This document shows, one piece after another, positions 1-64,000 of a DNA stretch of 64,000 nt. Within the stretch, counting starts at the first letter, position 1. Each line of letters begins with the position of its first letter. The position numbers were made by a program, and so were the translations under genes. Origin of the DNA: Methylacidiphilum infernorum V4 (GTDB lineage: Bacteria > Verrucomicrobiota > Verrucomicrobiia > Methylacidiphilales > Methylacidiphilaceae); NCBI RefSeq assembly GCF_000019665.1, contig NC_010794.1:1550001-1614000 (forward strand), written 5' to 3'. The notes under the pieces are model-generated. The model did no database searches. It was not told the DNA's origin and worked only from the letters and a program-made list of their open reading frames with translations.

Positions 1-810
1 TCCTTTGCCATCCAAATAGGCAGTACCAAGTTCACACTGCGCCTGGGCATTCCCCTGCTCAGCTGCCTTCTCATACCAGTAAACCGCCTGGATGTAGTCT
101 TGAGGCACCCCTCTACCTTCATAATAGGCAAGACCCAGCTCGAATTGTGCTTCAACAAGACCTTGCTCGGCAGCTTTTCTAAACCAATATACAGCCTGAA
201 TAGAGTCTTGGTGGACTCCTAATCCTTTGTAATAGGCAACGCCTAGACAAAACTGAGCCTTGGCATTATCTTGCTCAGCCGCTTTCTGATACCAATAGAC
301 CGCTTGGACGTAATCTTGTGGTACTCCTTGACCATAATCGTAAGCATACCCAAGGTTCAATTGTGCTCTAGGATCTCCTTGCTCGGCAGCTTTCCTATAC
401 CAATTGGCCGCTTGCGATAAATCCTTTGGAACACCTACCCCAACCGTATAGGCACGTCCCATAACAAATTGGGATAGGGAATGCCCCTGCTCAGCTGCTT
501 TTCTAAACCAATAAACCGCCTTGTCAAAATCCTTTGGAACCCCCCCCACACCCCAATAATAGGCAAAGCCTAGTTTGTATTGTGCTTGGACATTCCCCTG
601 CTCCGCTGCCTTCCGGTACCAATATACCGCTTGGGCCAAATCCTTAGTGACGCCTTGACCACGGGAGTAGGCATCACCCAAATCCAATTGGGCCTGGGCA
701 TTCCCGCCTCGGGCGCGTTGTTCTAATTGAGTTATGCTAATAGACTCTGCCCGAATTTCCACCGTCATTAGGACAGAAGCGGCCAGAACGAGAAGAAATG
801 GTCTGTTCAC
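1..810 (-). CDS. Secreted Sel1-repeat protein (3' end beyond window)
   Basis: Exported protein built from Sel1-like (TPR-related) helical repeats, a fold generally used for protein-protein contacts; the partner is unknown. Residues 1-21 form a signal peptide ending ...VEIRA before ESIS. From residue 36 there are six full repeats of about 36 residues, each ending in a YW(Y/F)xKAAEQ-like motif, plus a partial seventh; repeat 2 carries one extra Gly. The frame is still open at base 1, so the C-terminus is missing. I chose the GTG at 810 because AGGGAGG lies just upstream and because the paralogue at 36228-37043 has an N-terminus of identical length, also starting at GTG. In-frame ATGs at 837 and 885 are less likely. 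It is clearly paralogous to that second protein, but its repeats are more diverged. Confidence 0.85.
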   Translation of the reverse strand, partial: MNRPFLLVLAASVLMTVEIRAESISITQLEQRARGGNAQAQLDLGDAYSRGQGVTKDLAQAVYWYRKAAEQGNVQAQYKLGFAYYWGVGGVPKDFDKAVYWFRKAAEQGHSLSQFVMGRAYTVGVGVPKDLSQAANWYRKAAEQGDPRAQLNLGYAYDYGQGVPQDYVQAVYWYQKAAEQDNAKAQFCLGVAYYKGLGVHQDSIQAVYWFRKAAEQGLVEAQFELGLAYYEGRGVPQDYIQAVYWYEKAAEQGNAQAQCELGTAYLDGKG

Positions 811-1113
811 GATCCTCCCTATACTATGGAAACCCATCTGGAATGATTTTTTAGTCAAAAAAATCTGGATGTCAAGGTTGATCATGGTCCAAAACCAGGG
901 AATTCCTCCTAGAAATTGACCTAGTTGTACTTTCCCCATTTTCCTTACTTACATTGGTCTAAATTTCCAAGAGTCTTAAAACAAGATAGTAGCTAGCTTC
1001 CTTCCCAAGGTTTATACCATTGGATAATTGGACAAAGCCTCTGAATATTGGGCACCAGTAAAGGGAATGCCTCTTCTCTGTTTCATGCAATTCCGCTAGA
1101 TCATATTTCCTGC

Positions 1114-1488
1114 TTACCTCACTGCTAAGGGTTGGCAGGGATGTGAGGCAATTATGTATGGAATTCCATTCAACCCATCATCCCTTAGCTTGTATTTGCA
1201 GTGCAACCCCAATCCAAGAAAAGAATCAAGCCAGCTTGCCTGTCCTTGCTTCACTCTCTTCTCAACCTTCGTGGAACTTGTTAAATAGCCCTCCTCAGTT
1301 TTACGTTTCCCGTAAGCTTTAGCCGTCGTCTCCCTGGCAACCATAATGTTGAAAGCTCTGGAATATTCGTCAAGGAACACATGACACCACGGGCATGGAT
1401 CCCAGTTCACCGGAAAACGCGCAGCACTATGGGAAATCTTAGAACGATCATACGATCGCTCCACATCCGTCTCGTTGACGGTTGCCAA
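1114..1488 (-). pseudogene. Probable remnant of TnpB/OrfB (IS605-type) transposase C-terminus
   Basis: A 124-codon open frame without a convincing start (TTG only). Around residues 31-52 it reads WDPCPWC, then LDEY, then AFNIM. This matches the spacing of the C-terminal zinc ribbon of IS200/IS605 OrfB/TnpB proteins (CPxCG, then LDRD, then NAAxNI), although the first CxxC half and the second catalytic Asp context are missing. The frame is far shorter than TnpB (about 400 residues), and no TnpA or RuvC-like part is visible nearby. I therefore read it as a decayed fragment. It could also be a chance resemblance. Confidence 0.35.
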
Positions 1489-1738
1489 AACTTCGAGGGC
1501 TATACAGGGGAGACCCTCGTTTTGGCATTAAGGCCGACCGTAAGCTTGTCGGCATAGACAACTCTGTCGGCCTCCTCCTTAGAAATGACATCGGCCTTGA
1601 TGGCCGTGTCGATCAAGCTATTTCCTCCTTCCTATAACCACGGTGATGGGATGAACCTAAAGGCTAGGTAGTTATTCAGCTTGGCAACGTCGCAATACCG
1701 ATGCTCAAGCCCTCGTTAAGTATAACCTTTTTTTCCAA

Positions 1739-1764
1739 TGCGTTTAACTCTCCTGTTAAACGCA
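1739..1764. terminator. Perfect 10-bp hairpin flanked by T and A runs
   Basis: TGCGTTTAAC (1739-1748) and GTTAAACGCA (1755-1764) are exact inverted repeats around a 6-base loop. A T-run lies to the left (1728-1734) and an A-run to the right (about 1767-1774). That is the form of a two-way intrinsic terminator, though a few bases separate the stem from each run. It lies in the degraded region and could be left over from a lost gene. Confidence 0.45.
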
Positions 1765-1917
1765 ATAAAAAAAATTGTTTCCCCTTTGGTCTTCTTCCGG
1801 GCAAAAGTCTGTTCTTTTATCCTTTGCTCGGTCTATCCTGAAAGCTTTAGCAACTTGGTTAACCTCTTCTCTGTCCTTCCTCTGGCAGAGACAAGTTTGA
1901 GGAGCCTTTACTCAGTG

Positions 1918-2097
1918 TTCTTTCATGCCTATGGCAAGCTGATCGAGTCGGACTGCTAGTTGATTTATCCTAACTGTGTGCTCGGTTATCTATTCTTCGG
2001 GATTCCCCTGCATCTTGGCCCGTTGAATGAGCCTGGTTGTCATCCTTTCCTGTGCCGAAGCTAGGGCTTTAGTCACGGCGGAAAGCCTTTCCATGAT
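1918..2097 (-). pseudogene. Short coiled-coil-like frame broken by a stop codon
   Basis: On the minus strand an ATG near 2096 opens a frame of 34 codons, rich in Ala, Gln and Arg, that ends ...QGNPEE and TAG. The same frame then continues for about 26 more codons (ITEHTV...LAIGMKEH) to a TGA. Read through the TAG it would be a helical protein of about 61 residues. It may be an inactivated small gene or a chance frame; I recognise no family. Confidence 0.2.
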
Positions 2098-2287
2098 CAG
2101 TTCCCCTGCTTAAAAGAAGCCAAAACCCCTTTTACTCGCCCAGGTTCGAACAAGAAATCACCCCTTTTTTTTTGTGCAAGACCAAGATCCATAAAGGATG
2201 GCTCGGAGGAAAAAACCTTTTGGAGGTCACGGCAAAAAATCGTCCTTTTGGATCCGTTTCTTGAGAAGATCGGAAAGCCCACAGGTC

Positions 2288-2887
2288 TTAGGGTAAAGGT
2301 CCCTCTTCTTTTTTTTCATCCTCTTCCCCAAGAGTCGAAAAGCTGTGGATGGATTTCAAGCCCCTGAACATCCCCTCAAAGTCCAATCCGTAACCCACGA
2401 CAAATTCATCGGGAATTTCAAATCCTACCCACCTGGGTTCTATCGGTAGCTGCTCTTTTTTCTTTTTCTTTAGGAGCACGCAAAATTCAACGGCGCTTGC
2501 TCCCGCTTTGTAGAGGGCTTCCTTGACCGCAGACAAGGTTAAGCCCGAATCGAGGATGTCGTCGATGACCAGGATATTTTTAGAGGCTATCTTCTTTTTA
2601 TCTATCAACTCCAAGCCCTGGATATACCCCCTGGAAGAAGTACCGGAATAGCTTTTAAGCTGCAAGAACTCTACTTCGGTTCTTAAAGGCAAGTTCCTGA
2701 GCAGGTCGGCAACGAAAAAAAGGGAGCCGTTTAAAAGTCCTAAAACAAGGAAAGGTTTTTTCCTGTATGCTTTTCGAATTTCAACGGAAAGTTCGACAAT
2801 CCTCTTCTGGATCACTTCGCGGCTAAGCAACACTTTACCCAACTTGTAATGTCGCCCCATTTTAGGGTAGCCTTTAAAACCACTCAT
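2288..2887 (-). CDS. hpt: Hypoxanthine/guanine phosphoribosyltransferase
   Basis: Purine salvage enzyme that transfers PRPP ribose-phosphate onto hypoxanthine or guanine to give IMP or GMP in the cytoplasm. The PRPP-binding loop is clear (ILVIDDILDSGLTL, around residues 104-117), as are the upstream LLNGSLFF segment and the late WVGFEIPDEFVVGYGLD region that contacts the base. At 199 residues it is slightly longer than most Hpt proteins because of a charged, acidic/Lys-rich tail. The ATG at 2887 is preceded by a strong GGAGGAG. A GTG at 2902 would add five residues and overlap the ribD stop. It is the last gene of the nusB-ftsY-ribD-hpt run. TilS, a frequent neighbour of hpt, is not present. 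Confidence 0.9.
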   Translation of the reverse strand: MSGFKGYPKMGRHYKLGKVLLSREVIQKRIVELSVEIRKAYRKKPFLVLGLLNGSLFFVADLLRNLPLRTEVEFLQLKSYSGTSSRGYIQGLELIDKKKIASKNILVIDDILDSGLTLSAVKEALYKAGASAVEFCVLLKKKKKEQLPIEPRWVGFEIPDEFVVGYGLDFEGMFRGLKSIHSFSTLGEEDEKKEEGPLP

Positions 2888-2898
2888 CCCCTCCTCCC

Positions 2899-3975
2899 TC
2901 ACCGGGCATATTCAACCCGAACCCGTTCGAGAAATCGGGCTCCCTTCTCCAAGAGCCCATGGCAATACATATCCTCGTCGAACTTTTGCCACGAAGGATT
3001 GACCAACTCCAAGGGCACCGAAAGAAAAGAAGCATCGGTTGAACTGTCCTCTAAAGGTTGCTTGCCGATAATGAGCGGAGAAAGGAAAAAAGAAACCTCC
3101 TGTATCCACCCCTCCTTAATCAGTTGATGCAATACTTCCGCCCCTCCTTCAACAAGCAAAATACCTACATCTCTTGAGCCTAATTCACCAAGAACCCTTT
3201 CCCAAGGCATTTTCACAAACAACAACGTTCTTTCTTTGAAAGCATCGGTAAAGAGAAAAAGATCCCCGGGAAGATTGCCTGAACGGCTAACAATGACCCT
3301 CCAGGGTTGGATTTTACCCTTCGGATCGACGAGTCGTATCGTTAACCGGGGGTTATCCGTTCTTGCCGTTTGTGCGCCAATGAGGATAGCGTCGGCAATC
3401 ATTCTCAACCGGTGGGCCACAGTACGAGCAGCAATGCCTGAAATCCATCTTTCCTCTCCCACTCCCGCCGAAAGACTCCCATCAATCGCCATCGCTATTT
3501 TGCCGATTACCCAAGGTTTTCCCGTTAAAATCCTATGGTAAAAACCTCGGTTAAGAAAAAGCGCTTCCTCTAGGATTTCCCATGAAAAATCGACTCCCAG
3601 GGAAGGCAACAGCTCCACGGCCCTCGGCTTATTTCTCGGGTTGGGATCAGGAGAGCTGGCTACCACCCGGCTAATTTTTTCCTTGACGATACGTTCCGTG
3701 CAAGGCGGGGTTTTGCCCCAACTGGAGCAGGGTTCCAAGGTAACGTAAAGGGTTGAACCGGCAACCGACTCCCCCCTTTTTTTTGCGTCTTCGATCGCCT
3801 CGATCTCCGCATGTGCTTGGCCCGCCTTCCTATGGTAACCCCGGCCGATAAGGGTTCCCTCTTTAACGAGCACAGCCCCCACCGCGGGATTAGGACTGGT
3901 CAAACCTTCTCCCAAAAGAGCCCATTTCAAGGCTTCTTTCATCCAGTAGCGATCTTCAGGAGAAAAATTCTTCAA
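2899..3975 (-). CDS. ribD: Bifunctional riboflavin biosynthesis protein RibD
   Basis: Carries out the deaminase and reductase steps of riboflavin synthesis, converting the GTP-derived pyrimidine to 5-amino-6-ribitylamino-uracil phosphate. The N-terminal deaminase domain shows HAEIEAI and the zinc motif EPCSSWGKTPPC. The C-terminal reductase domain follows from about residue 150 (KPWVIGKIAMAIDG, LLVEGGAEV). The conserved part begins SPEDRYWMKEAL, so I place the start at the TTG at 3975, behind AGAGAAG, which gives 358 residues. The upstream ATG at 4050 would add 25 residues and overlap ftsY by 95 bases. Either choice overlaps the ftsY 3' end, suggesting translational coupling. The pathway partner ribH lies 1.5 kb upstream. 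Confidence 0.9.
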   Translation of the reverse strand: MKNFSPEDRYWMKEALKWALLGEGLTSPNPAVGAVLVKEGTLIGRGYHRKAGQAHAEIEAIEDAKKRGESVAGSTLYVTLEPCSSWGKTPPCTERIVKEKISRVVASSPDPNPRNKPRAVELLPSLGVDFSWEILEEALFLNRGFYHRILTGKPWVIGKIAMAIDGSLSAGVGEERWISGIAARTVAHRLRMIADAILIGAQTARTDNPRLTIRLVDPKGKIQPWRVIVSRSGNLPGDLFLFTDAFKERTLLFVKMPWERVLGELGSRDVGILLVEGGAEVLHQLIKEGWIQEVSFFLSPLIIGKQPLEDSSTDASFLSVPLELVNPSWQKFDEDMYCHGLLEKGARFLERVRVEYAR

Positions 3976-4801
3976 CAAACTTCTCTGGGTTAAATTCTTC
4001 CAAGGAATCGAGGGTTTCACCACGGCCAAGAAAATAGGTTGGGATCCCAACTTCGTATTTAACCGCTGCCACCATTCCCCCTTTAGCGCTGCTATCCAGC
4101 TTGGTCACGATCATCCCGGCAAGCCCCAAGGCTTCATTAAACTCCCTGGCCTGGACCAGCACGTTACTCCCCGATGTTCCATCTACAACGAGTAAAATAA
4201 ACAGGGGAATTTGACCCGAAACTTTTTCAAGCGTTCTCTTGATTTTTCCCAGTTCCATCATCAAGTTTTTTTTATTCGCTTGCCTGCCGGCGGTGTCGAC
4301 AATCAAGTAATCTGCCTGGGCATCCAGGGCTTGGCCAAAAGATCTGAATGCGACACTGGCCGCATCCGCTCCTTCCTTCCCCAAAACCACGGGGACTTCC
4401 AGTTTATCCGCCCAGATTTTAAGCTGCTCGATAGCCGCCGCCCTGAACGTGTCACAGGCAGCCAAAAAAACTTTTTTTCCTTCTCCTTTGAACCTGTAGG
4501 CCAGTTTGGCGGCCGAAGTCGTCTTTCCTCCCCCATTGACTCCCACAAGGAGAATGACCCCGGGTTTGCCCACGGGCAAAGGTAGTTTTCTATCCTGGAG
4601 GATGTTCAGCAGTTCTTTTTTAATTCTTTTTTCTGCCAGTTCCGTTTTTCCAAGTAATTTTTCTTTATCCAAAAGAGCATACAGTTTCTGGGAAAGATTT
4701 ATTCCCAGGTCTGATTCAACCAGGAGGGCTTCCCAGTCCAGCTGCTCTTTGGGACCAACAATATTGGCAAATTTTCCAACTAAATTTCTCCAAAAGGACA
4801 T
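3956..4801 (-). CDS. ftsY: Signal recognition particle receptor FtsY
   Basis: SRP-family GTPase that docks ribosome-SRP complexes at the inner membrane. It has a short N-terminal helical domain (about residues 1-75) without the long acidic A domain of E. coli FtsY. The G domain follows: G1 GVNGGGKTT (the fourth position, often V or T, is Gly here), the DTFRAAA insertion-box motif, G3 DTAGR and G4 TKLD. The end GxPTYFLGRGE, then LEEFNPEKFV, is typical. It is 281 residues, about the length of minimal FtsY proteins. It starts 13 bases after nusB and its end overlaps ribD. The SRP RNA gene lies at 12474. Confidence 0.96.
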   Translation of the reverse strand: MSFWRNLVGKFANIVGPKEQLDWEALLVESDLGINLSQKLYALLDKEKLLGKTELAEKRIKKELLNILQDRKLPLPVGKPGVILLVGVNGGGKTTSAAKLAYRFKGEGKKVFLAACDTFRAAAIEQLKIWADKLEVPVVLGKEGADAASVAFRSFGQALDAQADYLIVDTAGRQANKKNLMMELGKIKRTLEKVSGQIPLFILLVVDGTSGSNVLVQAREFNEALGLAGMIVTKLDSSAKGGMVAAVKYEVGIPTYFLGRGETLDSLEEFNPEKFVEEFFS

Positions 4802-4814
4802 AATTTTTTACCTT

Positions 4815-5246
4815 TCATGGGCAGGACATCCAAGCCTTCCTTCCCGAATCTTTGAGGACAGAATCCAGAATCCCATTGACAAACTTCCCCGATTCCTCCG
4901 TGCTATACTTCTTTGCGATTTCAACCGATTCGTTGATACTCACCGCCGGAGGAATATCCTTTCTATACAAGATTTCGTAGATCCCCAAGATAAGAATACA
5001 TTTATCCACCGGGGCAAGTCGATCAAGGCTCCAGTTCTTCACATAACTGTTGATCTTTTCTTCAATAGCCTCCTTGTGCTCGGCAATTTCCTTTAGCCAT
5101 TGTTCTACCGCTTCTTTATCTTTTTGATCGAGCGGGGAAAAATCCCAAAAGTCCAAAAGCATGTTGTCCAAGCCAACCCCTTTGTTCATTTCCCACTGGT
5201 ATAGAAACTGAACAATCAGTTCTCGAATTTTTCGCCGGCTGATCAT
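4815..5246 (-). CDS. nusB: Transcription antitermination protein NusB
   Basis: All-helical RNA-binding protein which, with NusE (S10), binds boxA and supports rRNA antitermination. The N-terminal RRKIRELIVQFLYQWEMN segment and the C-terminal INESVEIAKKY, then GKFVNGILD, are the family signatures. At 143 residues it has the usual length. It follows ribH, a very common bacterial order (ribH-nusB), across a 273-base gap, and is followed closely by ftsY. Confidence 0.94.
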   Translation of the reverse strand: MISRRKIRELIVQFLYQWEMNKGVGLDNMLLDFWDFSPLDQKDKEAVEQWLKEIAEHKEAIEEKINSYVKNWSLDRLAPVDKCILILGIYEILYRKDIPPAVSINESVEIAKKYSTEESGKFVNGILDSVLKDSGRKAWMSCP

Positions 5247-5519
5247 AACTTTTTAACCTTTTTAATGATAACAAAAGAGCATCAAAAAAAGAGAATGTAA
5301 AATATCCACGGATCGATCTTTTTTTGCCGCTTCTCTTGGACTTTGTGGCCTTTTTTTCTCACAAAGGAAGTAGGGATTCAGGCCAAGGCAAACTTCCCGT
5401 GACCGTCTAAAGTCAAACCCCTTCCCCCTCCTTTAACAATCAACTCAAAAAAAAAGCCCTTCCTTTTGTTCATGTCTGCCTCTTCTTGCCCAGGCTTTTA
5501 AGGACCCTCCTTTCAGGAC

Positions 5520-5942
5520 TTAGTCCATTTTCATAGAGGCTACTTCCAGCGCTGCCCTTGCCCCTTCTTTTCCTCGATCCAGCCTGCCGGCAGTTCGTGC
5601 CTTGGCTTGGGATTCATTGCTGACGGAAAGGATTTCGTGAATGACGGGAATGTCGTTTTCCAAGCCAATTCTCATTAAGGCGTCGGTACAGGCCCGGAGT
5701 ATCTCGGAAGCATGGGCGGTCTTTCCTTGCCATACGATCCCAAAACAGAGCAGGCAATCGTATATTCTTTTTCTAGCCAGTCTTTGGGCTTGGAGGGGGA
5801 TTTCAAAAGAACCGGGAACCCAAACCACATCGACGATATTTCCCTGGAGGACCTCAAGGGCCGATTCCACCATCCGGCTTGTATATTCTTTATTGTAAGA
5901 GCTGGCTATGATCCCAAAGCGAAACGGTCCTTTTCGTTCCAT
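5520..5942 (-). CDS. ribH: 6,7-dimethyl-8-ribityllumazine synthase
   Basis: Penultimate riboflavin enzyme, joining 5-amino-6-ribitylaminouracil with 3,4-dihydroxybutanone phosphate; the family forms icosahedral or pentameric shells. Visible motifs are SYNKEYTSRMVESAL, VPGSFEIPL (substrate loop) and GIVWQGKTAHASEI, which holds the catalytic His where most members have G(E/T)TxH. The C-terminal part reads DRGKEGARAALE where the family has NRGxEAA. It is 140 residues, slightly short. No FMN riboswitch is visible in the 100 bases upstream. Divergent from accA. Confidence 0.93.
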   Translation of the reverse strand: MERKGPFRFGIIASSYNKEYTSRMVESALEVLQGNIVDVVWVPGSFEIPLQAQRLARKRIYDCLLCFGIVWQGKTAHASEILRACTDALMRIGLENDIPVIHEILSVSNESQAKARTAGRLDRGKEGARAALEVASMKMD

Positions 5943-6045
5943 AGATTTTTGTTTTCAATATTAACTTTTTGATAGAGTTTTTTCTGTAAAATGCGAACTT
6001 TTTATTTTCTTCATTCTTTAAAAAAGCGCTACACTTTAACTTTCT

Positions 6046-7008
6046 ATGTCTAACGGTTATTTGGACTTCGAAAAACCCATCGTCGATCTTCTCCAGCGTC
6101 TTGAGCTTTTAAAAACCGATAAGTCCCTTTCAGCCCAAGAGCTAAAAAAAAGAGAGACCGTCCTTGAAGAAGAACTTCTGCAAACCCGAAAAGCGATCTA
6201 TTCCAAGCTTTCTCCTTGGCAAAAAGTCCAGATCGCCCGACATCCCAAAAGACCCTATTTCCTGGACTACATACAGAGGATAGGCTCCGATTTTTTTGAG
6301 CTCAATGGAGATCGGCTTTTCAGAAATGACCTTTCGATTGTAGGAGGGTTCGTTACCATTGGCGACATTAAACTCATGGCCATAGGCCATATGAAAGGAA
6401 GAACATTAAAAGAAAACCTGCTGAGGAATTTTGGATGCCCCATGCCGGAAGGCTACCGCAAGGCCATGAGACTGATGAAACTAGCCGAAAAGTTCCGCCT
6501 GCCTGTCGTCACTTTCATCGATACAGCCGGGGCCTATCCAGGAATCGGTTCAGAAGAAAGGCATGTTGGGGCGGCGATCGCCAACAATCTCATGGAAATG
6601 TCCGGCTTGAAAGTCCCCATCGTTTCGATAGTTATCGGCGAAGGAGGCAGTGGAGGAGCTTTGGGGATAGGAGTTGCAGATAAAGTTCTAATGATGGAAA
6701 ATGCCTACTACTCGGTCATCTCTCCTGAAGGGTGTGCCGCCATTTTGTGGAAAGATAAAAAACATGCCCCCCAAGCTGCTGCCCTCCTCAAGCTCACCGC
6801 TCAAGAACTTCTTGAGTTGAAGATCATCGACCAGGTTATTCCCGAACCCCTAGGAGGGGCGCACTGGGACTGGGATAAAGCGGCCCACATTCTTAAAGAA
6901 CATCTTCTTTCAACCTTGGTTCCCCTGCTGGCCTTGGACCCCCAACAGCTGTTGGAAAACCGATACCTTCGCTACAGAAGAATCGGGCAATGGCTTGAAA
7001 AAGGTTAA
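6046..7008 (+). CDS. accA: Acetyl-CoA carboxylase carboxyltransferase subunit alpha
   Basis: With AccD it forms the carboxyltransferase that moves the carboxyl group from biotin-BCCP to acetyl-CoA, the first committed step of fatty-acid synthesis. The AccA crotonase-like core is clear: GHMKGRT, NFGCPMPEGYRKA, TFIDTAGAYPGIGSEE, GEGGSGGALGIGVAD, SPEGCAAILWKD. The length of 320 is standard. accD lies 1.6 kb downstream on the same strand, separated by a membrane protease gene and comF, so all four are probably co-transcribed. Confidence 0.97.
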   Translation: MSNGYLDFEKPIVDLLQRLELLKTDKSLSAQELKKRETVLEEELLQTRKAIYSKLSPWQKVQIARHPKRPYFLDYIQRIGSDFFELNGDRLFRNDLSIVGGFVTIGDIKLMAIGHMKGRTLKENLLRNFGCPMPEGYRKAMRLMKLAEKFRLPVVTFIDTAGAYPGIGSEERHVGAAIANNLMEMSGLKVPIVSIVIGEGGSGGALGIGVADKVLMMENAYYSVISPEGCAAILWKDKKHAPQAAALLKLTAQELLELKIIDQVIPEPLGGAHWDWDKAAHILKEHLLSTLVPLLALDPQQLLENRYLRYRRIGQWLEKG

Positions 7009-7075
7009 TAGGGAAAGAACTTAGGGTTCCTACTTTTTGCTTTAATCCTTTTTTTTTCCTTTTACCCTATCCTTT

Positions 7076-7921
7076 GTGTTTGTTCTTTTTGCGCTGATCT
7101 TTTTTTCTTTTTTTCTTTCGGCACTGCTTAGCCCTGTTATTTACTCCCTGCTCAGTCCCTTGATCGAACACCTTTCTTTTCTCCGTCTTTACCATCGCCT
7201 TGTCGAAATTTTTCTACTTCTATTCCTTTTGTTTTTTAGAAAACAACTCGGTCTTTTTCACTGGTCCGACGTCGGGTTTAAAAAACCCCTCTTCAAACCC
7301 CTTTTTCAGGGGATAGCCCTATCCCTGCTTATCATCGTCTCCTCGCTGGCCGCCCAACCTTCCCTTTTTGGAAGCCAAGGCCCATGGAGAATGCCCGGCG
7401 GCAATGACCTTTTCAAAATTTTCATTAAGGCAGCATCGGTAGCTATAATTGAAGAGCTCATCATGAGAGGAATCCTCCTTGGGGTTATATCGAGGTCGGC
7501 GGGAGAGCTTTGGGCCCTTTTCTGCAGCTCGGCCCTCTATTCTTTCTCCCATTTTTTAAACGCTCAACCCTCTTTTTCTTCATCTACCCGACCTCATTTA
7601 AGCAGCGGCTTTCTTTTGTTAGGGAAGATGTTTCAACCTCTCCTAGGGCTGGAATGGCTTTCCATAAAAGGATTGGTTCTATTTTTGCTTGGCATTATCC
7701 TGGGGCTGGTTTATAGGAAAGAAAAAAACTTGTGGCGACCCATCGGGGTCCATGGAGGAATCGTTTTTTTTGCCCATATCCAAAACTGGATCGACCCCGA
7801 GCGGTGGTTGAATGATTTTAAAGAAGCTTTGCTCCTTTCTTTTTTTTGCACCATCCTATGGATATTTTGTACACGGCCCTATGGGAAGCGGCGAAGGGAA
7901 CCCAAAATTTTCTTTCTTTAA
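7076..7921 (+). CDS. CPBP-family intramembrane metalloprotease
   Basis: Very hydrophobic protein of 281 residues with about seven membrane segments. The Abi/CPBP (Rce1-like) motifs are present: EELIMR (EExxxR, about residues 125-130), the SFSH segment (FxxxH) about 30 residues later, and a final HGGIVFF segment supplying another His. Some bacterial members act in bacteriocin immunity or prenyl-protein processing, but the substrate here cannot be told. It starts at a GTG, 67 bases behind accA. Its 3' end overlaps comF by 64 bases, unusually long, suggesting translational coupling. Confidence 0.8.
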   Translation: MFVLFALIFFSFFLSALLSPVIYSLLSPLIEHLSFLRLYHRLVEIFLLLFLLFFRKQLGLFHWSDVGFKKPLFKPLFQGIALSLLIIVSSLAAQPSLFGSQGPWRMPGGNDLFKIFIKAASVAIIEELIMRGILLGVISRSAGELWALFCSSALYSFSHFLNAQPSFSSSTRPHLSSGFLLLGKMFQPLLGLEWLSIKGLVLFLLGIILGLVYRKEKNLWRPIGVHGGIVFFAHIQNWIDPERWLNDFKEALLLSFFCTILWIFCTRPYGKRRREPKIFFL

Positions 7922-8556
7922 TCTATCCTCCCCCAGAACTACCCGATCTTCCCCTCCTGCCTCTCAACCCCCCTTTTTGTTTTTGCTGTTCTCGTCCCTT
8001 TCCCCAAGGATTGGCACACTGCCGCTACTGCAACCAGTGCATGGCTTATCCTCGGTCTTTTCTCTTTGCCCGATCAGGATACGTTTTTTGTGGCCTGGTC
8101 CGGGAGGTGATTCATTGGGTAAAATACAATCAAAAATACCATTTAATGCCTTTTCTGGAAGAATGGCTGGAAAAAGGTTATAGGAAATACCTTGGCGGAT
8201 GGAATTGCCAAGGTGTCGTTCCGGTCCCTTTGCATCCCAGAAAGTTTAGACAAAGAGGCTTCAATCTTGCCGAGGAGTTAGCCCTCTGGCTTTGCCGCCG
8301 CCAAAATCTGCCCTATTTTCCGGCCCTTGAAAGGATCAAGCCCACACAGCAACAAGCAGCTCTTGCGTTCCCCGAAAGGACCGCGAATGTTCGGGGAGCC
8401 TTTAGACTGAAAAGGGGTTTTGACTTGAAAGACAAAAACCTGTTAATTATAGACGACGTCATGACGACAACCGCAACCGCTCAAGCATGCGCCGAGATTC
8501 TGAAAGATAGAGGTGGGGCAAAAAAAGTAGCGGTTTTAACCATCGCCAGGAGCTAG
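7858..8556 (+). CDS. comF: ComF-family amidophosphoribosyltransferase-like protein
   Basis: ComF proteins are cytoplasmic factors for natural DNA uptake in competent bacteria; the fold is a zinc ribbon plus a phosphoribosyltransferase (PRT) domain. Here the N-terminal cysteine pairs are CFCC and CRYCNQC. Downstream come VVPVPLHPRKFRQRGFN and the PRPP loop LLIIDDVMTTTATA (about residues 190-205). I chose the ATG at 7858; a TTG four codons earlier is possible. Its presence hints at, but does not prove, competence. It sits between the CPBP gene and accD. Confidence 0.88.
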   Translation: MDILYTALWEAAKGTQNFLSLIYPPPELPDLPLLPLNPPFCFCCSRPFPQGLAHCRYCNQCMAYPRSFLFARSGYVFCGLVREVIHWVKYNQKYHLMPFLEEWLEKGYRKYLGGWNCQGVVPVPLHPRKFRQRGFNLAEELALWLCRRQNLPYFPALERIKPTQQQAALAFPERTANVRGAFRLKRGFDLKDKNLLIIDDVMTTTATAQACAEILKDRGGAKKVAVLTIARS

Positions 8557-8587
8557 CGGGGAGAATTCATTCGAAAAGCTACTGCCA

Positions 8588-9421
8588 ATGATGAGCAAGG
8601 ATAAGCCTCAAATTCCATCGGGAGAAAAAATGTTGGATATACCCGAGGGACTCTGGACTAAATGTCCCGGTTGCAACCGCTTTCTCTATACCAAGGAGCT
8701 GGAACTCAATCAATCGGTATGCCATTACTGCCAACACCATTTTCCCCTTAAAGCTCCCGAACGCATTGCCTGCATAACCGATCCGGGAAGTTTTATCGAA
8801 TGTGAAAAGCATTTGCATTCCGTCGATATTCTCGGCTTCAATGGGGAAAAGAGCTATCAAGAAAGACTGGATTACTACCGCAATAAAACCGCCCTGGATG
8901 AAGCGGTGGTATGCGGAAGCTGTACGATAGGCTCTATACCGGTCTTTCTCTGTGTCATGGATTTTGGCTTTCTTGGGGGAAGCATGGGGAGTGTCGTTGG
9001 AGAAAAAATAACGCGGATGATCGAAAAATCGCTCTCTGCAAAAACTCCCCTTCTCATTATCTCTGCTTCGGGGGGAGCGCGGATGTATGAAGGGATGTTT
9101 AGTCTCATGCAGATGGCTAAAACCGCTGCAGCCTTACAACGACTCTCCCAAGCCCACGTCCCCTACATTTCCCTCTTGACCAATCCAACAATGGCAGGGG
9201 TCATCGCCAGCTTTGCTTCACTGGGCGATGTCATTCTTGCTGAACCCAAGGCGATGATCGGTTTTGCCGGCAGTCGAGTAATCAAAGAAACAACGCAACA
9301 GGAGCTTCCCCCCGGGTTTCAAACGGCAGAGTTTTTGTTAGAAAAAGGGCTTATCGATAAGATCGTCCATAGAAAAGAATTGAGATCCACTCTCAAGCAG
9401 CTCCTCTATTTTTTGACCTGA
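8588..9421 (+). CDS. accD: Acetyl-CoA carboxylase carboxyltransferase subunit beta
   Basis: Beta partner of AccA. The N-terminal zinc ribbon is intact (CPGC, then CHYC, residues about 24-46). The crotonase-type core follows: DFGFLGGSMGSVVGEKI, SASGGARMYEGMFSLMQMAKT, NPTMAGVIASFASLGD and GFAGSRVI. The end AEFLLEKGLIDKIVHR is typical. 277 residues. Two adjacent ATGs (8588, 8591) are both possible starts. It closes the accA-CPBP-comF-accD run and is followed by a 232-base AT-rich gap. Confidence 0.96.
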   Translation: MMSKDKPQIPSGEKMLDIPEGLWTKCPGCNRFLYTKELELNQSVCHYCQHHFPLKAPERIACITDPGSFIECEKHLHSVDILGFNGEKSYQERLDYYRNKTALDEAVVCGSCTIGSIPVFLCVMDFGFLGGSMGSVVGEKITRMIEKSLSAKTPLLIISASGGARMYEGMFSLMQMAKTAAALQRLSQAHVPYISLLTNPTMAGVIASFASLGDVILAEPKAMIGFAGSRVIKETTQQELPPGFQTAEFLLEKGLIDKIVHRKELRSTLKQLLYFLT

Positions 9422-9653
9422 TTTCTTTTCCTTCATAAAGAAAGTTGCTTGAATTTTTTTGCTATCAGTGTTTCTTTGATTGAAAGTGAATTTTTGCTTT
9501 TAAGTAATTAAAGGGAGATTCTTTTGTCTATTAGCCATTTCTAAAAAAGTTCTATTCTTTCATTGCGCTTTTCTTATGCTTGAGAGCGATGAACATTCTT
9601 TGTGATAACTAACGAATTAAAAATAAAGAAAGAGGTAGAGATAAAGCTCAGGG

Positions 9654-11864
9654 ATGAAAAATGTCTTGTTTGTGTGTACCGGTAATATCTGTAGAAGTCC
9701 AATGGCCAAAGGGCTTTTCGAATCTCTGATCCCTGCAAACAAGGATATTCAAGTTGATTCTGCAGGCATTGGTGCTGTCGCCGGTCTCCCTCCAAGTCCC
9801 CATGCCATAGAGGTGATGGCCGAAATAGGCATTGACATTTCCCATATACGGAGCAAACCCGTCAGTTCAGAATTAATCAGAAAAGCCGATTTTATCTTTT
9901 GCATGAGCTATTCTCATCTCGACTCTCTTCTGCTCCTCTACCCCGATGCCGGTGATAAAATATTCCTTCTTCTTGAGTTTGCCCATGATTTGCCCATTAT
10001 GGCAAGAGAAATTCCCGATCCCATCGGGGGGTCCATCGAACTCTACAAGCTCTGCCGGGATCAGATGAGAGAGGTAATGCCTAAAATTTTATCTTTTGTC
10101 CTCAATGCCCCTTCTCCAGTAGCCGAATCCTCCCTTTCTGAATGCAAAAGCCGGGAAAAAAACAAGCTTTGTGTATTTCTTGGTTCCGATCGCAATGGAG
10201 ATACCCTCAAAAACCTTTGCAAAGAAATCCTTCACCACTGGCAGATTCCTGCTGAAGATATCCAAGCCGAAGATCCCATGGATATCCCTGCTATGATCGA
10301 AAGGATGGCCCTCGAACTTTACGAAACCCCTTTTTCTACCGGTATCCTTTTCTCAAAAAATGGGCTGGACATGGAGATCGCCGCTAATAAGATTCCTCAA
10401 ATCCGGGCTGTGCGCGCCTCCTCCCTGCAGGATATCCATACCGCCAGGAAGGAATTAAACTGCAATGTGTTATGCCTGGGTAGCCAGTATGTCAGAGCAG
10501 AGGATTTAGCCCAAATTTTAGAAGCCTGGCTTGCTCCTTTATTTGAAAAATCACCAAGCAAGGAAAATTTTGTTCAAACAGAACCCTTAACTCAGACTCC
10601 TATGCACATTTCTCATCAATCTACTTCAGCTTTATCCCGAGTTGATCCCAAAATATTTTTCCTGATAAAAAAAGAGGCTCAAAGACAAAATCAGAACCTC
10701 GAGCTCATCGCTTCTGAAAACTTCGCCAGCCCCGCAGTCATGGAAGCTCAGGGGAGCTGTCTAACGAACAAATACGCCGAAGGATACCCGGGACGCCGAT
10801 GGTATGGAGGGTGCGAAAACGTTGATGAAATCGAATCCCTTGCCATAGAAAGGGCAAAGGAGCTTTTCAAAGCCGAACACGTCAATGTTCAGCCCCATTC
10901 CGGCTCACAGGCCAACATGGCGGTGTATTTCGCCATGCTTAAGCCCTTCGAAACGATAATGAGCATGGATCTCAGCCATGGGGGACACTTGACACACGGC
11001 TTTAAAATGAATTTTTCGGGCAGGTTCTACAATGTTGTTCATTATGGGGTTAGCCCCAAAGACGAAAGAATTGATTACGACAGCCTTGAAGCAGCCGTAA
11101 AAGAACATAAACCAAGGATGTTGGTTGCCGGGGCTTCAGCTTACCCCGTTATCATCGATTTCCAAAGGCTAAAAACGATTGCCGACTCCGTCGGTGCCTA
11201 CCTCATGGTTGACATGGCTCACATAGCCGGGCTTGTTGCCGCGGGCCTCCATCCTTCACCGATACCTTATGCGGATTTCGTCACGACAACGACACACAAG
11301 ACCTTACGGGGCCCAAGGGGGGGGATTATTTTTTGCAAGGCGAGGTATAGCAAAGAAATAGACAGCCAAATCTTTCCCGGTATTCAAGGGGGTCCTCTTG
11401 TCCATGTCATCGCCGCTAAAGCGGTCTGTTTCCATGAAGCCTTGCAAGATTCTTTTGTCGAGTACCAAAGACAGGTGATCAAAAACGCCAAGGCCCTTGC
11501 CGAAGGGTTGAAGAAAAACGGGTACCGTCTCATATCCGGGGGAACGGAAAATCATCTTATCCTTGTTGACCTCAGACCCTTGGGGATCACGGGAAAAGAA
11601 GCGCAGGATATCCTTGATCGAGTAGGGATTACCGTCAATAAAAATACCCTGCCTTTTGACACCATCCCACCTTACCAGGGAGGCGGGATCCGTATCGGCT
11701 CCCCGGCCGTGACTACCCGCGGAATGAAGGAAAATGAAATGTTTGATATTGCTGAATGGATTCATAGGGCTTTGACAGGCCGTAATGATCCTCATACCCT
11801 TGAAAAAATAAGGCAATCGGTCTTGGAGCTAACGAGCAGATTCCCACTCCCCTTTGACAAATAA
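9654..11864 (+). CDS. glyA: Three-domain fusion: LMW tyrosine phosphatase + RpiB-like + serine hydroxymethyltransferase
   Basis: One uninterrupted 736-residue frame. Residues 1 to about 155 are a low-molecular-weight protein tyrosine phosphatase with the P-loop CTGNICRS (Cys8, Arg14) and a DPIGG acid loop near residue 122. Ile12 in the loop is the tyrosine-phosphatase form; arginine phosphatases such as YwlE have Thr there. Residues about 168-300 resemble RpiB (ribose-5-phosphate isomerase B; IAANK...[16 protein letters not shown]). The catalytic Cys of the GILICGTG motif is Ser234, and the CDH motif near the start reads SDRN, so this domain is probably inactive. Residues about 324-736 are a complete GlyA, with LIASENFAS, the PLP lysine 549 in [14 protein letters not shown], and GSPAVTTRG. 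The domain order follows the Bacillus subtilis gene order ywlE-ywlF-ywlG-glyA. It makes glycine and one-carbon units from serine. Confidence 0.95.
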
Positions 11865-11958
11865 CAAGCCTGTATGCTATGCAAAGCTCTAGAGTTGACA
11901 TCTTCATGCTGACTCTTATTAAATGAAAACCAAAATTAACCCCTAAAAAGAAAGTCCC

Positions 11959-12396
11959 ATGCATAAATTAAAAAAATATTTAAAATTAAGCGATTATTAT
12001 CGACACGGAAAAAAGCTATTCTCGGCCCTGTTGTTCCTTTCTCTTTTAGCTGGTTGCAACCCCTCATCGAAGAGCGGAGATGGAGCGGATAAGAAAAAAG
12101 AAGAAGCCCCTTCCCTGGAATCCTCTTCTCCTGAGCCGGCTTCCCCTTCGCCAGAGTTTGCAGCACCAAAGCAAAAAGAAGAAAGTCAACCCGCTTCCAG
12201 CTCTAAGCCCGAAGAACAAGCTCAATCCCAGGAAGCTGCTGCCAATCCAACCCAAGCTCCCCTGCAAGAGGAGAAAAAAGAGGCTGCCGATACAGGCAAA
12301 GAAGCGACTAACATAGAAAAAGAGGCAAAACAGAAGGCCGAAGGTGTTCAGCCCCAGGCTCCTTCTCCGGTTCCTCCCGAGCCTCAAAATCCCTAG
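11959..12396 (+). CDS. Putative lipoprotein, low-complexity
   Basis: 145 residues. A basic N-terminus and hydrophobic stretch lead to the lipobox LLAGC (Cys about residue 33), pointing to a lipid-anchored envelope protein. The rest is low-complexity Pro/Glu/Lys/Ala/Ser sequence with no recognisable domain, probably an unstructured spacer. The start ATG has a plausible AAAGAAAG upstream. It lies between the GlyA fusion and the SRP RNA gene. Function unknown. Confidence 0.7.
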   Translation: MHKLKKYLKLSDYYRHGKKLFSALLFLSLLAGCNPSSKSGDGADKKKEEAPSLESSSPEPASPSPEFAAPKQKEESQPASSSKPEEQAQSQEAAANPTQAPLQEEKKEAADTGKEATNIEKEAKQKAEGVQPQAPSPVPPEPQNP

Positions 12397-12473
12397 AAAC
12401 GGTTTATTCAACCGGCCAACATTGTTTGTTTTCTTTCTTTGCAGGGAAAGAAAATCCGAATAATATTTAATCA

Positions 12474-12561
12474 CCAAGGGCAGTAAAGGCTCAGGCAAGC
12501 TAACCCCGCCAGGTCCGAAAGGAAGCAACGGTAACTTGACCTTGCCTGTTACTGTCCTTGG
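12474..12561 (+). ncRNA. ffs: Small signal recognition particle RNA (4.5S-type)
   Basis: The apical domain ggtccgaaaggaagcaacgg (12512-12531) is the conserved SRP RNA tetraloop and asymmetric-loop region that binds Ffh. The ends pair: CCAAGGGCAGTAA (12474-12486) against TTACTGTCCTTGG (12549-12561), with a single G-U, and inner segments TCAGGCAAG / CTTGCCTG continue the rod. This is the short Alu-less form. Its position just before dnaX-ybaB-recR is the same as in Bacillus. The dnaX start codon lies 16 bases after the end. Confidence 0.93.
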
Positions 12562-12577
12562 CCTGATCCCTTCATTC

Positions 12578-14392
12578 ATGTACCAGGTTTTTAGCAGGAA
12601 ATATCGTCCAAGGGTTTTCTCCGAAGTCGTAGGGCAAGAGCATGTGGTACGAACATTAAAAAACGCTATTCGGTTAGGCAGGGTCGCCCATGCTTACCTT
12701 TTCTCCGGGCCCAGGGGAACCGGGAAGACCACTCTGGCCCGAATCTTGGCAAAATCCCTTAACTGTGCCGATGGACCCAATGCCGATTTTGATCCCGACG
12801 ATCCCATTTGCCTGGATATTGATGCGGGAAGATCGCTTGATTGCATCGAAATTGATGGAGCATCGAACAACGGCGTCGATCAAGTGCGTGAGCTCAGGGA
12901 AGCGGCCAAATCACTCCCTGTCCAATCCCGCTATAAAATTTACATCATCGATGAAGTCCACATGCTTACGCAGGCAGCATTCAATGCCCTATTGAAAATT
13001 CTTGAAGAGCCTCCAGCTCATGTGAAATTCATTTTTGCCACGACAGAACCCTACAAAATCCCCCCCACCGTCAGTTCCCGCTGCCAGAGATTTCATTTCA
13101 AACGCATTCCCCGCAGGCTCATTGCCGATCATCTTCAAAAAATCTGCATCCAAGAAAAGATCGATGCGGAGCGCAAAGCCCTGGAAATGATTGCCGACAT
13201 CAGCGAAGGAGCCCTTCGCGATGCCGAGGTCGCCCTAGACCAATTAATCAGTTTTTATGGGGAGAAGATCGATCAATCTTCCGTTCAGGAAATGTTCGGT
13301 TTAGTAGGTATTGAACCCTTGTGTCGGCTGCTTACCGACCTCGCCCAAGGAGATGGTCGGGGGGCATTAAAAGAAGCCCACCAGCTTCTTGAATCGGGAA
13401 AAGATCCTCTCTCTCTTCTTCGGAGCTTCCGCAACCTTCTTCATGACATCGCCCTTTACATGGCTTCTGTCGAATCACTAGGACTGGAGCTTGACCCTGA
13501 AGAATTGGATCAGGTGCGGTCAATGTCCAGCCGGCTTTCCCTATCCTTTGTCATAAACCTGCTAGAAGCCATAGACCAGTGGGAAAACAAGCTCCGTTAT
13601 GCCCTTCATAAAGAAGTGCTTTTTGAAATCGCGATTCTTGAACTTTCCCAACTTAAAGAAAAAGTGGCCATAGAAGAGCTTTTAGCCCAATGGAGGGTAC
13701 AGGGAGAAGAAAGCAGTGAAAATTTAAAAGGGGAAAAAACGGCCCTTTCTACTCCTCCTTTGCCGGAAGAGCAGGGAAAGAAAGAGGAAGAAACAACTCT
13801 ACCCCAAGCCCTATTTCCTTCGGTCCAAGCAGGCAATCCTCCCTCCGGCACCAAAGAACAACCTCAAGGAGGCTCTCTAACCCCCGTTGGAACCCAAAAA
13901 AAAGAGCAAACAGCCGCAGAGCTCTTTTCCCATTCTCCTCCCCCGTTATCACCCCAAGAACAGTGGGCTAAGCTCGTTGAATCTTTTGCCGCCGATAAAG
14001 CTGACTTCAGGTCTCTTGCCGATAAGCTCTACTTTTATGAATGTCGCAGTGAAGAACTGATCATTCAACATGCCCTTACAGAGGAGGATTTTTCCAGGCG
14101 GCTTTCTCCCTTTATCCCCTTGCTGGCAAAAGAAGTAAAAAAAGTCTTCAACAAAAAGCTCTCCTTCTACCCCCTCCATTTAAAGCCATCCGGCTTGACG
14201 GCGGCGGAAAGCCCTACAAAAAACAAAAGAAAAAGTTATTCCCCGACCCCGGAAAAAAATAATCCTCCCCAGGAGCATTTCCTCGTTGACGAAGCGAGCC
14301 TTAAAAATGATCCTTTAATAAAAGAAGCCCTTGAGCTTTTCAAGGGTAAAATATTAAGAATAGAAAACCCAAAAGTCGAAGGTAGTCCGTGA
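12578..14392 (+). CDS. dnaX: DNA polymerase III subunit gamma/tau
   Basis: Clamp-loader ATPase of the replisome. The AAA+ core shows [16 protein letters not shown], Walker [10 protein letters not shown], Walker [26 protein letters not shown] and SEGALRDAE. The usual zinc module (four Cys between Walker A and the [13 protein letters not shown] motif) is reduced to two Cys, with an Asp/Pro-rich loop in place of CxxCxxC. After about residue 370 comes a Pro/Glu/Lys-rich linker and a C-terminal tau-type domain. An A8G run at 13896-13904 (codons 440-442) could allow slippage to a shorter gamma form. The start is the ATG at 12578; an upstream in-frame TTG lies inside the SRP RNA. It overlaps ybaB by four bases. 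Confidence 0.95.
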
Positions 14393-14697
14393 ACATCAAC
14401 AAACTGCTTAAACAAGCCCAAAAATTACAGGAAGAAGCAAAAAAAATCCAGGAGCAGATGGCTTCGCTTTCCTTCGAAGGAGAGAGCGGTGGAGGCAAAG
14501 TGAAGGCGACCGTCAATGGAGAAGGGTTCCTTTTGAAAATGCATGTTGATCCCACCCTTCTGGAAGCCAAGGATAACGAAATGATCGAAGATCTCATCGT
14601 TGTTGCCGTCCAAGCGGCACAAGAAAAAGCCAAGGAAGCTTCCCAAAGCCAATTCCAAAAGCTCGGTGGAAACTTAGGCATTCCCGGCATGTTTTAG
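14389..14697 (+). CDS. ybaB: YbaB/EbfC nucleoid-associated protein
   Basis: Small DNA-binding dimer found next to dnaX and recR in most bacteria; it bends or bridges DNA and is linked to recombination repair. The N-terminal helix ([20 protein letters not shown]) and the middle [13 protein letters not shown] segment are the family pattern. The C-terminus ends in a Gly-rich [10 protein letters not shown] tail. 102 residues. Starts at a GTG overlapping the dnaX stop (GTGA) and ends 21 bases before recR. Confidence 0.93.
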
Positions 14698-14718
14698 TCT
14701 CCCGGCAAGTAAAAGAAA

Positions 14719-15318
14719 ATGATCGATTTTCCTCCCGCCATCCAAAACCTTATTCATAGCTTGAAAGAACTGCCGGGTATCGGCCCTCGGTCAGCCGAAA
14801 GGATAACCCTATATCTATTGGAAGAAACCAAGGGGACAAAACAGAAACTGGCGCAGTCCATAAACGAAATAGGGGCGAAAATTAAGCCCTGCTCGCGCTG
14901 TGGTTTTTATACCGAAGAGACCCTCTGTTCGATCTGCCTGGATCATTCCCGGGACAAGCAATGCTTCTGCTTAGTCATCCATCCTATAGACGTCATAAAA
15001 ATTGAAAGGACAGGCGCTTTTCGAGGCGTGTATCATGTCCTCGGGAAAAAAATCTCCCCTCTTGAAGGCCACGTTCCAGAAGATCTTCCTCTTTCTCCGC
15101 TGCTCCAGAGGATAGACGAAGAAAAACCCAGAGAAATCATTTTAGCCTTTGGGACCGATGCGGAAGCCGAAGCCACAGCCTTGTACATTGGGCAGATTCT
15201 CAAAAAAAGGGCCATCAGGGTTTCTTCGCTGGCCATGGGACTTCCTGCTGGAAGTGGGCTTGAATATGCCGACAGCGTTACGCTCAGCTATGCTTTGTCA
15301 GGAAGGAGAGAACTCTAA
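14719..15318 (+). CDS. recR: Recombination protein RecR
   Basis: Part of the RecFOR pathway, loading RecA at single-strand gaps. Domains in order: helix-hairpin-helix LPGIGPRSAERI (about residues 13-25), the C4 zinc finger CSRC...CSIC (around 57-76), and a Toprim domain with VIHPIDVIKIERTGAFRGVYHVLGG-like sequence (here ending GKK) and the later AFGTDAEAEATALYI. 199 residues, the standard length. It closes the ffs-dnaX-ybaB-recR block. Confidence 0.96.
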   Translation: MIDFPPAIQNLIHSLKELPGIGPRSAERITLYLLEETKGTKQKLAQSINEIGAKIKPCSRCGFYTEETLCSICLDHSRDKQCFCLVIHPIDVIKIERTGAFRGVYHVLGKKISPLEGHVPEDLPLSPLLQRIDEEKPREIILAFGTDAEAEATALYIGQILKKRAIRVSSLAMGLPAGSGLEYADSVTLSYALSGRREL

Positions 15319-15383
15319 GCCTTTTCTCATTTATTTTATTCATTGCTTTCAGAAAATCGTTTTTGTAAAAGTGAGCCTATAGG

Positions 15384-15695
15384 ATGAGAGGATTAAAAAT
15401 AACATTTCTTTTCTTTTTTTTGCTCCTTCCCATCTCCGGCCATGCCCTTTTGGTAGAGACTTCCAAAGGCCACAGGCTTACTATTCTTCAACCCCACGCA
15501 GCCAAAAGTGGTGAAAAAAACAACTCAAAGGATATCCCAAAAGGGAAGGTCTATGTTCAGCCCCTTATTGCAGGCTCTCCTTCTCCTAACAAAGCTAATC
15601 TTACAAAGACGAAATTGCTCGCCAAAAAAGCTAAATCTTCCCTCTTACCAAAAAACAGGGGAAAAAATCCATCGAACAAGGGCAATAAACTCTAA
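15384..15695 (+). CDS. Small secreted basic protein, unknown
   Basis: 103 residues. Positions 1-21 form a clear signal peptide (hydrophobic FLFFFLLLPISG, cleavage after HA). The mature part is Lys/Asn/Pro-rich (many KNR, KAK, NKGN runs) and probably disordered. I recognise no domain. It starts 65 bases after recR on the same strand and runs toward the thioredoxin-like gene. Codon use looks normal. Confidence 0.55.
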   Translation: MRGLKITFLFFFLLLPISGHALLVETSKGHRLTILQPHAAKSGEKNNSKDIPKGKVYVQPLIAGSPSPNKANLTKTKLLAKKAKSSLLPKNRGKNPSNKGNKL

Positions 15696-15768
15696 AACCG
15701 CTTCAAACAACCCATTTATCCAACGACAAAGCCCCTGGCAGGGGACTCAGCCACCAAGCAGGCTTTCT

Positions 15769-16350
15769 TCAAAAGTTCCACCATGAAGGTTCATTTCCCG
15801 GTTTCCATTTTAGGCTACAACCAATACTCGGTTTCTGGTCGGTATCGACTTTTTCACCCCTAAGGACCGCTTCAATGGCACGGGAAAGATCGGCCCCTGT
15901 GACCTCCAGGGGACTGTTCGGCCTGCTTTCGTCATACCGGCCCCTATAAACGAGCTTTCTGTCCTTGTCAAAAAGAAAGAAATCGGGAGTGCAAGCTGCT
16001 CTATAAGCTTTTGCCGTTTCCTGGGTTTCGTCAAAAAGGTAGGGAAAAGTGTAGCCGTATTGAAGAGCTTCTTCTTTCATTTTTTCAGGACTGTCATCAG
16101 GATACCTCTGGATATCGTTGGAGTTAATGGCTACCGCAGCAAGCCCCTCTTTTTGATATTTTGCGATCATCTGGACTAAATGGCCCCTGATATGTTTCAC
16201 ATAAGGACAGTGGTTGCAAATAAACATCACGAGCAAAGCCGGGGAAGCCTTGAAATCATCAAGGGTATAAATTTTCCCGCTTATTGCATCGGGCAACGCA
16301 AAGGCAGGGGCTTGTGTCCCCAAGGGAAGCATAACCGAAGCAACGGCCAT
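15769..16350 (-). CDS. Thioredoxin-family protein (AhpC/TSA-like fold)
   Basis: 193 residues of thioredoxin fold with the redox pair in FICNHCPYVKH (CxxC, around residues 45-48). The later FLFDKDRKLVYRGRYD segment carries the fold's beta strands, and the end reads PSIGCSLKWKPGNEP, characteristic of this small group of cytoplasmic peroxiredoxin/thioredoxin-like proteins. The third Cys in IGCS is conserved in the group. It has no obvious signal peptide. Reduction partner and substrate are unknown. Divergent from the universal stress protein gene, with only 72 bases between them. Confidence 0.85.
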   Translation of the reverse strand: MAVASVMLPLGTQAPAFALPDAISGKIYTLDDFKASPALLVMFICNHCPYVKHIRGHLVQMIAKYQKEGLAAVAINSNDIQRYPDDSPEKMKEEALQYGYTFPYLFDETQETAKAYRAACTPDFFLFDKDRKLVYRGRYDESRPNSPLEVTGADLSRAIEAVLRGEKVDTDQKPSIGCSLKWKPGNEPSWWNF

Positions 16351-16422
16351 AAGATTTTCCTTCTTTGATTTTTTAAAACTATTATGAAATAAAAAATAAA
16401 AGTAAACAAAGAGTTATATCCA

Positions 16423-16869
16423 ATGTACTCAAAAATCCTTGTTGCCTATGATCGATCCAAGGGAGGCAAGTTAGCCGTAGAGGAAGCTTTCTGCCTGGCT
16501 AAAACACTCCACTGCCAACTCGGTGTCATCTGGGTTGTTCCTCCCATTCCCTACTATGCGATAACGCTTGTCATCGAACATGAAGAAGAAGAAGAGGGAG
16601 AAAAGACCTTCCTTGGAGAAATAAAAAAAGACATAGAAGAAGCTGAAAAGAGATGGGGGCTAAAAGTATTAGAATTTCACAAGAGATACGGGCATCCCGC
16701 CTTGGAGATAGTCTATTGTGCAAACGAAAATGGGTATGACCTCATCGTTCTCGGCCATAGCGGGTATTCGGGAGCTCTGGGCAGGGCGCTGGGGAGTACG
16801 GCCGCTCGGGTAAGTGAAGAAGCAAGATGCTCGGTTCTCATCGCCCGCCATCCTCCCCCTGAACATTAA
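16423..16869 (+). CDS. Universal stress protein (UspA family)
   Basis: Single-domain Usp of 148 residues with the Rossmann-like opening KILVAYDRSKGGKLAVEEA. The ATP-binding signature is GHSGYSGALGRALGSTA, matching G2xG9xG(S/T), so it is probably an ATP-binding member. An acidic run (EHEEEEEGE) lies in the loop after the second strand. Such proteins respond to stress, but the specific role is unknown. It is followed by a 357-base gap before cysI. Confidence 0.88.
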   Translation: MYSKILVAYDRSKGGKLAVEEAFCLAKTLHCQLGVIWVVPPIPYYAITLVIEHEEEEEGEKTFLGEIKKDIEEAEKRWGLKVLEFHKRYGHPALEIVYCANENGYDLIVLGHSGYSGALGRALGSTAARVSEEARCSVLIARHPPPEH

Positions 16870-17226
16870 AAAAAAATGCCAAGAGAGTTGCTTCCATGGC
16901 CTTCTAAGGAAAGCTAAAAGAGAGAAAAAAAAGACCTCTTAAGAAGAGGGAAGTCTAGCTGCTTGAGATTATTTTTTTTAGCCCCTCCTTACCTTGTGGA
17001 AGGAAAAGCCGGCAAGCCAGCTATTTACTTTATCTTCAAGCGTAACCCCCCCTTTTTTTCGGTGCTAGGCCCGGGATAACTTGCCCTTGGGGAATTCTTC
17101 TAAAAGATAAACCTTTTTTTATGGGGTTACACAAGCCGCAAGAGAAGATTTCACAAATTCCAATTTTTTTCTTTTATTTTTTTAAATTTATCTTATTTTC
17201 CTATTATATCTATAGAGAATATTGCT
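16870..17226. other. Gap between the stress protein gene and cysI, with inverted repeats
   Basis: No gene. A small hairpin (CCTCTT AAG AAGAGG, about 16935-16949) may end the upstream transcript, but no T-run follows directly. Farther on, GTAACCCC (17042-17049) and GGGGTTAC (17123-17130) are exact inverted repeats enclosing 73 bases that contain GGCCCGGG. From 17160 the sequence is very AT-rich and leads into the shared 15-bp box at 17205. I could not match the structured part to a known riboswitch. Confidence 0.5.
17205..17219 (+). promoter_or_regulatory. 15-bp box shared with the GntR gene promoter
   Basis: TATATCTATAGAGAA ends seven bases before the cysI start codon. The identical 15 bases stand upstream of the GntR/UTRA gene (19844-19858, other strand), in both cases with a TTAAATTTA-like stretch 14-22 bases further upstream. 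The core TATATCTATA is an imperfect palindrome. I infer an operator for that regulator. The box may also contain a -10 element (TATTAT). Confidence 0.5.
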
Positions 17227-18954
17227 ATGCCATCCCCTGTTGAACTGATTAAGGCGAAGAGCCGGGCCCTGCGCGGAGCCCTTTTAGAAACTCTAAAAAA
17301 GGCATCCGAAACCCATTTTTCAGAAGAGGATGCCCAAGTCCTTAAATTTCATGGCTGCTACCAGCAGGATAACCGCGATTTAAGAAATGAAAGAAAAAAG
17401 CTCGGTTTAGACAAGGCATGGATCTTCATGGTTCGCACCAAATGCCCGGGTGGAGCCATGACGGCTTCCCAGTATCTTTCGTTGGATAGGTTGAGCGATG
17501 CCGTAGGTAATGGAACCCTTAGGATTACAACCCGACAAGGAATCCAGCTACACGGGGTGATTTTTGGAGGACTGCGCCGGTGCATTTCTTCGATCGTCGC
17601 TTCGGGAATCCATACATGGGGGGCTTGTGGGGATGTAGTCAGGAATGTCGTGGCTCCTCCTTCCCCTATAAAAGATGGCGTGCATGACCAGGTCCAGCAA
17701 CTGGCGCTCTCGATCAGCAACCTTTTCCTTTCAAAAAGCAAGGCTTACTCCGAAATATGGATCAACAACATCCCTGTTGAATATGAACAGGATACAGCCG
17801 ATCAGGCCGAAGAAGAACCGATCTACGGAAAGGTTTACCTTCCGAGGAAATTTAAAATCGGCTTTGTCATTCCTCCCAGTAATGACGTGGATATTTATTC
17901 TCAAGACCTTGGATTTGTGGCCCACGTTTCGAGCAACAAAATCGAAGGCTTTACGGTTCTAGTGGGAGGCAGCCACGGGATGACCCATGGACTGGTCAAA
18001 ACCTATCCAAAGCTAGCCGTTCCCCTCTTTTATATCCCCCTAGAAAAGACGGCTGAAACGGCTATCGCCATAGTTCAAACCCAGAGAGATTTCGGCAATA
18101 GGGAAGATCGGAAACGGGCAAGGCTTAAATACCTTATCGACGAAAGGGGCATCGATTGGTTTCGTTCCGAAGTCGGCAGCAGGCTTTCTTTTTCCCCGGA
18201 ACCTCCCAAGCCCTTTTCTTTCTCCAGTGTTTCTGACAGGTTGGGATGGCATTCCCAGGGGGATGGAAAATACTTCCTGGGTATAAGAATCGAAAACGGC
18301 CGCATCGCTGACTTTCCTTCGTTGCCTCTAAGAACCGTTCTCCGCCATATCGTCGAAGATTACCAGCCAGGCATTCGGCTTACTCCCAACGCCAATATCC
18401 TTTTGTGTGACCTCGGCGAGGATAAAAAAGAACAAATAACGAAAGTTCTGAGCCAAAACCGCATTTTTCCCGTAGCTTTGAAAACCGTTTCACGCAACTT
18501 TGCTCATGCTTGCGTGGCCTTACCGACCTGCGGTCTTGCCCTTGCCGAAAGCGAAAGGGTCTTTCCCCAAATCATGGACAAAATAGAAGAAATTCTCGTA
18601 GAACTGGGTTTAAGCAAAGAGGAAATCCTCATCCGAATGAGCGGCTGTCCCAATGGATGTTCACGGCCTTACAATGCGGATATCGCCTTTGTGGGGAGAG
18701 CACCCAATCGCTATGCCCTTTATATCGGGGGTTCCATAGCGGGAGACAGGTTGGCCAGCTTACAAAAAAGGGTCGTGGAACTGGACGAAATTCCTTCCGT
18801 GGTCCGCGAGTACTTGGAAGACTTTGTCCGCAACCGAAGGCATGAAGAATCATTCAGCCATTATTGGCACCGGATGAATCCCGGTTGTGAGCAGCCAACC
18901 CCCGGTCAATTTCACCAGGAACAGCTTTCTTTTCAGGCAAAAAACTCCACTTAA
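17227..18954 (+). CDS. cysI: Siroheme sulfite reductase, hemoprotein subunit
   Basis: Six-electron reduction of sulfite to sulfide for cysteine synthesis, using a siroheme coupled to a [4Fe-4S] cluster. The cluster ligands are visible as ACVALPTCGLALAESER (Cys-x5-Cys, about residues 428-434) and SGCPNGCSRPY (Cys-x3-Cys, about 473-477). This CVALPTCGLA form is that of CysI rather than nitrite reductase. N-terminal motifs RTKCPGGAM and RITTRQGIQLHG also fit. 575 residues, the CysI length. No cysJ or ferredoxin gene is in the window, so the electron donor is unknown. Upstream is a box shared with the GntR gene, which suggests control by that regulator. Confidence 0.93.
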   Translation: MPSPVELIKAKSRALRGALLETLKKASETHFSEEDAQVLKFHGCYQQDNRDLRNERKKLGLDKAWIFMVRTKCPGGAMTASQYLSLDRLSDAVGNGTLRITTRQGIQLHGVIFGGLRRCISSIVASGIHTWGACGDVVRNVVAPPSPIKDGVHDQVQQLALSISNLFLSKSKAYSEIWINNIPVEYEQDTADQAEEEPIYGKVYLPRKFKIGFVIPPSNDVDIYSQDLGFVAHVSSNKIEGFTVLVGGSHGMTHGLVKTYPKLAVPLFYIPLEKTAETAIAIVQTQRDFGNREDRKRARLKYLIDERGIDWFRSEVGSRLSFSPEPPKPFSFSSVSDRLGWHSQGDGKYFLGIRIENGRIADFPSLPLRTVLRHIVEDYQPGIRLTPNANILLCDLGEDKKEQITKVLSQNRIFPVALKTVSRNFAHACVALPTCGLALAESERVFPQIMDKIEEILVELGLSKEEILIRMSGCPNGCSRPYNADIAFVGRAPNRYALYIGGSIAGDRLASLQKRVVELDEIPSVVREYLEDFVRNRRHEESFSHYWHRMNPGCEQPTPGQFHQEQLSFQAKNST

Positions 18955-19002
18955 GTTGTTTTCCATTCTCAAGGACTGGATAGAAAAGGGGAAAACGCGG
19001 GG

Positions 19003-19836
19003 CTACTTTTTGAAGCCCTGGCCGTTTTTGGGAACTTGGACAAAGAGAGGAGAAAATTGCCGCAAAGGCAAAGCCGAAGGGATAGAGGGGTTTTTGGAAG
19101 GATCTCTTTCCAACTCCAGTTCGTAAATTACCCGATCACACCTGTAAAATCGCTTCTGAAAGTATATAGGCTGATCGGATACCGTAAAGGAAGTCCGGTA
19201 AATGGCAAGCACGGCCTGGTTTTCCTTGATCTCCAAATAACCCGCCAGCTCTTTGTCCGCATTCACAGCCTCGATCAAATAGCGTCCACGAACAACAGGA
19301 ATCTTATATTCGCGTTGTAAAATTTGATAAATCGTTTCCTTGCTGAGATCCCGGCCATCAAGAAGCCTTGCATAATAAAGAGGCAGCCAGGTTCTGTCGA
19401 AGGCTATGGGTCTTCCATTTCCAAGCCTTAACCTATCCAACCGCGCACAAACGCTGTGGGGTTCAATGCCCAAGGTGAGAGCAACCTCCTCGGAAGCATT
19501 TTCCTGGGCATAAAAGAGGACTTTTGAAGAAGGCTCTATGCCCGCACCAGAAATATCTTCAGAAAAGTCGGTCAACCGGACCAACCCGTGTCTTACCCTA
19601 TAATCGGCAACAAAAGACCCCAGCCCCTGTTTCCGGTAAATCAGCCCCTCGGATTCCAGGGTCTGAAGGGCTCTTCGGACGGTAATCCGGCTGATGTTAA
19701 AAGTCTTTTGGAGTTCTTTTTCAGAAGGCAACTGTGCACCGATTCCAAGCCTTCCGGAATCGATTTCGCTTCTTATCCATTGGCTTACCACTTCGTGACG
19801 GGGAAGCCGTTGATGACGGGATGAACTATATTGCAT
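19003..19836 (-). CDS. GntR-family transcriptional regulator with UTRA domain (HutC type)
   Basis: 277 residues. The winged helix (about residues 10-75) has LPSEKELQKTFNISRITVRRALQTLESEGLI and then RKQGLGSFVA, textbook GntR/HutC. The rest is a UTRA ligand-binding domain (RLDRLRLGNGRPIAFDRTWLP around the middle, then FYRCDRVIYELEL). UTRA members bind small molecules such as sugar phosphates or urocanate; the effector here is unknown. It converges on cysI, and both genes have the same 15-bp box in front of the start. I infer autoregulation and control of cysI. Confidence 0.92.
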   Translation of the reverse strand: MQYSSSRHQRLPRHEVVSQWIRSEIDSGRLGIGAQLPSEKELQKTFNISRITVRRALQTLESEGLIYRKQGLGSFVADYRVRHGLVRLTDFSEDISGAGIEPSSKVLFYAQENASEEVALTLGIEPHSVCARLDRLRLGNGRPIAFDRTWLPLYYARLLDGRDLSKETIYQILQREYKIPVVRGRYLIEAVNADKELAGYLEIKENQAVLAIYRTSFTVSDQPIYFQKRFYRCDRVIYELELERDPSKNPSIPSALPLRQFSPLFVQVPKNGQGFKK

Positions 19837-19843
19837 TTGTTTT

Positions 19844-19858
19844 TTCTCTATAGATATA
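19844..19858 (-). promoter_or_regulatory. 15-bp box shared with the cysI promoter
   Basis: On the minus strand the sequence TATATCTATAGAGAA lies seven bases upstream of the GntR-gene ATG, the same distance as at cysI. ATAGAG occurs twice here as a direct repeat 13 bases apart. Further upstream (19887-19917), AGAGTAT and ATACCTCT form an imperfect inverted repeat that may be a second half-site. Likely autoregulatory operator; inference only. Confidence 0.5.
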
Positions 19859-19993
19859 CTCTATTTTAAATTTAATCAAAATTTTTTTTCTCATCTAGAG
19901 TATTTGATTATACCTCTAATTACATTTAGGAATAATCTTTTTTAGCGTTTGTTCCTTCCGCCTTTCGTTTATTTTTAGGAACAGGGGTAAAAG

Positions 19994-21007
19994 ATGAATT
20001 TCATCGACCATTACAGTTTTGATTTACCTTCGGAATTGATCGCGCTTGATCCGCTTCCCTCAAGAGATGGCTGTAAATTGATGGTCGTGGATAGGAAAAC
20101 GCAACGTTTTTATCACCACCGCTTTTACGAATTGGCCCTTTTTCTTTCCAAGGAAGACCTTCTAGTCCTTAACAATTCCAAGGTTATTCCCGCCTTCTTT
20201 CAATCAGCCGATGAAAAAACGACTTTCCTTTTCGTTCAATCCCTCGATCCCCTTCATTGGAAGGTGATGGCTTCCCCCGGAAAGCATCTCAAGATGGGTT
20301 CTATTATCCCTATCAAATGTCCAACGCAAAATCCGAATTCTCCCATCACCGCACGCCTCAGCTCCAAGCTGCAAAGCGCTTACTATGTCCTTGAATTCGA
20401 CGAGGAACCCAAGCTTGAATGGCTTGGCCTTCCTCCCTTACCTCCCTACATCAGGAAGCTGAGGAAAAAGAAAAACCGGGTTGAGATCGAACAAAAGGAC
20501 AGAGAATATTACCAGACGGTCTTTGCGCAACATCCAGGATCCATTGCCGCTCCTACGGCTGGATTGCACTTTTCAAAAGAAATGCTGGAACAGTTTTCAA
20601 CCGCTTTCATTACCCTACACGTGGGTCCGGGTACGTTTCGGCCCCTTTCTACCGAACAGCTTGCAACGGGAAGGCTGGAAGCCGAATACTATTCCATCGA
20701 TTCCAGCCTCAAAGAAAAGTATAAGCCCGGAAGACGCATCGTCGCCGTAGGGACGACCGTCGTCCGCGTCTTAGAAACTATCAAAAACCTAGAGCCCCAA
20801 CAAGGCTGGACCGATCTCTTTATCTTTCCTCCCTTTACCTTTAAAAGGACCAATGCCTTGATCACGAACTTCCATCTGCCTAGATCAAGCTTGTTCCTGT
20901 TAACCTGCGCCTTTGCCGGGACCGAGCTGCTTAAAAAAGCCTACGCAGAAGCCATCCAAAAATCCTACCGCTTCTACAGTTATGGAGATGCGATGCTTAT
21001 CATTTAA
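19994..21007 (+). CDS. queA: tRNA preQ1(34) S-adenosylmethionine ribosyltransferase-isomerase
   Basis: Transfers and isomerises the ribose of S-adenosylmethionine onto preQ1 in tRNA, giving epoxyqueuosine. Clear signatures: FDLPSELIALDPLPSRDGCKLMV at the N-terminus (family form ELIAxxPxxxRDxxRLLV), VLNNSKVIPA, the APTAGLHFS segment, HVGPGTFRPL and the C-terminal ITNFHLPRSSLFLLTCAF, then YRFYSYGDAMLI. 337 residues. Other queuosine genes are not in the window. Stands alone, between the GntR gene (divergent) and tRNA-Arg. Confidence 0.95.
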   Translation: MNFIDHYSFDLPSELIALDPLPSRDGCKLMVVDRKTQRFYHHRFYELALFLSKEDLLVLNNSKVIPAFFQSADEKTTFLFVQSLDPLHWKVMASPGKHLKMGSIIPIKCPTQNPNSPITARLSSKLQSAYYVLEFDEEPKLEWLGLPPLPPYIRKLRKKKNRVEIEQKDREYYQTVFAQHPGSIAAPTAGLHFSKEMLEQFSTAFITLHVGPGTFRPLSTEQLATGRLEAEYYSIDSSLKEKYKPGRRIVAVGTTVVRVLETIKNLEPQQGWTDLFIFPPFTFKRTNALITNFHLPRSSLFLLTCAFAGTELLKKAYAEAIQKSYRFYSYGDAMLII

Positions 21008-21148
21008 AACGAAGGCCAACAAGCTAAAACTCCCGACTCGATGAACGAGGGCAAAAGGCTTCTAAAAAACATGGCCGACAAGCAAGAAATGATTTACTGT
21101 TTTTACAAATTCCCCTATTCACACATATAATATACAAATGAGCAAAAA

Positions 21149-21225
21149 GGTCCCGTAGCTCAGAAGGATAGAGCAGCGCTTTCCTAAAGCGCGGGTCGGC
21201 GGTTCGAATCCGCCCGGGACTACCA
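21149..21225 (+). tRNA. tRNA-Arg (anticodon CCT)
   Basis: Full cloverleaf: acceptor GGTCCCG / CGGGACT (with a terminal G-U), D-arm GCTC...GAGC, anticodon stem GCGCT / AGCGC with loop TTCCTAA (anticodon CCT), T-arm GGCGG TTCGAAT CCGCC. The discriminator A and CCA are encoded (21222-21225). It reads AGG codons. A fifth-base variable loop fits a class I tRNA. Confidence 0.96.
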
Positions 21226-21291
21226 AGAAAACCCAGGACTTGATTCCTTGTCCATTTAAAGAGGCTCACAAAAAGAACATCCCTTCAACGG

Positions 21292-22167
21292 TTAGGAACT
21301 CAGCCTTTTTCTATGCATCAGCTGCCAGATCATCGGGGTAAAAATCAGTTCGATGGCTAGGGGCATTTTCGATCCCGGGCAGACGATCGTATTGGGCCTA
21401 GACATAAAGGAATCCTTGAGCATCGACAAAAGATAAGGAAAATCGATCCCCTTGGGATTACGGAACCGGATCACAAGCATGCTTTCATCCGGAGAAGGAA
21501 TATCCCGGGCGATAAAAGGATTCGATGTATCCACAATGGGAACCCTTTGGAAGTTTACCGCGGTGTGGGAAAACTGAGGGCAGATATAGTTCACGTAATC
21601 AGGCATTCTCCGCAAAATGGTATGAACGACATCTTCATGAGCATATCCCCTTTCCTTTTTATCCCGATGGAGCTTTTGTATCCATTCCAAGTTTATTATG
21701 GGGACAATACCGATCGGCAGATCGGTATACTGCACCACGTTAACTTTATCCGTAACCAGGGCTCCATGCAGACCTTCATAAAAAAGCAAGTCCGTCCCCT
21801 CGGGAATTTCCTGCCAGGGAGTAAATGTACCCGGCTTTTGCCCGTAGGGAGCCGCTTCTTCTTCATTATGCAAATACTTGCGGTATTTTCCCCTTCCGGT
21901 TTCTCCGTATTCTTTAAAAAGGGCTTCGAGTTCTTCAAAAAGGTTGGCTTCCGGTCCAAAATGGCTGAAATGGGGATTGCCTTTCTTTTCCATTTCTTCC
22001 ATTTTCGCCCGCATCTCTTGGCGGTCGTACCGATGAAAGGCATCGCCTTCGATAATAAAAGCATTAATTTTTTCCCGGCGAAAAATATGTTGAAAAGCTA
22101 CCTTGACGGTAGTCGTTCCTGCACCGGAAGAACCCGTGATGGAAATGATGGGATGTTTAGCAGACAT
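21292..22167 (-). CDS. prk: Phosphoribulokinase
   Basis: Makes ribulose-1,5-bisphosphate from ribulose-5-phosphate with ATP, a reaction unique to the Calvin cycle. The P-loop is GSSGAGTTTV (residues about 12-21), followed by EGDAFHRYDR and the FSHFGPEANLFEELE segment. FYEGLHGAL and HRDKKERGY are further family motifs. At 291 residues it is the short bacterial class I (proteobacterial) type, lacking the redox-regulated plant cysteine loop. It starts 18 bases after fbp on the same strand, an autotrophy pair. Rubisco genes are not in the window. Confidence 0.96.
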   Translation of the reverse strand: MSAKHPIISITGSSGAGTTTVKVAFQHIFRREKINAFIIEGDAFHRYDRQEMRAKMEEMEKKGNPHFSHFGPEANLFEELEALFKEYGETGRGKYRKYLHNEEEAAPYGQKPGTFTPWQEIPEGTDLLFYEGLHGALVTDKVNVVQYTDLPIGIVPIINLEWIQKLHRDKKERGYAHEDVVHTILRRMPDYVNYICPQFSHTAVNFQRVPIVDTSNPFIARDIPSPDESMLVIRFRNPKGIDFPYLLSMLKDSFMSRPNTIVCPGSKMPLAIELIFTPMIWQLMHRKRLSS

Positions 22168-22185
22168 AAGCCTTTTTGTTCTCAG

Positions 22186-23256
22186 TTAGGGGTTTCTAAA
22201 AAGGGATCGGGTGGAAAAAAGGGGAGATTCAAATTCCTCTTGTTTGCCGCTGTCGTAATCATTGTGGTAGCGGTTGAGCAGTTCAACCTCTTCCTTGGAT
22301 CCTAGGATAACGGCTATACGCTGGTGAAGACTCCTTGGAACGATGTCTAGGATCGATTCCCTGCCCGTAGAAATCATGCCCCCGGCTTGCTCGACAATGA
22401 AGCCCATGGGATTGGCCTCGTAAAGCAATCGCAGCCTTCCCGGTTTTGAAAGATCCTTGGTATCCCTGGGATACATGAAGAGCCCACCTCGAATAAGGAT
22501 GCGATAAACTTCAGCGACCATAGAGGCTATCCAACGCATGTTGAAATCTTTTCCCCTCGGGCCAGTTTTCCCTTTTATGCATTCTTCGACGTAACGACGG
22601 ACGGGGGGCTCCCAAAATCTCTCATTGGAAGCATTGATCGCAAACTCCTTGGTCGATGGAGTTATACGCATGTCGGGATGGGTAAGAGTAAAGATGCCTA
22701 CTTCCCGGTCCAGGGTAAAGCCGTGTACCCCGTTGCCCAAGGTTAAAATAAACATCACGCTGGGCCCGTAGAGGGTAAAACCCGCCGCCAGCTGTTCTCT
22801 GCCCGGCCTCAAAAAATGCTTTTCTTCCAACGGCTCCCCGGATTCCGGGGCCTTCAAAACCGAGAAAATTGACCCCACGGTAAGATTCACGTCCAAATTA
22901 GAAGAACCATCCAAAGGATCATAAATCAGCAAGTATTTTCCCCGCCTATGCTCGGGAGGAATGATGTAGGGACTTTCCATTTCTTCAGACACCATGCCCT
23001 GCAACTGGTCTCCCTGTTCGCAAATCTTCAGGAAAATTTCATTGGCGATAACATCTAAAGGTTTCTGTTCCTCTCCCTGGACATTAATCGTTACGTTGAC
23101 TTCTTGGGAGATGAGCTTCCCCTTAGAGACGGCTGCAGCCACGTACTTGCAGGCACTTTCAATATCGTTGATCAACGAACCAAGATCAGGATCAATAACC
23201 CCTTTCTTGCGCTGTTCCAATAAAAACTTGCTTAAGGTCATTCGGTGATAACTCAT
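22186..23256 (-). CDS. fbp: Class I fructose-1,6-bisphosphatase
   Basis: Hydrolyses fructose-1,6-bisphosphate to fructose-6-phosphate, in gluconeogenesis and the Calvin cycle. The metal-binding motif YDPLDGSSNLDVN is plain (about residues 111-123). Other class I marks are EEMESPYIIPPE, GFTLYGPSVMFILT, RWIASMVAEVYRIL and the C-terminal GRLRLLYEANPMGFIVEQAGG. 356 residues. The C-terminal tail is acidic and extends past the usual end. Co-directional with prk immediately downstream, so probably dedicated to carbon fixation. Confidence 0.96.
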   Translation of the reverse strand: MSYHRMTLSKFLLEQRKKGVIDPDLGSLINDIESACKYVAAAVSKGKLISQEVNVTINVQGEEQKPLDVIANEIFLKICEQGDQLQGMVSEEMESPYIIPPEHRRGKYLLIYDPLDGSSNLDVNLTVGSIFSVLKAPESGEPLEEKHFLRPGREQLAAGFTLYGPSVMFILTLGNGVHGFTLDREVGIFTLTHPDMRITPSTKEFAINASNERFWEPPVRRYVEECIKGKTGPRGKDFNMRWIASMVAEVYRILIRGGLFMYPRDTKDLSKPGRLRLLYEANPMGFIVEQAGGMISTGRESILDIVPRSLHQRIAVILGSKEEVELLNRYHNDYDSGKQEEFESPLFSTRSLFRNP

Positions 23257-23582
23257 AGCTATAAAATAATCCTTTTTTTCTCTATTTTAAGATCTTTCCC
23301 ACAAGCAATGCTAAAAATTAAAAAACTTTTTTTCAATAAAACTAAGCTTAAAATCACCCCTTCTTAATCATCCCGAGAAAAAAATTGAATCGCCGAAAAT
23401 TTTCCCTATTATTTCTTGTCATTACATACTTCCTCCTGTATGACCAAAATCGATCGTTTCCTTTTATGTCATAATAAAAAATCTGTACATAATTGTCGCC
23501 TACTTCTTATAAAAACTTTAAAAATAACTTCAAAGAGTTCATCAAGGATAATGCGATAAAACTTTGAAGCGCGGATCGGGTC
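23257..23582. promoter_or_regulatory. AT-rich divergent promoter region (fbp / tolC-like)
   Basis: The 326 bases separate the leftward prk-fbp pair from the rightward TolC/RND pair, so promoters for both must lie here. The sequence is AT-rich, with several T and A runs. I cannot place a -35/-10 pair with confidence and I see no clear hairpin or repeat. Confidence 0.4.
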
Positions 23583-25172
23583 ATGGCCAAAAAACTTTTC
23601 TTAATATTCCCTATCCTCTTGGGCTTTTACGGTTTGAATGTCCTCCAGCTTCGATCCGAACCGGCTGATCCCCCAAATGAGCAACCTGCCGGCATGGAAA
23701 GTCCTACAGGGACCCCTCCGGCTTCTCCTCCCGTTGCTCCCGCCCTCTTACCCTCGGAAGGGAAGGACCAGCCTATGGCCGGTTATTCATCTGCCCAAGC
23801 AGAACAGGTGGAACTGGCCTTTAAAAGAAATCAAGCATCCCGCAGTCTCGATGGATTTCGAGGCAAAGGAGGGAAGGCGGTATTCATAGCGGTTTGGAAA
23901 AAAATTCTTGCCCATTACCCTGAGCTCAAGAAGAAGCACGCCAAGCTTTCCGAGGCGATCGCCCAGAAAGCCCTAGCCGAATCCGGTTACTACCCAAGGC
24001 TTTATGGATGGGCCGATACGATCACTTCGGACAATCCGATCCTAGGCTTTATGATGCACCTGACCGAGCGCAATTTCACGGCTCAAGATTTCAATGTCAA
24101 TACCATCAACCATCCCGGGACGGTTTCTAATCAAAATGCAGGACTACTTGCGATTTTCCCGATATTTGACGCCATGCAGACCATCGACTCGGTCAAGGCA
24201 GCCAAGGATGCGATTAAAGCCCGGGAAGAAGAAGAAAAGTACACTCGGATGGAAGCTTCCTTTTTAACGATAGACGCCTGGGTAAGCCTGCTATTTGCCG
24301 ATGCCGAACTCTATAAGGCACTCTCCCAACTGGAATCCTCGAAGACGGATCTTAACGAGGCTTTACAGCTTATGGAACAAGGGCTTGTACTTGGTGCTGA
24401 TTTCTACATGGGCAGATCCTTGGCCGCATCCATAGAACAATCCAAAAATGGGTATCAATCGAGAAAAAAAGTGGCCCTTGTGACTTTAAATACCTTGGCC
24501 GGTACTCCGGCGGAAGCTGAAATTGCCATTCCAAAAAACCTTCCCAAGCCGAAAAAAGTTTCAAAACCGCTCAATGCCTGGGTCCAGGAGGCTATCCTTT
24601 ATCGAGGCGATCTGGCCGCTTTAAGACACCAGATTCAAGTTCAGCATACGGAAGTAAAAAAAGAAAAAGATTCCATTATGCCCAACGTCAACGGGTTTGC
24701 CTCAGGCATGTTGGACAGTGACAACTTTACCACGGGGGGAAGAAGCTACACCGTGGGAGTCCTAGGGACCATGGCCCTATTCGATCCTTCCCGAGATCCA
24801 AGAATTAAAAGGGCAAAAGCCGCTGAAGAACAACTCAGGCATGAAGAAAACGTTTTAAAAGACACCATACAAACCAAGCTGGCTGAAGCGGTAACCGACT
24901 TGGAAAGCGCCTACAGGGATTCAGAAATCCTCTACCGATCCCTCATGGATGCCACCCAATCCATCCTGATGACCAGGGACCTTTACAGGGAAGGACGCAA
25001 AACCATTGCCGATCTCATCCAAGCTCGAGTGTATGGATTGCAGGTAGAAGTGAGTTACCTCGAAAGCGTTGCCCGCTACGAGTCCTCGAAAGCAAAGCTT
25101 TATTTTCTTTCCGGTCAACTAGACGATTATCAAGTGGAAAAATTAGCAAGTGAGCTGGGAGGTGAAGAATAA
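23583..25172 (+). CDS. TolC-family outer-membrane efflux protein
   Basis: 529 residues. An N-terminal signal peptide (FLIFPILLGFYGLNV) is followed by a Pro/Ala-rich linker (about residues 30-70). Two long helical halves with TolC-type heptads come next (ALAESGYYPRLYGWAD, then DSIMPNVNGFASG, the internal duplication). Near the end, LYREGRKTIADLIQARVYGLQVEVSYLES is the family signature. It forms the outer-membrane channel of a tripartite pump with the RND gene two bases downstream. The usual periplasmic adaptor gene is absent from the operon. Confidence 0.85.
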   Translation: MAKKLFLIFPILLGFYGLNVLQLRSEPADPPNEQPAGMESPTGTPPASPPVAPALLPSEGKDQPMAGYSSAQAEQVELAFKRNQASRSLDGFRGKGGKAVFIAVWKKILAHYPELKKKHAKLSEAIAQKALAESGYYPRLYGWADTITSDNPILGFMMHLTERNFTAQDFNVNTINHPGTVSNQNAGLLAIFPIFDAMQTIDSVKAAKDAIKAREEEEKYTRMEASFLTIDAWVSLLFADAELYKALSQLESSKTDLNEALQLMEQGLVLGADFYMGRSLAASIEQSKNGYQSRKKVALVTLNTLAGTPAEAEIAIPKNLPKPKKVSKPLNAWVQEAILYRGDLAALRHQIQVQHTEVKKEKDSIMPNVNGFASGMLDSDNFTTGGRSYTVGVLGTMALFDPSRDPRIKRAKAAEEQLRHEENVLKDTIQTKLAEAVTDLESAYRDSEILYRSLMDATQSILMTRDLYREGRKTIADLIQARVYGLQVEVSYLESVARYESSKAKLYFLSGQLDDYQVEKLASELGGEE

Positions 25173-25174
25173 CC

Positions 25175-28100
25175 ATGGACGAAGCTGAAACAAAAATTCA
25201 TGGAGGGCGGTGGGCCGGCAAATTTATCGGGTTCTTTTCCCAATCGAAGATCACCCCCCTTTTGGTTTTAGCTTCTATCCTTTTGGGGAGCTTTGCCCTC
25301 TACCAGCTTCCTCGAGAAGAAGAACCCCAAATTATCGTCCCCCTGTTCGATGTTTTTGTTTCCATGCCGGGAGCCAGTCCCCAGGAAGTGGAAAAAAGAA
25401 TTGTCACCAACGGCGAAAGGGTTTTCTGGCAGATCTCCGGCGTTGAATATGTTTATTCGACCGCGGCTCCCAACGGTGCCCTTTTTATTGTCCGATTCAA
25501 GGTTGGAGAAGATATGGAGAAAAGCTTGATCAAGCTTTATACCAAGATTTATTCCAACCTGGATTTCCTTCCACCGGGAGCATCCACGCCCTTGATAAAA
25601 ACAAGATCCATAGACGACGTTCCCATTCTTGCCCTTACTTTTTATAGCCTCAAGCGTTCGCCCTTGGAATTAAGAAGGATCGTAGCCACGCTCAGGGATA
25701 GCATCAATCATCTGCCCGATGTGTCTGAAACAACGATCATAGGGGGAAGAAAAAGGCAATTCCAGATATTTTTCGATCCCTCGAAAATCGCCAAAAGACT
25801 CCTTTCTCCCCAAGAAATCTATAAACTTATTCTCCAAACCAATGTAAGAATGCCGGCAGGACATATTGAGACAGAGCCAAGACTGATCGATGTCGAGCCA
25901 AATTCTTTTATCCAGAAAAAAGAAGACCTGGAAAATCTTGTTGTCGGGGTTAGTCAAGGACAGGTTGTTTACTTGAAGGACGTAGCCCAAATTGTCGATG
26001 GCCCGGATCAAGAAGAAAGAGAGGTAAGCCTCATAGCCGGTCCTTCATGGGATGAAAAAGAAAAGCTTTCAGGAAAAGTCTCCGCGGTCACCCTTTCCCT
26101 GGCAAAAAGAAAAGGATCAAATGCCACCTTTTTGGCTAACAAAATCCTGGGCACAATCAAAGAATTAGAAGGGAAGATACTCCCTAGCGATGTCCAATAT
26201 ATCATTACAAGAAATTATGGAGAAACGGCGGCGGATAAATCGAACGAACTGCTGAAACATATGGGTATAGCCATCGTCGGGGTGAGCCTACTCATCTGGT
26301 TTGCCCTAGGAATCAGAGCGGCCATCGTCGTGATTATCGCCATTCCCACAACCCTGGCATTAACCTTGCTTACCTTTTACATTTTCGGTTTTACGATCAA
26401 CAGGGTGACTCTTTTCGCCCTTATTTTTACCATCGGTATTCTCGTTGATGACCCTATAGTCGGCATTGAAAACATAGTCAGGCACATCCACTTAGCCGTC
26501 AACAAGGGTAAAAGCCTGCTCACAATCACCATCGGGGCCATGGAAGAGATTGTCAGCCCCCTTGTCTTGGCCACCATGGCGGTCATCGCAGCCATTTTGC
26601 CCATGGCTTTCGTCGGAGGTCTCATGGGACCCTACATGCGCCCCATACCTATAGGAGCCAGTGCAGCCATGATCTTTTCGATGCTGGTTTCTTTATCGGT
26701 CACTCCATGGGCAGCCGATCTCTTTCTCAAGGGGATCAAAGAAACAAAAGACAAAGGAGAGGATCTGCTCACCCGTATCTATAGATTTGTCATGACTCCC
26801 CTTATCTATAATCCTTTCATACGCATTCTTTTCCTTTTGCTCCTCACCGTTCTTTTGCTCGGCGCGGTTGCCTTGATCCCTTTAAAAGTCGTCCGGGCCA
26901 AGATGTTGCCCTTCGACAACAAAAACGAATTCCAGGTCATCCTCAACATGCCGGAGGGCACTCCTGTTGAAAAAACCGAAGCGGTGCTGGACAAAATGGC
27001 TAAGGTCGCCCTGAGCCTCAAGGAAGTTAAAAATATTGAAATCCAGGCCGGAACCCACTCTCCCTATAATTTTAACGGGCTCATCCGGCATTATTTTCTC
27101 CGGGAAAATCCCTACCAAGGCGACCTCCAGGTTAACCTGGTGGATAAGCATAAAAGAAAAAGACAAAGCCACGACATTGCCGAAAGCATCCGCAAAGAGA
27201 TTAATGCCATCGCCCATGCTGAAGGGGCTCACGCCCAAGTAGCCGAAGTTCCTCCAGGCCCCCCCGTCCTCTCCACGCTTGTTCTTGAAGTCTACGGCCC
27301 TGATTTCATCGAGAGAAGAAATTTAGCTCTTAAACTGGAGCAACTCTTGAAAGATACTCCCGGGATTACCGACATTGCCACCTACGAAGAAGCCGATTTT
27401 CCCTTGGAAAGGCTTGATGTTGACATCGTCAAATCTTCTTTAAACGGCCTTTCTTCGGAGCTTATCGCCCAATCCATCGCGATCGCTTTACATGGGAAAA
27501 GTCCCGGCCTGGCCCATCTCAAGGATGAGCCGGAGCCGGTAGACATCCTTGTCCGGTTGCCCAAGGAAGACAGGTCCAAGGATAGCCCCGCCCTTTCTAT
27601 ATCTTTACTTTCACGGTTCATGAGGCTTATACCGATTGATACCCTTGTGAGCAAGATTATGGGCTATCAGCACCATTCCTTGTATCATAAAAACCTCATG
27701 CCCGTCTCTTATGTTCTTGCCGATGTGACAAACGAGGTCGGCAGTCCCGTTTATGCGATCATCGATTTTCAGAAAAAATTAAGTCAAATTCGGGGACCTG
27801 ACGGGAAACCCCTAGAAATTCTTTTCACCCACCAGCCTATCAACCCCCTTTCTTGGGCCGTAAAGTGGGATGGAGAATGGCAGGTCACCTACGAAGTGTT
27901 TAGAGACTTGGGGACGGCTTTCGGAATCGTTTTAGTGCTCATTTTCATCCTTGTCGTAGGCTGGTTCCAATCCTTTAAAACTCCCTGGGCGGTCATGCTT
28001 CCCATCCCCTTGTCTCTTGTGGGTATATTGCCCGCCCACTGGCTTACGGGAATGTTTTTCACCGCTACGTCCATGATCGGCATGATCGCCGGGGCGGGAA

Positions 28101-28426
28101 TCGTTGTCAGAAATGCGATTATATTGGTTGACTTCATAGAATTGCGTTTAGCCCATGGGGATAAACTTGAAGAAGCCGTGATAGAAGCCGGAGCCGTTAG
28201 ATTTAGGCCCATGCTTCTCACCGCCTCTTCAGTCATTGTCGGCAGCTCGGTCATCCTCTTTGACCCGATATTCCAGGGTATGGCTTTATCCTTGATGGCC
28301 GGGGAAATCGCCTCAACCCTATTGTCCAGAACGGCCGTGCCCGTCTTTTATTACCTTCTTATGAAAAAAAAGAAAGGGGGACAAAAAGAAAGCCCTCTTT
28401 CCAGGCCTGCCTCCGTCCAGGCATAA
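25175..28426 (+). CDS. RND-type efflux transporter permease
   Basis: Inner-membrane proton antiporter of 1083 residues with the AcrB-type plan: TM1, large periplasmic loop, TM2-7, second loop, TM8-12. TM4 carries the proton-relay pair VDDPIVGIENIVRHI (two Asp). The TM10 lysine of AcrB is Arg here (GIVVRNAIILVDF). The N-terminal PREEEPQI and MPGASPQEVEKRI segments are typical of a broad bacterial HAE-like group rather than of the heavy-metal CusA group. Substrate unknown. It starts two bases after the TolC-like gene, so translation is coupled. No adaptor (HlyD-like) gene is adjacent. Confidence 0.92.
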   Translation: MDEAETKIHGGRWAGKFIGFFSQSKITPLLVLASILLGSFALYQLPREEEPQIIVPLFDVFVSMPGASPQEVEKRIVTNGERVFWQISGVEYVYSTAAPNGALFIVRFKVGEDMEKSLIKLYTKIYSNLDFLPPGASTPLIKTRSIDDVPILALTFYSLKRSPLELRRIVATLRDSINHLPDVSETTIIGGRKRQFQIFFDPSKIAKRLLSPQEIYKLILQTNVRMPAGHIETEPRLIDVEPNSFIQKKEDLENLVVGVSQGQVVYLKDVAQIVDGPDQEEREVSLIAGPSWDEKEKLSGKVSAVTLSLAKRKGSNATFLANKILGTIKELEGKILPSDVQYIITRNYGETAADKSNELLKHMGIAIVGVSLLIWFALGIRAAIVVIIAIPTTLALTLLTFYIFGFTINRVTLFALIFTIGILVDDPIVGIENIVRHIHLAVNKGKSLLTITIGAMEEIVSPLVLATMAVIAAILPMAFVGGLMGPYMRPIPIGASAAMIFSMLVSLSVTPWAADLFLKGIKETKDKGEDLLTRIYRFVMTPLIYNPFIRILFLLLLTVLLLGAVALIPLKVVRAKMLPFDNKNEFQVILNMPEGTPVEKTEAVLDKMAKVALSLKEVKNIEIQAGTHSPYNFNGLIRHYFLRENPYQGDLQVNLVDKHKRKRQSHDIAESIRKEINAIAHAEGAHAQVAEVPPGPPVLSTLVLEVYGPDFIERRNLALKLEQLLKDTPGITDIATYEEADFPLERLDVDIVKSSLNGLSSELIAQSIAIALHGKSPGLAHLKDEPEPVDILVRLPKEDRSKDSPALSISLLSRFMRLIPIDTLVSKIMGYQHHSLYHKNLMPVSYVLADVTNEVGSPVYAIIDFQKKLSQIRGPDGKPLEILFTHQPINPLSWAVKWDGEWQVTYEVFRDLGTAFGIVLVLIFILVVGWFQSFKTPWAVMLPIPLSLVGILPAHWLTGMFFTATSMIGMIAGAGIVVRNAIILVDFIELRLAHGDKLEEAVIEAGAVRFRPMLLTASSVIVGSSVILFDPIFQGMALSLMAGEIASTLLSRTAVPVFYYLLMKKKKGGQKESPLSRPASVQA

Positions 28427-28524
28427 GGGCGGAGAAGGATTGATCCTTGAACTGTAAGTTCATGTAATATCCAGTTGATTTTATCCTTTACCCTGTTTAT
28501 TCTATTATTAGAAAGGAGGCAAAG

Positions 28525-28743
28525 ATGAGCATCGAAAGGAAAATTAGAGCTTTAGCGGGCAGTTTAGTGTTAATCAGCTTGGGGCTTTCTTTTCTAAGCA
28601 AGTGGTGGCTTTTGCTCACCGCTTTTGTAGGGTTGAACTTGTTTCAATCCGCTTTTAGCGGGTTTTGTCCCGCAGAAATCGTGTTGAAAAAATTAGAAGA
28701 AAAAAAACATTCCCCAGCTCCTCAAAAAGAAGCCCATTCTTAA
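28525..28743 (+). CDS. Small membrane protein, DUF2892 (YgaP-like transmembrane domain)
   Basis: 72 residues with two close hydrophobic segments (about residues 12-45). The pattern NIERxIRxxxGxxLI, then TAFVGLNLFQSAFxGFCP, is that of DUF2892, the C-terminal membrane part of YgaP-type sulfurtransferases and a common stand-alone protein. The Cys in GFCP is the conserved one. An ideal AGGAGG lies eight bases before the ATG. The tail is charged. Function not known. It is 98 bases behind the RND gene and is followed by a strong inverted repeat. Confidence 0.8.
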   Translation: MSIERKIRALAGSLVLISLGLSFLSKWWLLLTAFVGLNLFQSAFSGFCPAEIVLKKLEEKKHSPAPQKEAHS

Positions 28744-28798
28744 AACCAAGCTTAAAAAGCAGGAAGATCTCTTTCTTCCTGCCTTTAAGTCTTGGTTT
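28743..28798. terminator. Long inverted repeat, two-way terminator
   Basis: AAACCAAGCTTAAAAAGCAGGAAGA (28743-28767) pairs with TCTTCCTGCCTTTAAGTCTTGGTTT (28774-28798) with only a few mismatches, around a six-base loop. It lies between two convergent genes (DUF2892 and proS) and has A-rich and T-rich ends, fitting a terminator used from both sides. Confidence 0.75.
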
Positions 28799-28825
28799 AA
28801 AGTCTAAAGTAAACAGAAAGCTTCT

Positions 28826-30364
28826 TTAATAGGCTTTAGCAAAAACGACTCTTTGTTGACTGGGATTGCCCGAAAAAGGACAGGTTCCCTGTTTGTCTTC
28901 TTTATCCTGTTCAAAAGGAATACAGCGAATAGTAATCTTTAGATCCTCTTTCAGTTTTTCTTCCGTTTCCCTGGATCCATCCCAGTGGGTATAGGCAAAG
29001 CCGCCCGTGGTTTCTTTACCCTGCTGATCCTGGGAGGAGAAAAACGCATAAAATTCTTCTTTAGAATCTATAAACCGGCTGTTATCTTGGAGGAAGTTTT
29101 CGGCCCGGGCATAAATCTCCTTCTGTATATCCGCAAGCAAGGCGGGCAGTCTCTCCAGAAACCCTTCAAAAGTGAACTGCTCCCTCTCTTTTAATTCTTT
29201 GTCTCTTCTTTTTACGGTCAGCAACCTTGAAGAGACTTCTTGGGGACCAATTTCCACCCGCAAAGGAACGCCCTTTTTTATCCACTCCCAAGACTTGACC
29301 CCACCCCCCATTTCTCTTTTATCTACTTCTACCCTGAGCTTTTCTCCGGCAAAATCGATCTTTTCTATTTCCCCTGCTATTTGATGGGCAAAATCCAAAA
29401 TTTTCGTTTTGTCTTCCTCTTTTTTCACCAAGGGAAGGATAACGACCTGGAGTGGAGCAACCGTTGGGGGAAGTACCAAGCCGTTATCATCCCCGTGAGC
29501 CATGATCAGTGTCCCAATAAGCCTTGTACTTACTCCCCAGCTAGAGGTCCAGGCAAATTGCATCTTCCCTTCCTTGTCGAGAAACCGGATGTTATTCGCT
29601 TTTGAAAAGTTTTGACCGAGGAAATGAGAAGTTCCTACCTGTACAGCCTTTCTATCCTGGACCATCGCTTCAAGAGTATAGGTGTTATCCGCCCCGGGGA
29701 ACCTTTCACTTTCGGGCTTCTCCCCGACAATTACCGGCAAGGCTAAATAGCCGCGCATAAATTCTTCATAGAGTTTGACAATAGAAAGAGCTTCTTGCCG
29801 GGCTTCCTCGGGGCTGGCATGGACCGTGTGGCCTTCTTGCCAAAGAAACTCGGTGGTTCTCAAAAAAAGCCTCGGTCTCATCTCCCACCTTACCACGTTG
29901 GCCCACTGGTTAATCAGTAGGGGTAAGTCACGGTAAGATTGAATCCACCTCGAAAAGGCTGCTCCTATTATGGTTTCAGAGGTCGGCCTGATAACCAGCG
30001 GTTCAGTAAGAGGCGAGGCGGGATGAAGCTTGCCGTCAACTCCTTTTTCAAGCCTATGATGGGTAACCACGGCGCATTCCTTGGCAAAACCCTCCACGTG
30101 TTCAGCTTCCTTTTGGAGATACTCCAGAGGAATAAAAAGGGGAAAATACACGTTCTTATGGCCCGTTTTTTTAATGCGCAGATCGAGTTCTTTTTGGATC
30201 CGTTCCCACAAGGCATAACCCCAGGGTTTGATGATCATGCAACCCCTCACCTCGGAATTTTCCGCAAGGTCTGCCGCCGCAATCACCTGCTGGTACCATT
30301 CGGGGAAATCCTCGCTGCGTCTAGGACTTATGGCATACTCTCTTTTGGGATTCATGCTCGACAT
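28826..30364 (-). CDS. proS: Prolyl-tRNA synthetase, archaeal/eukaryotic type (ProS type 3)
   Basis: Charges tRNA-Pro with proline. Class II motifs are visible: motif 1-2 region NVVRWEMRPRLFLRTTEFLWQEGHTVH, and motif 3 TSSWGVSTRLIGTLIMAHGDDNGL. The 512-residue length, the lack of the bacterial editing insertion, and the extreme C-terminus VVFAKAY ending in Tyr mark the archaeal/eukaryotic class. The C-terminal zinc domain seems reduced (CPFSG where C..CG is usual). The start could be either Met; MSSM gives the full length. Converges with the DUF2892 gene. Confidence 0.95.
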   Translation of the reverse strand: MSSMNPKREYAISPRRSEDFPEWYQQVIAAADLAENSEVRGCMIIKPWGYALWERIQKELDLRIKKTGHKNVYFPLFIPLEYLQKEAEHVEGFAKECAVVTHHRLEKGVDGKLHPASPLTEPLVIRPTSETIIGAAFSRWIQSYRDLPLLINQWANVVRWEMRPRLFLRTTEFLWQEGHTVHASPEEARQEALSIVKLYEEFMRGYLALPVIVGEKPESERFPGADNTYTLEAMVQDRKAVQVGTSHFLGQNFSKANNIRFLDKEGKMQFAWTSSWGVSTRLIGTLIMAHGDDNGLVLPPTVAPLQVVILPLVKKEEDKTKILDFAHQIAGEIEKIDFAGEKLRVEVDKREMGGGVKSWEWIKKGVPLRVEIGPQEVSSRLLTVKRRDKELKEREQFTFEGFLERLPALLADIQKEIYARAENFLQDNSRFIDSKEEFYAFFSSQDQQGKETTGGFAYTHWDGSRETEEKLKEDLKITIRCIPFEQDKEDKQGTCPFSGNPSQQRVVFAKAY

Positions 30365-30554
30365 AGATCTATAACCTCTTCTTTTGGCTTGGCTTCCCTA
30401 CCCCTTGGTAGAGTTGTCACAAAAGCAATAACCGCAAGCTCCACGGTAAAAAACATGATGGAAAATTATTGTAAAGGCCGATGAGGATCAAGAACAGTGT
30501 ATATTTATTTTTTCCTACTTGAATCTCCGCTTTTTATCTTTTACTCCTTATAGA

Positions 30555-30842
30555 ATGGAAAAGCTTTCGATGGATATAGAATATGTTGCCGATCTGGCAA
30601 GGATATCTCTAAGCCCTGATGAAAAAAAAATTTTCGGTGAGCAGTTTTCCTCGATTCTCGACTATATTGAGAAACTCAAGGAAGTGAAAATTGACGATGT
30701 CGTTCTAAAAGGAGAAGAAGAGGGCTTTGAAAACAACCTGCGCGAAGACATTCCCTTAAAGAGCTTCACCGTGGAAGAAGCCCTTCGTAATGCTCCGAGT
30801 GAATTTAATAACCTATTTATCGTACCGAAGATCATAGAGTGA
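30555..30842 (+). CDS. gatC: Asp-tRNA(Asn)/Glu-tRNA(Gln) amidotransferase subunit C
   Basis: Small scaffold subunit of GatCAB, which converts Glu-tRNA(Gln) or Asp-tRNA(Asn) to the amidated form. The sequence IEYVADLARISLSPDEKKIF and LREDIPLKSFTVEEALRNAPS are the GatC signatures. I chose the ATG at 30555 (95 residues, normal length). A TTG 12 codons upstream would add a non-conserved stretch. It overlaps gatA by four bases. Confidence 0.93.
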   Translation: MEKLSMDIEYVADLARISLSPDEKKIFGEQFSSILDYIEKLKEVKIDDVVLKGEEEGFENNLREDIPLKSFTVEEALRNAPSEFNNLFIVPKIIE

Positions 30843-32323
30843 AATTGTTTGAACTTTCAGTCAAAGAGCTTCGGAGGCTTCTTGTTCAAAAAGAAGTCAG
30901 TCCGTTGGAAGTTGTTGAAAACCTCCTTTGCAGAATAGCGGAAGTCGACCCCAAGATTTTCGCTTACATCTATCTCAACCATGAAAGAGCCCTTGAAGCT
31001 TCCAAGAAAGCAGACATTTCTCTTCCCCTGGGAGGTGTGCCCGTAGCCATAAAAGACAACATTAACGTGCTTGGCGAGCCTTGCCGGTGCGCTTCCCGTA
31101 TCCTGGAGGGTTACCTCGCTCCTTACGATAGCACCGTCATCGAGAAGTTAAAAAAAGCGGGAGCCATTTTGCTGGGAAGAACAAACATGGATGAATTCGC
31201 CATGGGATCTTCCACGGAAAATTCTTCGGTGGGGATAACCCGCAACCCCTGGAATACCGAGAGAGTCCCTGGAGGAAGTAGTGGAGGTTCTGCTGCGGCG
31301 GTCGCCGCCCATGAAGCCTTCTGTGCCCTTGGAAGCGATACGGGAGGCTCCATTCGCCAGCCTGCTGCTTTTTGTGGTTGCGTTGGACTCAAGCCCACCT
31401 ACGGGAGAGTCTCTCGATATGGCCTGACGGCTTTTGCTTCCAGTTTAGACCAGATCGGACCGATAACGAAGACCGTCGAAGATGCCGCCTTACTCCTCGA
31501 GGTCATCTCGGGCTTCGATCCCTTTGACAACACTTCTGAAAAGCTACCCGTCCCCCGTTTTTCGGAGCTGCTCGAGAACCGTCCTCTTAAAGACTTTGTG
31601 CTGGGAATACCCAAGGAGTATTTCATCGAGGGCATTGACGGGGAAGTACGCCAAGCCCTCAGCCAAGTCATCGGCCATTATGAAAAGCTAGGGGTAAAAA
31701 TTGAAGAAGTTTCCTTACCCCATACTCCTTATGCGGTCGCCACTTATTATATTCTTGCCACTGCCGAAGCCTCCGCCAATCTGGCCAGGTTCGATGGTAT
31801 CCGCTACGGGAAACGGGCCAAAAATTACAACGATCTCATCGATTATTACGGCAAAACAAGGGATGAAGGTTTTGGCTCCGAAGTCAAAAGGAGAATTCTG
31901 CTTGGAACTTATGTCCTGAGCTCGGGCTATTACGATGCCTATTACCTGCGTGCTTTAAAGGTCAAGGAAAAGATTAAGCAGGACTTTTCCTTGGCTTTTC
32001 AAAAATGCCAAGCCCTCTTAACCCCCACCTCGCCCTTTTGTGCTTTTCGCATTGGTGAAAAAACAAGCGATCCCTTGCAGATGTACTTAGCCGATATATT
32101 TACGATCGCCGTTAATCTTGCGGGGATTTGTGCCCTCTCTATTCCCTGTGGACGATCCACCGAAGGATTGCCCATCGGGTTCCAGCTCATCGGACCGGCA
32201 TGGAAAGAAGAAACTATTTTGGCTTTAGGTTATATTTATCAGAAAACCACGGGTTGGGTTCCACCCCTACCCCCTCTAGGAGGACCAACGGGTGGAGGGG
32301 GTGCCGATGGCCTACCCCTGTAG
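30839..32323 (+). CDS. gatA: Asp-tRNA(Asn)/Glu-tRNA(Gln) amidotransferase subunit A
   Basis: Amidase subunit that releases ammonia from glutamine for GatB. The Ser-cisSer-Lys triad is visible: VAIKDNINV (Lys near residue 73), GGSSGGSAAAVA (cis-Ser), and DTGGSIRQPAAFCG (nucleophile). Starts at a GTG in GTGA overlapping gatC. 494 residues. The last 20 or so residues form a Pro/Gly-rich tail (PPLPPLGGPTGGGGADG) absent from most GatA proteins. The DNA there contains CCCCCT / AGGGGG complementary runs and may be a recent extension. Confidence 0.96.
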   Translation: MKLFELSVKELRRLLVQKEVSPLEVVENLLCRIAEVDPKIFAYIYLNHERALEASKKADISLPLGGVPVAIKDNINVLGEPCRCASRILEGYLAPYDSTVIEKLKKAGAILLGRTNMDEFAMGSSTENSSVGITRNPWNTERVPGGSSGGSAAAVAAHEAFCALGSDTGGSIRQPAAFCGCVGLKPTYGRVSRYGLTAFASSLDQIGPITKTVEDAALLLEVISGFDPFDNTSEKLPVPRFSELLENRPLKDFVLGIPKEYFIEGIDGEVRQALSQVIGHYEKLGVKIEEVSLPHTPYAVATYYILATAEASANLARFDGIRYGKRAKNYNDLIDYYGKTRDEGFGSEVKRRILLGTYVLSSGYYDAYYLRALKVKEKIKQDFSLAFQKCQALLTPTSPFCAFRIGEKTSDPLQMYLADIFTIAVNLAGICALSIPCGRSTEGLPIGFQLIGPAWKEETILALGYIYQKTTGWVPPLPPLGGPTGGGGADGLPL

Positions 32324-32351
32324 AGCTTTAACCGCATAACCGTTTGCTATT

Positions 32352-33809
32352 ATGGACTATGAAGCGATAATTGGCTTAGAAGTTCACGTTCAGCTAAAAA
32401 CTCAAACCAAGCTTTTTTGCGGCTGCGCCGTTGAATATGGAGCAACACCCAACAGCCGGGTTTGCCCCGTCTGCTTGGGGTTACCCGGTGCACTGCCCTC
32501 GCCCAATAAAGAGGCCATTATCCTGACAATCCAAACGGGGTTAATGCTTGGATCTGAAATCGCCCGCAGAGGAAAATTCGATAGGAAAAATTACTTCTAT
32601 CCGGACATGCCCAAGAATTACCAGATTTCACAGTACGATCAACCCCTTTGCAAAGGCGGTTCTGTCCAACTCTACCCTTTAGCTTTTCCCAAGGATGCTC
32701 AAAAGGATCCCCAAGCCCAGGAGAGGAAAAAAATCCGGATCGTCAGGGTCCATCTTGAAGAAGACGTGGGAAAATCCTTTCATTTCGATGAAAATAGCGG
32801 GATAGATTTTAACCGTGCCGGCACACCCTTAATGGAAATCGTCTCGGAGGCGGATATCCGGAGTCCTGAAGAGGCTTTTGCTTACCTTTCCGCTCTCCGT
32901 CAAATACTCAGGTACGGAAATGTAAGCGATTGTGACATGGAAAAAGGCCAGCTTCGATGCGATGTCAACGTGAGTGTTAAACCCGCTGGAGAAAAAAAAT
33001 GGGGAACGAAGTGCGAGATAAAGAATCTCAACAGCATTAGTGCGGTGCGCAAGGCTTTAAAATATGAAATTCAAAGACAAATTCATGTTTTATCCACGGG
33101 GAGCAAGATATCCCAGGAAACCCTCCGATGGGATGATTTAAGAGGTCAAACGGTTCCCATGAGGACCAAGGAATACGCCCACGACTACAGGTATTTTCCC
33201 GATCCTGATCTGCTTACCGTCGTTACCGAAGGAGAACTGGTTGCCGAGGCCAAGAAAAGGATCCCTGAACTGCCCGAACAAAAAAAACAAAGGCTCTGCG
33301 AAGTCTACCGGTTGAACGAATATCAATCCAGCGTTTTAGCCTCGGATCCGCAACTGGCCGACTATTTCGAAAAGGCCGCTTCCACGGCATCGAATAAAGT
33401 GGCCGTAGCCAATTTCCTTATTAATGATTACCTAGCCGTGGCTTCGGATCTTGAAACGGCCGTTCCCATCCCTGCGGAATATTTTTCAGAGCTTTCCAAC
33501 CTCGTTGAACAGGGAAAGCTCCACATGAAGCAAGCCAAGGAGATCGTCAAGGTGATGGTCGCCGAAAAGAAAAGCCCTGCGGCAATCGTCCAAGAACAAG
33601 GAATAGGACAGATTACCAGTGTCGAGGTGCTCCAAGGGCTATGCCGGGAAGCCATCGAGGCCAACCCCAAGAGCGTGTCCGATTACAGGTCCGGGAAGTT
33701 AGCCGCTCTCAACGCCTTGAAGGGCTACGTCATGAAAAAAACAAAAGGGCAAGCCAACCCCCAGATCGTGCACGATCTTTTAGAAAAAACACTAAAAGAA
33801 ACGGGCTAA
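32352..33809 (+). CDS. gatB: Asp-tRNA(Asn)/Glu-tRNA(Gln) amidotransferase subunit B
   Basis: Kinase/transamidase subunit of GatCAB. The N-terminal cradle shows IGLEVHVQLKTQTKLFCGC, VCPVCLGLPGALP (zinc-binding Cys), FDRKNYFYPDMPKNYQISQ and HLEEDVGKS. The later KCEIKNLNSISAVRKALKYEI and YRYFPDPDL are further markers, and the C-terminal YqeY-like tail domain follows. 485 residues. 28 bases behind gatA. With gatC and gatA it makes a complete operon. Confidence 0.97.
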   Translation: MDYEAIIGLEVHVQLKTQTKLFCGCAVEYGATPNSRVCPVCLGLPGALPSPNKEAIILTIQTGLMLGSEIARRGKFDRKNYFYPDMPKNYQISQYDQPLCKGGSVQLYPLAFPKDAQKDPQAQERKKIRIVRVHLEEDVGKSFHFDENSGIDFNRAGTPLMEIVSEADIRSPEEAFAYLSALRQILRYGNVSDCDMEKGQLRCDVNVSVKPAGEKKWGTKCEIKNLNSISAVRKALKYEIQRQIHVLSTGSKISQETLRWDDLRGQTVPMRTKEYAHDYRYFPDPDLLTVVTEGELVAEAKKRIPELPEQKKQRLCEVYRLNEYQSSVLASDPQLADYFEKAASTASNKVAVANFLINDYLAVASDLETAVPIPAEYFSELSNLVEQGKLHMKQAKEIVKVMVAEKKSPAAIVQEQGIGQITSVEVLQGLCREAIEANPKSVSDYRSGKLAALNALKGYVMKKTKGQANPQIVHDLLEKTLKETG

Positions 33810-33872
33810 ATAAACCTTTGAATCCTTGAATATTGCAGTCCTTCTTGTAATCAAGGCTCCAAGCACTATAGC

Positions 33873-35648
33873 CTATAGCCTTTCCTTTGATTCCATTTCA
33901 GAAATGACCGCAGAAAGGAGCCAATCCTTTTTTTCCAACAAAGCGGTGGCGGTTTTTTCATCCAGACCGTAAAGGGTCATGAGTATACGGAGCGAACGGT
34001 AACGCAGCTTCATGCTCTTCGGTTGAAGGTTAATCATGAGATTGTCTTTGACCTTGCCCGTGCGGATCATCGCTATGGTGCTGAACATGTTTAAAACAAC
34101 CTTGGTGGCCGTTCCCGCCTTAAGCCTGGTCGATCCCGCCACGATTTCCGGTCCCGTGGGAAGATCGATCCCGATGTCGGCGTAAGGACAAGGAGGTCTT
34201 TGGGGATTACAACTTAATAGTATCGTTCGGGCTCCCTTGTGTTTAGCCGCTTCAAGGGCGGCAACCACAAAAGGAGTTCGCCCACTGGCCGTGATTCCAC
34301 ACACGATATCCTTTTCGGTTACTCCCCTACTTGAAATGCTTTTGTAACCTTCCCCGCTATCGTCTTCAATCCCTTCCATGCTTCGCAAGACCGCTTCTGC
34401 TCCCCCGGCCATGATTGCCTGGACAACCTCCGGGGAAACGTTAAAAGTAGGGGGCATTTCACTGGCATCGAGCACACCCAGCCTCCCGCTAGTCCCCGCT
34501 CCCACATAAAAGAGCCTCCCTCCCTTGGCCAACGTATCGCTGACGGCCAAGGCTGCCGATTCGATTTCTTTCTTGCATTTTTCCAAGGCGGACTGGACGT
34601 AGGATTCTTCGGAGATAAACAAATCCACCAGTTCGGCCACCGTTTTCTTTTCAAGGGAGCAACTGCGGGGATTCCTTTCCTCGGTCAGGGCCCTATCAAG
34701 TACCTTTCTTTGCTCCTCGGTAGGGAGCCCGTTTTCCTTCTTCAACAATGAGGGACTATAAGAAGTTCTAAGCAGGCGCAAAGCCCCCAAAGGGCCTGGA
34801 GTCCTGCACACAAAGTACTCGGAAAAGGGCAGAAGCCTTTTTAATTCCTTTCCAAAAAGCTGGGTATAAAAGGGGGAGTTTTCAAAGAGCCCGCCTACCA
34901 AGGCTACCCGGGGATGGGTCAATCCCAACCTTTCAGCCACGATCTGGACGCGCAAGGCCAACGCCGAAGCCTCCTTTTTTACGATTTCAAGGGAACTTGC
35001 ATCTCCCTTTTCAGCCATTTCCAAAACGAGGGGAGCAAAAGAGGCGACAAAATCCTTCCTTCCAAACTGCGCAAGAACGTAGCCCAACAACTCGGCCAGG
35101 TTATTGACACAGCAGTGACGAAGAAAAGCCAAGCCAAGGGCTGAATTCTTTTTGGTAAGATCCCAGTCCAAGTAGATCCTTTCCAACCCCTCCCTGCCTA
35201 TCCTATAACCGCTGCCGGGATCACCGAGTTGGCCCCACCCCCCCGCTTTTTCCCACACCCCTCCCTTATAGCCGATCACGTTGGATCCCGTGCCCCCTAT
35301 AACCAATAGGCCTTCTTGGCCTGGATCAAAGGCCCCTGCATAAGCCGACCGGCTGTCTTCGGCCACCACGATTCTTTTGGCCCCGGGCCAAATTTCCCGG
35401 ATCAGGGTTTCAAGCACCTCTTTTTCTTTTTCCGTTTGGCATCCCGCAAACCCAACGCCTATTTCTGCGATGTCTTCCCCGGCTCTTTCCCGGATGGACC
35501 TAAAAAGGGAAAACAGTTCGTCCCGGGATAAAAGATGAAAATTGCCCGCTCCTTCTTTTCCTTCAGAGAGAACCTTGCCGTCCCTTTCCTCGACGACCAT
35601 CCAGCGGGTATGGGTCGCCCCGCCTTCTATGCCTAGTAATTTGCCCAT
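33873..35648 (-). CDS. murQ: Fused amino-sugar kinase (BadF/NAGK type) + N-acetylmuramic acid 6-phosphate etherase MurQ
   Basis: One frame of 591 residues. Residues 1 to about 300 form an ASKHA kinase of the BadF/BcrA/NAGK group: GIEGGATHT (phosphate 1), VIGGTGSNVIGY (phosphate 2), GGWGQLGDPGSGYRIGREGL and VALVGGLFEN. Residues about 312-591 are a MurQ SIS domain: ALTEERNPRS, FYVGAGTSGRLGVLDASEMPPTF and MINLQPKSMKLRYRS. In clostridia, the related stand-alone kinase MurK phosphorylates MurNAc and GlcNAc. MurQ removes the lactyl ether from MurNAc-6-phosphate, giving GlcNAc-6-phosphate. A single protein could therefore turn MurNAc into GlcNAc-6-phosphate, for cell-wall recycling. Substrate of the kinase half is inferred. 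Confidence 0.93.
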   Translation of the reverse strand: MGKLLGIEGGATHTRWMVVEERDGKVLSEGKEGAGNFHLLSRDELFSLFRSIRERAGEDIAEIGVGFAGCQTEKEKEVLETLIREIWPGAKRIVVAEDSRSAYAGAFDPGQEGLLVIGGTGSNVIGYKGGVWEKAGGWGQLGDPGSGYRIGREGLERIYLDWDLTKKNSALGLAFLRHCCVNNLAELLGYVLAQFGRKDFVASFAPLVLEMAEKGDASSLEIVKKEASALALRVQIVAERLGLTHPRVALVGGLFENSPFYTQLFGKELKRLLPFSEYFVCRTPGPLGALRLLRTSYSPSLLKKENGLPTEEQRKVLDRALTEERNPRSCSLEKKTVAELVDLFISEESYVQSALEKCKKEIESAALAVSDTLAKGGRLFYVGAGTSGRLGVLDASEMPPTFNVSPEVVQAIMAGGAEAVLRSMEGIEDDSGEGYKSISSRGVTEKDIVCGITASGRTPFVVAALEAAKHKGARTILLSCNPQRPPCPYADIGIDLPTGPEIVAGSTRLKAGTATKVVLNMFSTIAMIRTGKVKDNLMINLQPKSMKLRYRSLRILMTLYGLDEKTATALLEKKDWLLSAVISEMESKERL

Positions 35649-36227
35649 GACTTGATTTCCTACCCGATAATCCCGACCATGGCAATTCCAAACAACCGGA
35701 GACTTACAGTTCTTTCATCTAGACCGCTTCGGCCGCTTGTGATGGCGGAGTCGTTCACTCCGCCATTTCCCTTCCCCCACTTGACCTTTGTTTTCCCTTC
35801 CTTTCGGGAATACTTTTTTAGCTTATTGGACTTTGGCTTCTCATTCCGGTTTGGCCTAGTTCTCGTTCTTGACCCTCCGGGAAATTCCTCCTTTTCCCTC
35901 CCTATTTGGAATCGGTCTTCCCCTCCACGAAGAAAGGATTGCTTCCCTTAATTATTCATCCCTATTTCCTCCCACCTCCCTACCTCCGCCGCCAATGAGA
36001 GGAAAAGGATGGTTTTCCCCGGGTTCCCTCTCCAGCCTAGGAGTTAATCAGGGAATACCCGGATCCCTTCCCGATCGCATTGAGAGTCAACCTGCGAAAA
36101 AGCAAATCAGCCGGTGAGGCAAACGCCTAGGGCTCCAAATGCCTACAGGGACCTTTATTAAAACATACATAACTCAATGGAAGTAAAGAAGGATGGTGAA
36201 ACTTAAAACAAAACCAGTCTATTCCAG
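35649..36227. other. Gene-free gap with a hairpin upstream of the kinase-MurQ gene
   Basis: No convincing gene in 579 bases; open stretches lack ribosome sites and domain signs. ATGGCGGAGT (35742-35751) and ACTCCGCCAT (35757-35766) form an exact 10-bp hairpin with a CGTTC loop, roughly 95-120 bases upstream of the kinase-MurQ start codon. It is not followed by a T-run in either direction, so it is more likely a leader structure or a repeat element than a simple terminator. Confidence 0.45.
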
Positions 36228-37043
36228 TTATTGTCCTTTCCCTACCACGGTTTCAAGTGCTTTAAGCCAATGTTTCGCATCGGCATTCCCCTGCTCAGCC
36301 GCTTTCCGCCACCAATACTCTGCCTGCACGTAGTCCTGCGGCACTCCTTGGCCATGCCAGTAGGCACCGCCCAGACCGGATTGTGCTGGGGCAAATCCCT
36401 GCTCAGCTGCTTTCCTATACCAATACACCGCCTGTGCGTAGTCCTGCGGCACTCCTTGGCCATGCCAGTAGGCATAGCCCAGAGACCATTGTGCTGGGGC
36501 ATTCCCCTGTTCAGCCGCTTTCCGCCACCAATACACCGCCTGTGAGTAGTCCTGCGGCACTCCTTGGCCATCCCTGTAGGCATCGCCCAGAGACCATTGC
36601 GCTAGGTCATACCCCTGCTCAGCCGCTTTCCGCCACCAATACACCGCCTGCACGTAGTCCTGCGGCACTCCTTGGCCATCCCTGTAGGCATCGCCCAGAG
36701 ACCATTGCGCTGCATCATACCCCTGCTCAGCCGCTTTCCGCCACCAATACACCGCCTGCATGTAGTCCTGCGACACTCCTTGGCCATCCCTGTATGCATT
36801 GCCCAGAGACCATTGCGCTAGGTCATCCCCCTGTTCAGCCGCTTTCCGCCACCAATACACCCCCTGCGTGTAGTCCTGCGGCACTCCCTTGCCATACCAG
36901 TAGGCAATGCCCAGACCGCATTGTGCCTGGACATCTCCTTTCTCGGCCAGTTTTTTCAATTGAGCTATGCTAATGGAATCAGCCCGAACGATGACGATCG
37001 CTAGAATCAAGTAAGTAAGGGCAAGAAAATAGTATTTTCTCAC
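36228..37043 (-). CDS. Secreted Sel1-repeat protein
   Basis: 271 residues. Signal peptide (1-21, cleavage after VRA) then six full 36-residue Sel1-like repeats and a short partial repeat (GNADAKHWLKAL). Repeat sequences are almost identical, with a constant YWWRKAAEQG and GQGVPQDY, unlike the diverged copy at the left end of the window. The start is a GTG behind AGGAGG; an inverted repeat (AACCTC CTAA GAGGTT) covers that ribosome site and may hide it. Paralogous to the protein at 1-810. Probably exported helical repeat scaffold, partner unknown. Confidence 0.85.
   Translation of the reverse strand: MRKYYFLALTYLILAIVIVRADSISIAQLKKLAEKGDVQAQCGLGIAYWYGKGVPQDYTQGVYWWRKAAEQGDDLAQWSLGNAYRDGQGVSQDYMQAVYWWRKAAEQGYDAAQWSLGDAYRDGQGVPQDYVQAVYWWRKAAEQGYDLAQWSLGDAYRDGQGVPQDYSQAVYWWRKAAEQGNAPAQWSLGYAYWHGQGVPQDYAQAVYWYRKAAEQGFAPAQSGLGGAYWHGQGVPQDYVQAEYWWRKAAEQGNADAKHWLKALETVVGKGQ
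36291..36938 (-). repeat. Six tandem 108-bp repeats encoding Sel1 units
   Basis: Six head-to-tail copies of 108 bp with very high DNA identity, as seen from recurring stretches such as GTAGTCCTGCGGCACTCC and CCGCTTTCCGCCACC on the plus strand. The near identity of codons, not just amino acids, indicates recent duplication or homogenisation, so copy number may vary between strains. Confidence 0.8.
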
Positions 37044-40637
<3,594 letters not shown>

Positions 40638-40642
40638 AACTT

Positions 40643-41254
40643 ATGCCTTTTTCCCTTTATGCCTTTCAAAGAAGGATTTTAAAAAAATTTTTCCGACCCC
40701 TTTTTCACCTTTTTACCCTATCCTTCTTTTTCTTTTTCCTTCCTTTCTTTTCTCATCCTCTTTTCTGCCAAGAAAGCGCGGATTCAGAGACCCCGGAGAT
40801 TGCAAAAAAGCTCGACGGAGAAGAAGAGAAGAAAAAACTTCTCAGGGCTGCAGACATCCTTGATCAACTCCAGCAAAATGTAGAAACCGATTCACTCAAT
40901 ATCCTATCTATCAAGGAGGAAATCAAAAAGCTGAAGGAGCAGGTTTCAACGCTCCAAAAAGATGTCGATAAAATAAAAGCAGCCGTATCCCCTGGCAACC
41001 CTTCCTTAAGCAATTCAAAAAAAGAAAAAGGAGAATCTCTTGGAAGGGCCCATAAAAAGTTTAACGGGCAGAAGATCGAAAAAGGATACTATTATGTCAT
41101 CCAAAAAAACGATACCCTGGAGAGCATAGCGGAGGCTTATAGAAAAAGCGGGGTAAATGTAAGCGTCGAAGACATATGTAAGGCAAACAATCTATCGCCT
41201 AACTCTACCCTGGAAGCAGGGAAAAAGTTATTTATCCCTAAAAAAAACGGCTAA
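40643..41254 (+). CDS. LysM-domain envelope protein with coiled coil
   Basis: 203 residues. A strong signal peptide (FHLFTLSFFFFFLPFFS, cleaved near FCQ/ES) is followed by a charged coiled coil (about residues 60-112) and a C-terminal LysM domain (YYVIQKNDTLESIAEAY, then NNLSPNSTLEAGKKLFIP). LysM binds peptidoglycan, so this is probably a cell-wall-attached periplasmic protein. It starts five bases after ligA, sharing its transcript, although the two have no obvious common function. Confidence 0.82.
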   Translation: MPFSLYAFQRRILKKFFRPLFHLFTLSFFFFFLPFFSHPLFCQESADSETPEIAKKLDGEEEKKKLLRAADILDQLQQNVETDSLNILSIKEEIKKLKEQVSTLQKDVDKIKAAVSPGNPSLSNSKKEKGESLGRAHKKFNGQKIEKGYYYVIQKNDTLESIAEAYRKSGVNVSVEDICKANNLSPNSTLEAGKKLFIPKKNG

Positions 41255-41378
41255 GTCCTGCAAACCTCTTTTCTTACCATGGCTCAAGAAGAATAAGCCC
41301 GCTGCCTGGATCCAGGGATACTTCAACGGAACAAGTTTCTCGGCAAGTTTTTCCCAAGATAGAGAACTTTTCGTTTTG

Positions 41379-42875
41379 TTACTCGATCCATCGGGAGGCT
41401 TTCTGAACCGCTTTTTTCCAATAACGAAGCAGTCTTTCTCTCTGTGCCGGTCCCATTGTCGGCACCCATTCCCTGGTTGTCTTCCTCCATGAGTCGATTT
41501 CCTCTATCCCACTCAATAATCCCACGGCCAAGCCCGCAACAAAAGCAGCTCCCAAAGATGTAGCCTCGATATCGGCTGCCCGCAGTTTCCTATTGAGTAT
41601 ATCCGCCTGGAACTGCATGAGCTGATCATTTTTAATCATTCCCCCATCGACCTTAAGTTCAAGGATCTCCATGCCACATTCCTTTTGGATCAGCTCGAAA
41701 AGCTCACCCACTTGAAAAGCGGTGGCTTCCAATACCGCCCTGGCCAAGTGACTTCCTTGGGTATCCCAACTTAAACCCAGGATCGTAGCCCTAGCCTGGG
41801 GATCCCAATAAGGCGAAAACAATCCATTAAAAGCGGGAACAAAATATATTCCCCCGTTGTCCTTGGCTTGTGCGGCAAGCTTTTCGACTTCCTTCTCATC
41901 CTTAAGTTTCAGTAATTCCTTCAGCCACCGCACGGCAGAACCCGCCGCAACCGTGCTCCCTTCAAGGGCATAACACACTTTGCCATCATTCAACATATAG
42001 GCCAAGGTGGTAATAAGTCCCCTACGCGAAAAAATGGGCTTATCGGCCGTGTTGAATAAAAGAAAAGCTCCCGTGCCATAGGTACACTTTCCTTCCCCGA
42101 AACTTATACAACCCTGTCCTATGAGAGCGGCTTGCTGGTCGCCGATAAGACCGGCTAAGGGCACCCCCTTTAAAATACCCACCTTTGCTTCGGACAAAAA
42201 AGAAGCCGATGGGACTACTTCGGGTAACAAAAGGGGCGGTATGTCCAGTTCTTCCAAGATTTCCTGATCCCACTTGAGGCTATTGATGTTAAAAAGTTGA
42301 GTCCGAGAGGCATTGGTCACATCGGTGCTGTGTTTTCCCCCTTGGGGGCCTCCCGACAATTTCCAAGCTAAAAAAGAATCGACCGTTCCAAAAAGCAGCT
42401 CTCCAGAAGCAGCTTTTTGCCTTGCTCCAGGCAGATTCTGAAGTAGCCATAACAGTTTTAGCCCGCTAAAATAAGTCGATAAGGGCAATCCCGTTTTATG
42501 GTGGTAACGGTAAATACCCTCTTTTGTTTGAGAGAATTCGCGGACAAGGTCGGATGTGCGGCTGTCCTGCCACACTATTGCCCTGGAAAGGGGAATTCCC
42601 GTCTTTTTATCCCAAAGGAGGGTTGTTTCCCTTTGGTTGGTAATGCCCAGGGCCGCCAAGTCTTTTTTTCTCAATGGCTTTTCAGTGAGGGCCTCTTCAA
42701 CAAGGGCAAGGACATGATGGAAGATTTCCAATCCATCCTGTTCAATCCAACCTTTTTCCGGGCAATACCAACGGTGTTCTTTGAAAGAAGAATAAACAAC
42801 ACGACCTTGGCGGTCAAAGATAAGGAACTTGGTGCTCGTCGTTCCTTGATCGATTACCCCGATAAACTCAGCCAT
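41379..42875 (-). CDS. glpK: Glycerol kinase
   Basis: Phosphorylates glycerol to sn-glycerol-3-phosphate. FGGY-family ASKHA fold: IDQGTTSTKFLIFDRQG at the N-terminus, GITNQRETTLLWDKKTG, VWQDSRTSD, GDQQAALIGQGC and the FGGY signature near GLSWDTQGSHLARAVLEATAFQV. The ATG at 42875 gives 498 residues, the typical length. An in-frame GTG at 42926 would overlap coaX. No glycerol facilitator or GlpD gene is nearby. The pairing with coaX seems incidental. Confidence 0.95.
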   Translation of the reverse strand: MAEFIGVIDQGTTSTKFLIFDRQGRVVYSSFKEHRWYCPEKGWIEQDGLEIFHHVLALVEEALTEKPLRKKDLAALGITNQRETTLLWDKKTGIPLSRAIVWQDSRTSDLVREFSQTKEGIYRYHHKTGLPLSTYFSGLKLLWLLQNLPGARQKAASGELLFGTVDSFLAWKLSGGPQGGKHSTDVTNASRTQLFNINSLKWDQEILEELDIPPLLLPEVVPSASFLSEAKVGILKGVPLAGLIGDQQAALIGQGCISFGEGKCTYGTGAFLLFNTADKPIFSRRGLITTLAYMLNDGKVCYALEGSTVAAGSAVRWLKELLKLKDEKEVEKLAAQAKDNGGIYFVPAFNGLFSPYWDPQARATILGLSWDTQGSHLARAVLEATAFQVGELFELIQKECGMEILELKVDGGMIKNDQLMQFQADILNRKLRAADIEATSLGAAFVAGLAVGLLSGIEEIDSWRKTTREWVPTMGPAQRERLLRYWKKAVQKASRWIE

Positions 42876-42885
42876 GGTAGCCACG

Positions 42886-43701
42886 CTACTGATTATGAGT
42901 AAAAAGAGAAAAGGGGAAGGACTCACCCTTCATCGGAGGATAGCCTTCAGGAAAAGGGAGGTCTTTTCTTTTCCTCTTTATCAAAATTTCTCCAATGAGC
43001 CGAATTCCTTTTAAGGTCAGCATTTCGTCGATAACATCGACGCTTTTGAGCTGAGAGCAGACCAGCCGACTCCCCCCTCCGGTAGCCACAACGATGAATT
43101 TTTGAAGCAGGCCAAGCTCTTCCTTGATTTTTTCTATAAGATACTGAACCATTCCCCTGTAGCCATGAACGGCTCCCACCCGCAGGGCTTCTTCCGTGGA
43201 TTGGGCAATTACCTTCGAAGGTTCTTTTATTTCAACCAAGGGTAAAAGGGCGGTCTTTTCATGCAGGTAAGAGGTCATCATGCTTAATCCCGGAGCAATG
43301 ATTCCTCCACAGAAAGCCCCCTTTTGATCGACAATATCAAAAGTCGTCGCCGTCCCAAAATCGATGGCTACAGCGGGATAACCGTATAAAAGCGACAAGG
43401 CCACGGCGTTAGCAAGCCTATCGGCTCCGATTTCCCTGGGGTTAGGGTAATGGATTGGGATTCCCAAAGGAACAGTGGGATCAATTTGATATAACCTGCC
43501 TAGGAAAGGTTTCTCGAAAAAAAGATTTTTCTGGGGCACCACGCTACATAGGATTAAATCCTCCAAGGGATACATCTGCGCGATTCTCTCCGTCTGCTCA
43601 AAGCTTATTTGAGCGGTAGGAATTTTCTCCAAGAGACGGAGTTCCCCCTCCTTAAAGAGCCCTATTTTTGTCACCGAATTGCTGATATCGACAAGGATCA
43701 T
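42886..43701 (-). CDS. coaX: Type III pantothenate kinase
   Basis: First step of coenzyme A synthesis from pantothenate. ASKHA motifs: ILVDISNSVTKIGLFKEG (phosphate 1), GADRLANAVAL, VAIDFGTATTFDIVD (phosphate 2), GGIIAPGLSMM and VVATGGGS. The C-terminal tail is Lys- and Pro-rich and extends a little beyond the family's usual end. 271 residues. Type III enzymes are not inhibited by CoA and need a monovalent cation. It is 10 bases upstream of glpK on the same strand. Confidence 0.94.
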   Translation of the reverse strand: MILVDISNSVTKIGLFKEGELRLLEKIPTAQISFEQTERIAQMYPLEDLILCSVVPQKNLFFEKPFLGRLYQIDPTVPLGIPIHYPNPREIGADRLANAVALSLLYGYPAVAIDFGTATTFDIVDQKGAFCGGIIAPGLSMMTSYLHEKTALLPLVEIKEPSKVIAQSTEEALRVGAVHGYRGMVQYLIEKIKEELGLLQKFIVVATGGGSRLVCSQLKSVDVIDEMLTLKGIRLIGEILIKRKRKDLPFPEGYPPMKGESFPFSLFTHNQ

Positions 43702-43823
43702 ACAAGGCTTTTGCGCCCTCTAACCAGCCCTTTTAAAGTAAAGAATGCACAAGGCTCGGAGCTTCCCTTCTTGCCCTATACCTTTTCAAAGAACTGCTCC
43801 TCATTAGCCTTTCCAGCAAAAAA

Positions 43824-45374
43824 CTACTTGTTTGTTCGAGGAACAACCACAAAATGGGTAATTCCCTTGGACCAAACCCTGAGCAGCACATTACCACCGG
43901 TTCCTTTAACAGCTTGCAAGGCTTCTTGGACCGTCCGAACGGGGCGGCGTTGGACTTCAAGAATGACATCTCCCGGTTGCAAGGAATTTCTCCCGGGCCT
44001 GGCTGCCGGGGATTCGGGATCAACGGATACGATCACCACCCCTTGAATATCGGCTGGAATCTCAAACTGCTGCCTGGTCATCCTATTCAAATCGGCAATC
44101 TCCACTCCGGGCAAAAAAGAAGAGTTCTCTTCCTGCTGTTTGGGAACGTTTGCAGACACTTCCTCTGGGGTCCTTTCCTTGAGTACGGCCTGGATAACCT
44201 TCTCCTTTCCATCGCGCCAAATTTTCAAATTGACCTTGGAACCGGGAGGAGTCTGGGAAACAGCCAGCCTTAAAGATCTTGGATCGGTCACTTTTTGCCC
44301 ATTGTACTCAAGGATAACATCGCCAGCTTTCATTCCCGCTTGATCTGCAGGAGTTCCAGGGCTGACCTGCTCGACTAGCGCCCCCGTTGCTTCTGGAAGC
44401 TTAAAAGCTTGAGCCAGATCAGGGGTAACCTCGGATATGGTCACTCCAAGAAAACCACGAATGACCCGCCCGTTCTTTAAGATCTGTTCTACCACATACC
44501 GAGCCATATTCGAAGGCACGGCAAAACCGATACCGAGGTTGCCCACCCTGCCAGGACTAACGATAGCCGTGTTTATTCCAACCAGCCGCCCCTGGATGTC
44601 GACCAAGGCCCCCCCAGAATTACCCGGGTTTATAGCCGCATCGGTCTGGATAAAATCCTCGTATTCTTCAATACCGATATCCTTTCTTCCTTTACCGCTG
44701 ACAATACCCATGGTGACGGTTTGGGTGAGAGCAAAAGGATTTCCAATGGCCAAAACGACATCCCCCACTTCTACTTGATCACTATCGGTAAACACGATGG
44801 AGGGCAGTCCTGAAGCATCAATTTTTACCAAGGCTATATCGGATAAGGGATCTTTCCCAATCACTTTGCCTGCAAATTCCTTTTTCTGTTCTCCGACAAG
44901 CACCTTGATTTCTTCAGCCACATCCACCACGTGATTATTCGTAACAATGTAGCCATCGGAGGAGACGATGACGCCTGAACCGAGACCTGTCTGTTTCCTG
45001 GGCTTAGGCATGGGGAATATCCGAGGATTATTTTGATCCTCTCCCCCATCCGGAGGACCAAAAAACTTTCTGAAAAAAGGATCGTTAAAAAAAGGGAAGA
45101 TCCAGCCTTCCGGAGCTTTTACTTTTTGGGTGGTAAAGATCTCCACTACGCTCGGGGCCACTTTTTTAACAATAGGGGCAAAACTTGTAACCAACCCCGT
45201 GTTCTGTCTTTGAATTTGGGCATTATCTATCTGAAACTGGAAAGGAACAGGCTTCAGTTCTTTGTTTTGGGAAAACCAGTTCAAGGCATGAACCGAGCCA
45301 TTGAATGGAAATAAAAAAAAGAAAAAGCTGGTTATTAAAACAAAAAAGGCGAAAGGCTTGGGGAAATTATTCAT
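43824..45374 (-). CDS. htrA: HtrA/DegP-type periplasmic serine protease
   Basis: Envelope protease/chaperone of 516 residues. An N-terminal signal sequence (FAFFVLITSFFFFLFPF) precedes a trypsin-like domain with the catalytic His in VTNNHVVD, Asp in DIALVKIDA and Ser in NPGNSGGAL. Two PDZ domains follow (GFLGVTISEV..., then GVVIVSVDPESPAARPG). The GLGSGVIV loop is typical. Degrades misfolded exported proteins. The gene points away from the NYN-domain gene across a 393-base gap. Confidence 0.95.
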   Translation of the reverse strand: MNNFPKPFAFFVLITSFFFFLFPFNGSVHALNWFSQNKELKPVPFQFQIDNAQIQRQNTGLVTSFAPIVKKVAPSVVEIFTTQKVKAPEGWIFPFFNDPFFRKFFGPPDGGEDQNNPRIFPMPKPRKQTGLGSGVIVSSDGYIVTNNHVVDVAEEIKVLVGEQKKEFAGKVIGKDPLSDIALVKIDASGLPSIVFTDSDQVEVGDVVLAIGNPFALTQTVTMGIVSGKGRKDIGIEEYEDFIQTDAAINPGNSGGALVDIQGRLVGINTAIVSPGRVGNLGIGFAVPSNMARYVVEQILKNGRVIRGFLGVTISEVTPDLAQAFKLPEATGALVEQVSPGTPADQAGMKAGDVILEYNGQKVTDPRSLRLAVSQTPPGSKVNLKIWRDGKEKVIQAVLKERTPEEVSANVPKQQEENSSFLPGVEIADLNRMTRQQFEIPADIQGVVIVSVDPESPAARPGRNSLQPGDVILEVQRRPVRTVQEALQAVKGTGGNVLLRVWSKGITHFVVVPRTNK

Positions 45375-45767
45375 AAGAAGAGGTATATTAAAAACTTATC
45401 GAAAAACCCATAAAAATAGTTCTTTTTACTTTCTAGGCATCAATAAAAAAGATACAAAATAGGAAATTTTTATTTTGCTCTTTTTAATATTATTCTATCT
45501 CTGTTGGCCTATTTTAAAATGGTATGTTATAAACAATTAATAAAATGCATTAATAAATCCAAAAAAGGTTTCCTTGTCCAAGGGAACTTAACTGGATAGA
45601 ATAAATTAAAATAGAATTAAAGGAAAAGAAAAAACTTTTTGACTTCAAAAAGATGAGCAAACAATGGAATAAAATTGAAAAAAGGAAAAGAAGGAAACGT
45701 TATTATAAAAGAAAAAAAGAGAAAATGAGACTTTTGGGTCAACAACTCTCCGCCAAGGGCTCGACGA
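45375..45767. promoter_or_regulatory. Very AT-rich divergent promoter region
   Basis: This 393-base gap between htrA (minus) and the NYN gene (plus) is strikingly AT-rich, with runs such as GGAAATTTTTATTTTGC and repeated TTAATAAA. Promoters for both genes are expected here, but I cannot place them exactly. An open frame on the minus strand (45617-45805) is hydrophobic but overlaps the NYN start and lacks a ribosome site. Confidence 0.4.
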
Positions 45768-46232
45768 ATGGATAAAAAATTGTCATCTACTCCCCTTTTA
45801 GTCATAGACGGCTACAGCGTGATCTATGCCTGGGATGAACTTAGGCTTGCCAAAAGAAGGTCTTTAAGTAAGGCTAGGGAGTTGTTAATCGAAAAACTTT
45901 TTGTTTTGCATGACCTCGATATTTACCAGGTCGTAGTCATTTTTGACGGCAGCAACCCGGAGCCGGTGAGCATTCCTAAAGTTCCAGAGGATTTTACCGT
46001 CATTTTCTCCCCCAGGGGAACAACGGCCGATGGGCTCATAGAAAGATACGTGAGCTCTTCGGTGCCCCAAAGGACTGTAACAGTGATTACCGCCGATCTC
46101 GAAGAAAAACGCCAGGTGGAATCCTTGGGGGCTTTCTGTATGAGTCCTGAATGGTTAATGCGGGAAATAGAGTATAGAGAAGCTGATTTCAGGGGAGTTT
46201 TAGAAAAAGTTCACCTTCAGAGTCGTTTTTAA
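45768..46232 (+). CDS. NYN-domain (YacP/Rae1-like) predicted ribonuclease
   Basis: 154 residues with the PIN-like NYN fold: acidic residues in LLVIDGYSVIYAWDEL, VVVIFDGSN and VTVITADLEEK form the predicted metal site. The TTADGLIERYV-like segment (TTADGLIERYVSSS) is typical of YacP. In Bacillus, Rae1 cleaves mRNA in the ribosomal A site. That the activity is the same here is inference. It stands before trpS on the same strand, 53 bases apart. Confidence 0.85.
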   Translation: MDKKLSSTPLLVIDGYSVIYAWDELRLAKRRSLSKARELLIEKLFVLHDLDIYQVVVIFDGSNPEPVSIPKVPEDFTVIFSPRGTTADGLIERYVSSSVPQRTVTVITADLEEKRQVESLGAFCMSPEWLMREIEYREADFRGVLEKVHLQSRF

Positions 46233-46285
46233 GTTCTTTTTTTTTTGAACTTATCCTTTTTTAAATCTTAAAAGACAAATCGTTT

Positions 46286-47257
46286 ATGTTAAAACGGGTT
46301 CTTTCTGGAATTCAACCTTCGGGTCATCTCCATATCGGAAATTATTTCGGGATGATCAAGAGGGCGATCGAATGGCAAGACAAGGCTCAAACCCTTTATT
46401 TCATAGCCGATTATCATGCTTTAACCTCTATAAAAGACCCTCAAAACCTCAGGCAATACGTACGAAAAATTGCCATGGCCTTTTTGGCCTGTGGCCTTGA
46501 CCCGGCTAAATCCATATTTTTTAGACAAAGTTCCATTCCCGAGGTCCATGAACTAGCCTGGATTCTCTCGTCTATAACCCCTTTTGGTTTGCTGGAAAGA
46601 TCTCATAGTTTCAAGGACAAAATCGCCAAGGGGTTATCACCCACCTTGGCCCTCTTTTCTTACCCGGTGCTCATGGCCTCGGATATCCTCCTTTATCAGT
46701 CCGAGATCATCCCCGTAGGGCAGGATCAAAAACAGCATCTTGAAATTGCAAGGGATATCGCCCATAAATTTAACCATACCTATGGGGAGGTATTTCGCAT
46801 TCCCGAGCCGGACATACAGGAAGAAGTAGCGGTGATACCGGGCATAGACGGCCAGAAAATGTCTAAGTCTTACAACAATACCCTGGAAATCTTTGGCGAT
46901 CCCGAAGAATTCAAGCGAAGGGTAATGAGCATAAAGACGGATTCCACTCCAGTTGCTTCCCCCAAGCCCATCCAGGGATCCATATTGGTCAATTTATATA
47001 AACTGGTCGCCAGCCCAGCCGAATATGAAGAGTTTGTCGAAAGCATGAAAAAAGGAGGTCAAGGCTACGCCTATTACAAAAAACTTCTCCTTGAAAAACT
47101 CAATGCTTATTTCAAACCCATTCGAGAAAGATACCTAGAACTGGAACGTAATCCTAGCTATGTGGATGAAGTCCTTGCCGATGGAGCTTACAAAGCGAGG
47201 ATGATATCCCAGGAAACCTTAAGAAAAGTAAGGCAGGCTGTCGGCCTGCTCGATTGA
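46286..47257 (+). CDS. trpS: Tryptophanyl-tRNA synthetase
   Basis: Charges tRNA-Trp. Class I signatures: GIQPSGHLHIGNYFGMI (the HIGH-type motif HIGN) and KMSKSYNNTLEIF (KMSKS). IADYHALTS, GQDQKQHLEIARDIAHKFNHTYG and the C-terminal ALQPIRERY-like segment (KPIRERYLELERNPSYVDEVLADGA region) also fit. 323 residues, standard for bacterial TrpS. It starts 53 bases after the NYN gene and 13 bases before the chorismate-mutase gene. Confidence 0.96.
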   Translation: MLKRVLSGIQPSGHLHIGNYFGMIKRAIEWQDKAQTLYFIADYHALTSIKDPQNLRQYVRKIAMAFLACGLDPAKSIFFRQSSIPEVHELAWILSSITPFGLLERSHSFKDKIAKGLSPTLALFSYPVLMASDILLYQSEIIPVGQDQKQHLEIARDIAHKFNHTYGEVFRIPEPDIQEEVAVIPGIDGQKMSKSYNNTLEIFGDPEEFKRRVMSIKTDSTPVASPKPIQGSILVNLYKLVASPAEYEEFVESMKKGGQGYAYYKKLLLEKLNAYFKPIRERYLELERNPSYVDEVLADGAYKARMISQETLRKVRQAVGLLD

Positions 47258-47270
47258 AAAAGGTTATCTC

Positions 47271-48089
47271 ATGGGCATAGAAGCTTTCCGTAACCAATTG
47301 GAAAAGATAGATCGCCAGATTTTGAAATTTCTCAACTTGAGAATGAGGCTGGCCCAGGAAATAGGCGAAAAAAAAAAGCTTTACGGCTATCCCGTCCTGG
47401 ACACCCAGAGAGAAGACCGGTACCTGAAAAATCTCAAAGCGATCAATCCCGGGCCGTTGCAAGAGAAGAACCTTGAAGGGATATTCCGAGAAATATTTTC
47501 CTCTTCCCGTTGCCAGCAAGGAGGTTTAAGGATCGGATGCCCGCAAAACCATTTTCTGTCCTGTTTTCTTGCTTCCCTTATCCGGTTTGGCTCAAGCAGT
47601 ACCTTTATCCCTATTTCTCTTGATGAAGGCAGCCAAGTCCAAGAAGATAAGGAACCGGAAGTCGATACTCTTGTGGTTTCCACCCCTTACCTGCTGAAAA
47701 GGATTAAAGCAAATCGGTCCACTCTCCTCTCCCTTTTGCCCTCTTTTTCTCTCGGAGGGGAAATTGATCTTTCCCAGTTTATTTCTCATCAAGAGATAGA
47801 AAAACACTTTTTCTTTTTTCAAAAAAAATCGATTCCCAAGGAAAATGCGGTTTACAAAATGGTCTTTGTCGCCGGGGGCTCGGTTTCTTATCCTTCGGTT
47901 GAGAAATGGGTAGAAAATCAAGGACTAAAAGTAATTTTTTTTGAGGGCGATCCTCAAAATCCCCAAGATAATGTTTATCTTTTAGAAAAAACAACAAAAG
48001 AGCCTAAAAAAGAAGACATCGAATATTCCTGGAAAAAGTTTACAGAAGGCTTAGGTTGGGTAATTTTGATAGGCAGTTATCCCTTTTGA
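47271..48089 (+). CDS. Chorismate mutase (AroQ) with degenerate prephenate-dehydratase-like C-terminus
   Basis: 272 residues. Residues 1-85 are a good AroQ chorismate mutase (FRNQLEKIDRQILKFLNLRMRLAQEIGEKKK, then VLDTQREDRYLKNL). The rest is where PheA has a prephenate dehydratase plus ACT domain, but here it is only about 185 residues. The TRF motif seems replaced by HFF (IEKHFFFFQKK), and the ESRP of the ACT region by FEGDPQNP. I infer a decayed or reshaped P-protein that keeps mutase activity. It lies just after trpS and is followed by an unknown membrane protein. Confidence 0.75.
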   Translation: MGIEAFRNQLEKIDRQILKFLNLRMRLAQEIGEKKKLYGYPVLDTQREDRYLKNLKAINPGPLQEKNLEGIFREIFSSSRCQQGGLRIGCPQNHFLSCFLASLIRFGSSSTFIPISLDEGSQVQEDKEPEVDTLVVSTPYLLKRIKANRSTLLSLLPSFSLGGEIDLSQFISHQEIEKHFFFFQKKSIPKENAVYKMVFVAGGSVSYPSVEKWVENQGLKVIFFEGDPQNPQDNVYLLEKTTKEPKKEDIEYSWKKFTEGLGWVILIGSYPF

Positions 48090-48114
48090 TTTTCAACCCT
48101 GCAAACTTAAGATT

Positions 48115-49644
48115 ATGGATTTTGAAGGAATATCCCAAAACCCACCTGGATATCCTTTCCGTTTTCCTCCCCAAGGAAATCCAATCGACGGTTCTATCCC
48201 CAAAAGATCATTCCCCCAAAAAATAGGACCAAGAAATACTCTTCCTCCCCATCTCTTAGCCCAAAACAAAAAACATCCTCCTCCCCGAAAACTGGGCTCT
48301 CTACCCAAAGATGGTCTTTTCAAAGAGCCCTTTGCTCCTTCCCCTTCCACGGCAAAGCCCTATTTTCCCAATGGACATTCTCCATTATCCCGAAAAGAAC
48401 ATAAAAGCCCTAGAGAAAAAGCCAACCCAAAACCTTCTCCTTTAATTTTGGAGCGGACCACAAGAAAAAACCATCCCCCTCCAAAGAATACCTCTTCGGT
48501 TTCTTTAACCCCTAAAGAAGCAAAAAAGGCCTCCGGATTTTCCTCCCGGAGGAAATGGGTGGGACTTCTTTTGCGCCTCTTTCTTTATGTAGGAACATTG
48601 GCCGCCGGATTTGGCGCATATTACTCTTTTAGGGAAACTCGGATCAGCGGTTGGATAGCGGTTAAAGGTATTTCCATGCCCAAAGAGATTTATCTCGTTC
48701 ATGATTTCTCGGGGGACGTAAAAGCACTAAGGGAAAATTACCTCAATGAAATAGGACCTTGTTTGGAAGAAATCCAGAATAAAAGGGAGAACCTCAAAAA
48801 AGCAAGGACGGATATTACAGCGCTCAATGAAAGGCTTAGACTGCTCAAACAGCAGGAACATGTTGCTGAAACCGAGATTCAAATTGTAGCTAAAGAATAC
48901 CAGGAAAAAGCCGATCATCTCTGGAAAAATGAGGGTGTACTGCTTGATCAAGAATACGATAAAAGGCTTGAGGAACTCAAAGAACGTTTTCAACAAAAGG
49001 CTCAACAGTTAGGCATAGATTTTAATATCTCGTCGGCCGAAGCCAATTCTCCTGAAGCATGGGTCAATGCTTATAACCTTGCCTTGTACAACCCTCCACC
49101 CGAAATAGATCCTGTCAAAGAACGACAATGGGCTGAAGAAGAACTAAAAAAGTGGCATAGCTTTGAAACAGAAAATGAAAAAAAAAGGACGGAACTTAAA
49201 TTAAAAACCAAGGAAATTCAATCTGAACTCGGTCCAAAAGTCCAAGCTTTACGAGAACAAATCCTACGCATCCAATCTCGCATCCAGGACAGCGAACTTG
49301 AGATCGCTCCGCTAGAACAAGAATATGCTAATAACGAAAGAGAGCTGGCTCAAGCGGAAGAAACCGAACGGAAAATTAAAGAGCGTTTTTTAAACGATCT
49401 CGAAAAGATTCCGCAAAACAGCGTTAGGGAAAAAATACCGCTGGATCCGGATGGCCATTTTGAATGGCGGAGGCTCGATCAAAATCCTAAGTTTACTCCC
49501 GGCCAGTATTTTTTGTGGGTAGTTATAAAAAAGGAGGGAAAAGAATGGTGGTCGCTTTTTCCTTTTCCTATTCATGCCTATGCGTTAACAGAAATCGTCG
49601 TTCTGCCCGAAAGCTTTGTTCCCATAGACGCCCTGTTAAATTGA
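48115..49644 (+). CDS. Unrecognised single-pass membrane protein with long coiled coil
   Basis: 509 residues, no known family recognised. Residues 1-135 are Pro/Lys/Gly-rich and likely disordered. A hydrophobic segment lies near 142-165 (VGLLLRLFLYVGTLAAGFGAYYSF). A Glu/Lys-rich coiled coil runs from about 200 to 430 with a break near DFNISSAEANSPEAWVN. The C-terminus is a compact domain (FTPGQYFLWVVIKKEGKEW, then PFPIHAYALTEIVVLP). By orientation the coiled coil is probably periplasmic. It follows the chorismate-mutase gene by 25 bases and converges on aroD. Confidence 0.7.
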   Translation: MDFEGISQNPPGYPFRFPPQGNPIDGSIPKRSFPQKIGPRNTLPPHLLAQNKKHPPPRKLGSLPKDGLFKEPFAPSPSTAKPYFPNGHSPLSRKEHKSPREKANPKPSPLILERTTRKNHPPPKNTSSVSLTPKEAKKASGFSSRRKWVGLLLRLFLYVGTLAAGFGAYYSFRETRISGWIAVKGISMPKEIYLVHDFSGDVKALRENYLNEIGPCLEEIQNKRENLKKARTDITALNERLRLLKQQEHVAETEIQIVAKEYQEKADHLWKNEGVLLDQEYDKRLEELKERFQQKAQQLGIDFNISSAEANSPEAWVNAYNLALYNPPPEIDPVKERQWAEEELKKWHSFETENEKKRTELKLKTKEIQSELGPKVQALREQILRIQSRIQDSELEIAPLEQEYANNERELAQAEETERKIKERFLNDLEKIPQNSVREKIPLDPDGHFEWRRLDQNPKFTPGQYFLWVVIKKEGKEWWSLFPFPIHAYALTEIVVLPESFVPIDALLN

Positions 49645-49659
49645 AGGCCGCTTTTATTT

Positions 49660-50373
49660 TTACCTCTCTTTCCCAATAATCCCCAGTCTTTGGAAGCTTT
49701 CTTTTAAATCGAATACTGAAGGTTGTCCAAGAGCTGCAGGCCTGTCCACGTAGCCGTAAACAAGCCGGGAACCCAAAGCGGATAAAACAATCCGAGACAG
49801 GGTGGAATACTTCCCTATACCCATTAAAGCCCAGGGAATATCCGGATAAGAAAAGAAAAGATTCGTCAAGGTTTTTAGTTGAGAGAGCTCCTCTATTCTA
49901 ACGGCAAGTTTGACAAAGTCAGCTTCAAGCCGTTTTATCTCGGGAAGCGAAGAAAGAAGAGTTTCAAGATTTAAAAAACGATCTAAAGAATGGATAGAAA
50001 GAATAATTTTTTTCCCCCCTTTTTTATAAAGGGAATAAACTTGAAAAACCTTGGGAAATTCCTGCCATTCCAAGTCTACGCTATCCACGAAAGGATACAA
50101 TCTTTCAAAAAGCTCTATCCTCTGGCCATCCGACAACTGAAGCATGCCCCCTTCTTTTTTTGATCTAATGGTAAGCAATGCCGGGAGGGTGCGGCAGCCT
50201 AGAGTACTTTGCAATTCCTCCAGGGCCTCTTTTACATTCATATCCAAAAGGATGGAGTCCAGCCGATACTCCAATAGATCTACAGCAAGATGGTTGTCGA
50301 AAGCGGTTTTTACTCCATATCGAGTTGAAATGGAACCCACTATGATCAAGGATTTTTCAATAGGAAGATTCAT
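49660..50373 (-). CDS. aroD: Type I 3-dehydroquinate dehydratase
   Basis: Third step of the shikimate pathway, by Schiff-base chemistry. Visible: LLEYRLDSI near the N-terminus (family E-x-R-x-D), ILSIHSLDRF with the catalytic His, FVKLAV with the Schiff-base Lys, and MGIGKYSTLSRIVLSALGSRLVYGY near the end. A final GQPSV loop matches the family GQ. 237 residues. Alone in its orientation, between the unknown membrane protein and mreB. Confidence 0.88.
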   Translation of the reverse strand: MNLPIEKSLIIVGSISTRYGVKTAFDNHLAVDLLEYRLDSILLDMNVKEALEELQSTLGCRTLPALLTIRSKKEGGMLQLSDGQRIELFERLYPFVDSVDLEWQEFPKVFQVYSLYKKGGKKIILSIHSLDRFLNLETLLSSLPEIKRLEADFVKLAVRIEELSQLKTLTNLFFSYPDIPWALMGIGKYSTLSRIVLSALGSRLVYGYVDRPAALGQPSVFDLKESFQRLGIIGKER

Positions 50374-50550
50374 CGGTAGCCGTTTGCAAAATGAAACAAA
50401 TTTACTTTCTTTTTGGCCTTTTTAAAATCATTATATAGAAAAGTGAACCCTTTTTTTTCTCCAATTGCTTTCCCTTTTCCCCTTTCTTCACAACTCAATA
50501 GCATATTTTTTCTTTATGGTTTCATTCAAAAACATTAATTTTAAGCAGAG

Positions 50551-51687
50551 ATGAATTTAAACCAGAATACCGTTCAACCATCCCCTGATGTTCTATCTAA
50601 AAATTATCCTCGGTTATTGGAAGGAGGAAAACAGGTTCAGCAAAAGACTTTTTCCATCCTTCGGTCCTTGAGTTCCCTTTTTGGCAATGACATCGGCATC
50701 GATTTAGGAACGGCCAACACGTTGGTTTACATCCGGGGTAAAGGCATTGTCATGAGAGAGCCAACCGTTGTTGCTGTATATCAAGGGACAAAAAATGTCC
50801 TTGCCGTGGGGGAAGAAGCCAAGAGGATGCTGGGCAGAACACCTGGAAATATCGTGGCTGTAAGACCCTTAAAGGATGGAGTAATTACCGATTTCTATTT
50901 GACCGAATCCATGCTGAAAGCCTTTATTCATAAGGTCCAAACCCATTTCCGACTCCGTAGACCCAGGGTTGTTGTTGCTGTCCCCAGCGGGATAACCGAG
51001 GTGGAAAGAAGGGCTGTTCAAGAATCGGCAAAACATGCAGGGGCTAGAGAGGTTTTCCTGGTCGAAGAGCCCATGGCTGCAGCTATTGGAGTAGGATTAC
51101 CTGTACATGAAGCTTCGGGTAACATGATCATCGACATAGGGGGAGGGACGACAGAAGTAGCCATCATTTCTCTCTCCGGAATTGTTTACAGCCGCAGCGT
51201 AAGGGTGGCCGGAGATGAAATGGATGAAGCCATAGTCAATTACTTGAGAAGAGCTTATAATTTAATGATTGGAGAAAGAACGGCAGAAGAAATTAAAATC
51301 AAAATCGGATCAGCCTATCCCTTGGAGAAAGAGACGGTCATGGAGGTCAGGGGAAGGGATCTGGTGGCAGGCCTACCCAAGACATTAACGATCACTTCTC
51401 AAGAGGTCAGAGAGGCGATGATGGATCCCATTTCGGTCATCGTGGACTCCGTACGCGTGACCCTGGAACGGTGTCCTCCTGAACTTTCCGCTGACCTGGT
51501 AGAGCGGGGAATAGTCCTTGCTGGAGGGGGAGCTCTTTTGCGAGGGATTGATAGGCTTTTGGCGGAGGAAACCGCTTTGCCCGTATATATTGCCGAGGAT
51601 CCTTTGAGCGCCGTTGCGGAAGGCACTGGAAAAATACTTGAAGAATACCAGTATCTCAATAAAATTGCCAAATCGGCGATGCATTAA
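50551..51687 (+). CDS. mreB: Rod-shape determining protein MreB
   Basis: Bacterial actin that organises side-wall growth. Motifs: [21 protein letters not shown] (phosphate 1), [50 protein letters not shown] and [18 protein letters not shown]. 378 residues, with about 40 extra at the N-terminus before the phosphate-1 strand. It begins the operon mreB-mreC-mreD-PBP2-rodA, with short gaps of 2-25 bases. Confidence 0.97.
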
Positions 51688-51700
51688 GCGATAGTTCCCC

Positions 51701-52633
51701 TTGAAACTGCCTTTTTTTCACATGCGGAAATCACCTGTAGAAAAGGAGACTTCTACCCTGTTCGAGGAAAAAGAAGAAAGTCCGTTTTCGAAGATCGCCT
51801 ACTATAGAGCGGCCATTTTCATTTTTTTGGGTGCCCTTTTCCTGGTTTTCATCGGACTTTTTCTGCCTAAATCCTGGCAAAATTCCATTCATAAGCTGGG
51901 ATTGGAAGTCTTTTCTCCCGTTATTTGGGTTTGGGACAAAACGGTAAAAACCATTGACGAGTATACTTCCAGTCTAAAGACACTGGATCAAGTGCAAGTG
52001 GAACTCAAAGAACTGAAAGCAAAAAATGCCCAACTGGCCATGGAAAATAGCTATCTAGCCCATCTGCGCGAGGAAAACGAAAGGTTGAAAGAGATGCTTT
52101 CTTTTCGCCATTCATCCCGGTATAGGCTATTGGCCTGCAGGGTCATAAGCAGGGACCCCACGAATTGGTGGAACGATATATTGATTGACGTGGGTTGGGC
52201 TGACGAAAGTGAACTTTACTCTGATTTGCCGGTGGTCACCCCAAGAGGAGTAGTGGGGAAAACCGGCATAGTAGCAAGACATACAACCGAAGTCATTCTC
52301 TTGACCAACGAAAATTGTAAAATTTCGGCAATGACTGAAGTCTCAAAGGATCAGGGACTCGTTATCGGTGCAGGGACTAACGGTGAAAACAAACCGTATT
52401 CGCGCCTGGTTTACCTCCCAAGAAATAGCCAGGTAGGTGTAGGAGAAAGGGTGTTAACCAGCGGGCTGGGAGGCGTATTTCCTCCGGGTTTATATATCGG
52501 CAGCGTGGTTCAGGTAGAACCCTTGGATGCCTCTCACAATTTTGGGCTTTACCGGGAGGCGATTCTGGACACGGGGGTTGATCTATCCCAGCTCAATGAA
52601 ATGTTTGTTATTTTGATCGGGAAACGGCAGTAG
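51701..52633 (+). CDS. mreC: Rod-shape determining protein MreC
   Basis: Bitopic membrane protein that links MreB to PBP2. One membrane segment (IFIFLGALFLVFIGLFLP) lies near residue 50, followed by a coiled coil (VELKELKAKNAQLAMENSYLAHL...ENERLKEML) and beta domains with VISRDPTNWWNDILIDVG and RGVVGKTGIV. 310 residues from the TTG at 51701; an ATG at 51722 would drop seven. 13 bases behind mreB. Confidence 0.93.
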   Translation: MKLPFFHMRKSPVEKETSTLFEEKEESPFSKIAYYRAAIFIFLGALFLVFIGLFLPKSWQNSIHKLGLEVFSPVIWVWDKTVKTIDEYTSSLKTLDQVQVELKELKAKNAQLAMENSYLAHLREENERLKEMLSFRHSSRYRLLACRVISRDPTNWWNDILIDVGWADESELYSDLPVVTPRGVVGKTGIVARHTTEVILLTNENCKISAMTEVSKDQGLVIGAGTNGENKPYSRLVYLPRNSQVGVGERVLTSGLGGVFPPGLYIGSVVQVEPLDASHNFGLYREAILDTGVDLSQLNEMFVILIGKRQ

Positions 52634-52645
52634 GCCCTTTAAACC

Positions 52646-53194
52646 ATGTCTGCTCTCATCGTTTTATTTTTGGTTATTGGATTTCTATCCGTTTTTGGCC
52701 AAATGATTATCCCCGAGCTAGCCTTCTTTAATGCCAAGCCTGAACTGAGCAGCCTTTTTGTCATTTATTTTACCCTGAAATTGCCTTTTTTTTATGCCTT
52801 TAGTTTTTCCCTGTATGCAGGCATTCTTTCCGATATAGTCATACCCGGAACTTTTGGCACCACTTCCCTTTGCCTCACTTCTCTTTTTCTCTTTATCAGT
52901 ATTCTTAAACCCTACCTGGAAAAGATCGGGAATCGTTGGATGGTTTTTCCTTGCGCAGCGGTAGGGGTTTTTTTCTACTCCCTTATGAACTATTTCCTTT
53001 ACGAATTTGAAAGCCACCAGTGGCATTGGACCATGGAATTTTGGACGAAATTGGTATCGATCGCTTTTTTATCCACGCTGTTAGCCCTTCCCCTGTATTT
53101 CGTTATGGATCTTTTATTTTTTCTTCTCCACATTCCAACCGCTAAGGAGGAACTTTTTCCCTCTTTCCCTCAAAAAAAGGATAATTTATCTTAG
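52646..53194 (+). CDS. mreD: Rod-shape determining protein MreD
   Basis: Hydrophobic 182-residue membrane protein with about five segments, in the MreD position between mreC and PBP2. The pattern PELSSLFVIYFTLKLP and FYAFSFSLYAGILSDIVIPGTFGTTSL agrees with the family (Pro in the first, GxxxD in the second). Sequence is weakly conserved in general, so the call leans on context. Part of the elongasome. Confidence 0.87.
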   Translation: MSALIVLFLVIGFLSVFGQMIIPELAFFNAKPELSSLFVIYFTLKLPFFYAFSFSLYAGILSDIVIPGTFGTTSLCLTSLFLFISILKPYLEKIGNRWMVFPCAAVGVFFYSLMNYFLYEFESHQWHWTMEFWTKLVSIAFLSTLLALPLYFVMDLLFFLLHIPTAKEELFPSFPQKKDNLS

Positions 53195-53219
53195 AATGAT
53201 TGCAGGCTGAATTTTTGTT

Positions 53220-55247
53220 ATGACTACCCCTCCCTCTGGATTACGCCATTCGGTGAGATTTAGAATCATCCTCCTATCCATAGGTGTAGTTTTCAGCATG
53301 GGAATCCTTTTATCTCGGCTCTGGGTGATCCAGGTTTACGAAGGTAAATCTTATGCTTCGAAATTGAGAAACCAGACGACCATATCCCTTCGCCTACCGG
53401 GGGCCCGGGGACCAATCCTGGATAAAAATGGCATAGGGCTAGCCGAAAATAGGGCGATGTTTGAAATTGATCTTTATCTTGACGAGCTCGTTAGAGATTT
53501 TCCCCGAAGACATAAAGGCAAAATACCTCGGATCGAAGTGCAAAGGGTAATGGGAGGCAATGTCGTTTTGAGGAAAGAACCAGACATTTATAAAATAGTC
53601 ATGACCGATCTTGCCCCTATTCTCAAAGCTCTCCAATTAGCCGTAAAAATTGATCCCAAGGAGCTCCAAAGACACTACTTTGTAAGCCCCTCCGTTCCCT
53701 ATTCCCTTAGGACCGATCTTGATTATGCGACCGTAGCCCGGTTCGAAGAACAAAACCTGGGTGTTCCTGGAATAGACATCTCTGTTAGACCTATACGATA
53801 TTACAACTATGGAGCATTGGCCTCTCATATCCTTGGCTATGTAGCCCCACCTGATGATAAAGAAAGGGTTTCGGCCGACGGTAATTCCCTGGATATGGTG
53901 GGCAAATGGGGTATTGAAAAATACATGGATGGGCAGCTTCAAGGCAAACCCGGGGGAAGGATGCTTCGGGTTAATTACCGGGGCTATGTCGTCAATGAAG
54001 AAAGTTATATTGCTCCGCAATTGGGTGATTGCGTCTATTTAAGCATTGATACAAGGATACAATACATTGTTGAAACAGCCCTGAGATCGGTAGGAAGGGG
54101 TGCTGCCGTCATCATTGATCCCAATACGGGTGACATTCTGGCCATGTGTTCTGTCCCCAACTTCGATCCCAATGACTTTATTCCTAAAATTTCTCAAGAA
54201 AACTGGCAAAAACTCATTACCGATCCTACAAATCCCTTGGTCAACAGGGCCATTTCTTCCTATCCCCCCGGATCGACTTTTAAACTCTTGATCGCTTTAG
54301 CGGCCTTGAAATCCGGCGCTATTACTCCTAAAACGGTCATTAACTCCCCTGCGGCCATTTACATCGGCGATCACCTCTTTCATGACTGGACAAAATCGGG
54401 TCGTGGAGATATTACCCTCTATGACGGTATTCGCTACTCCTGCAATACCTTTTTCTACCAAGTAGGGATAAAAACAGGAATACAAAACATCGATCAGATG
54501 GCGGCCTTGGCGGGATTTGGGCAACCAACAGGCATTCCTTTGCCCGGTGAATCCCCTGGAATCCTTCCCGGCCCCGAATGGATGAAACAAAAATATCCTT
54601 TAGAAAGATGGTCGACAGCCCATACGGCCAATATTTCCATTGGACAAGGTTTTTTGCAGGTGACACCTCTTCAAATGGCTCTTTTTGTTGCGGCCATAGC
54701 TAACGGGGGAACCCTTTATTATCCTCGCCTGGTTCAAGGAGTTTCTAATAACAAGGGCGAAATCAAAATTTCTGTACCTCCAAGAGTACACTCCCAGCTC
54801 GACGTGAGTCCCCAGGACCTGGAATCGGTAAAAGCGGCCATGCTGGGTGTAGTGGAAGATGGAACGGGGGCCAATGCCAAGATTGAAGGGATAAAGATAG
54901 CGGGGAAAACGGGTTCTGCTCAAGCCACGAAGAAACTAGGGGGCAAACTGTATAACGATACCCGCGCCTGGTTTGTAGGGTTCGCTCCCTACGATTCTCC
55001 CCGCTATGCTTTCTGTATTCTTGTAGAAGGAGGAGTGAGCGGAGGAGCAACAGCCGCCCCGATCGCCAAAAAGATTCTTCAAGGCATTTTCGATATCGAA
55101 AAGGGCCACAATCCAGAATTGACCTACCTGAAACCGGCGATAGGCAATTTCAATGGTCTAACCGAGTATAAAAAACATGAAGCCGGGTCTTCTCAACCCG
55201 CTCCTTCATCCCATACCCAACCCGAAGAAGACGACTCCGACAACTGA
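53220..55247 (+). CDS. mrdA: Penicillin-binding protein 2 (PBP2), elongation transpeptidase
   Basis: Cross-links peptidoglycan in the elongasome with RodA as glycosyltransferase. One N-terminal membrane segment (about residues 14-35), a dimerisation domain (RLPGARGPILDKNGIGLAENR) and a transpeptidase domain with SxxK in PPGSTFK, SxN in YSCNTFF and KTG in GKTGSAQ. 675 residues. The C-terminus is Ser/Gln/Asp-rich. 25 bases after mreD and two bases before rodA. Confidence 0.96.
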   Translation: MTTPPSGLRHSVRFRIILLSIGVVFSMGILLSRLWVIQVYEGKSYASKLRNQTTISLRLPGARGPILDKNGIGLAENRAMFEIDLYLDELVRDFPRRHKGKIPRIEVQRVMGGNVVLRKEPDIYKIVMTDLAPILKALQLAVKIDPKELQRHYFVSPSVPYSLRTDLDYATVARFEEQNLGVPGIDISVRPIRYYNYGALASHILGYVAPPDDKERVSADGNSLDMVGKWGIEKYMDGQLQGKPGGRMLRVNYRGYVVNEESYIAPQLGDCVYLSIDTRIQYIVETALRSVGRGAAVIIDPNTGDILAMCSVPNFDPNDFIPKISQENWQKLITDPTNPLVNRAISSYPPGSTFKLLIALAALKSGAITPKTVINSPAAIYIGDHLFHDWTKSGRGDITLYDGIRYSCNTFFYQVGIKTGIQNIDQMAALAGFGQPTGIPLPGESPGILPGPEWMKQKYPLERWSTAHTANISIGQGFLQVTPLQMALFVAAIANGGTLYYPRLVQGVSNNKGEIKISVPPRVHSQLDVSPQDLESVKAAMLGVVEDGTGANAKIEGIKIAGKTGSAQATKKLGGKLYNDTRAWFVGFAPYDSPRYAFCILVEGGVSGGATAAPIAKKILQGIFDIEKGHNPELTYLKPAIGNFNGLTEYKKHEAGSSQPAPSSHTQPEEDDSDN

Positions 55248-55249
55248 TT

Positions 55250-56428
55250 ATGGACAAGCAATCTTATACCGAAGAAAACCCCATCAACAAAAAACAAAAA
55301 CAGTTCAGCTTTTTCGACCAATTTTTCAAATTTGATTGGTTGCTTTTCTTGATTGTACTCGGTTTATCCTTGTTCGGCATCGCCGTCGTTTATAGCGCCA
55401 CCTATTCCAGTCCCAGCGCAGAATTCCGCAACGCACCCTTTTCTCAATTTCTATGGCTGCTCATAGGGTTGGTTATTTTCTTTGTAGTTTCTTTTCTCGA
55501 CTATCATGCTATCGTTAAATGGAGTTGGATTCTTTTTCTGGCCACCATTCCCCTTCTTATCCTCGTCCTACTCATAGGCCAGACTGTCAATGGAGCCAAA
55601 AGCTGGCTTCGCTTCGGCGGTATCGGGATCGAGCCGGCCGAACTATGCAAGCTTGCCTTTATCCTTTTTGGAAGCTTTTGGTTGGACCGGTTCAAACATA
55701 GGCAGATCGTCTCCTTTTTAACCCTATCCGTGGCTGCATTCATCCCCGTTATCCTTATATTGAAGCAACCTGCCTTGGGTTCAGCGGGCGTTTTTATTCC
55801 TATTCTTTTTGCCCAACTTTTCATCGGGGGTCTCAAGAAGAGATATTTACTGATCCCCATTCTTTTTATTTTGTTTATCTTGCTTTATGCTTACATCGGA
55901 GTCGCTCATCTGGGGTGGGATATTCCCGGCTTAAAACCCTACCAGATGAATCGTATCCGGACTTTCTTTGATCCCAATCTCGATCCATTGGGTTCGGGCT
56001 GGACGATCAACCAATCCTTGATCGCCATCGGTTCAGGAAATTTTTCGGGTAAAGGTTTCCTCAAAGGCACTCAGAATATGCTTGGGTTCTTACCGAAAAA
56101 TATCGCTTATAACGATTTTATTTTCTCGGTCATCGGAGAAGAATGGGGATTTATTGGAGGCAGCAGTGTTATTTTAGCTGAAGGAATCGTCCTTTTGTTA
56201 TGCCTAAGAGCTGCTTTTTTTGCGAAGGACCTGACGGGTTCCCTGGTTGCGGGGGGAGTAGCGGCAATGCTCTTTACCCATATATTTGTAAACATAGGTA
56301 TGACAATAAAAGTCGTCCCGATTACGGGAATTCCCTTGCCTTTTATCAGTTATGGAGGAACTTTTTTAATTATTTGTTTAATCGGATTGGGACTTGTAGA
56401 AAGCATATGGATTCGACGACAAAAATAA
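55250..56428 (+). CDS. rodA: RodA, SEDS-family peptidoglycan glycosyltransferase
   Basis: Polytopic membrane enzyme that polymerises lipid II with PBP2. SEDS features: VYSATY in TM1-2, NGAKSWLRFGGIGIEPAELCKLAFIL, the catalytic Asp region WDIPGLKPYQMNRIRTFFDPNLDPLGSGW, NDFIFSVIGEEWGFIG and the final ITGIPLPFISYGGT. 392 residues. It closes the rod-shape operon. Confidence 0.97.
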   Translation: MDKQSYTEENPINKKQKQFSFFDQFFKFDWLLFLIVLGLSLFGIAVVYSATYSSPSAEFRNAPFSQFLWLLIGLVIFFVVSFLDYHAIVKWSWILFLATIPLLILVLLIGQTVNGAKSWLRFGGIGIEPAELCKLAFILFGSFWLDRFKHRQIVSFLTLSVAAFIPVILILKQPALGSAGVFIPILFAQLFIGGLKKRYLLIPILFILFILLYAYIGVAHLGWDIPGLKPYQMNRIRTFFDPNLDPLGSGWTINQSLIAIGSGNFSGKGFLKGTQNMLGFLPKNIAYNDFIFSVIGEEWGFIGGSSVILAEGIVLLLCLRAAFFAKDLTGSLVAGGVAAMLFTHIFVNIGMTIKVVPITGIPLPFISYGGTFLIICLIGLGLVESIWIRRQK

Positions 56429-56548
56429 TCATATCTTATCCCCTTTTTCTTCTCTTTGCCTGTTTACAAGCAATCCTGGAATTTAATCAACCCACAATCG
56501 GCCTTGACTTCTCCTATTTTCCCGGTCAGGCAGATGGAGATTTTCGTT

Positions 56549-58120
56549 ATGATTTTCGATCGCATCAAACAACTGGTTCGTCATCCCAAAAAAAGATCAA
56601 ACAAAGAAATAGCGATTAGCTGTGAACCTCTGGAAAGGCGAGTTGCCCTACTCGATGAAGGACTTCTCGAAGAATTCGCGATCGAAAGAGGGAGCCAAAA
56701 AGAAATCGCACAGAACATCTATAAGGGCCGAGTCAATAATATCGATCAAGGTTTAAAGGCTCTTTTCGTGGATATCGGGATCGGCAAAAACGCTTTTCTG
56801 CATTTCTGGGATGCCATCCCTGCAGCCCTAGATGCAGGGATAGAACTCTTTGAGAGAAAAGGGACAAAATCAAAAGCCCGCCTTCCCAGGGCTGAAGATA
56901 TCCCCAATATTTATCCTCCAGGTTCAGAAGTCGTTGTCCAGGTCACCAAGGGTCCTATCGGTACAAAAGGACCCCGGGTAACGACGAACATTACCCTGGC
57001 AGGGAGGTATCTCGTGTTAATGCCCTATAATGAGCAATTCGGCATATCCAGGAAAATTGAAGATCCCAAGGAACGGGCAAGACTAAGGAAAATTTTAAAC
57101 GAACTCCGTATTCCCGAGGGAATGGGAGTAATCATAAGAACCGTCGGGGAAGGTCAAAAATCCAGGTATTTTGTGAGAGACCTAGCTATTCTCTTGCAAA
57201 AGTGGAACGCCATAGAACAGAAAATGAGGGAATGCCCCGCCCCGGTTTTACTCTACATGGAACCCGATCTCATTGAAAGAACCGTAAGGGATTTCCTCAC
57301 CGATGACGTGGAAAAGATTTACATCGATGATGAAAACGAAGTGAAAAGAATAAAAGACCTTGTCGCCCAGATCTCCAAAAGATCTCAAAAAAAAATAATT
57401 TATTATAACGAACCCATCCCGCTCTTTGAAAAGCTCAATATCGAGAGGCAAATAGACACGGCCTTCATGCGCAAAGTCGAGTTGCCCAGCGGAGGCTACA
57501 TTATCATTGATGAAACAGAAGCTCTTGTGGCCATAGATGTCAATACGGGGAAAGCTAAAGTGGGGAAAGACCAGGACAATATGATCCTTAAAACCAACAT
57601 AGAAGCCGCTGCCGAGATATCCCGTCAACTCAGGCTAAGGAATATAGGAGGACTGGTCGTAATCGATTTTATCGACATGAAATCTCGTCGAGATCAGCAC
57701 CTGGTTTTCGAAAAGCTTAAAGAATGCGTCAGAAAAGACAGAGCAAAAATAAACCTGCTTCCTATATCTTCCTTCGGGCTTGTAGAAATGACCAGGCAAA
57801 GAGTCCAAGAAAGTATCTGGCATTCTCTCTATGTTCCCTGTCCCCATTGTCATGGCCGGGGGATGGTTAAATCCCCGGAAACGATGAGCATCGAAATTCA
57901 AAGGGCGATCAACCGGGTCATTCGCCTTCATCCCGAAGTAAAGGAACTAAGAGTGATTTTGAATGGTTTCGTTTTGGACAGGTTAAAATCTGAAGATGAA
58001 GAGCTTCTTGTGGATCTGGAACGTAGAATGCAGGGTAAACTTTACTTTCGGACCGATCCGAGAATCAATTACGAGGAATTTAAAATTGTTAACGCCTTAA
58101 CGGGGGAAGACATTACATGA
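56549..58120 (+). CDS. rng: Ribonuclease G/E family endoribonuclease
   Basis: RNase E/G catalytic half: S1-like domain (YKGRVNNIDQGLKALFVDIGIGKNAFLH), DNase-I-like core with EALVAIDVNTGKA and VVIDFIDM (metal Asp residues), and the zinc-link CPHCHGRG. Processes rRNA and mRNA 5' ends. At 523 residues it is RNase G-sized, without the RNase E scaffold tail. I chose the ATG at 56549, which has GGAG nine bases upstream; the ATG at 56534 is an alternative. It is 120 bases after rodA, a common neighbourhood (mreBCD-rng). Confidence 0.92.
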   Translation: MIFDRIKQLVRHPKKRSNKEIAISCEPLERRVALLDEGLLEEFAIERGSQKEIAQNIYKGRVNNIDQGLKALFVDIGIGKNAFLHFWDAIPAALDAGIELFERKGTKSKARLPRAEDIPNIYPPGSEVVVQVTKGPIGTKGPRVTTNITLAGRYLVLMPYNEQFGISRKIEDPKERARLRKILNELRIPEGMGVIIRTVGEGQKSRYFVRDLAILLQKWNAIEQKMRECPAPVLLYMEPDLIERTVRDFLTDDVEKIYIDDENEVKRIKDLVAQISKRSQKKIIYYNEPIPLFEKLNIERQIDTAFMRKVELPSGGYIIIDETEALVAIDVNTGKAKVGKDQDNMILKTNIEAAAEISRQLRLRNIGGLVVIDFIDMKSRRDQHLVFEKLKECVRKDRAKINLLPISSFGLVEMTRQRVQESIWHSLYVPCPHCHGRGMVKSPETMSIEIQRAINRVIRLHPEVKELRVILNGFVLDRLKSEDEELLVDLERRMQGKLYFRTDPRINYEEFKIVNALTGEDIT

Positions 58121-58479
58121 AGTTTTGGGAAGAAAAGTTTTGAAAGGTGACCCTTCTTTAAAAAAGACAAGCTTTCATTGACCGAAGCCATGCTTTCCTT
58201 TTCCAGGGAAATCTAGAAAACAAGCCTTTTTCACCATGGTCTTGTCGATCCTGATTCAAATAGAAAAAAAGGGAGTTTGATTGAGAAAAGATTAACAAGC
58301 GATGAAAACTTTACAAAAATCCTCTATTATTTCATTCATGCCCGCATCAATCTAAGCAAAACCAAAACGGTAAAAATTTATTTTCGCTATCGATTGTTTC
58401 CTGTTGAAACTATTATTATGTAAAAGTTTTAATTTTATAATGTTGCGATAAAAAAAGGTCCCTTGAACAACTACCTCGT
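58121..58479. other. AT-rich gap before serS
   Basis: About 360 bases without a credible gene. The stretch from about 58290 onward is AT-rich with short T runs (TTAATTTTATAATG near 58430), probably the serS promoter region. No tRNA, hairpin terminator or repeat was recognised. Confidence 0.4.
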
Positions 58480-59745
58480 ATGCTCGATATCCAACTCATT
58501 AGACATAACTTAGCCCAGACAAAGCAGAAATTGGCCCTTCGATCCAAGGGATTAGAAACTCTCCTTGATCACATTTTCGAGCTCGATTTCAAGAAAAGAT
58601 CCCTGCAAAGCGAAATAGAAAAGTATCGAGCCTTAAGAAATAAGCAAAGCAAAGAAATCGGTTTAAAAAAAATCAAGGGAGAAAACGTCGAAGGACAATT
58701 TTCAGAGTTAAAAAAAATGGGCTCTAGAATAGAAGAAATGGAAAAAGAGCTTATCCAATTTGAAAACCAGATTAATACTCTGCTTCTTTCTCTGCCCAAT
58801 ATCCCCCATGATTCTGTCCCTACCGGTGGGCCCGAAGCCAACAAGGTTGTAAAAACATGGGGAGAACCCAGGCAGGCGAATTTCCCATTAAAAACCCATT
58901 GGGAACTGGGTAGGGAACTGGGGATACTTGACCTGGAAAGGGGAGCAAAACTTTCTGGAAGCGGTTTTTCTCTTTTTACAGGCAATGGAGCAAAACTCCA
59001 GCGTGCACTGATCCAATTTATGCTCACCATCCATACCGAAGAGCATGGATATAAAGAACTTTGGCCTCCCTACTTGGTTACAGAAGATTGTATGAGGGGC
59101 ACGGGCCATCTTCCCAAATTCGCCCTAGACATGTATGCAACCGATAAAGATAACCTCTATCTCATACCTACCGGCGAAGTCCCCTTGACCAATTTCCATA
59201 GAGATGAAATCCTTGCGGAAAGCTCTTTACCCTTGCGGTACGTGGCCTATACACCCTGTTTTAGGAGAGAAGCAGGAAGTGCAGGAAAAGATACCCGCGG
59301 CTTACTGCGACTTCACCAGTTTGATAAGGTTGAACTTGTCCAGATAACAAAACCCGAAAACTCCTATACAGCGCTAGAGGAAATGGTCAGCCATGCCGAA
59401 AATATTCTGCGTTCCCTTAACCTTTGTTACAGGGTCGTTTTGCTCGCCTCTCAAGATATGGGATTTGGAGCAGCCAAATGTTACGATCTAGAAGTCTGGT
59501 CTCCGGGAATACAAAGTTGGTTAGAAGTCTCCTCTGTCAGCAACATGGAAAATTTTCAATCCAGAAGAATGAATTTGAGGTATAAATCATCCTCGGGCAA
59601 AAACATCCTGTGCCATACTCTCAATGGATCGGGAACCGCTCTTCCACGACTTGTAGCTGCAATCCTAGAGAATTACCAAAAAGAGGATGGTCGGGTATTG
59701 ATTCCAGAAAAAATTAGGACTTATTTTAAAGAAGAATATTTATGA
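58480..59745 (+). CDS. serS: Seryl-tRNA synthetase
   Basis: Charges tRNA-Ser. The N-terminal long antiparallel coiled coil (KKRSLQSEIEKYRALRNKQSKE) contacts the tRNA. Class II motifs are visible: motif 2 FRREAGSAGKDTRGLLRLHQFDKVEL, and motif 3 TLNGSGTALPRLVAAILENYQ. 421 residues, standard. It overlaps the tail-specific protease gene by four bases (ATGA). Confidence 0.97.
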   Translation: MLDIQLIRHNLAQTKQKLALRSKGLETLLDHIFELDFKKRSLQSEIEKYRALRNKQSKEIGLKKIKGENVEGQFSELKKMGSRIEEMEKELIQFENQINTLLLSLPNIPHDSVPTGGPEANKVVKTWGEPRQANFPLKTHWELGRELGILDLERGAKLSGSGFSLFTGNGAKLQRALIQFMLTIHTEEHGYKELWPPYLVTEDCMRGTGHLPKFALDMYATDKDNLYLIPTGEVPLTNFHRDEILAESSLPLRYVAYTPCFRREAGSAGKDTRGLLRLHQFDKVELVQITKPENSYTALEEMVSHAENILRSLNLCYRVVLLASQDMGFGAAKCYDLEVWSPGIQSWLEVSSVSNMENFQSRRMNLRYKSSSGKNILCHTLNGSGTALPRLVAAILENYQKEDGRVLIPEKIRTYFKEEYL

Positions 59746-61919
59746 AAGCCAAGGTCAATTTTTTTCTTTTTGTAACGGGGTTTTTCCTTTTCATGGGGTT
59801 TTCAGGACAGTATTCCCTCCATGCTGACTTGAACGAATCCCAATGTGCCAAGGTAGCAAAGACTGTAGCTTCCCTGCTTCAACAAGCTCATTTTTCCCAG
59901 AAACCCGCCGATGAAAAACTTTCTCAACTTTTTTTAAAAGATTATCTCGACGCCCTGGATTTCAGCCACATGGTTTTCCTCCAATCCGACATCGACGAAT
60001 TCAACGAAAAATACGGCAAAAGGCTTTTCGACTACATTTACCAAGAGGATCTAACACCCGCTTTCGACATTTATTCCAAGTATATTCGTAGGCTGACCGA
60101 GAGGGAAAGCTTGATAGAAGGTCTTCTGGCCGCTCCCCATGACTTTACAAAAGATGAGTTTTACCAAACAGACAGGTCAAAAATGCCTTGGCCAAAAACC
60201 GAAGAGGAAGCCAAGGATCTGTGGAGAAAAAGAATAAAATTCGAACTCCTCCAGGGAAAACTGGCCAACGAGAAACCGGAACAAACCCAAAAGACCATAG
60301 CAAGAAGATATGCCCGGCTTTTGAAAGAAATGAGGGAAGCCGACTCAGAAGAAATTCTTGATTACTTTCTCAATGCTCTTACCCATGCCTATGACCCTCA
60401 TTCCGATTATCAATCTCCTAGTGAAGCGAAAAATTTTGAAATTAACAGCATAAAACTATCCTTAACGGGCATAGGGGCTGTCCTGAAATCCGAAGAGGGT
60501 TATCCTAAAATAGTCAGTCTCGTTCCCGGGGGGCCTGCTGATCTAGACAAAAGGCTAAAACCCAACGACAGGATTGTCGCCGTTCAACAAGAGAAGGGAG
60601 AACCCGTAGATGTCGTAGATATGAAGCTCAACAAGGTGGTAGAAATGATCAGGGGAGAAAAAGGGACGAAAGTCACCCTTATCGTTATTCCAGCAGATAG
60701 CCCGGATGATTCCGTGCGCAAGTCGGTCACCCTTATCCGCGACGAGGTCAAACTCAATGAACAACGGGCCAAGGCTTTTGTTTATGAAAGAACATCCAAA
60801 GAGGGCAAAATAGAAAGATATGGAGTTATACAGCTCCCCGGTTTTTACGAAAGATCGAGCGATGATGTGGCCCTTTTAATAAAAAGGTTAGAAAAAGAAA
60901 AAATTTCCGGCCTTGTTCTCGATCTGAGAAAAAATGGAGGAGGAATGCTCGAAGAAGCCGTAAACATGACGGCTTTATTTATAAAAGATGGCCCAGTCGT
61001 TCAAGTGAAGGACTTTCGTGGAAGGATCCAGCCTTTCCTTATCTCCTCAAACCGGTATTGTTATGGAGGACCCTTGGTCGTCCTGATAAGTCGATTTAGC
61101 GCCTCGGCTTCCGAAATTGTTGCTGCAGCCCTGCAAGATTATGGAAGAGCCATTATCGTGGGAGATCAGGTGTCTCACGGGAAAGGAACCGTCCAGACCT
61201 TGATATCTCTGTCCGATTTCATGCCTTGGGATTTCCATGGCGATCCGGGAAGACTCAAAATTACCGTTCAAAAGTTCTACCGCATTACCGGATTAACAAC
61301 CCAACAGCACGGGGTCTCCTCGGATATCGCCTTTCCTTCCCTCGATGATTACTTGGAAATCGGAGAATCTTCGTTGCCCAACTACCTTCCCGCTGACCAG
61401 ATTAGCCCAATGAATTTTCAAAAATTCAATAATGATCTGCCCTCTATTCTCCCTGTGCTGCAACGACGATCGGCGCAGCGTATTTCTTCAAGCCTTGATT
61501 TTATCCACTTGAACTCGGAAATCGAGATTCTAAAAAAGAAGATGTCTGAAAAGCTCGTTTCCTTGAATGAAGCCCAGAGAAAAAAAGAGAAGGCAGATTT
61601 CAACTTGCTGAAGAAAAATTATGAAACGGCAAGGGCAGAACAAAAATTTCCTTACGACAAGATATACGAATACGATATCGAAGCGGTTAAAAACCACAAG
61701 GAGCCGAAAATCATAACGGCAACATCAGAAAAAGCCCCTCCTCCAGCGGAATTTACGCCAGACGAAACCAAAATACTTGATGAAAAATTAGACGATACGG
61801 TTAATTCCTCTCCCAAAAATGATTTTGTCATGAATGAAACGCTGAATGTTCTTAAGGATTACATTTTTGCACTTCAAGAACCGAAAAACATTCTCGTGTT
61901 AAAAAATGAGAATTCCTGA
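59742..61919 (+). CDS. prc: Carboxy-terminal processing (tail-specific) protease Prc
   Basis: Periplasmic S41 serine protease, 725 residues. Signal peptide (FFLFVTGFFLFMGF, cleaved near HA/DL), N-terminal helical domain, a PDZ domain (about residues 235-310: KLSLTGIGAVL...VPGGPAD) and the catalytic Ser/Lys pair in SRFSASASEIVAAALQDYG and SHGKGTVQT. A C-terminal DUF3340-like helical domain with charged repeats follows. Size and architecture match E. coli Prc. It removes or trims envelope proteins by their C-termini. Overlaps serS by four bases. Confidence 0.94.
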   Translation: MKAKVNFFLFVTGFFLFMGFSGQYSLHADLNESQCAKVAKTVASLLQQAHFSQKPADEKLSQLFLKDYLDALDFSHMVFLQSDIDEFNEKYGKRLFDYIYQEDLTPAFDIYSKYIRRLTERESLIEGLLAAPHDFTKDEFYQTDRSKMPWPKTEEEAKDLWRKRIKFELLQGKLANEKPEQTQKTIARRYARLLKEMREADSEEILDYFLNALTHAYDPHSDYQSPSEAKNFEINSIKLSLTGIGAVLKSEEGYPKIVSLVPGGPADLDKRLKPNDRIVAVQQEKGEPVDVVDMKLNKVVEMIRGEKGTKVTLIVIPADSPDDSVRKSVTLIRDEVKLNEQRAKAFVYERTSKEGKIERYGVIQLPGFYERSSDDVALLIKRLEKEKISGLVLDLRKNGGGMLEEAVNMTALFIKDGPVVQVKDFRGRIQPFLISSNRYCYGGPLVVLISRFSASASEIVAAALQDYGRAIIVGDQVSHGKGTVQTLISLSDFMPWDFHGDPGRLKITVQKFYRITGLTTQQHGVSSDIAFPSLDDYLEIGESSLPNYLPADQISPMNFQKFNNDLPSILPVLQRRSAQRISSSLDFIHLNSEIEILKKKMSEKLVSLNEAQRKKEKADFNLLKKNYETARAEQKFPYDKIYEYDIEAVKNHKEPKIITATSEKAPPPAEFTPDETKILDEKLDDTVNSSPKNDFVMNETLNVLKDYIFALQEPKNILVLKNENS

Positions 61920-62103
61920 TGGGCTGCTCATTCATCAATAACGACTTAAAAGCTTGTTGTTTGGGATCTTCCCTGTTTTCCTTAAGATCGGCAATCCATT
62001 GGCTGTAATTTCCTTGACATTCTTTCGTTCCACCATACCATAATTTATAATGATAAACACGAACACCACGGTAATGCTGGGAACGAGAAGTTACCGGAGT
62101 GAT
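61852..62103 (-). pseudogene. Start-less 83-codon frame, possible decayed gene
   Basis: On the minus strand, from a TGA (62106-62104) to a TAA (61854-61852), the frame stays open for 83 codons with an ordinary-looking protein sequence (TPVTSRSQHYRGVRVYHY, KLWYGGTKECQGNYSQWIADLKEN). It has no ATG, GTG or TTG near its N-terminus, and its C-terminal part runs antisense into prc. Rich in Tyr and Trp, it looks like a coding remnant rather than random DNA. I recognise no family. Confidence 0.3.
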
Positions 62104-62230
62104 TCAATTTCATGCCCTGGGATAGCTTTCAAGCTTAGATCCCTGGATCAAAAAGGGTTGGTAGGTTTGAACCCACTCCCTTTTTTCTTTCATCAAAAAA
62201 AGAAAGCTTTATGATTGTTTTCATATTTCT
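62104..62230. promoter_or_regulatory. Upstream region of infA
   Basis: The remaining 127 bases of the prc-infA gap probably hold the infA promoter. A short hairpin-like AAAAAGGGTTGGTAGG ... CTCCCTTTTTT pairing is weak. I see no clear -35/-10 pair or operator. Confidence 0.3.
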
Positions 62231-62524
62231 ATGTCATCAGCAAACACGATAGAATTGGAAGGTACGATTGTTGCTGTTCTCCCTGGGACCATGTTTCGAG
62301 TTGAACTCGATAACCAGCACCAGGTTCTCGCCCATATATCCGGAAAAATGAGAAAGAATTTTGTCCGGTTAACTTACGGCGATCGAGTCAAGCTGGAAAT
62401 GTCCCCTCACGATTTGACAAAAGCAAGAATATTGTACCGGATTGATAGAGTGCATTCTTCTTCATCACCGACCCTCCAGTCAACGAAGGGCCCAACCAAA
62501 AAGTCTTCTTCAAAACATTCATAA
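62231..62524 (+). CDS. infA: Translation initiation factor IF-1
   Basis: OB-fold factor that occupies the ribosomal A site during initiation. The core reads [56 protein letters not shown], clear IF-1. 97 residues, where the family usually has about 72. The extra 22 or so at the C-terminus are Ser/Lys/Thr-rich ([18 protein letters not shown]) and probably disordered. Confidence 0.95.
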
Positions 62525-62600
62525 AGATTGAGGAAAACCAGCCTGCAAAAATTTTTTTTATGTCACAGAGGGAGAATAGAGCACTACCTTCCCGATAAAT

Positions 62601-63467
62601 ATGGAACCTATTGTTCTAAGAAGAATTAAAAAAGAGTCTTTTTTAAAAATCCTGATGTCTTCCTTTTTCCGAAAAAGAGAAGGCATCGAACACAGGCCAC
62701 AATTCCCAAAGCTAAAGCCCGGACAGATCTGCCTGACATGGGTCGGCCATGCCTCTTTTCTATTACAAACTCCCAGGCACAATATTTTGATCGATCCAAA
62801 CTGGGCAAACTGGATGCTTATTATCAGAAGGCTAAAAAAAGCGGGTATCGCCTTGGATGCTTTGCCTTCGATTGACCTTGTGCTTGTCACCCATGCCCAT
62901 TTCGACCATTTAAATAAAAAGACGCTGAGAACGATAGCCAAAAAACAACCCATTGTTGTTCCAAGGGGGGTAAAAAGTTTAGTTCAAGGACTAGGTTTTG
63001 AAAAAATTGTAGAAATGCACTGGTGGGAAAAAATCGAAATAGAAGGGACAGAAATTACTTTTACACCAGCTAAGCACTGGGGGGCTAGAATGTTAGCTGA
63101 TTTCCACCGTGGCTATGGAGGCTATTGCATCAAATTTGATGGCAGAACGGTATATCACTGCGGAGACACGGCCTATTTTGAGAAATTTCCAGAAATTGGC
63201 CAGAGGCTTAAACCTGAAGTTGTTTTAATGCCCATAGGCGCCTATGATCCTCCCTCCGGCCGTGATGTCCATATTAACCCAGAAAAAGCAGTTCAAGCCT
63301 TTCAAGAATTGGGAGGCAAGATTATGGTCCCCATGCATTTTGGGACGTATAGAATGAGTTATGAACCCCTTCACGAACCTGCCTATAGGCTGATCATGGC
63401 TGCAAAAAAAAGGGGAATTTTATCCTCCGTACGGTTCCTCAACGAAGGGATACCGACTTTATTCTAA
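62601..63467 (+). CDS. MBL-fold metal-dependent hydrolase (NAPE-PLD/UlaG-like)
   Basis: 288 residues. Metallo-beta-lactamase fold opening CLTWVGHASFLLQTPRHNILIDP, then metal site THAHFDHLNKKTL, PAKHWG, YHCGDTAYF and PMHFGTYRMS. These motifs match the group with N-acyl-phosphatidylethanolamine phospholipase D and UlaG-type lactonases, but the substrate is not deducible. No signal peptide, so cytoplasmic. A second, exported MBL-like gene follows the tRNA-Asp downstream. Confidence 0.88.
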   Translation: MEPIVLRRIKKESFLKILMSSFFRKREGIEHRPQFPKLKPGQICLTWVGHASFLLQTPRHNILIDPNWANWMLIIRRLKKAGIALDALPSIDLVLVTHAHFDHLNKKTLRTIAKKQPIVVPRGVKSLVQGLGFEKIVEMHWWEKIEIEGTEITFTPAKHWGARMLADFHRGYGGYCIKFDGRTVYHCGDTAYFEKFPEIGQRLKPEVVLMPIGAYDPPSGRDVHINPEKAVQAFQELGGKIMVPMHFGTYRMSYEPLHEPAYRLIMAAKKRGILSSVRFLNEGIPTLF

Positions 63468-63540
63468 ATTTTTCTGTTGAGAAAGATCGGCTCAATGGTC
63501 ATTATTAACCTTACGATTTCTCATTTTTTTTACTCAACTT

Positions 63541-63614
63541 GGAGCCATAGCTCAATTGGTTAGAGCACTGCCCTGTCACGGCAGGGGTTGCGGGTTCGAG
63601 CCCCGTTGGCTCCG
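63541..63614 (+). tRNA. tRNA-Asp (anticodon GTC)
   Basis: Cloverleaf: acceptor GGAGCCA / TGGCTCC, D-arm GCTC...GAGC, anticodon stem CTGCC / GGCAG around CTGTCAC (anticodon GTC), T-arm GCGGG TTCGAGC CCCGT. Discriminator G at 63614, as expected for Asp. CCA is not encoded, unlike the tRNA-Arg at 21149. It lies between two MBL-type genes. Confidence 0.96.
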
Positions 63615-63638
63615 GGAAGGACTACATTAAAACTGATC

Positions 63639-64000
63639 GTGAAAGGGCAAGTTGGAGAGATTGACTTTTTTTCTCTTTTCAGAACTTTTTTCCTGTATTT
63701 TGTTTTTTTACCGCTCTTCTCTTTGAGCTTTTTCCCTCCATGTTGGGGAGAAACCGAAAGGCAAGTTCTCATCAGGTGGTACGGACATGCCTTTGTCTAC
63801 TTAATCTCATCGACGGGAGTCCGGGTTGCCATCGATCCATACGGGGATGAGACGGTTAAATACAGGTTCCCCGATCACCTGCAAGCCGATGTCGTTTTAA
63901 TCAGTTCTGAAGCTGAAGACAGGTCAGCCGGTGAAAAACTGTACGGAACACCGCAGATCTTCAGAAGCATAACCGCTGTAGGACCTAATAATGCCCGTGG
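63639..64000 (+). CDS. Exported MBL-fold-like protein, 5' part (continues beyond window)
   Basis: The frame is open to the end of the window. From a GTG at 63639, a hydrophobic segment (FFLYFVFLPLFSLSFF) forms a signal peptide or anchor. Then RQVLIRWYGHAFVYLISSTGVRVAIDPYG matches the opening of metallo-beta-lactamase-fold hydrolases (WxGH...IDPY). The metal-binding HxHxD is not reached where expected: VLISSEAEDRS stands where VLxTHxHxDH would be, so this copy may lack the metal site. The start is uncertain, because no ribosome site is seen. Confidence 0.65.
   Translation, partial: MKGQVGEIDFFSLFRTFFLYFVFLPLFSLSFFPPCWGETERQVLIRWYGHAFVYLISSTGVRVAIDPYGDETVKYRFPDHLQADVVLISSEAEDRSAGEKLYGTPQIFRSITAVGPNNAR

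Follow-up and report, generated by a model that had tools for sequence, protein, structure and literature searches.

Can a single polypeptide carry MurNAc through two consecutive steps of peptidoglycan sugar recycling? This question is raised by a gene of Methylacidiphilum infernorum V4, a methane-eating hot-spring bacterium whose genome is a single contig of 2,287,145 bases. In the window, by which we mean the whole stretch of 64,000 nucleotides that was analysed, the gene lies on the minus strand at 33873..35648 and runs from ATG to stop without interruption (591 codons plus the stop), and the plus strand has many stops and no open frame in the same frame over these positions. The encoded protein begins with a BadF/NAGK-type kinase domain (residues 1-293, 34770..35648, minus strand), as indicated by Pfam, by PDB matches and by the fold matches of an AlphaFold model, and it continues through an interdomain linker (residues 294-317, 34698..34769, minus strand) into a C-terminal MurNAc-6-phosphate etherase (MurQ) domain (residues 318-579, 33912..34697, minus strand), recognized by NCBIfam PRK05441 and by the PDB structures 4s12, 4lzj and 1nri. 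An earlier note on this DNA had described one 591-residue protein with a kinase half and a full MurQ half, and the single protein with both halves stands, but the MurQ half is not quite full, as it reaches only position 265 of a model with 300 positions and is missing the last C-terminal helical repeat.

The fusion is not an assembly accident, as it is read through in four further genomes of the same genus, three of them single-contig, and is found in most of the order; a sequencing or frameshift artefact is thus excluded by the identical fusion in independent complete genomes. Among 60 genomes of the Methylacidiphilum order, about 36 have both halves in one frame (33 at full length and three cut by contig ends, counted by hand from the table), and three (G014, G022 and G027, of family f3) have separate, adjacent kinase and MurQ genes. 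The fusion is therefore the rule in the order, contrary to the outcome that the earlier note had named as speaking against its reading, namely separate halves in all close relatives. With 30 fused homologues as input, AlphaFold modelled the protein with a mean pLDDT of 89.8 and a pTM of 0.59, and since the one value is high and the other is not, each domain is confidently modelled and the predicted placement of one domain relative to the other is not. The sole break in the model is the disordered linker, with pLDDT below 50 at residues 297-306, and the linker also varies in length among the fused proteins. In Foldseek searches, MurQ structures matched one half and MurK, NAGK and hexokinase structures the other (kinase fold matches 8zo3, 2e2n, 2ch5 and 8ow9), and none of the PDB entries among the matches listed spanned both halves.

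The assignment of the C-terminal half is straightforward. NCBIfam MurQ PRK05441 matches residues 318-579 with 338.6 bits (cut-off 168, E 3e-101), and TIGR00274 reaches 298.0 bits, slightly below its cut-off of 302. As a MurQ of Clostridia that is not part of a fusion (in L019) is comparably short, the half looks like a normal short variant. Both catalytic glutamates are present, namely Glu397 (34458..34460, minus strand) in the motif DASE-x-PPT and Glu428 (34365..34367, minus strand) in the motif E-x-x-ED, which we take to be the equivalents of Glu83 and Glu114 of E. coli MurQ. The half also matches the SIS domains and the structures of GKRP, and by this parallel of a kinase and its regulator its main role could be to sense sugar phosphates and thereby regulate the kinase half. 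We regard such a role as very improbable, because the full MurQ subfamily score, the invariance of both glutamates and their surrounding motifs in all 30 fused proteins, and the better conservation of the MurQ half relative to the kinase half in 29 of 29 comparisons argue for a catalytic etherase.

The kinase half combines an ASKHA sugar-kinase fold with a match to the Pfam profile BcrAD_BadFG (residues 5-264, E 8e-26), and the protein has no match to PF03702, PF00480 or glucokinase, so that the half is neither an AnmK, nor a ROK sugar kinase, nor a glucokinase. In a profile search against the PDB, the best match was C. acetobutylicum MurK (CaMurK, 8zo3; E 4e-59), followed by a Sulfolobus hexokinase (3e-51), human NAGK (5e-31) and T. 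forsythia MurK (TfMurK; about 3e-11), and the best solved match is thus the clostridial MurK that the earlier note had named. CaMurK acts on both MurNAc and GlcNAc (PMC5790795). In TfMurK, the residues G67, D95, N119 and D141 contact functional groups of MurNAc, and a small loop, in the place of a bulky Glu or His that blocks the lactyl group in glucokinases, is held responsible for the specificity (PMC10465942). Mapped by motif and not by structural superposition, these four residues correspond to G69, D98, N123 and D143, of which three do not vary among the 30 fused proteins and the remaining one, N123, is retained by most members of the order; mapped in the same way, a GGW loop at residues 136-138, small as in CaMurK, takes the position of the glucokinase Glu/His, which would leave room for the lactyl group. 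These features permit MurNAc as a substrate and do not prove its use, since human NAGK has a small loop as well, and as the pocket features that allow MurNAc are common to CaMurK and human NAGK, the residues do not separate a preference for MurNAc from one for GlcNAc.

The catalytic Asp98 (35355..35357, minus strand), the equivalent of TfMurK D95, does not vary among the 30 fused proteins or the separate kinases, and the phosphate-binding GTGS motif (G119-S122) is conserved. Two positions are peculiar: Glu97, which adjoins the catalytic aspartate, differs from the Asn of NAGK and the Thr of TfMurK, and residue 8 (35625-35627) is Glu in nearly all fused proteins of the clade described below as clade A and in their split derivatives, not the Asp of the DxGxT phosphate motif that most of the other bacterial BadF kinases in the comparison keep. 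The second-best solved relative, the hexokinase of Sulfolobus tokodaii, is of broad specificity, and this could point to an unrelated hexose, for example glucose or glucosamine, as the substrate of the kinase half. We consider this highly improbable, as a separate, dedicated glucokinase (PF02685) is encoded in the genome, so that the kinase half is not needed for glucose, and as the physical linkage to MurQ is steady, with two fusions and widespread neighbouring genes.

The genome content also bears on the substrate, and the survey of AnmK, MurP and NagA that the earlier note had proposed came out in line with its reading. In searches that each included positive controls, AnmK (PF03702) was absent from all 60 genomes of the order, a PTS EIIC of the MurP type from the M. 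infernorum V4 genome, and AmpG (TIGR00901), a candidate importer of MurNAc, from 20 genomes. A NagA homologue is present (L097 3946-5166; TIGR00221 177 bits, under the cut-off of 226), as is a NagZ homologue that shows no obvious signal peptide (L095 3896-5014; 188 bits, under the cut-off of 207), and NagB as defined by TIGR00502, a type distinct from the SIS-type NagB-II, was absent throughout family f1. As there is no other MurNAc-6P source among those searched in the genome, the MurQ half would be left without a substrate unless the kinase half supplied it.

The same data can also be read to mean that the kinase half functions essentially as a NagK, phosphorylating GlcNAc, with MurNAc-6P coming from elsewhere and the two halves sharing only their product GlcNAc-6P. 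Such a kinase would be needed after NagZ, since ROK kinases (PF00480), and with them a ROK-type NagK, are absent from the genome; among the NCBIfam amino-sugar kinases, the kinase half matches only NagK_SO3507, with a score well short of the cut-off; and in one genome of the order (G016, 96% complete) only the kinase half is found (L053 2760-3707), beside ligA and with no MurQ anywhere in the genome. The MurQ half has apparently been lost there, and the survival of the kinase shows that it has a use of its own in this organism. A pure GlcNAc kinase nevertheless seems unlikely to us, as neither AnmK nor a PTS EIIC is there to supply MurNAc-6P, the pocket has room for the lactyl group, and the closest solved relative phosphorylates both sugars.

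Taken together, the protein is very likely a bifunctional MurNAc (and probably also GlcNAc) 6-kinase and MurNAc-6P etherase of peptidoglycan sugar recycling, and the earlier reading as a two-step MurNAc recycling fusion is supported, with the MurNAc activity deduced from the CaMurK match, from conservation and from the genome content. Dual use of GlcNAc and MurNAc is at least as likely as use of MurNAc alone. The kinase half would transfer phosphate from ATP to the C6 hydroxyl of MurNAc and, like CaMurK, probably also to that of GlcNAc, and the MurQ half would cleave the lactyl ether of MurNAc-6P to GlcNAc-6P and D-lactate. MurNAc and the GlcNAc released by NagZ would in this way converge on GlcNAc-6P, which NagA would deacetylate to GlcN-6P, and as no NagB was found, the product would most likely enter UDP-GlcNAc rather than glycolysis. 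We infer the substrates and the direction of flux from an observed basis that consists of the fusion, its conservation, the intact catalytic residues and the lack of an alternative MurNAc-6P source among those searched.

How did the two halves come together? Trees calculated for each half, as had been suggested in the earlier note, agree with each other. Clade A comprises the Methylacidiphilum fusion, fusions from other families of the class and of the phylum, and the split genes of family f3, and a separate fusion with a longer linker forms clade B in another lineage of the Verrucomicrobiota (L016 5944-7959, L038 and L045). AU tests rejected a single origin of all fusions, with p 1e-7 in the MurQ tree and p 2e-7 in the kinase tree; these p-values are indicative because the groups were picked partly after the trees had been seen. 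As the one-clade constraint was rejected for both halves, the sequences indicate that kinase and MurQ were apparently joined at least twice. A survey of 289 Verrucomicrobiota genomes yielded 18 fusions of the clade that holds the Methylacidiphilum fusion and three more (G097, G105 and G217) of another.

The split genes of family f3 are most simply read as the product of a fission of the fused gene. In all three genomes, a GTGA at the site of the former linker holds both the stop of the kinase gene and, overlapping it, the likely start of the MurQ gene (L050 3503-3599, L051 3519-3525, L052 3505-3568). Forcing the kinases of f3, G016 and G030 outside clade A was rejected (p 0.018), and forcing f3 outside for MurQ was not (p 0.20), values to be taken as equally indicative. 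An ancestral split state is thus contradicted by the kinase test and not by the MurQ test, and the shared locus, the placement in the same order and the fused families outside the order also speak for fission. The locus is marked by ligA, a divergent neighbour that is not part of the enzyme (38568..40637, plus strand) and that is separated from the fusion gene in the window by a gene for a Sel1-repeat protein with near-identical tandem repeats (36228-37043, minus strand). Across the order, ligA adjoins the fused, split or kinase-only gene (L002, L050-L054, L057, L059-L062 and L067), and outside the order it lies divergently beside the gene in G071.

Linkage without fusion is widespread. Other Verrucomicrobiota have neighbouring kinase and MurQ genes as well, and the two genes are adjacent in about 15 of 299 Bacillota genomes (counted by hand), some of them sharing a frame that is interrupted by stops, and in no case is there a clean fusion. 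A run of kinase, nanE-like and murQ genes in Clostridia (L019 5650-8103; the nanE-like gene was named by eye from its sequence) seems, judging from the sequence, to combine the MurNAc and ManNAc routes to GlcNAc-6P. In Bradyrhizobium, a run of kinase, murQ and SIS genes has nagA alongside, and on Rhizobium and Allorhizobium plasmids the kinase and MurQ genes are neighbours; the single alignments across both halves that suggested plasmid fusions turned out to reflect adjacent separate genes. A long open frame in L017 proved to lack a kinase domain. Two further arrangements were observed: in G062, MurQ and a BadF kinase are adjacent in reversed order with MurQ first (L064 3051-5113), and G030 has a standalone kinase paralogue in addition to its fusion (L082 1092-2054).

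Could the fusion be a coupled machine, in which MurNAc-6P is passed from the kinase to MurQ within the assembly, or in which the MurQ/SIS half senses sugar phosphate and gates the kinase in the manner of GKRP? We hold this to be a rather doubtful proposition. If true, it would account for two separate selections of the joining and for the GTGA overlap of the split genes, which may remain translationally coupled. As MurQ is a dimer, the fusion would be expected to carry two kinases on each MurQ dimer. Two independent fusions and one fission in place offer a natural experiment on whether the joining of consecutive recycling enzymes matters. Wall recycling has received little experimental attention in this phylum, and the proposed route gives it a concrete, testable path for MurNAc: a single protein would do the work of a MurNAc kinase, a GlcNAc kinase and MurQ, and neither AnmK, MurP nor the AnmK/AmgK/MurU path of Pseudomonas would be used.

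In the open literature searched, we found no description of a MurQ-kinase fusion, of its two origins or of its fission, and the known systems each share a part of it. Of the solved structures, CaMurK (8zo3), which belongs to the same BadF/NAGK family and has the same open GGWG loop, comes closest to the kinase half, but it is a single-domain protein with Asn before the catalytic Asp (here Glu97), Asp after the AGA loop (here Gln71) and the phosphate-motif Asp (here Glu8). The MurQ structures 4s12, 4lzj and 1nri share the fold, the motifs, both catalytic glutamates and about 40-45% identity with the C-terminal half, which differs in being part of a larger protein and in ending before the last helical repeat. 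GKRP and glucokinase likewise associate MurQ-related SIS domains with a sugar kinase; GKRP is, however, a non-catalytic inhibitor on a chain separate from glucokinase, whereas the catalytic residues are kept in the MurQ half of the fusion. The characterised case of linked MurK and MurQ genes is the murTKQ operon of T. forsythia, in which a MurNAc 6-kinase is genetically linked to MurQ (PMC10465942, PMC5790795), but there the genes are separate and the kinase is far more distant in sequence (even a profile search gives E about 3e-11). The MurB/MurC fusion of Verrucomicrobium spinosum also joins consecutive cell-wall enzymes within the Verrucomicrobiota, in biosynthesis instead of recycling and with unrelated domains (PMC4803751). 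In conclusion, the chemistry and the pathway are already known, and what is new is the fused form of a two-step pathway rather than a new kind of system.
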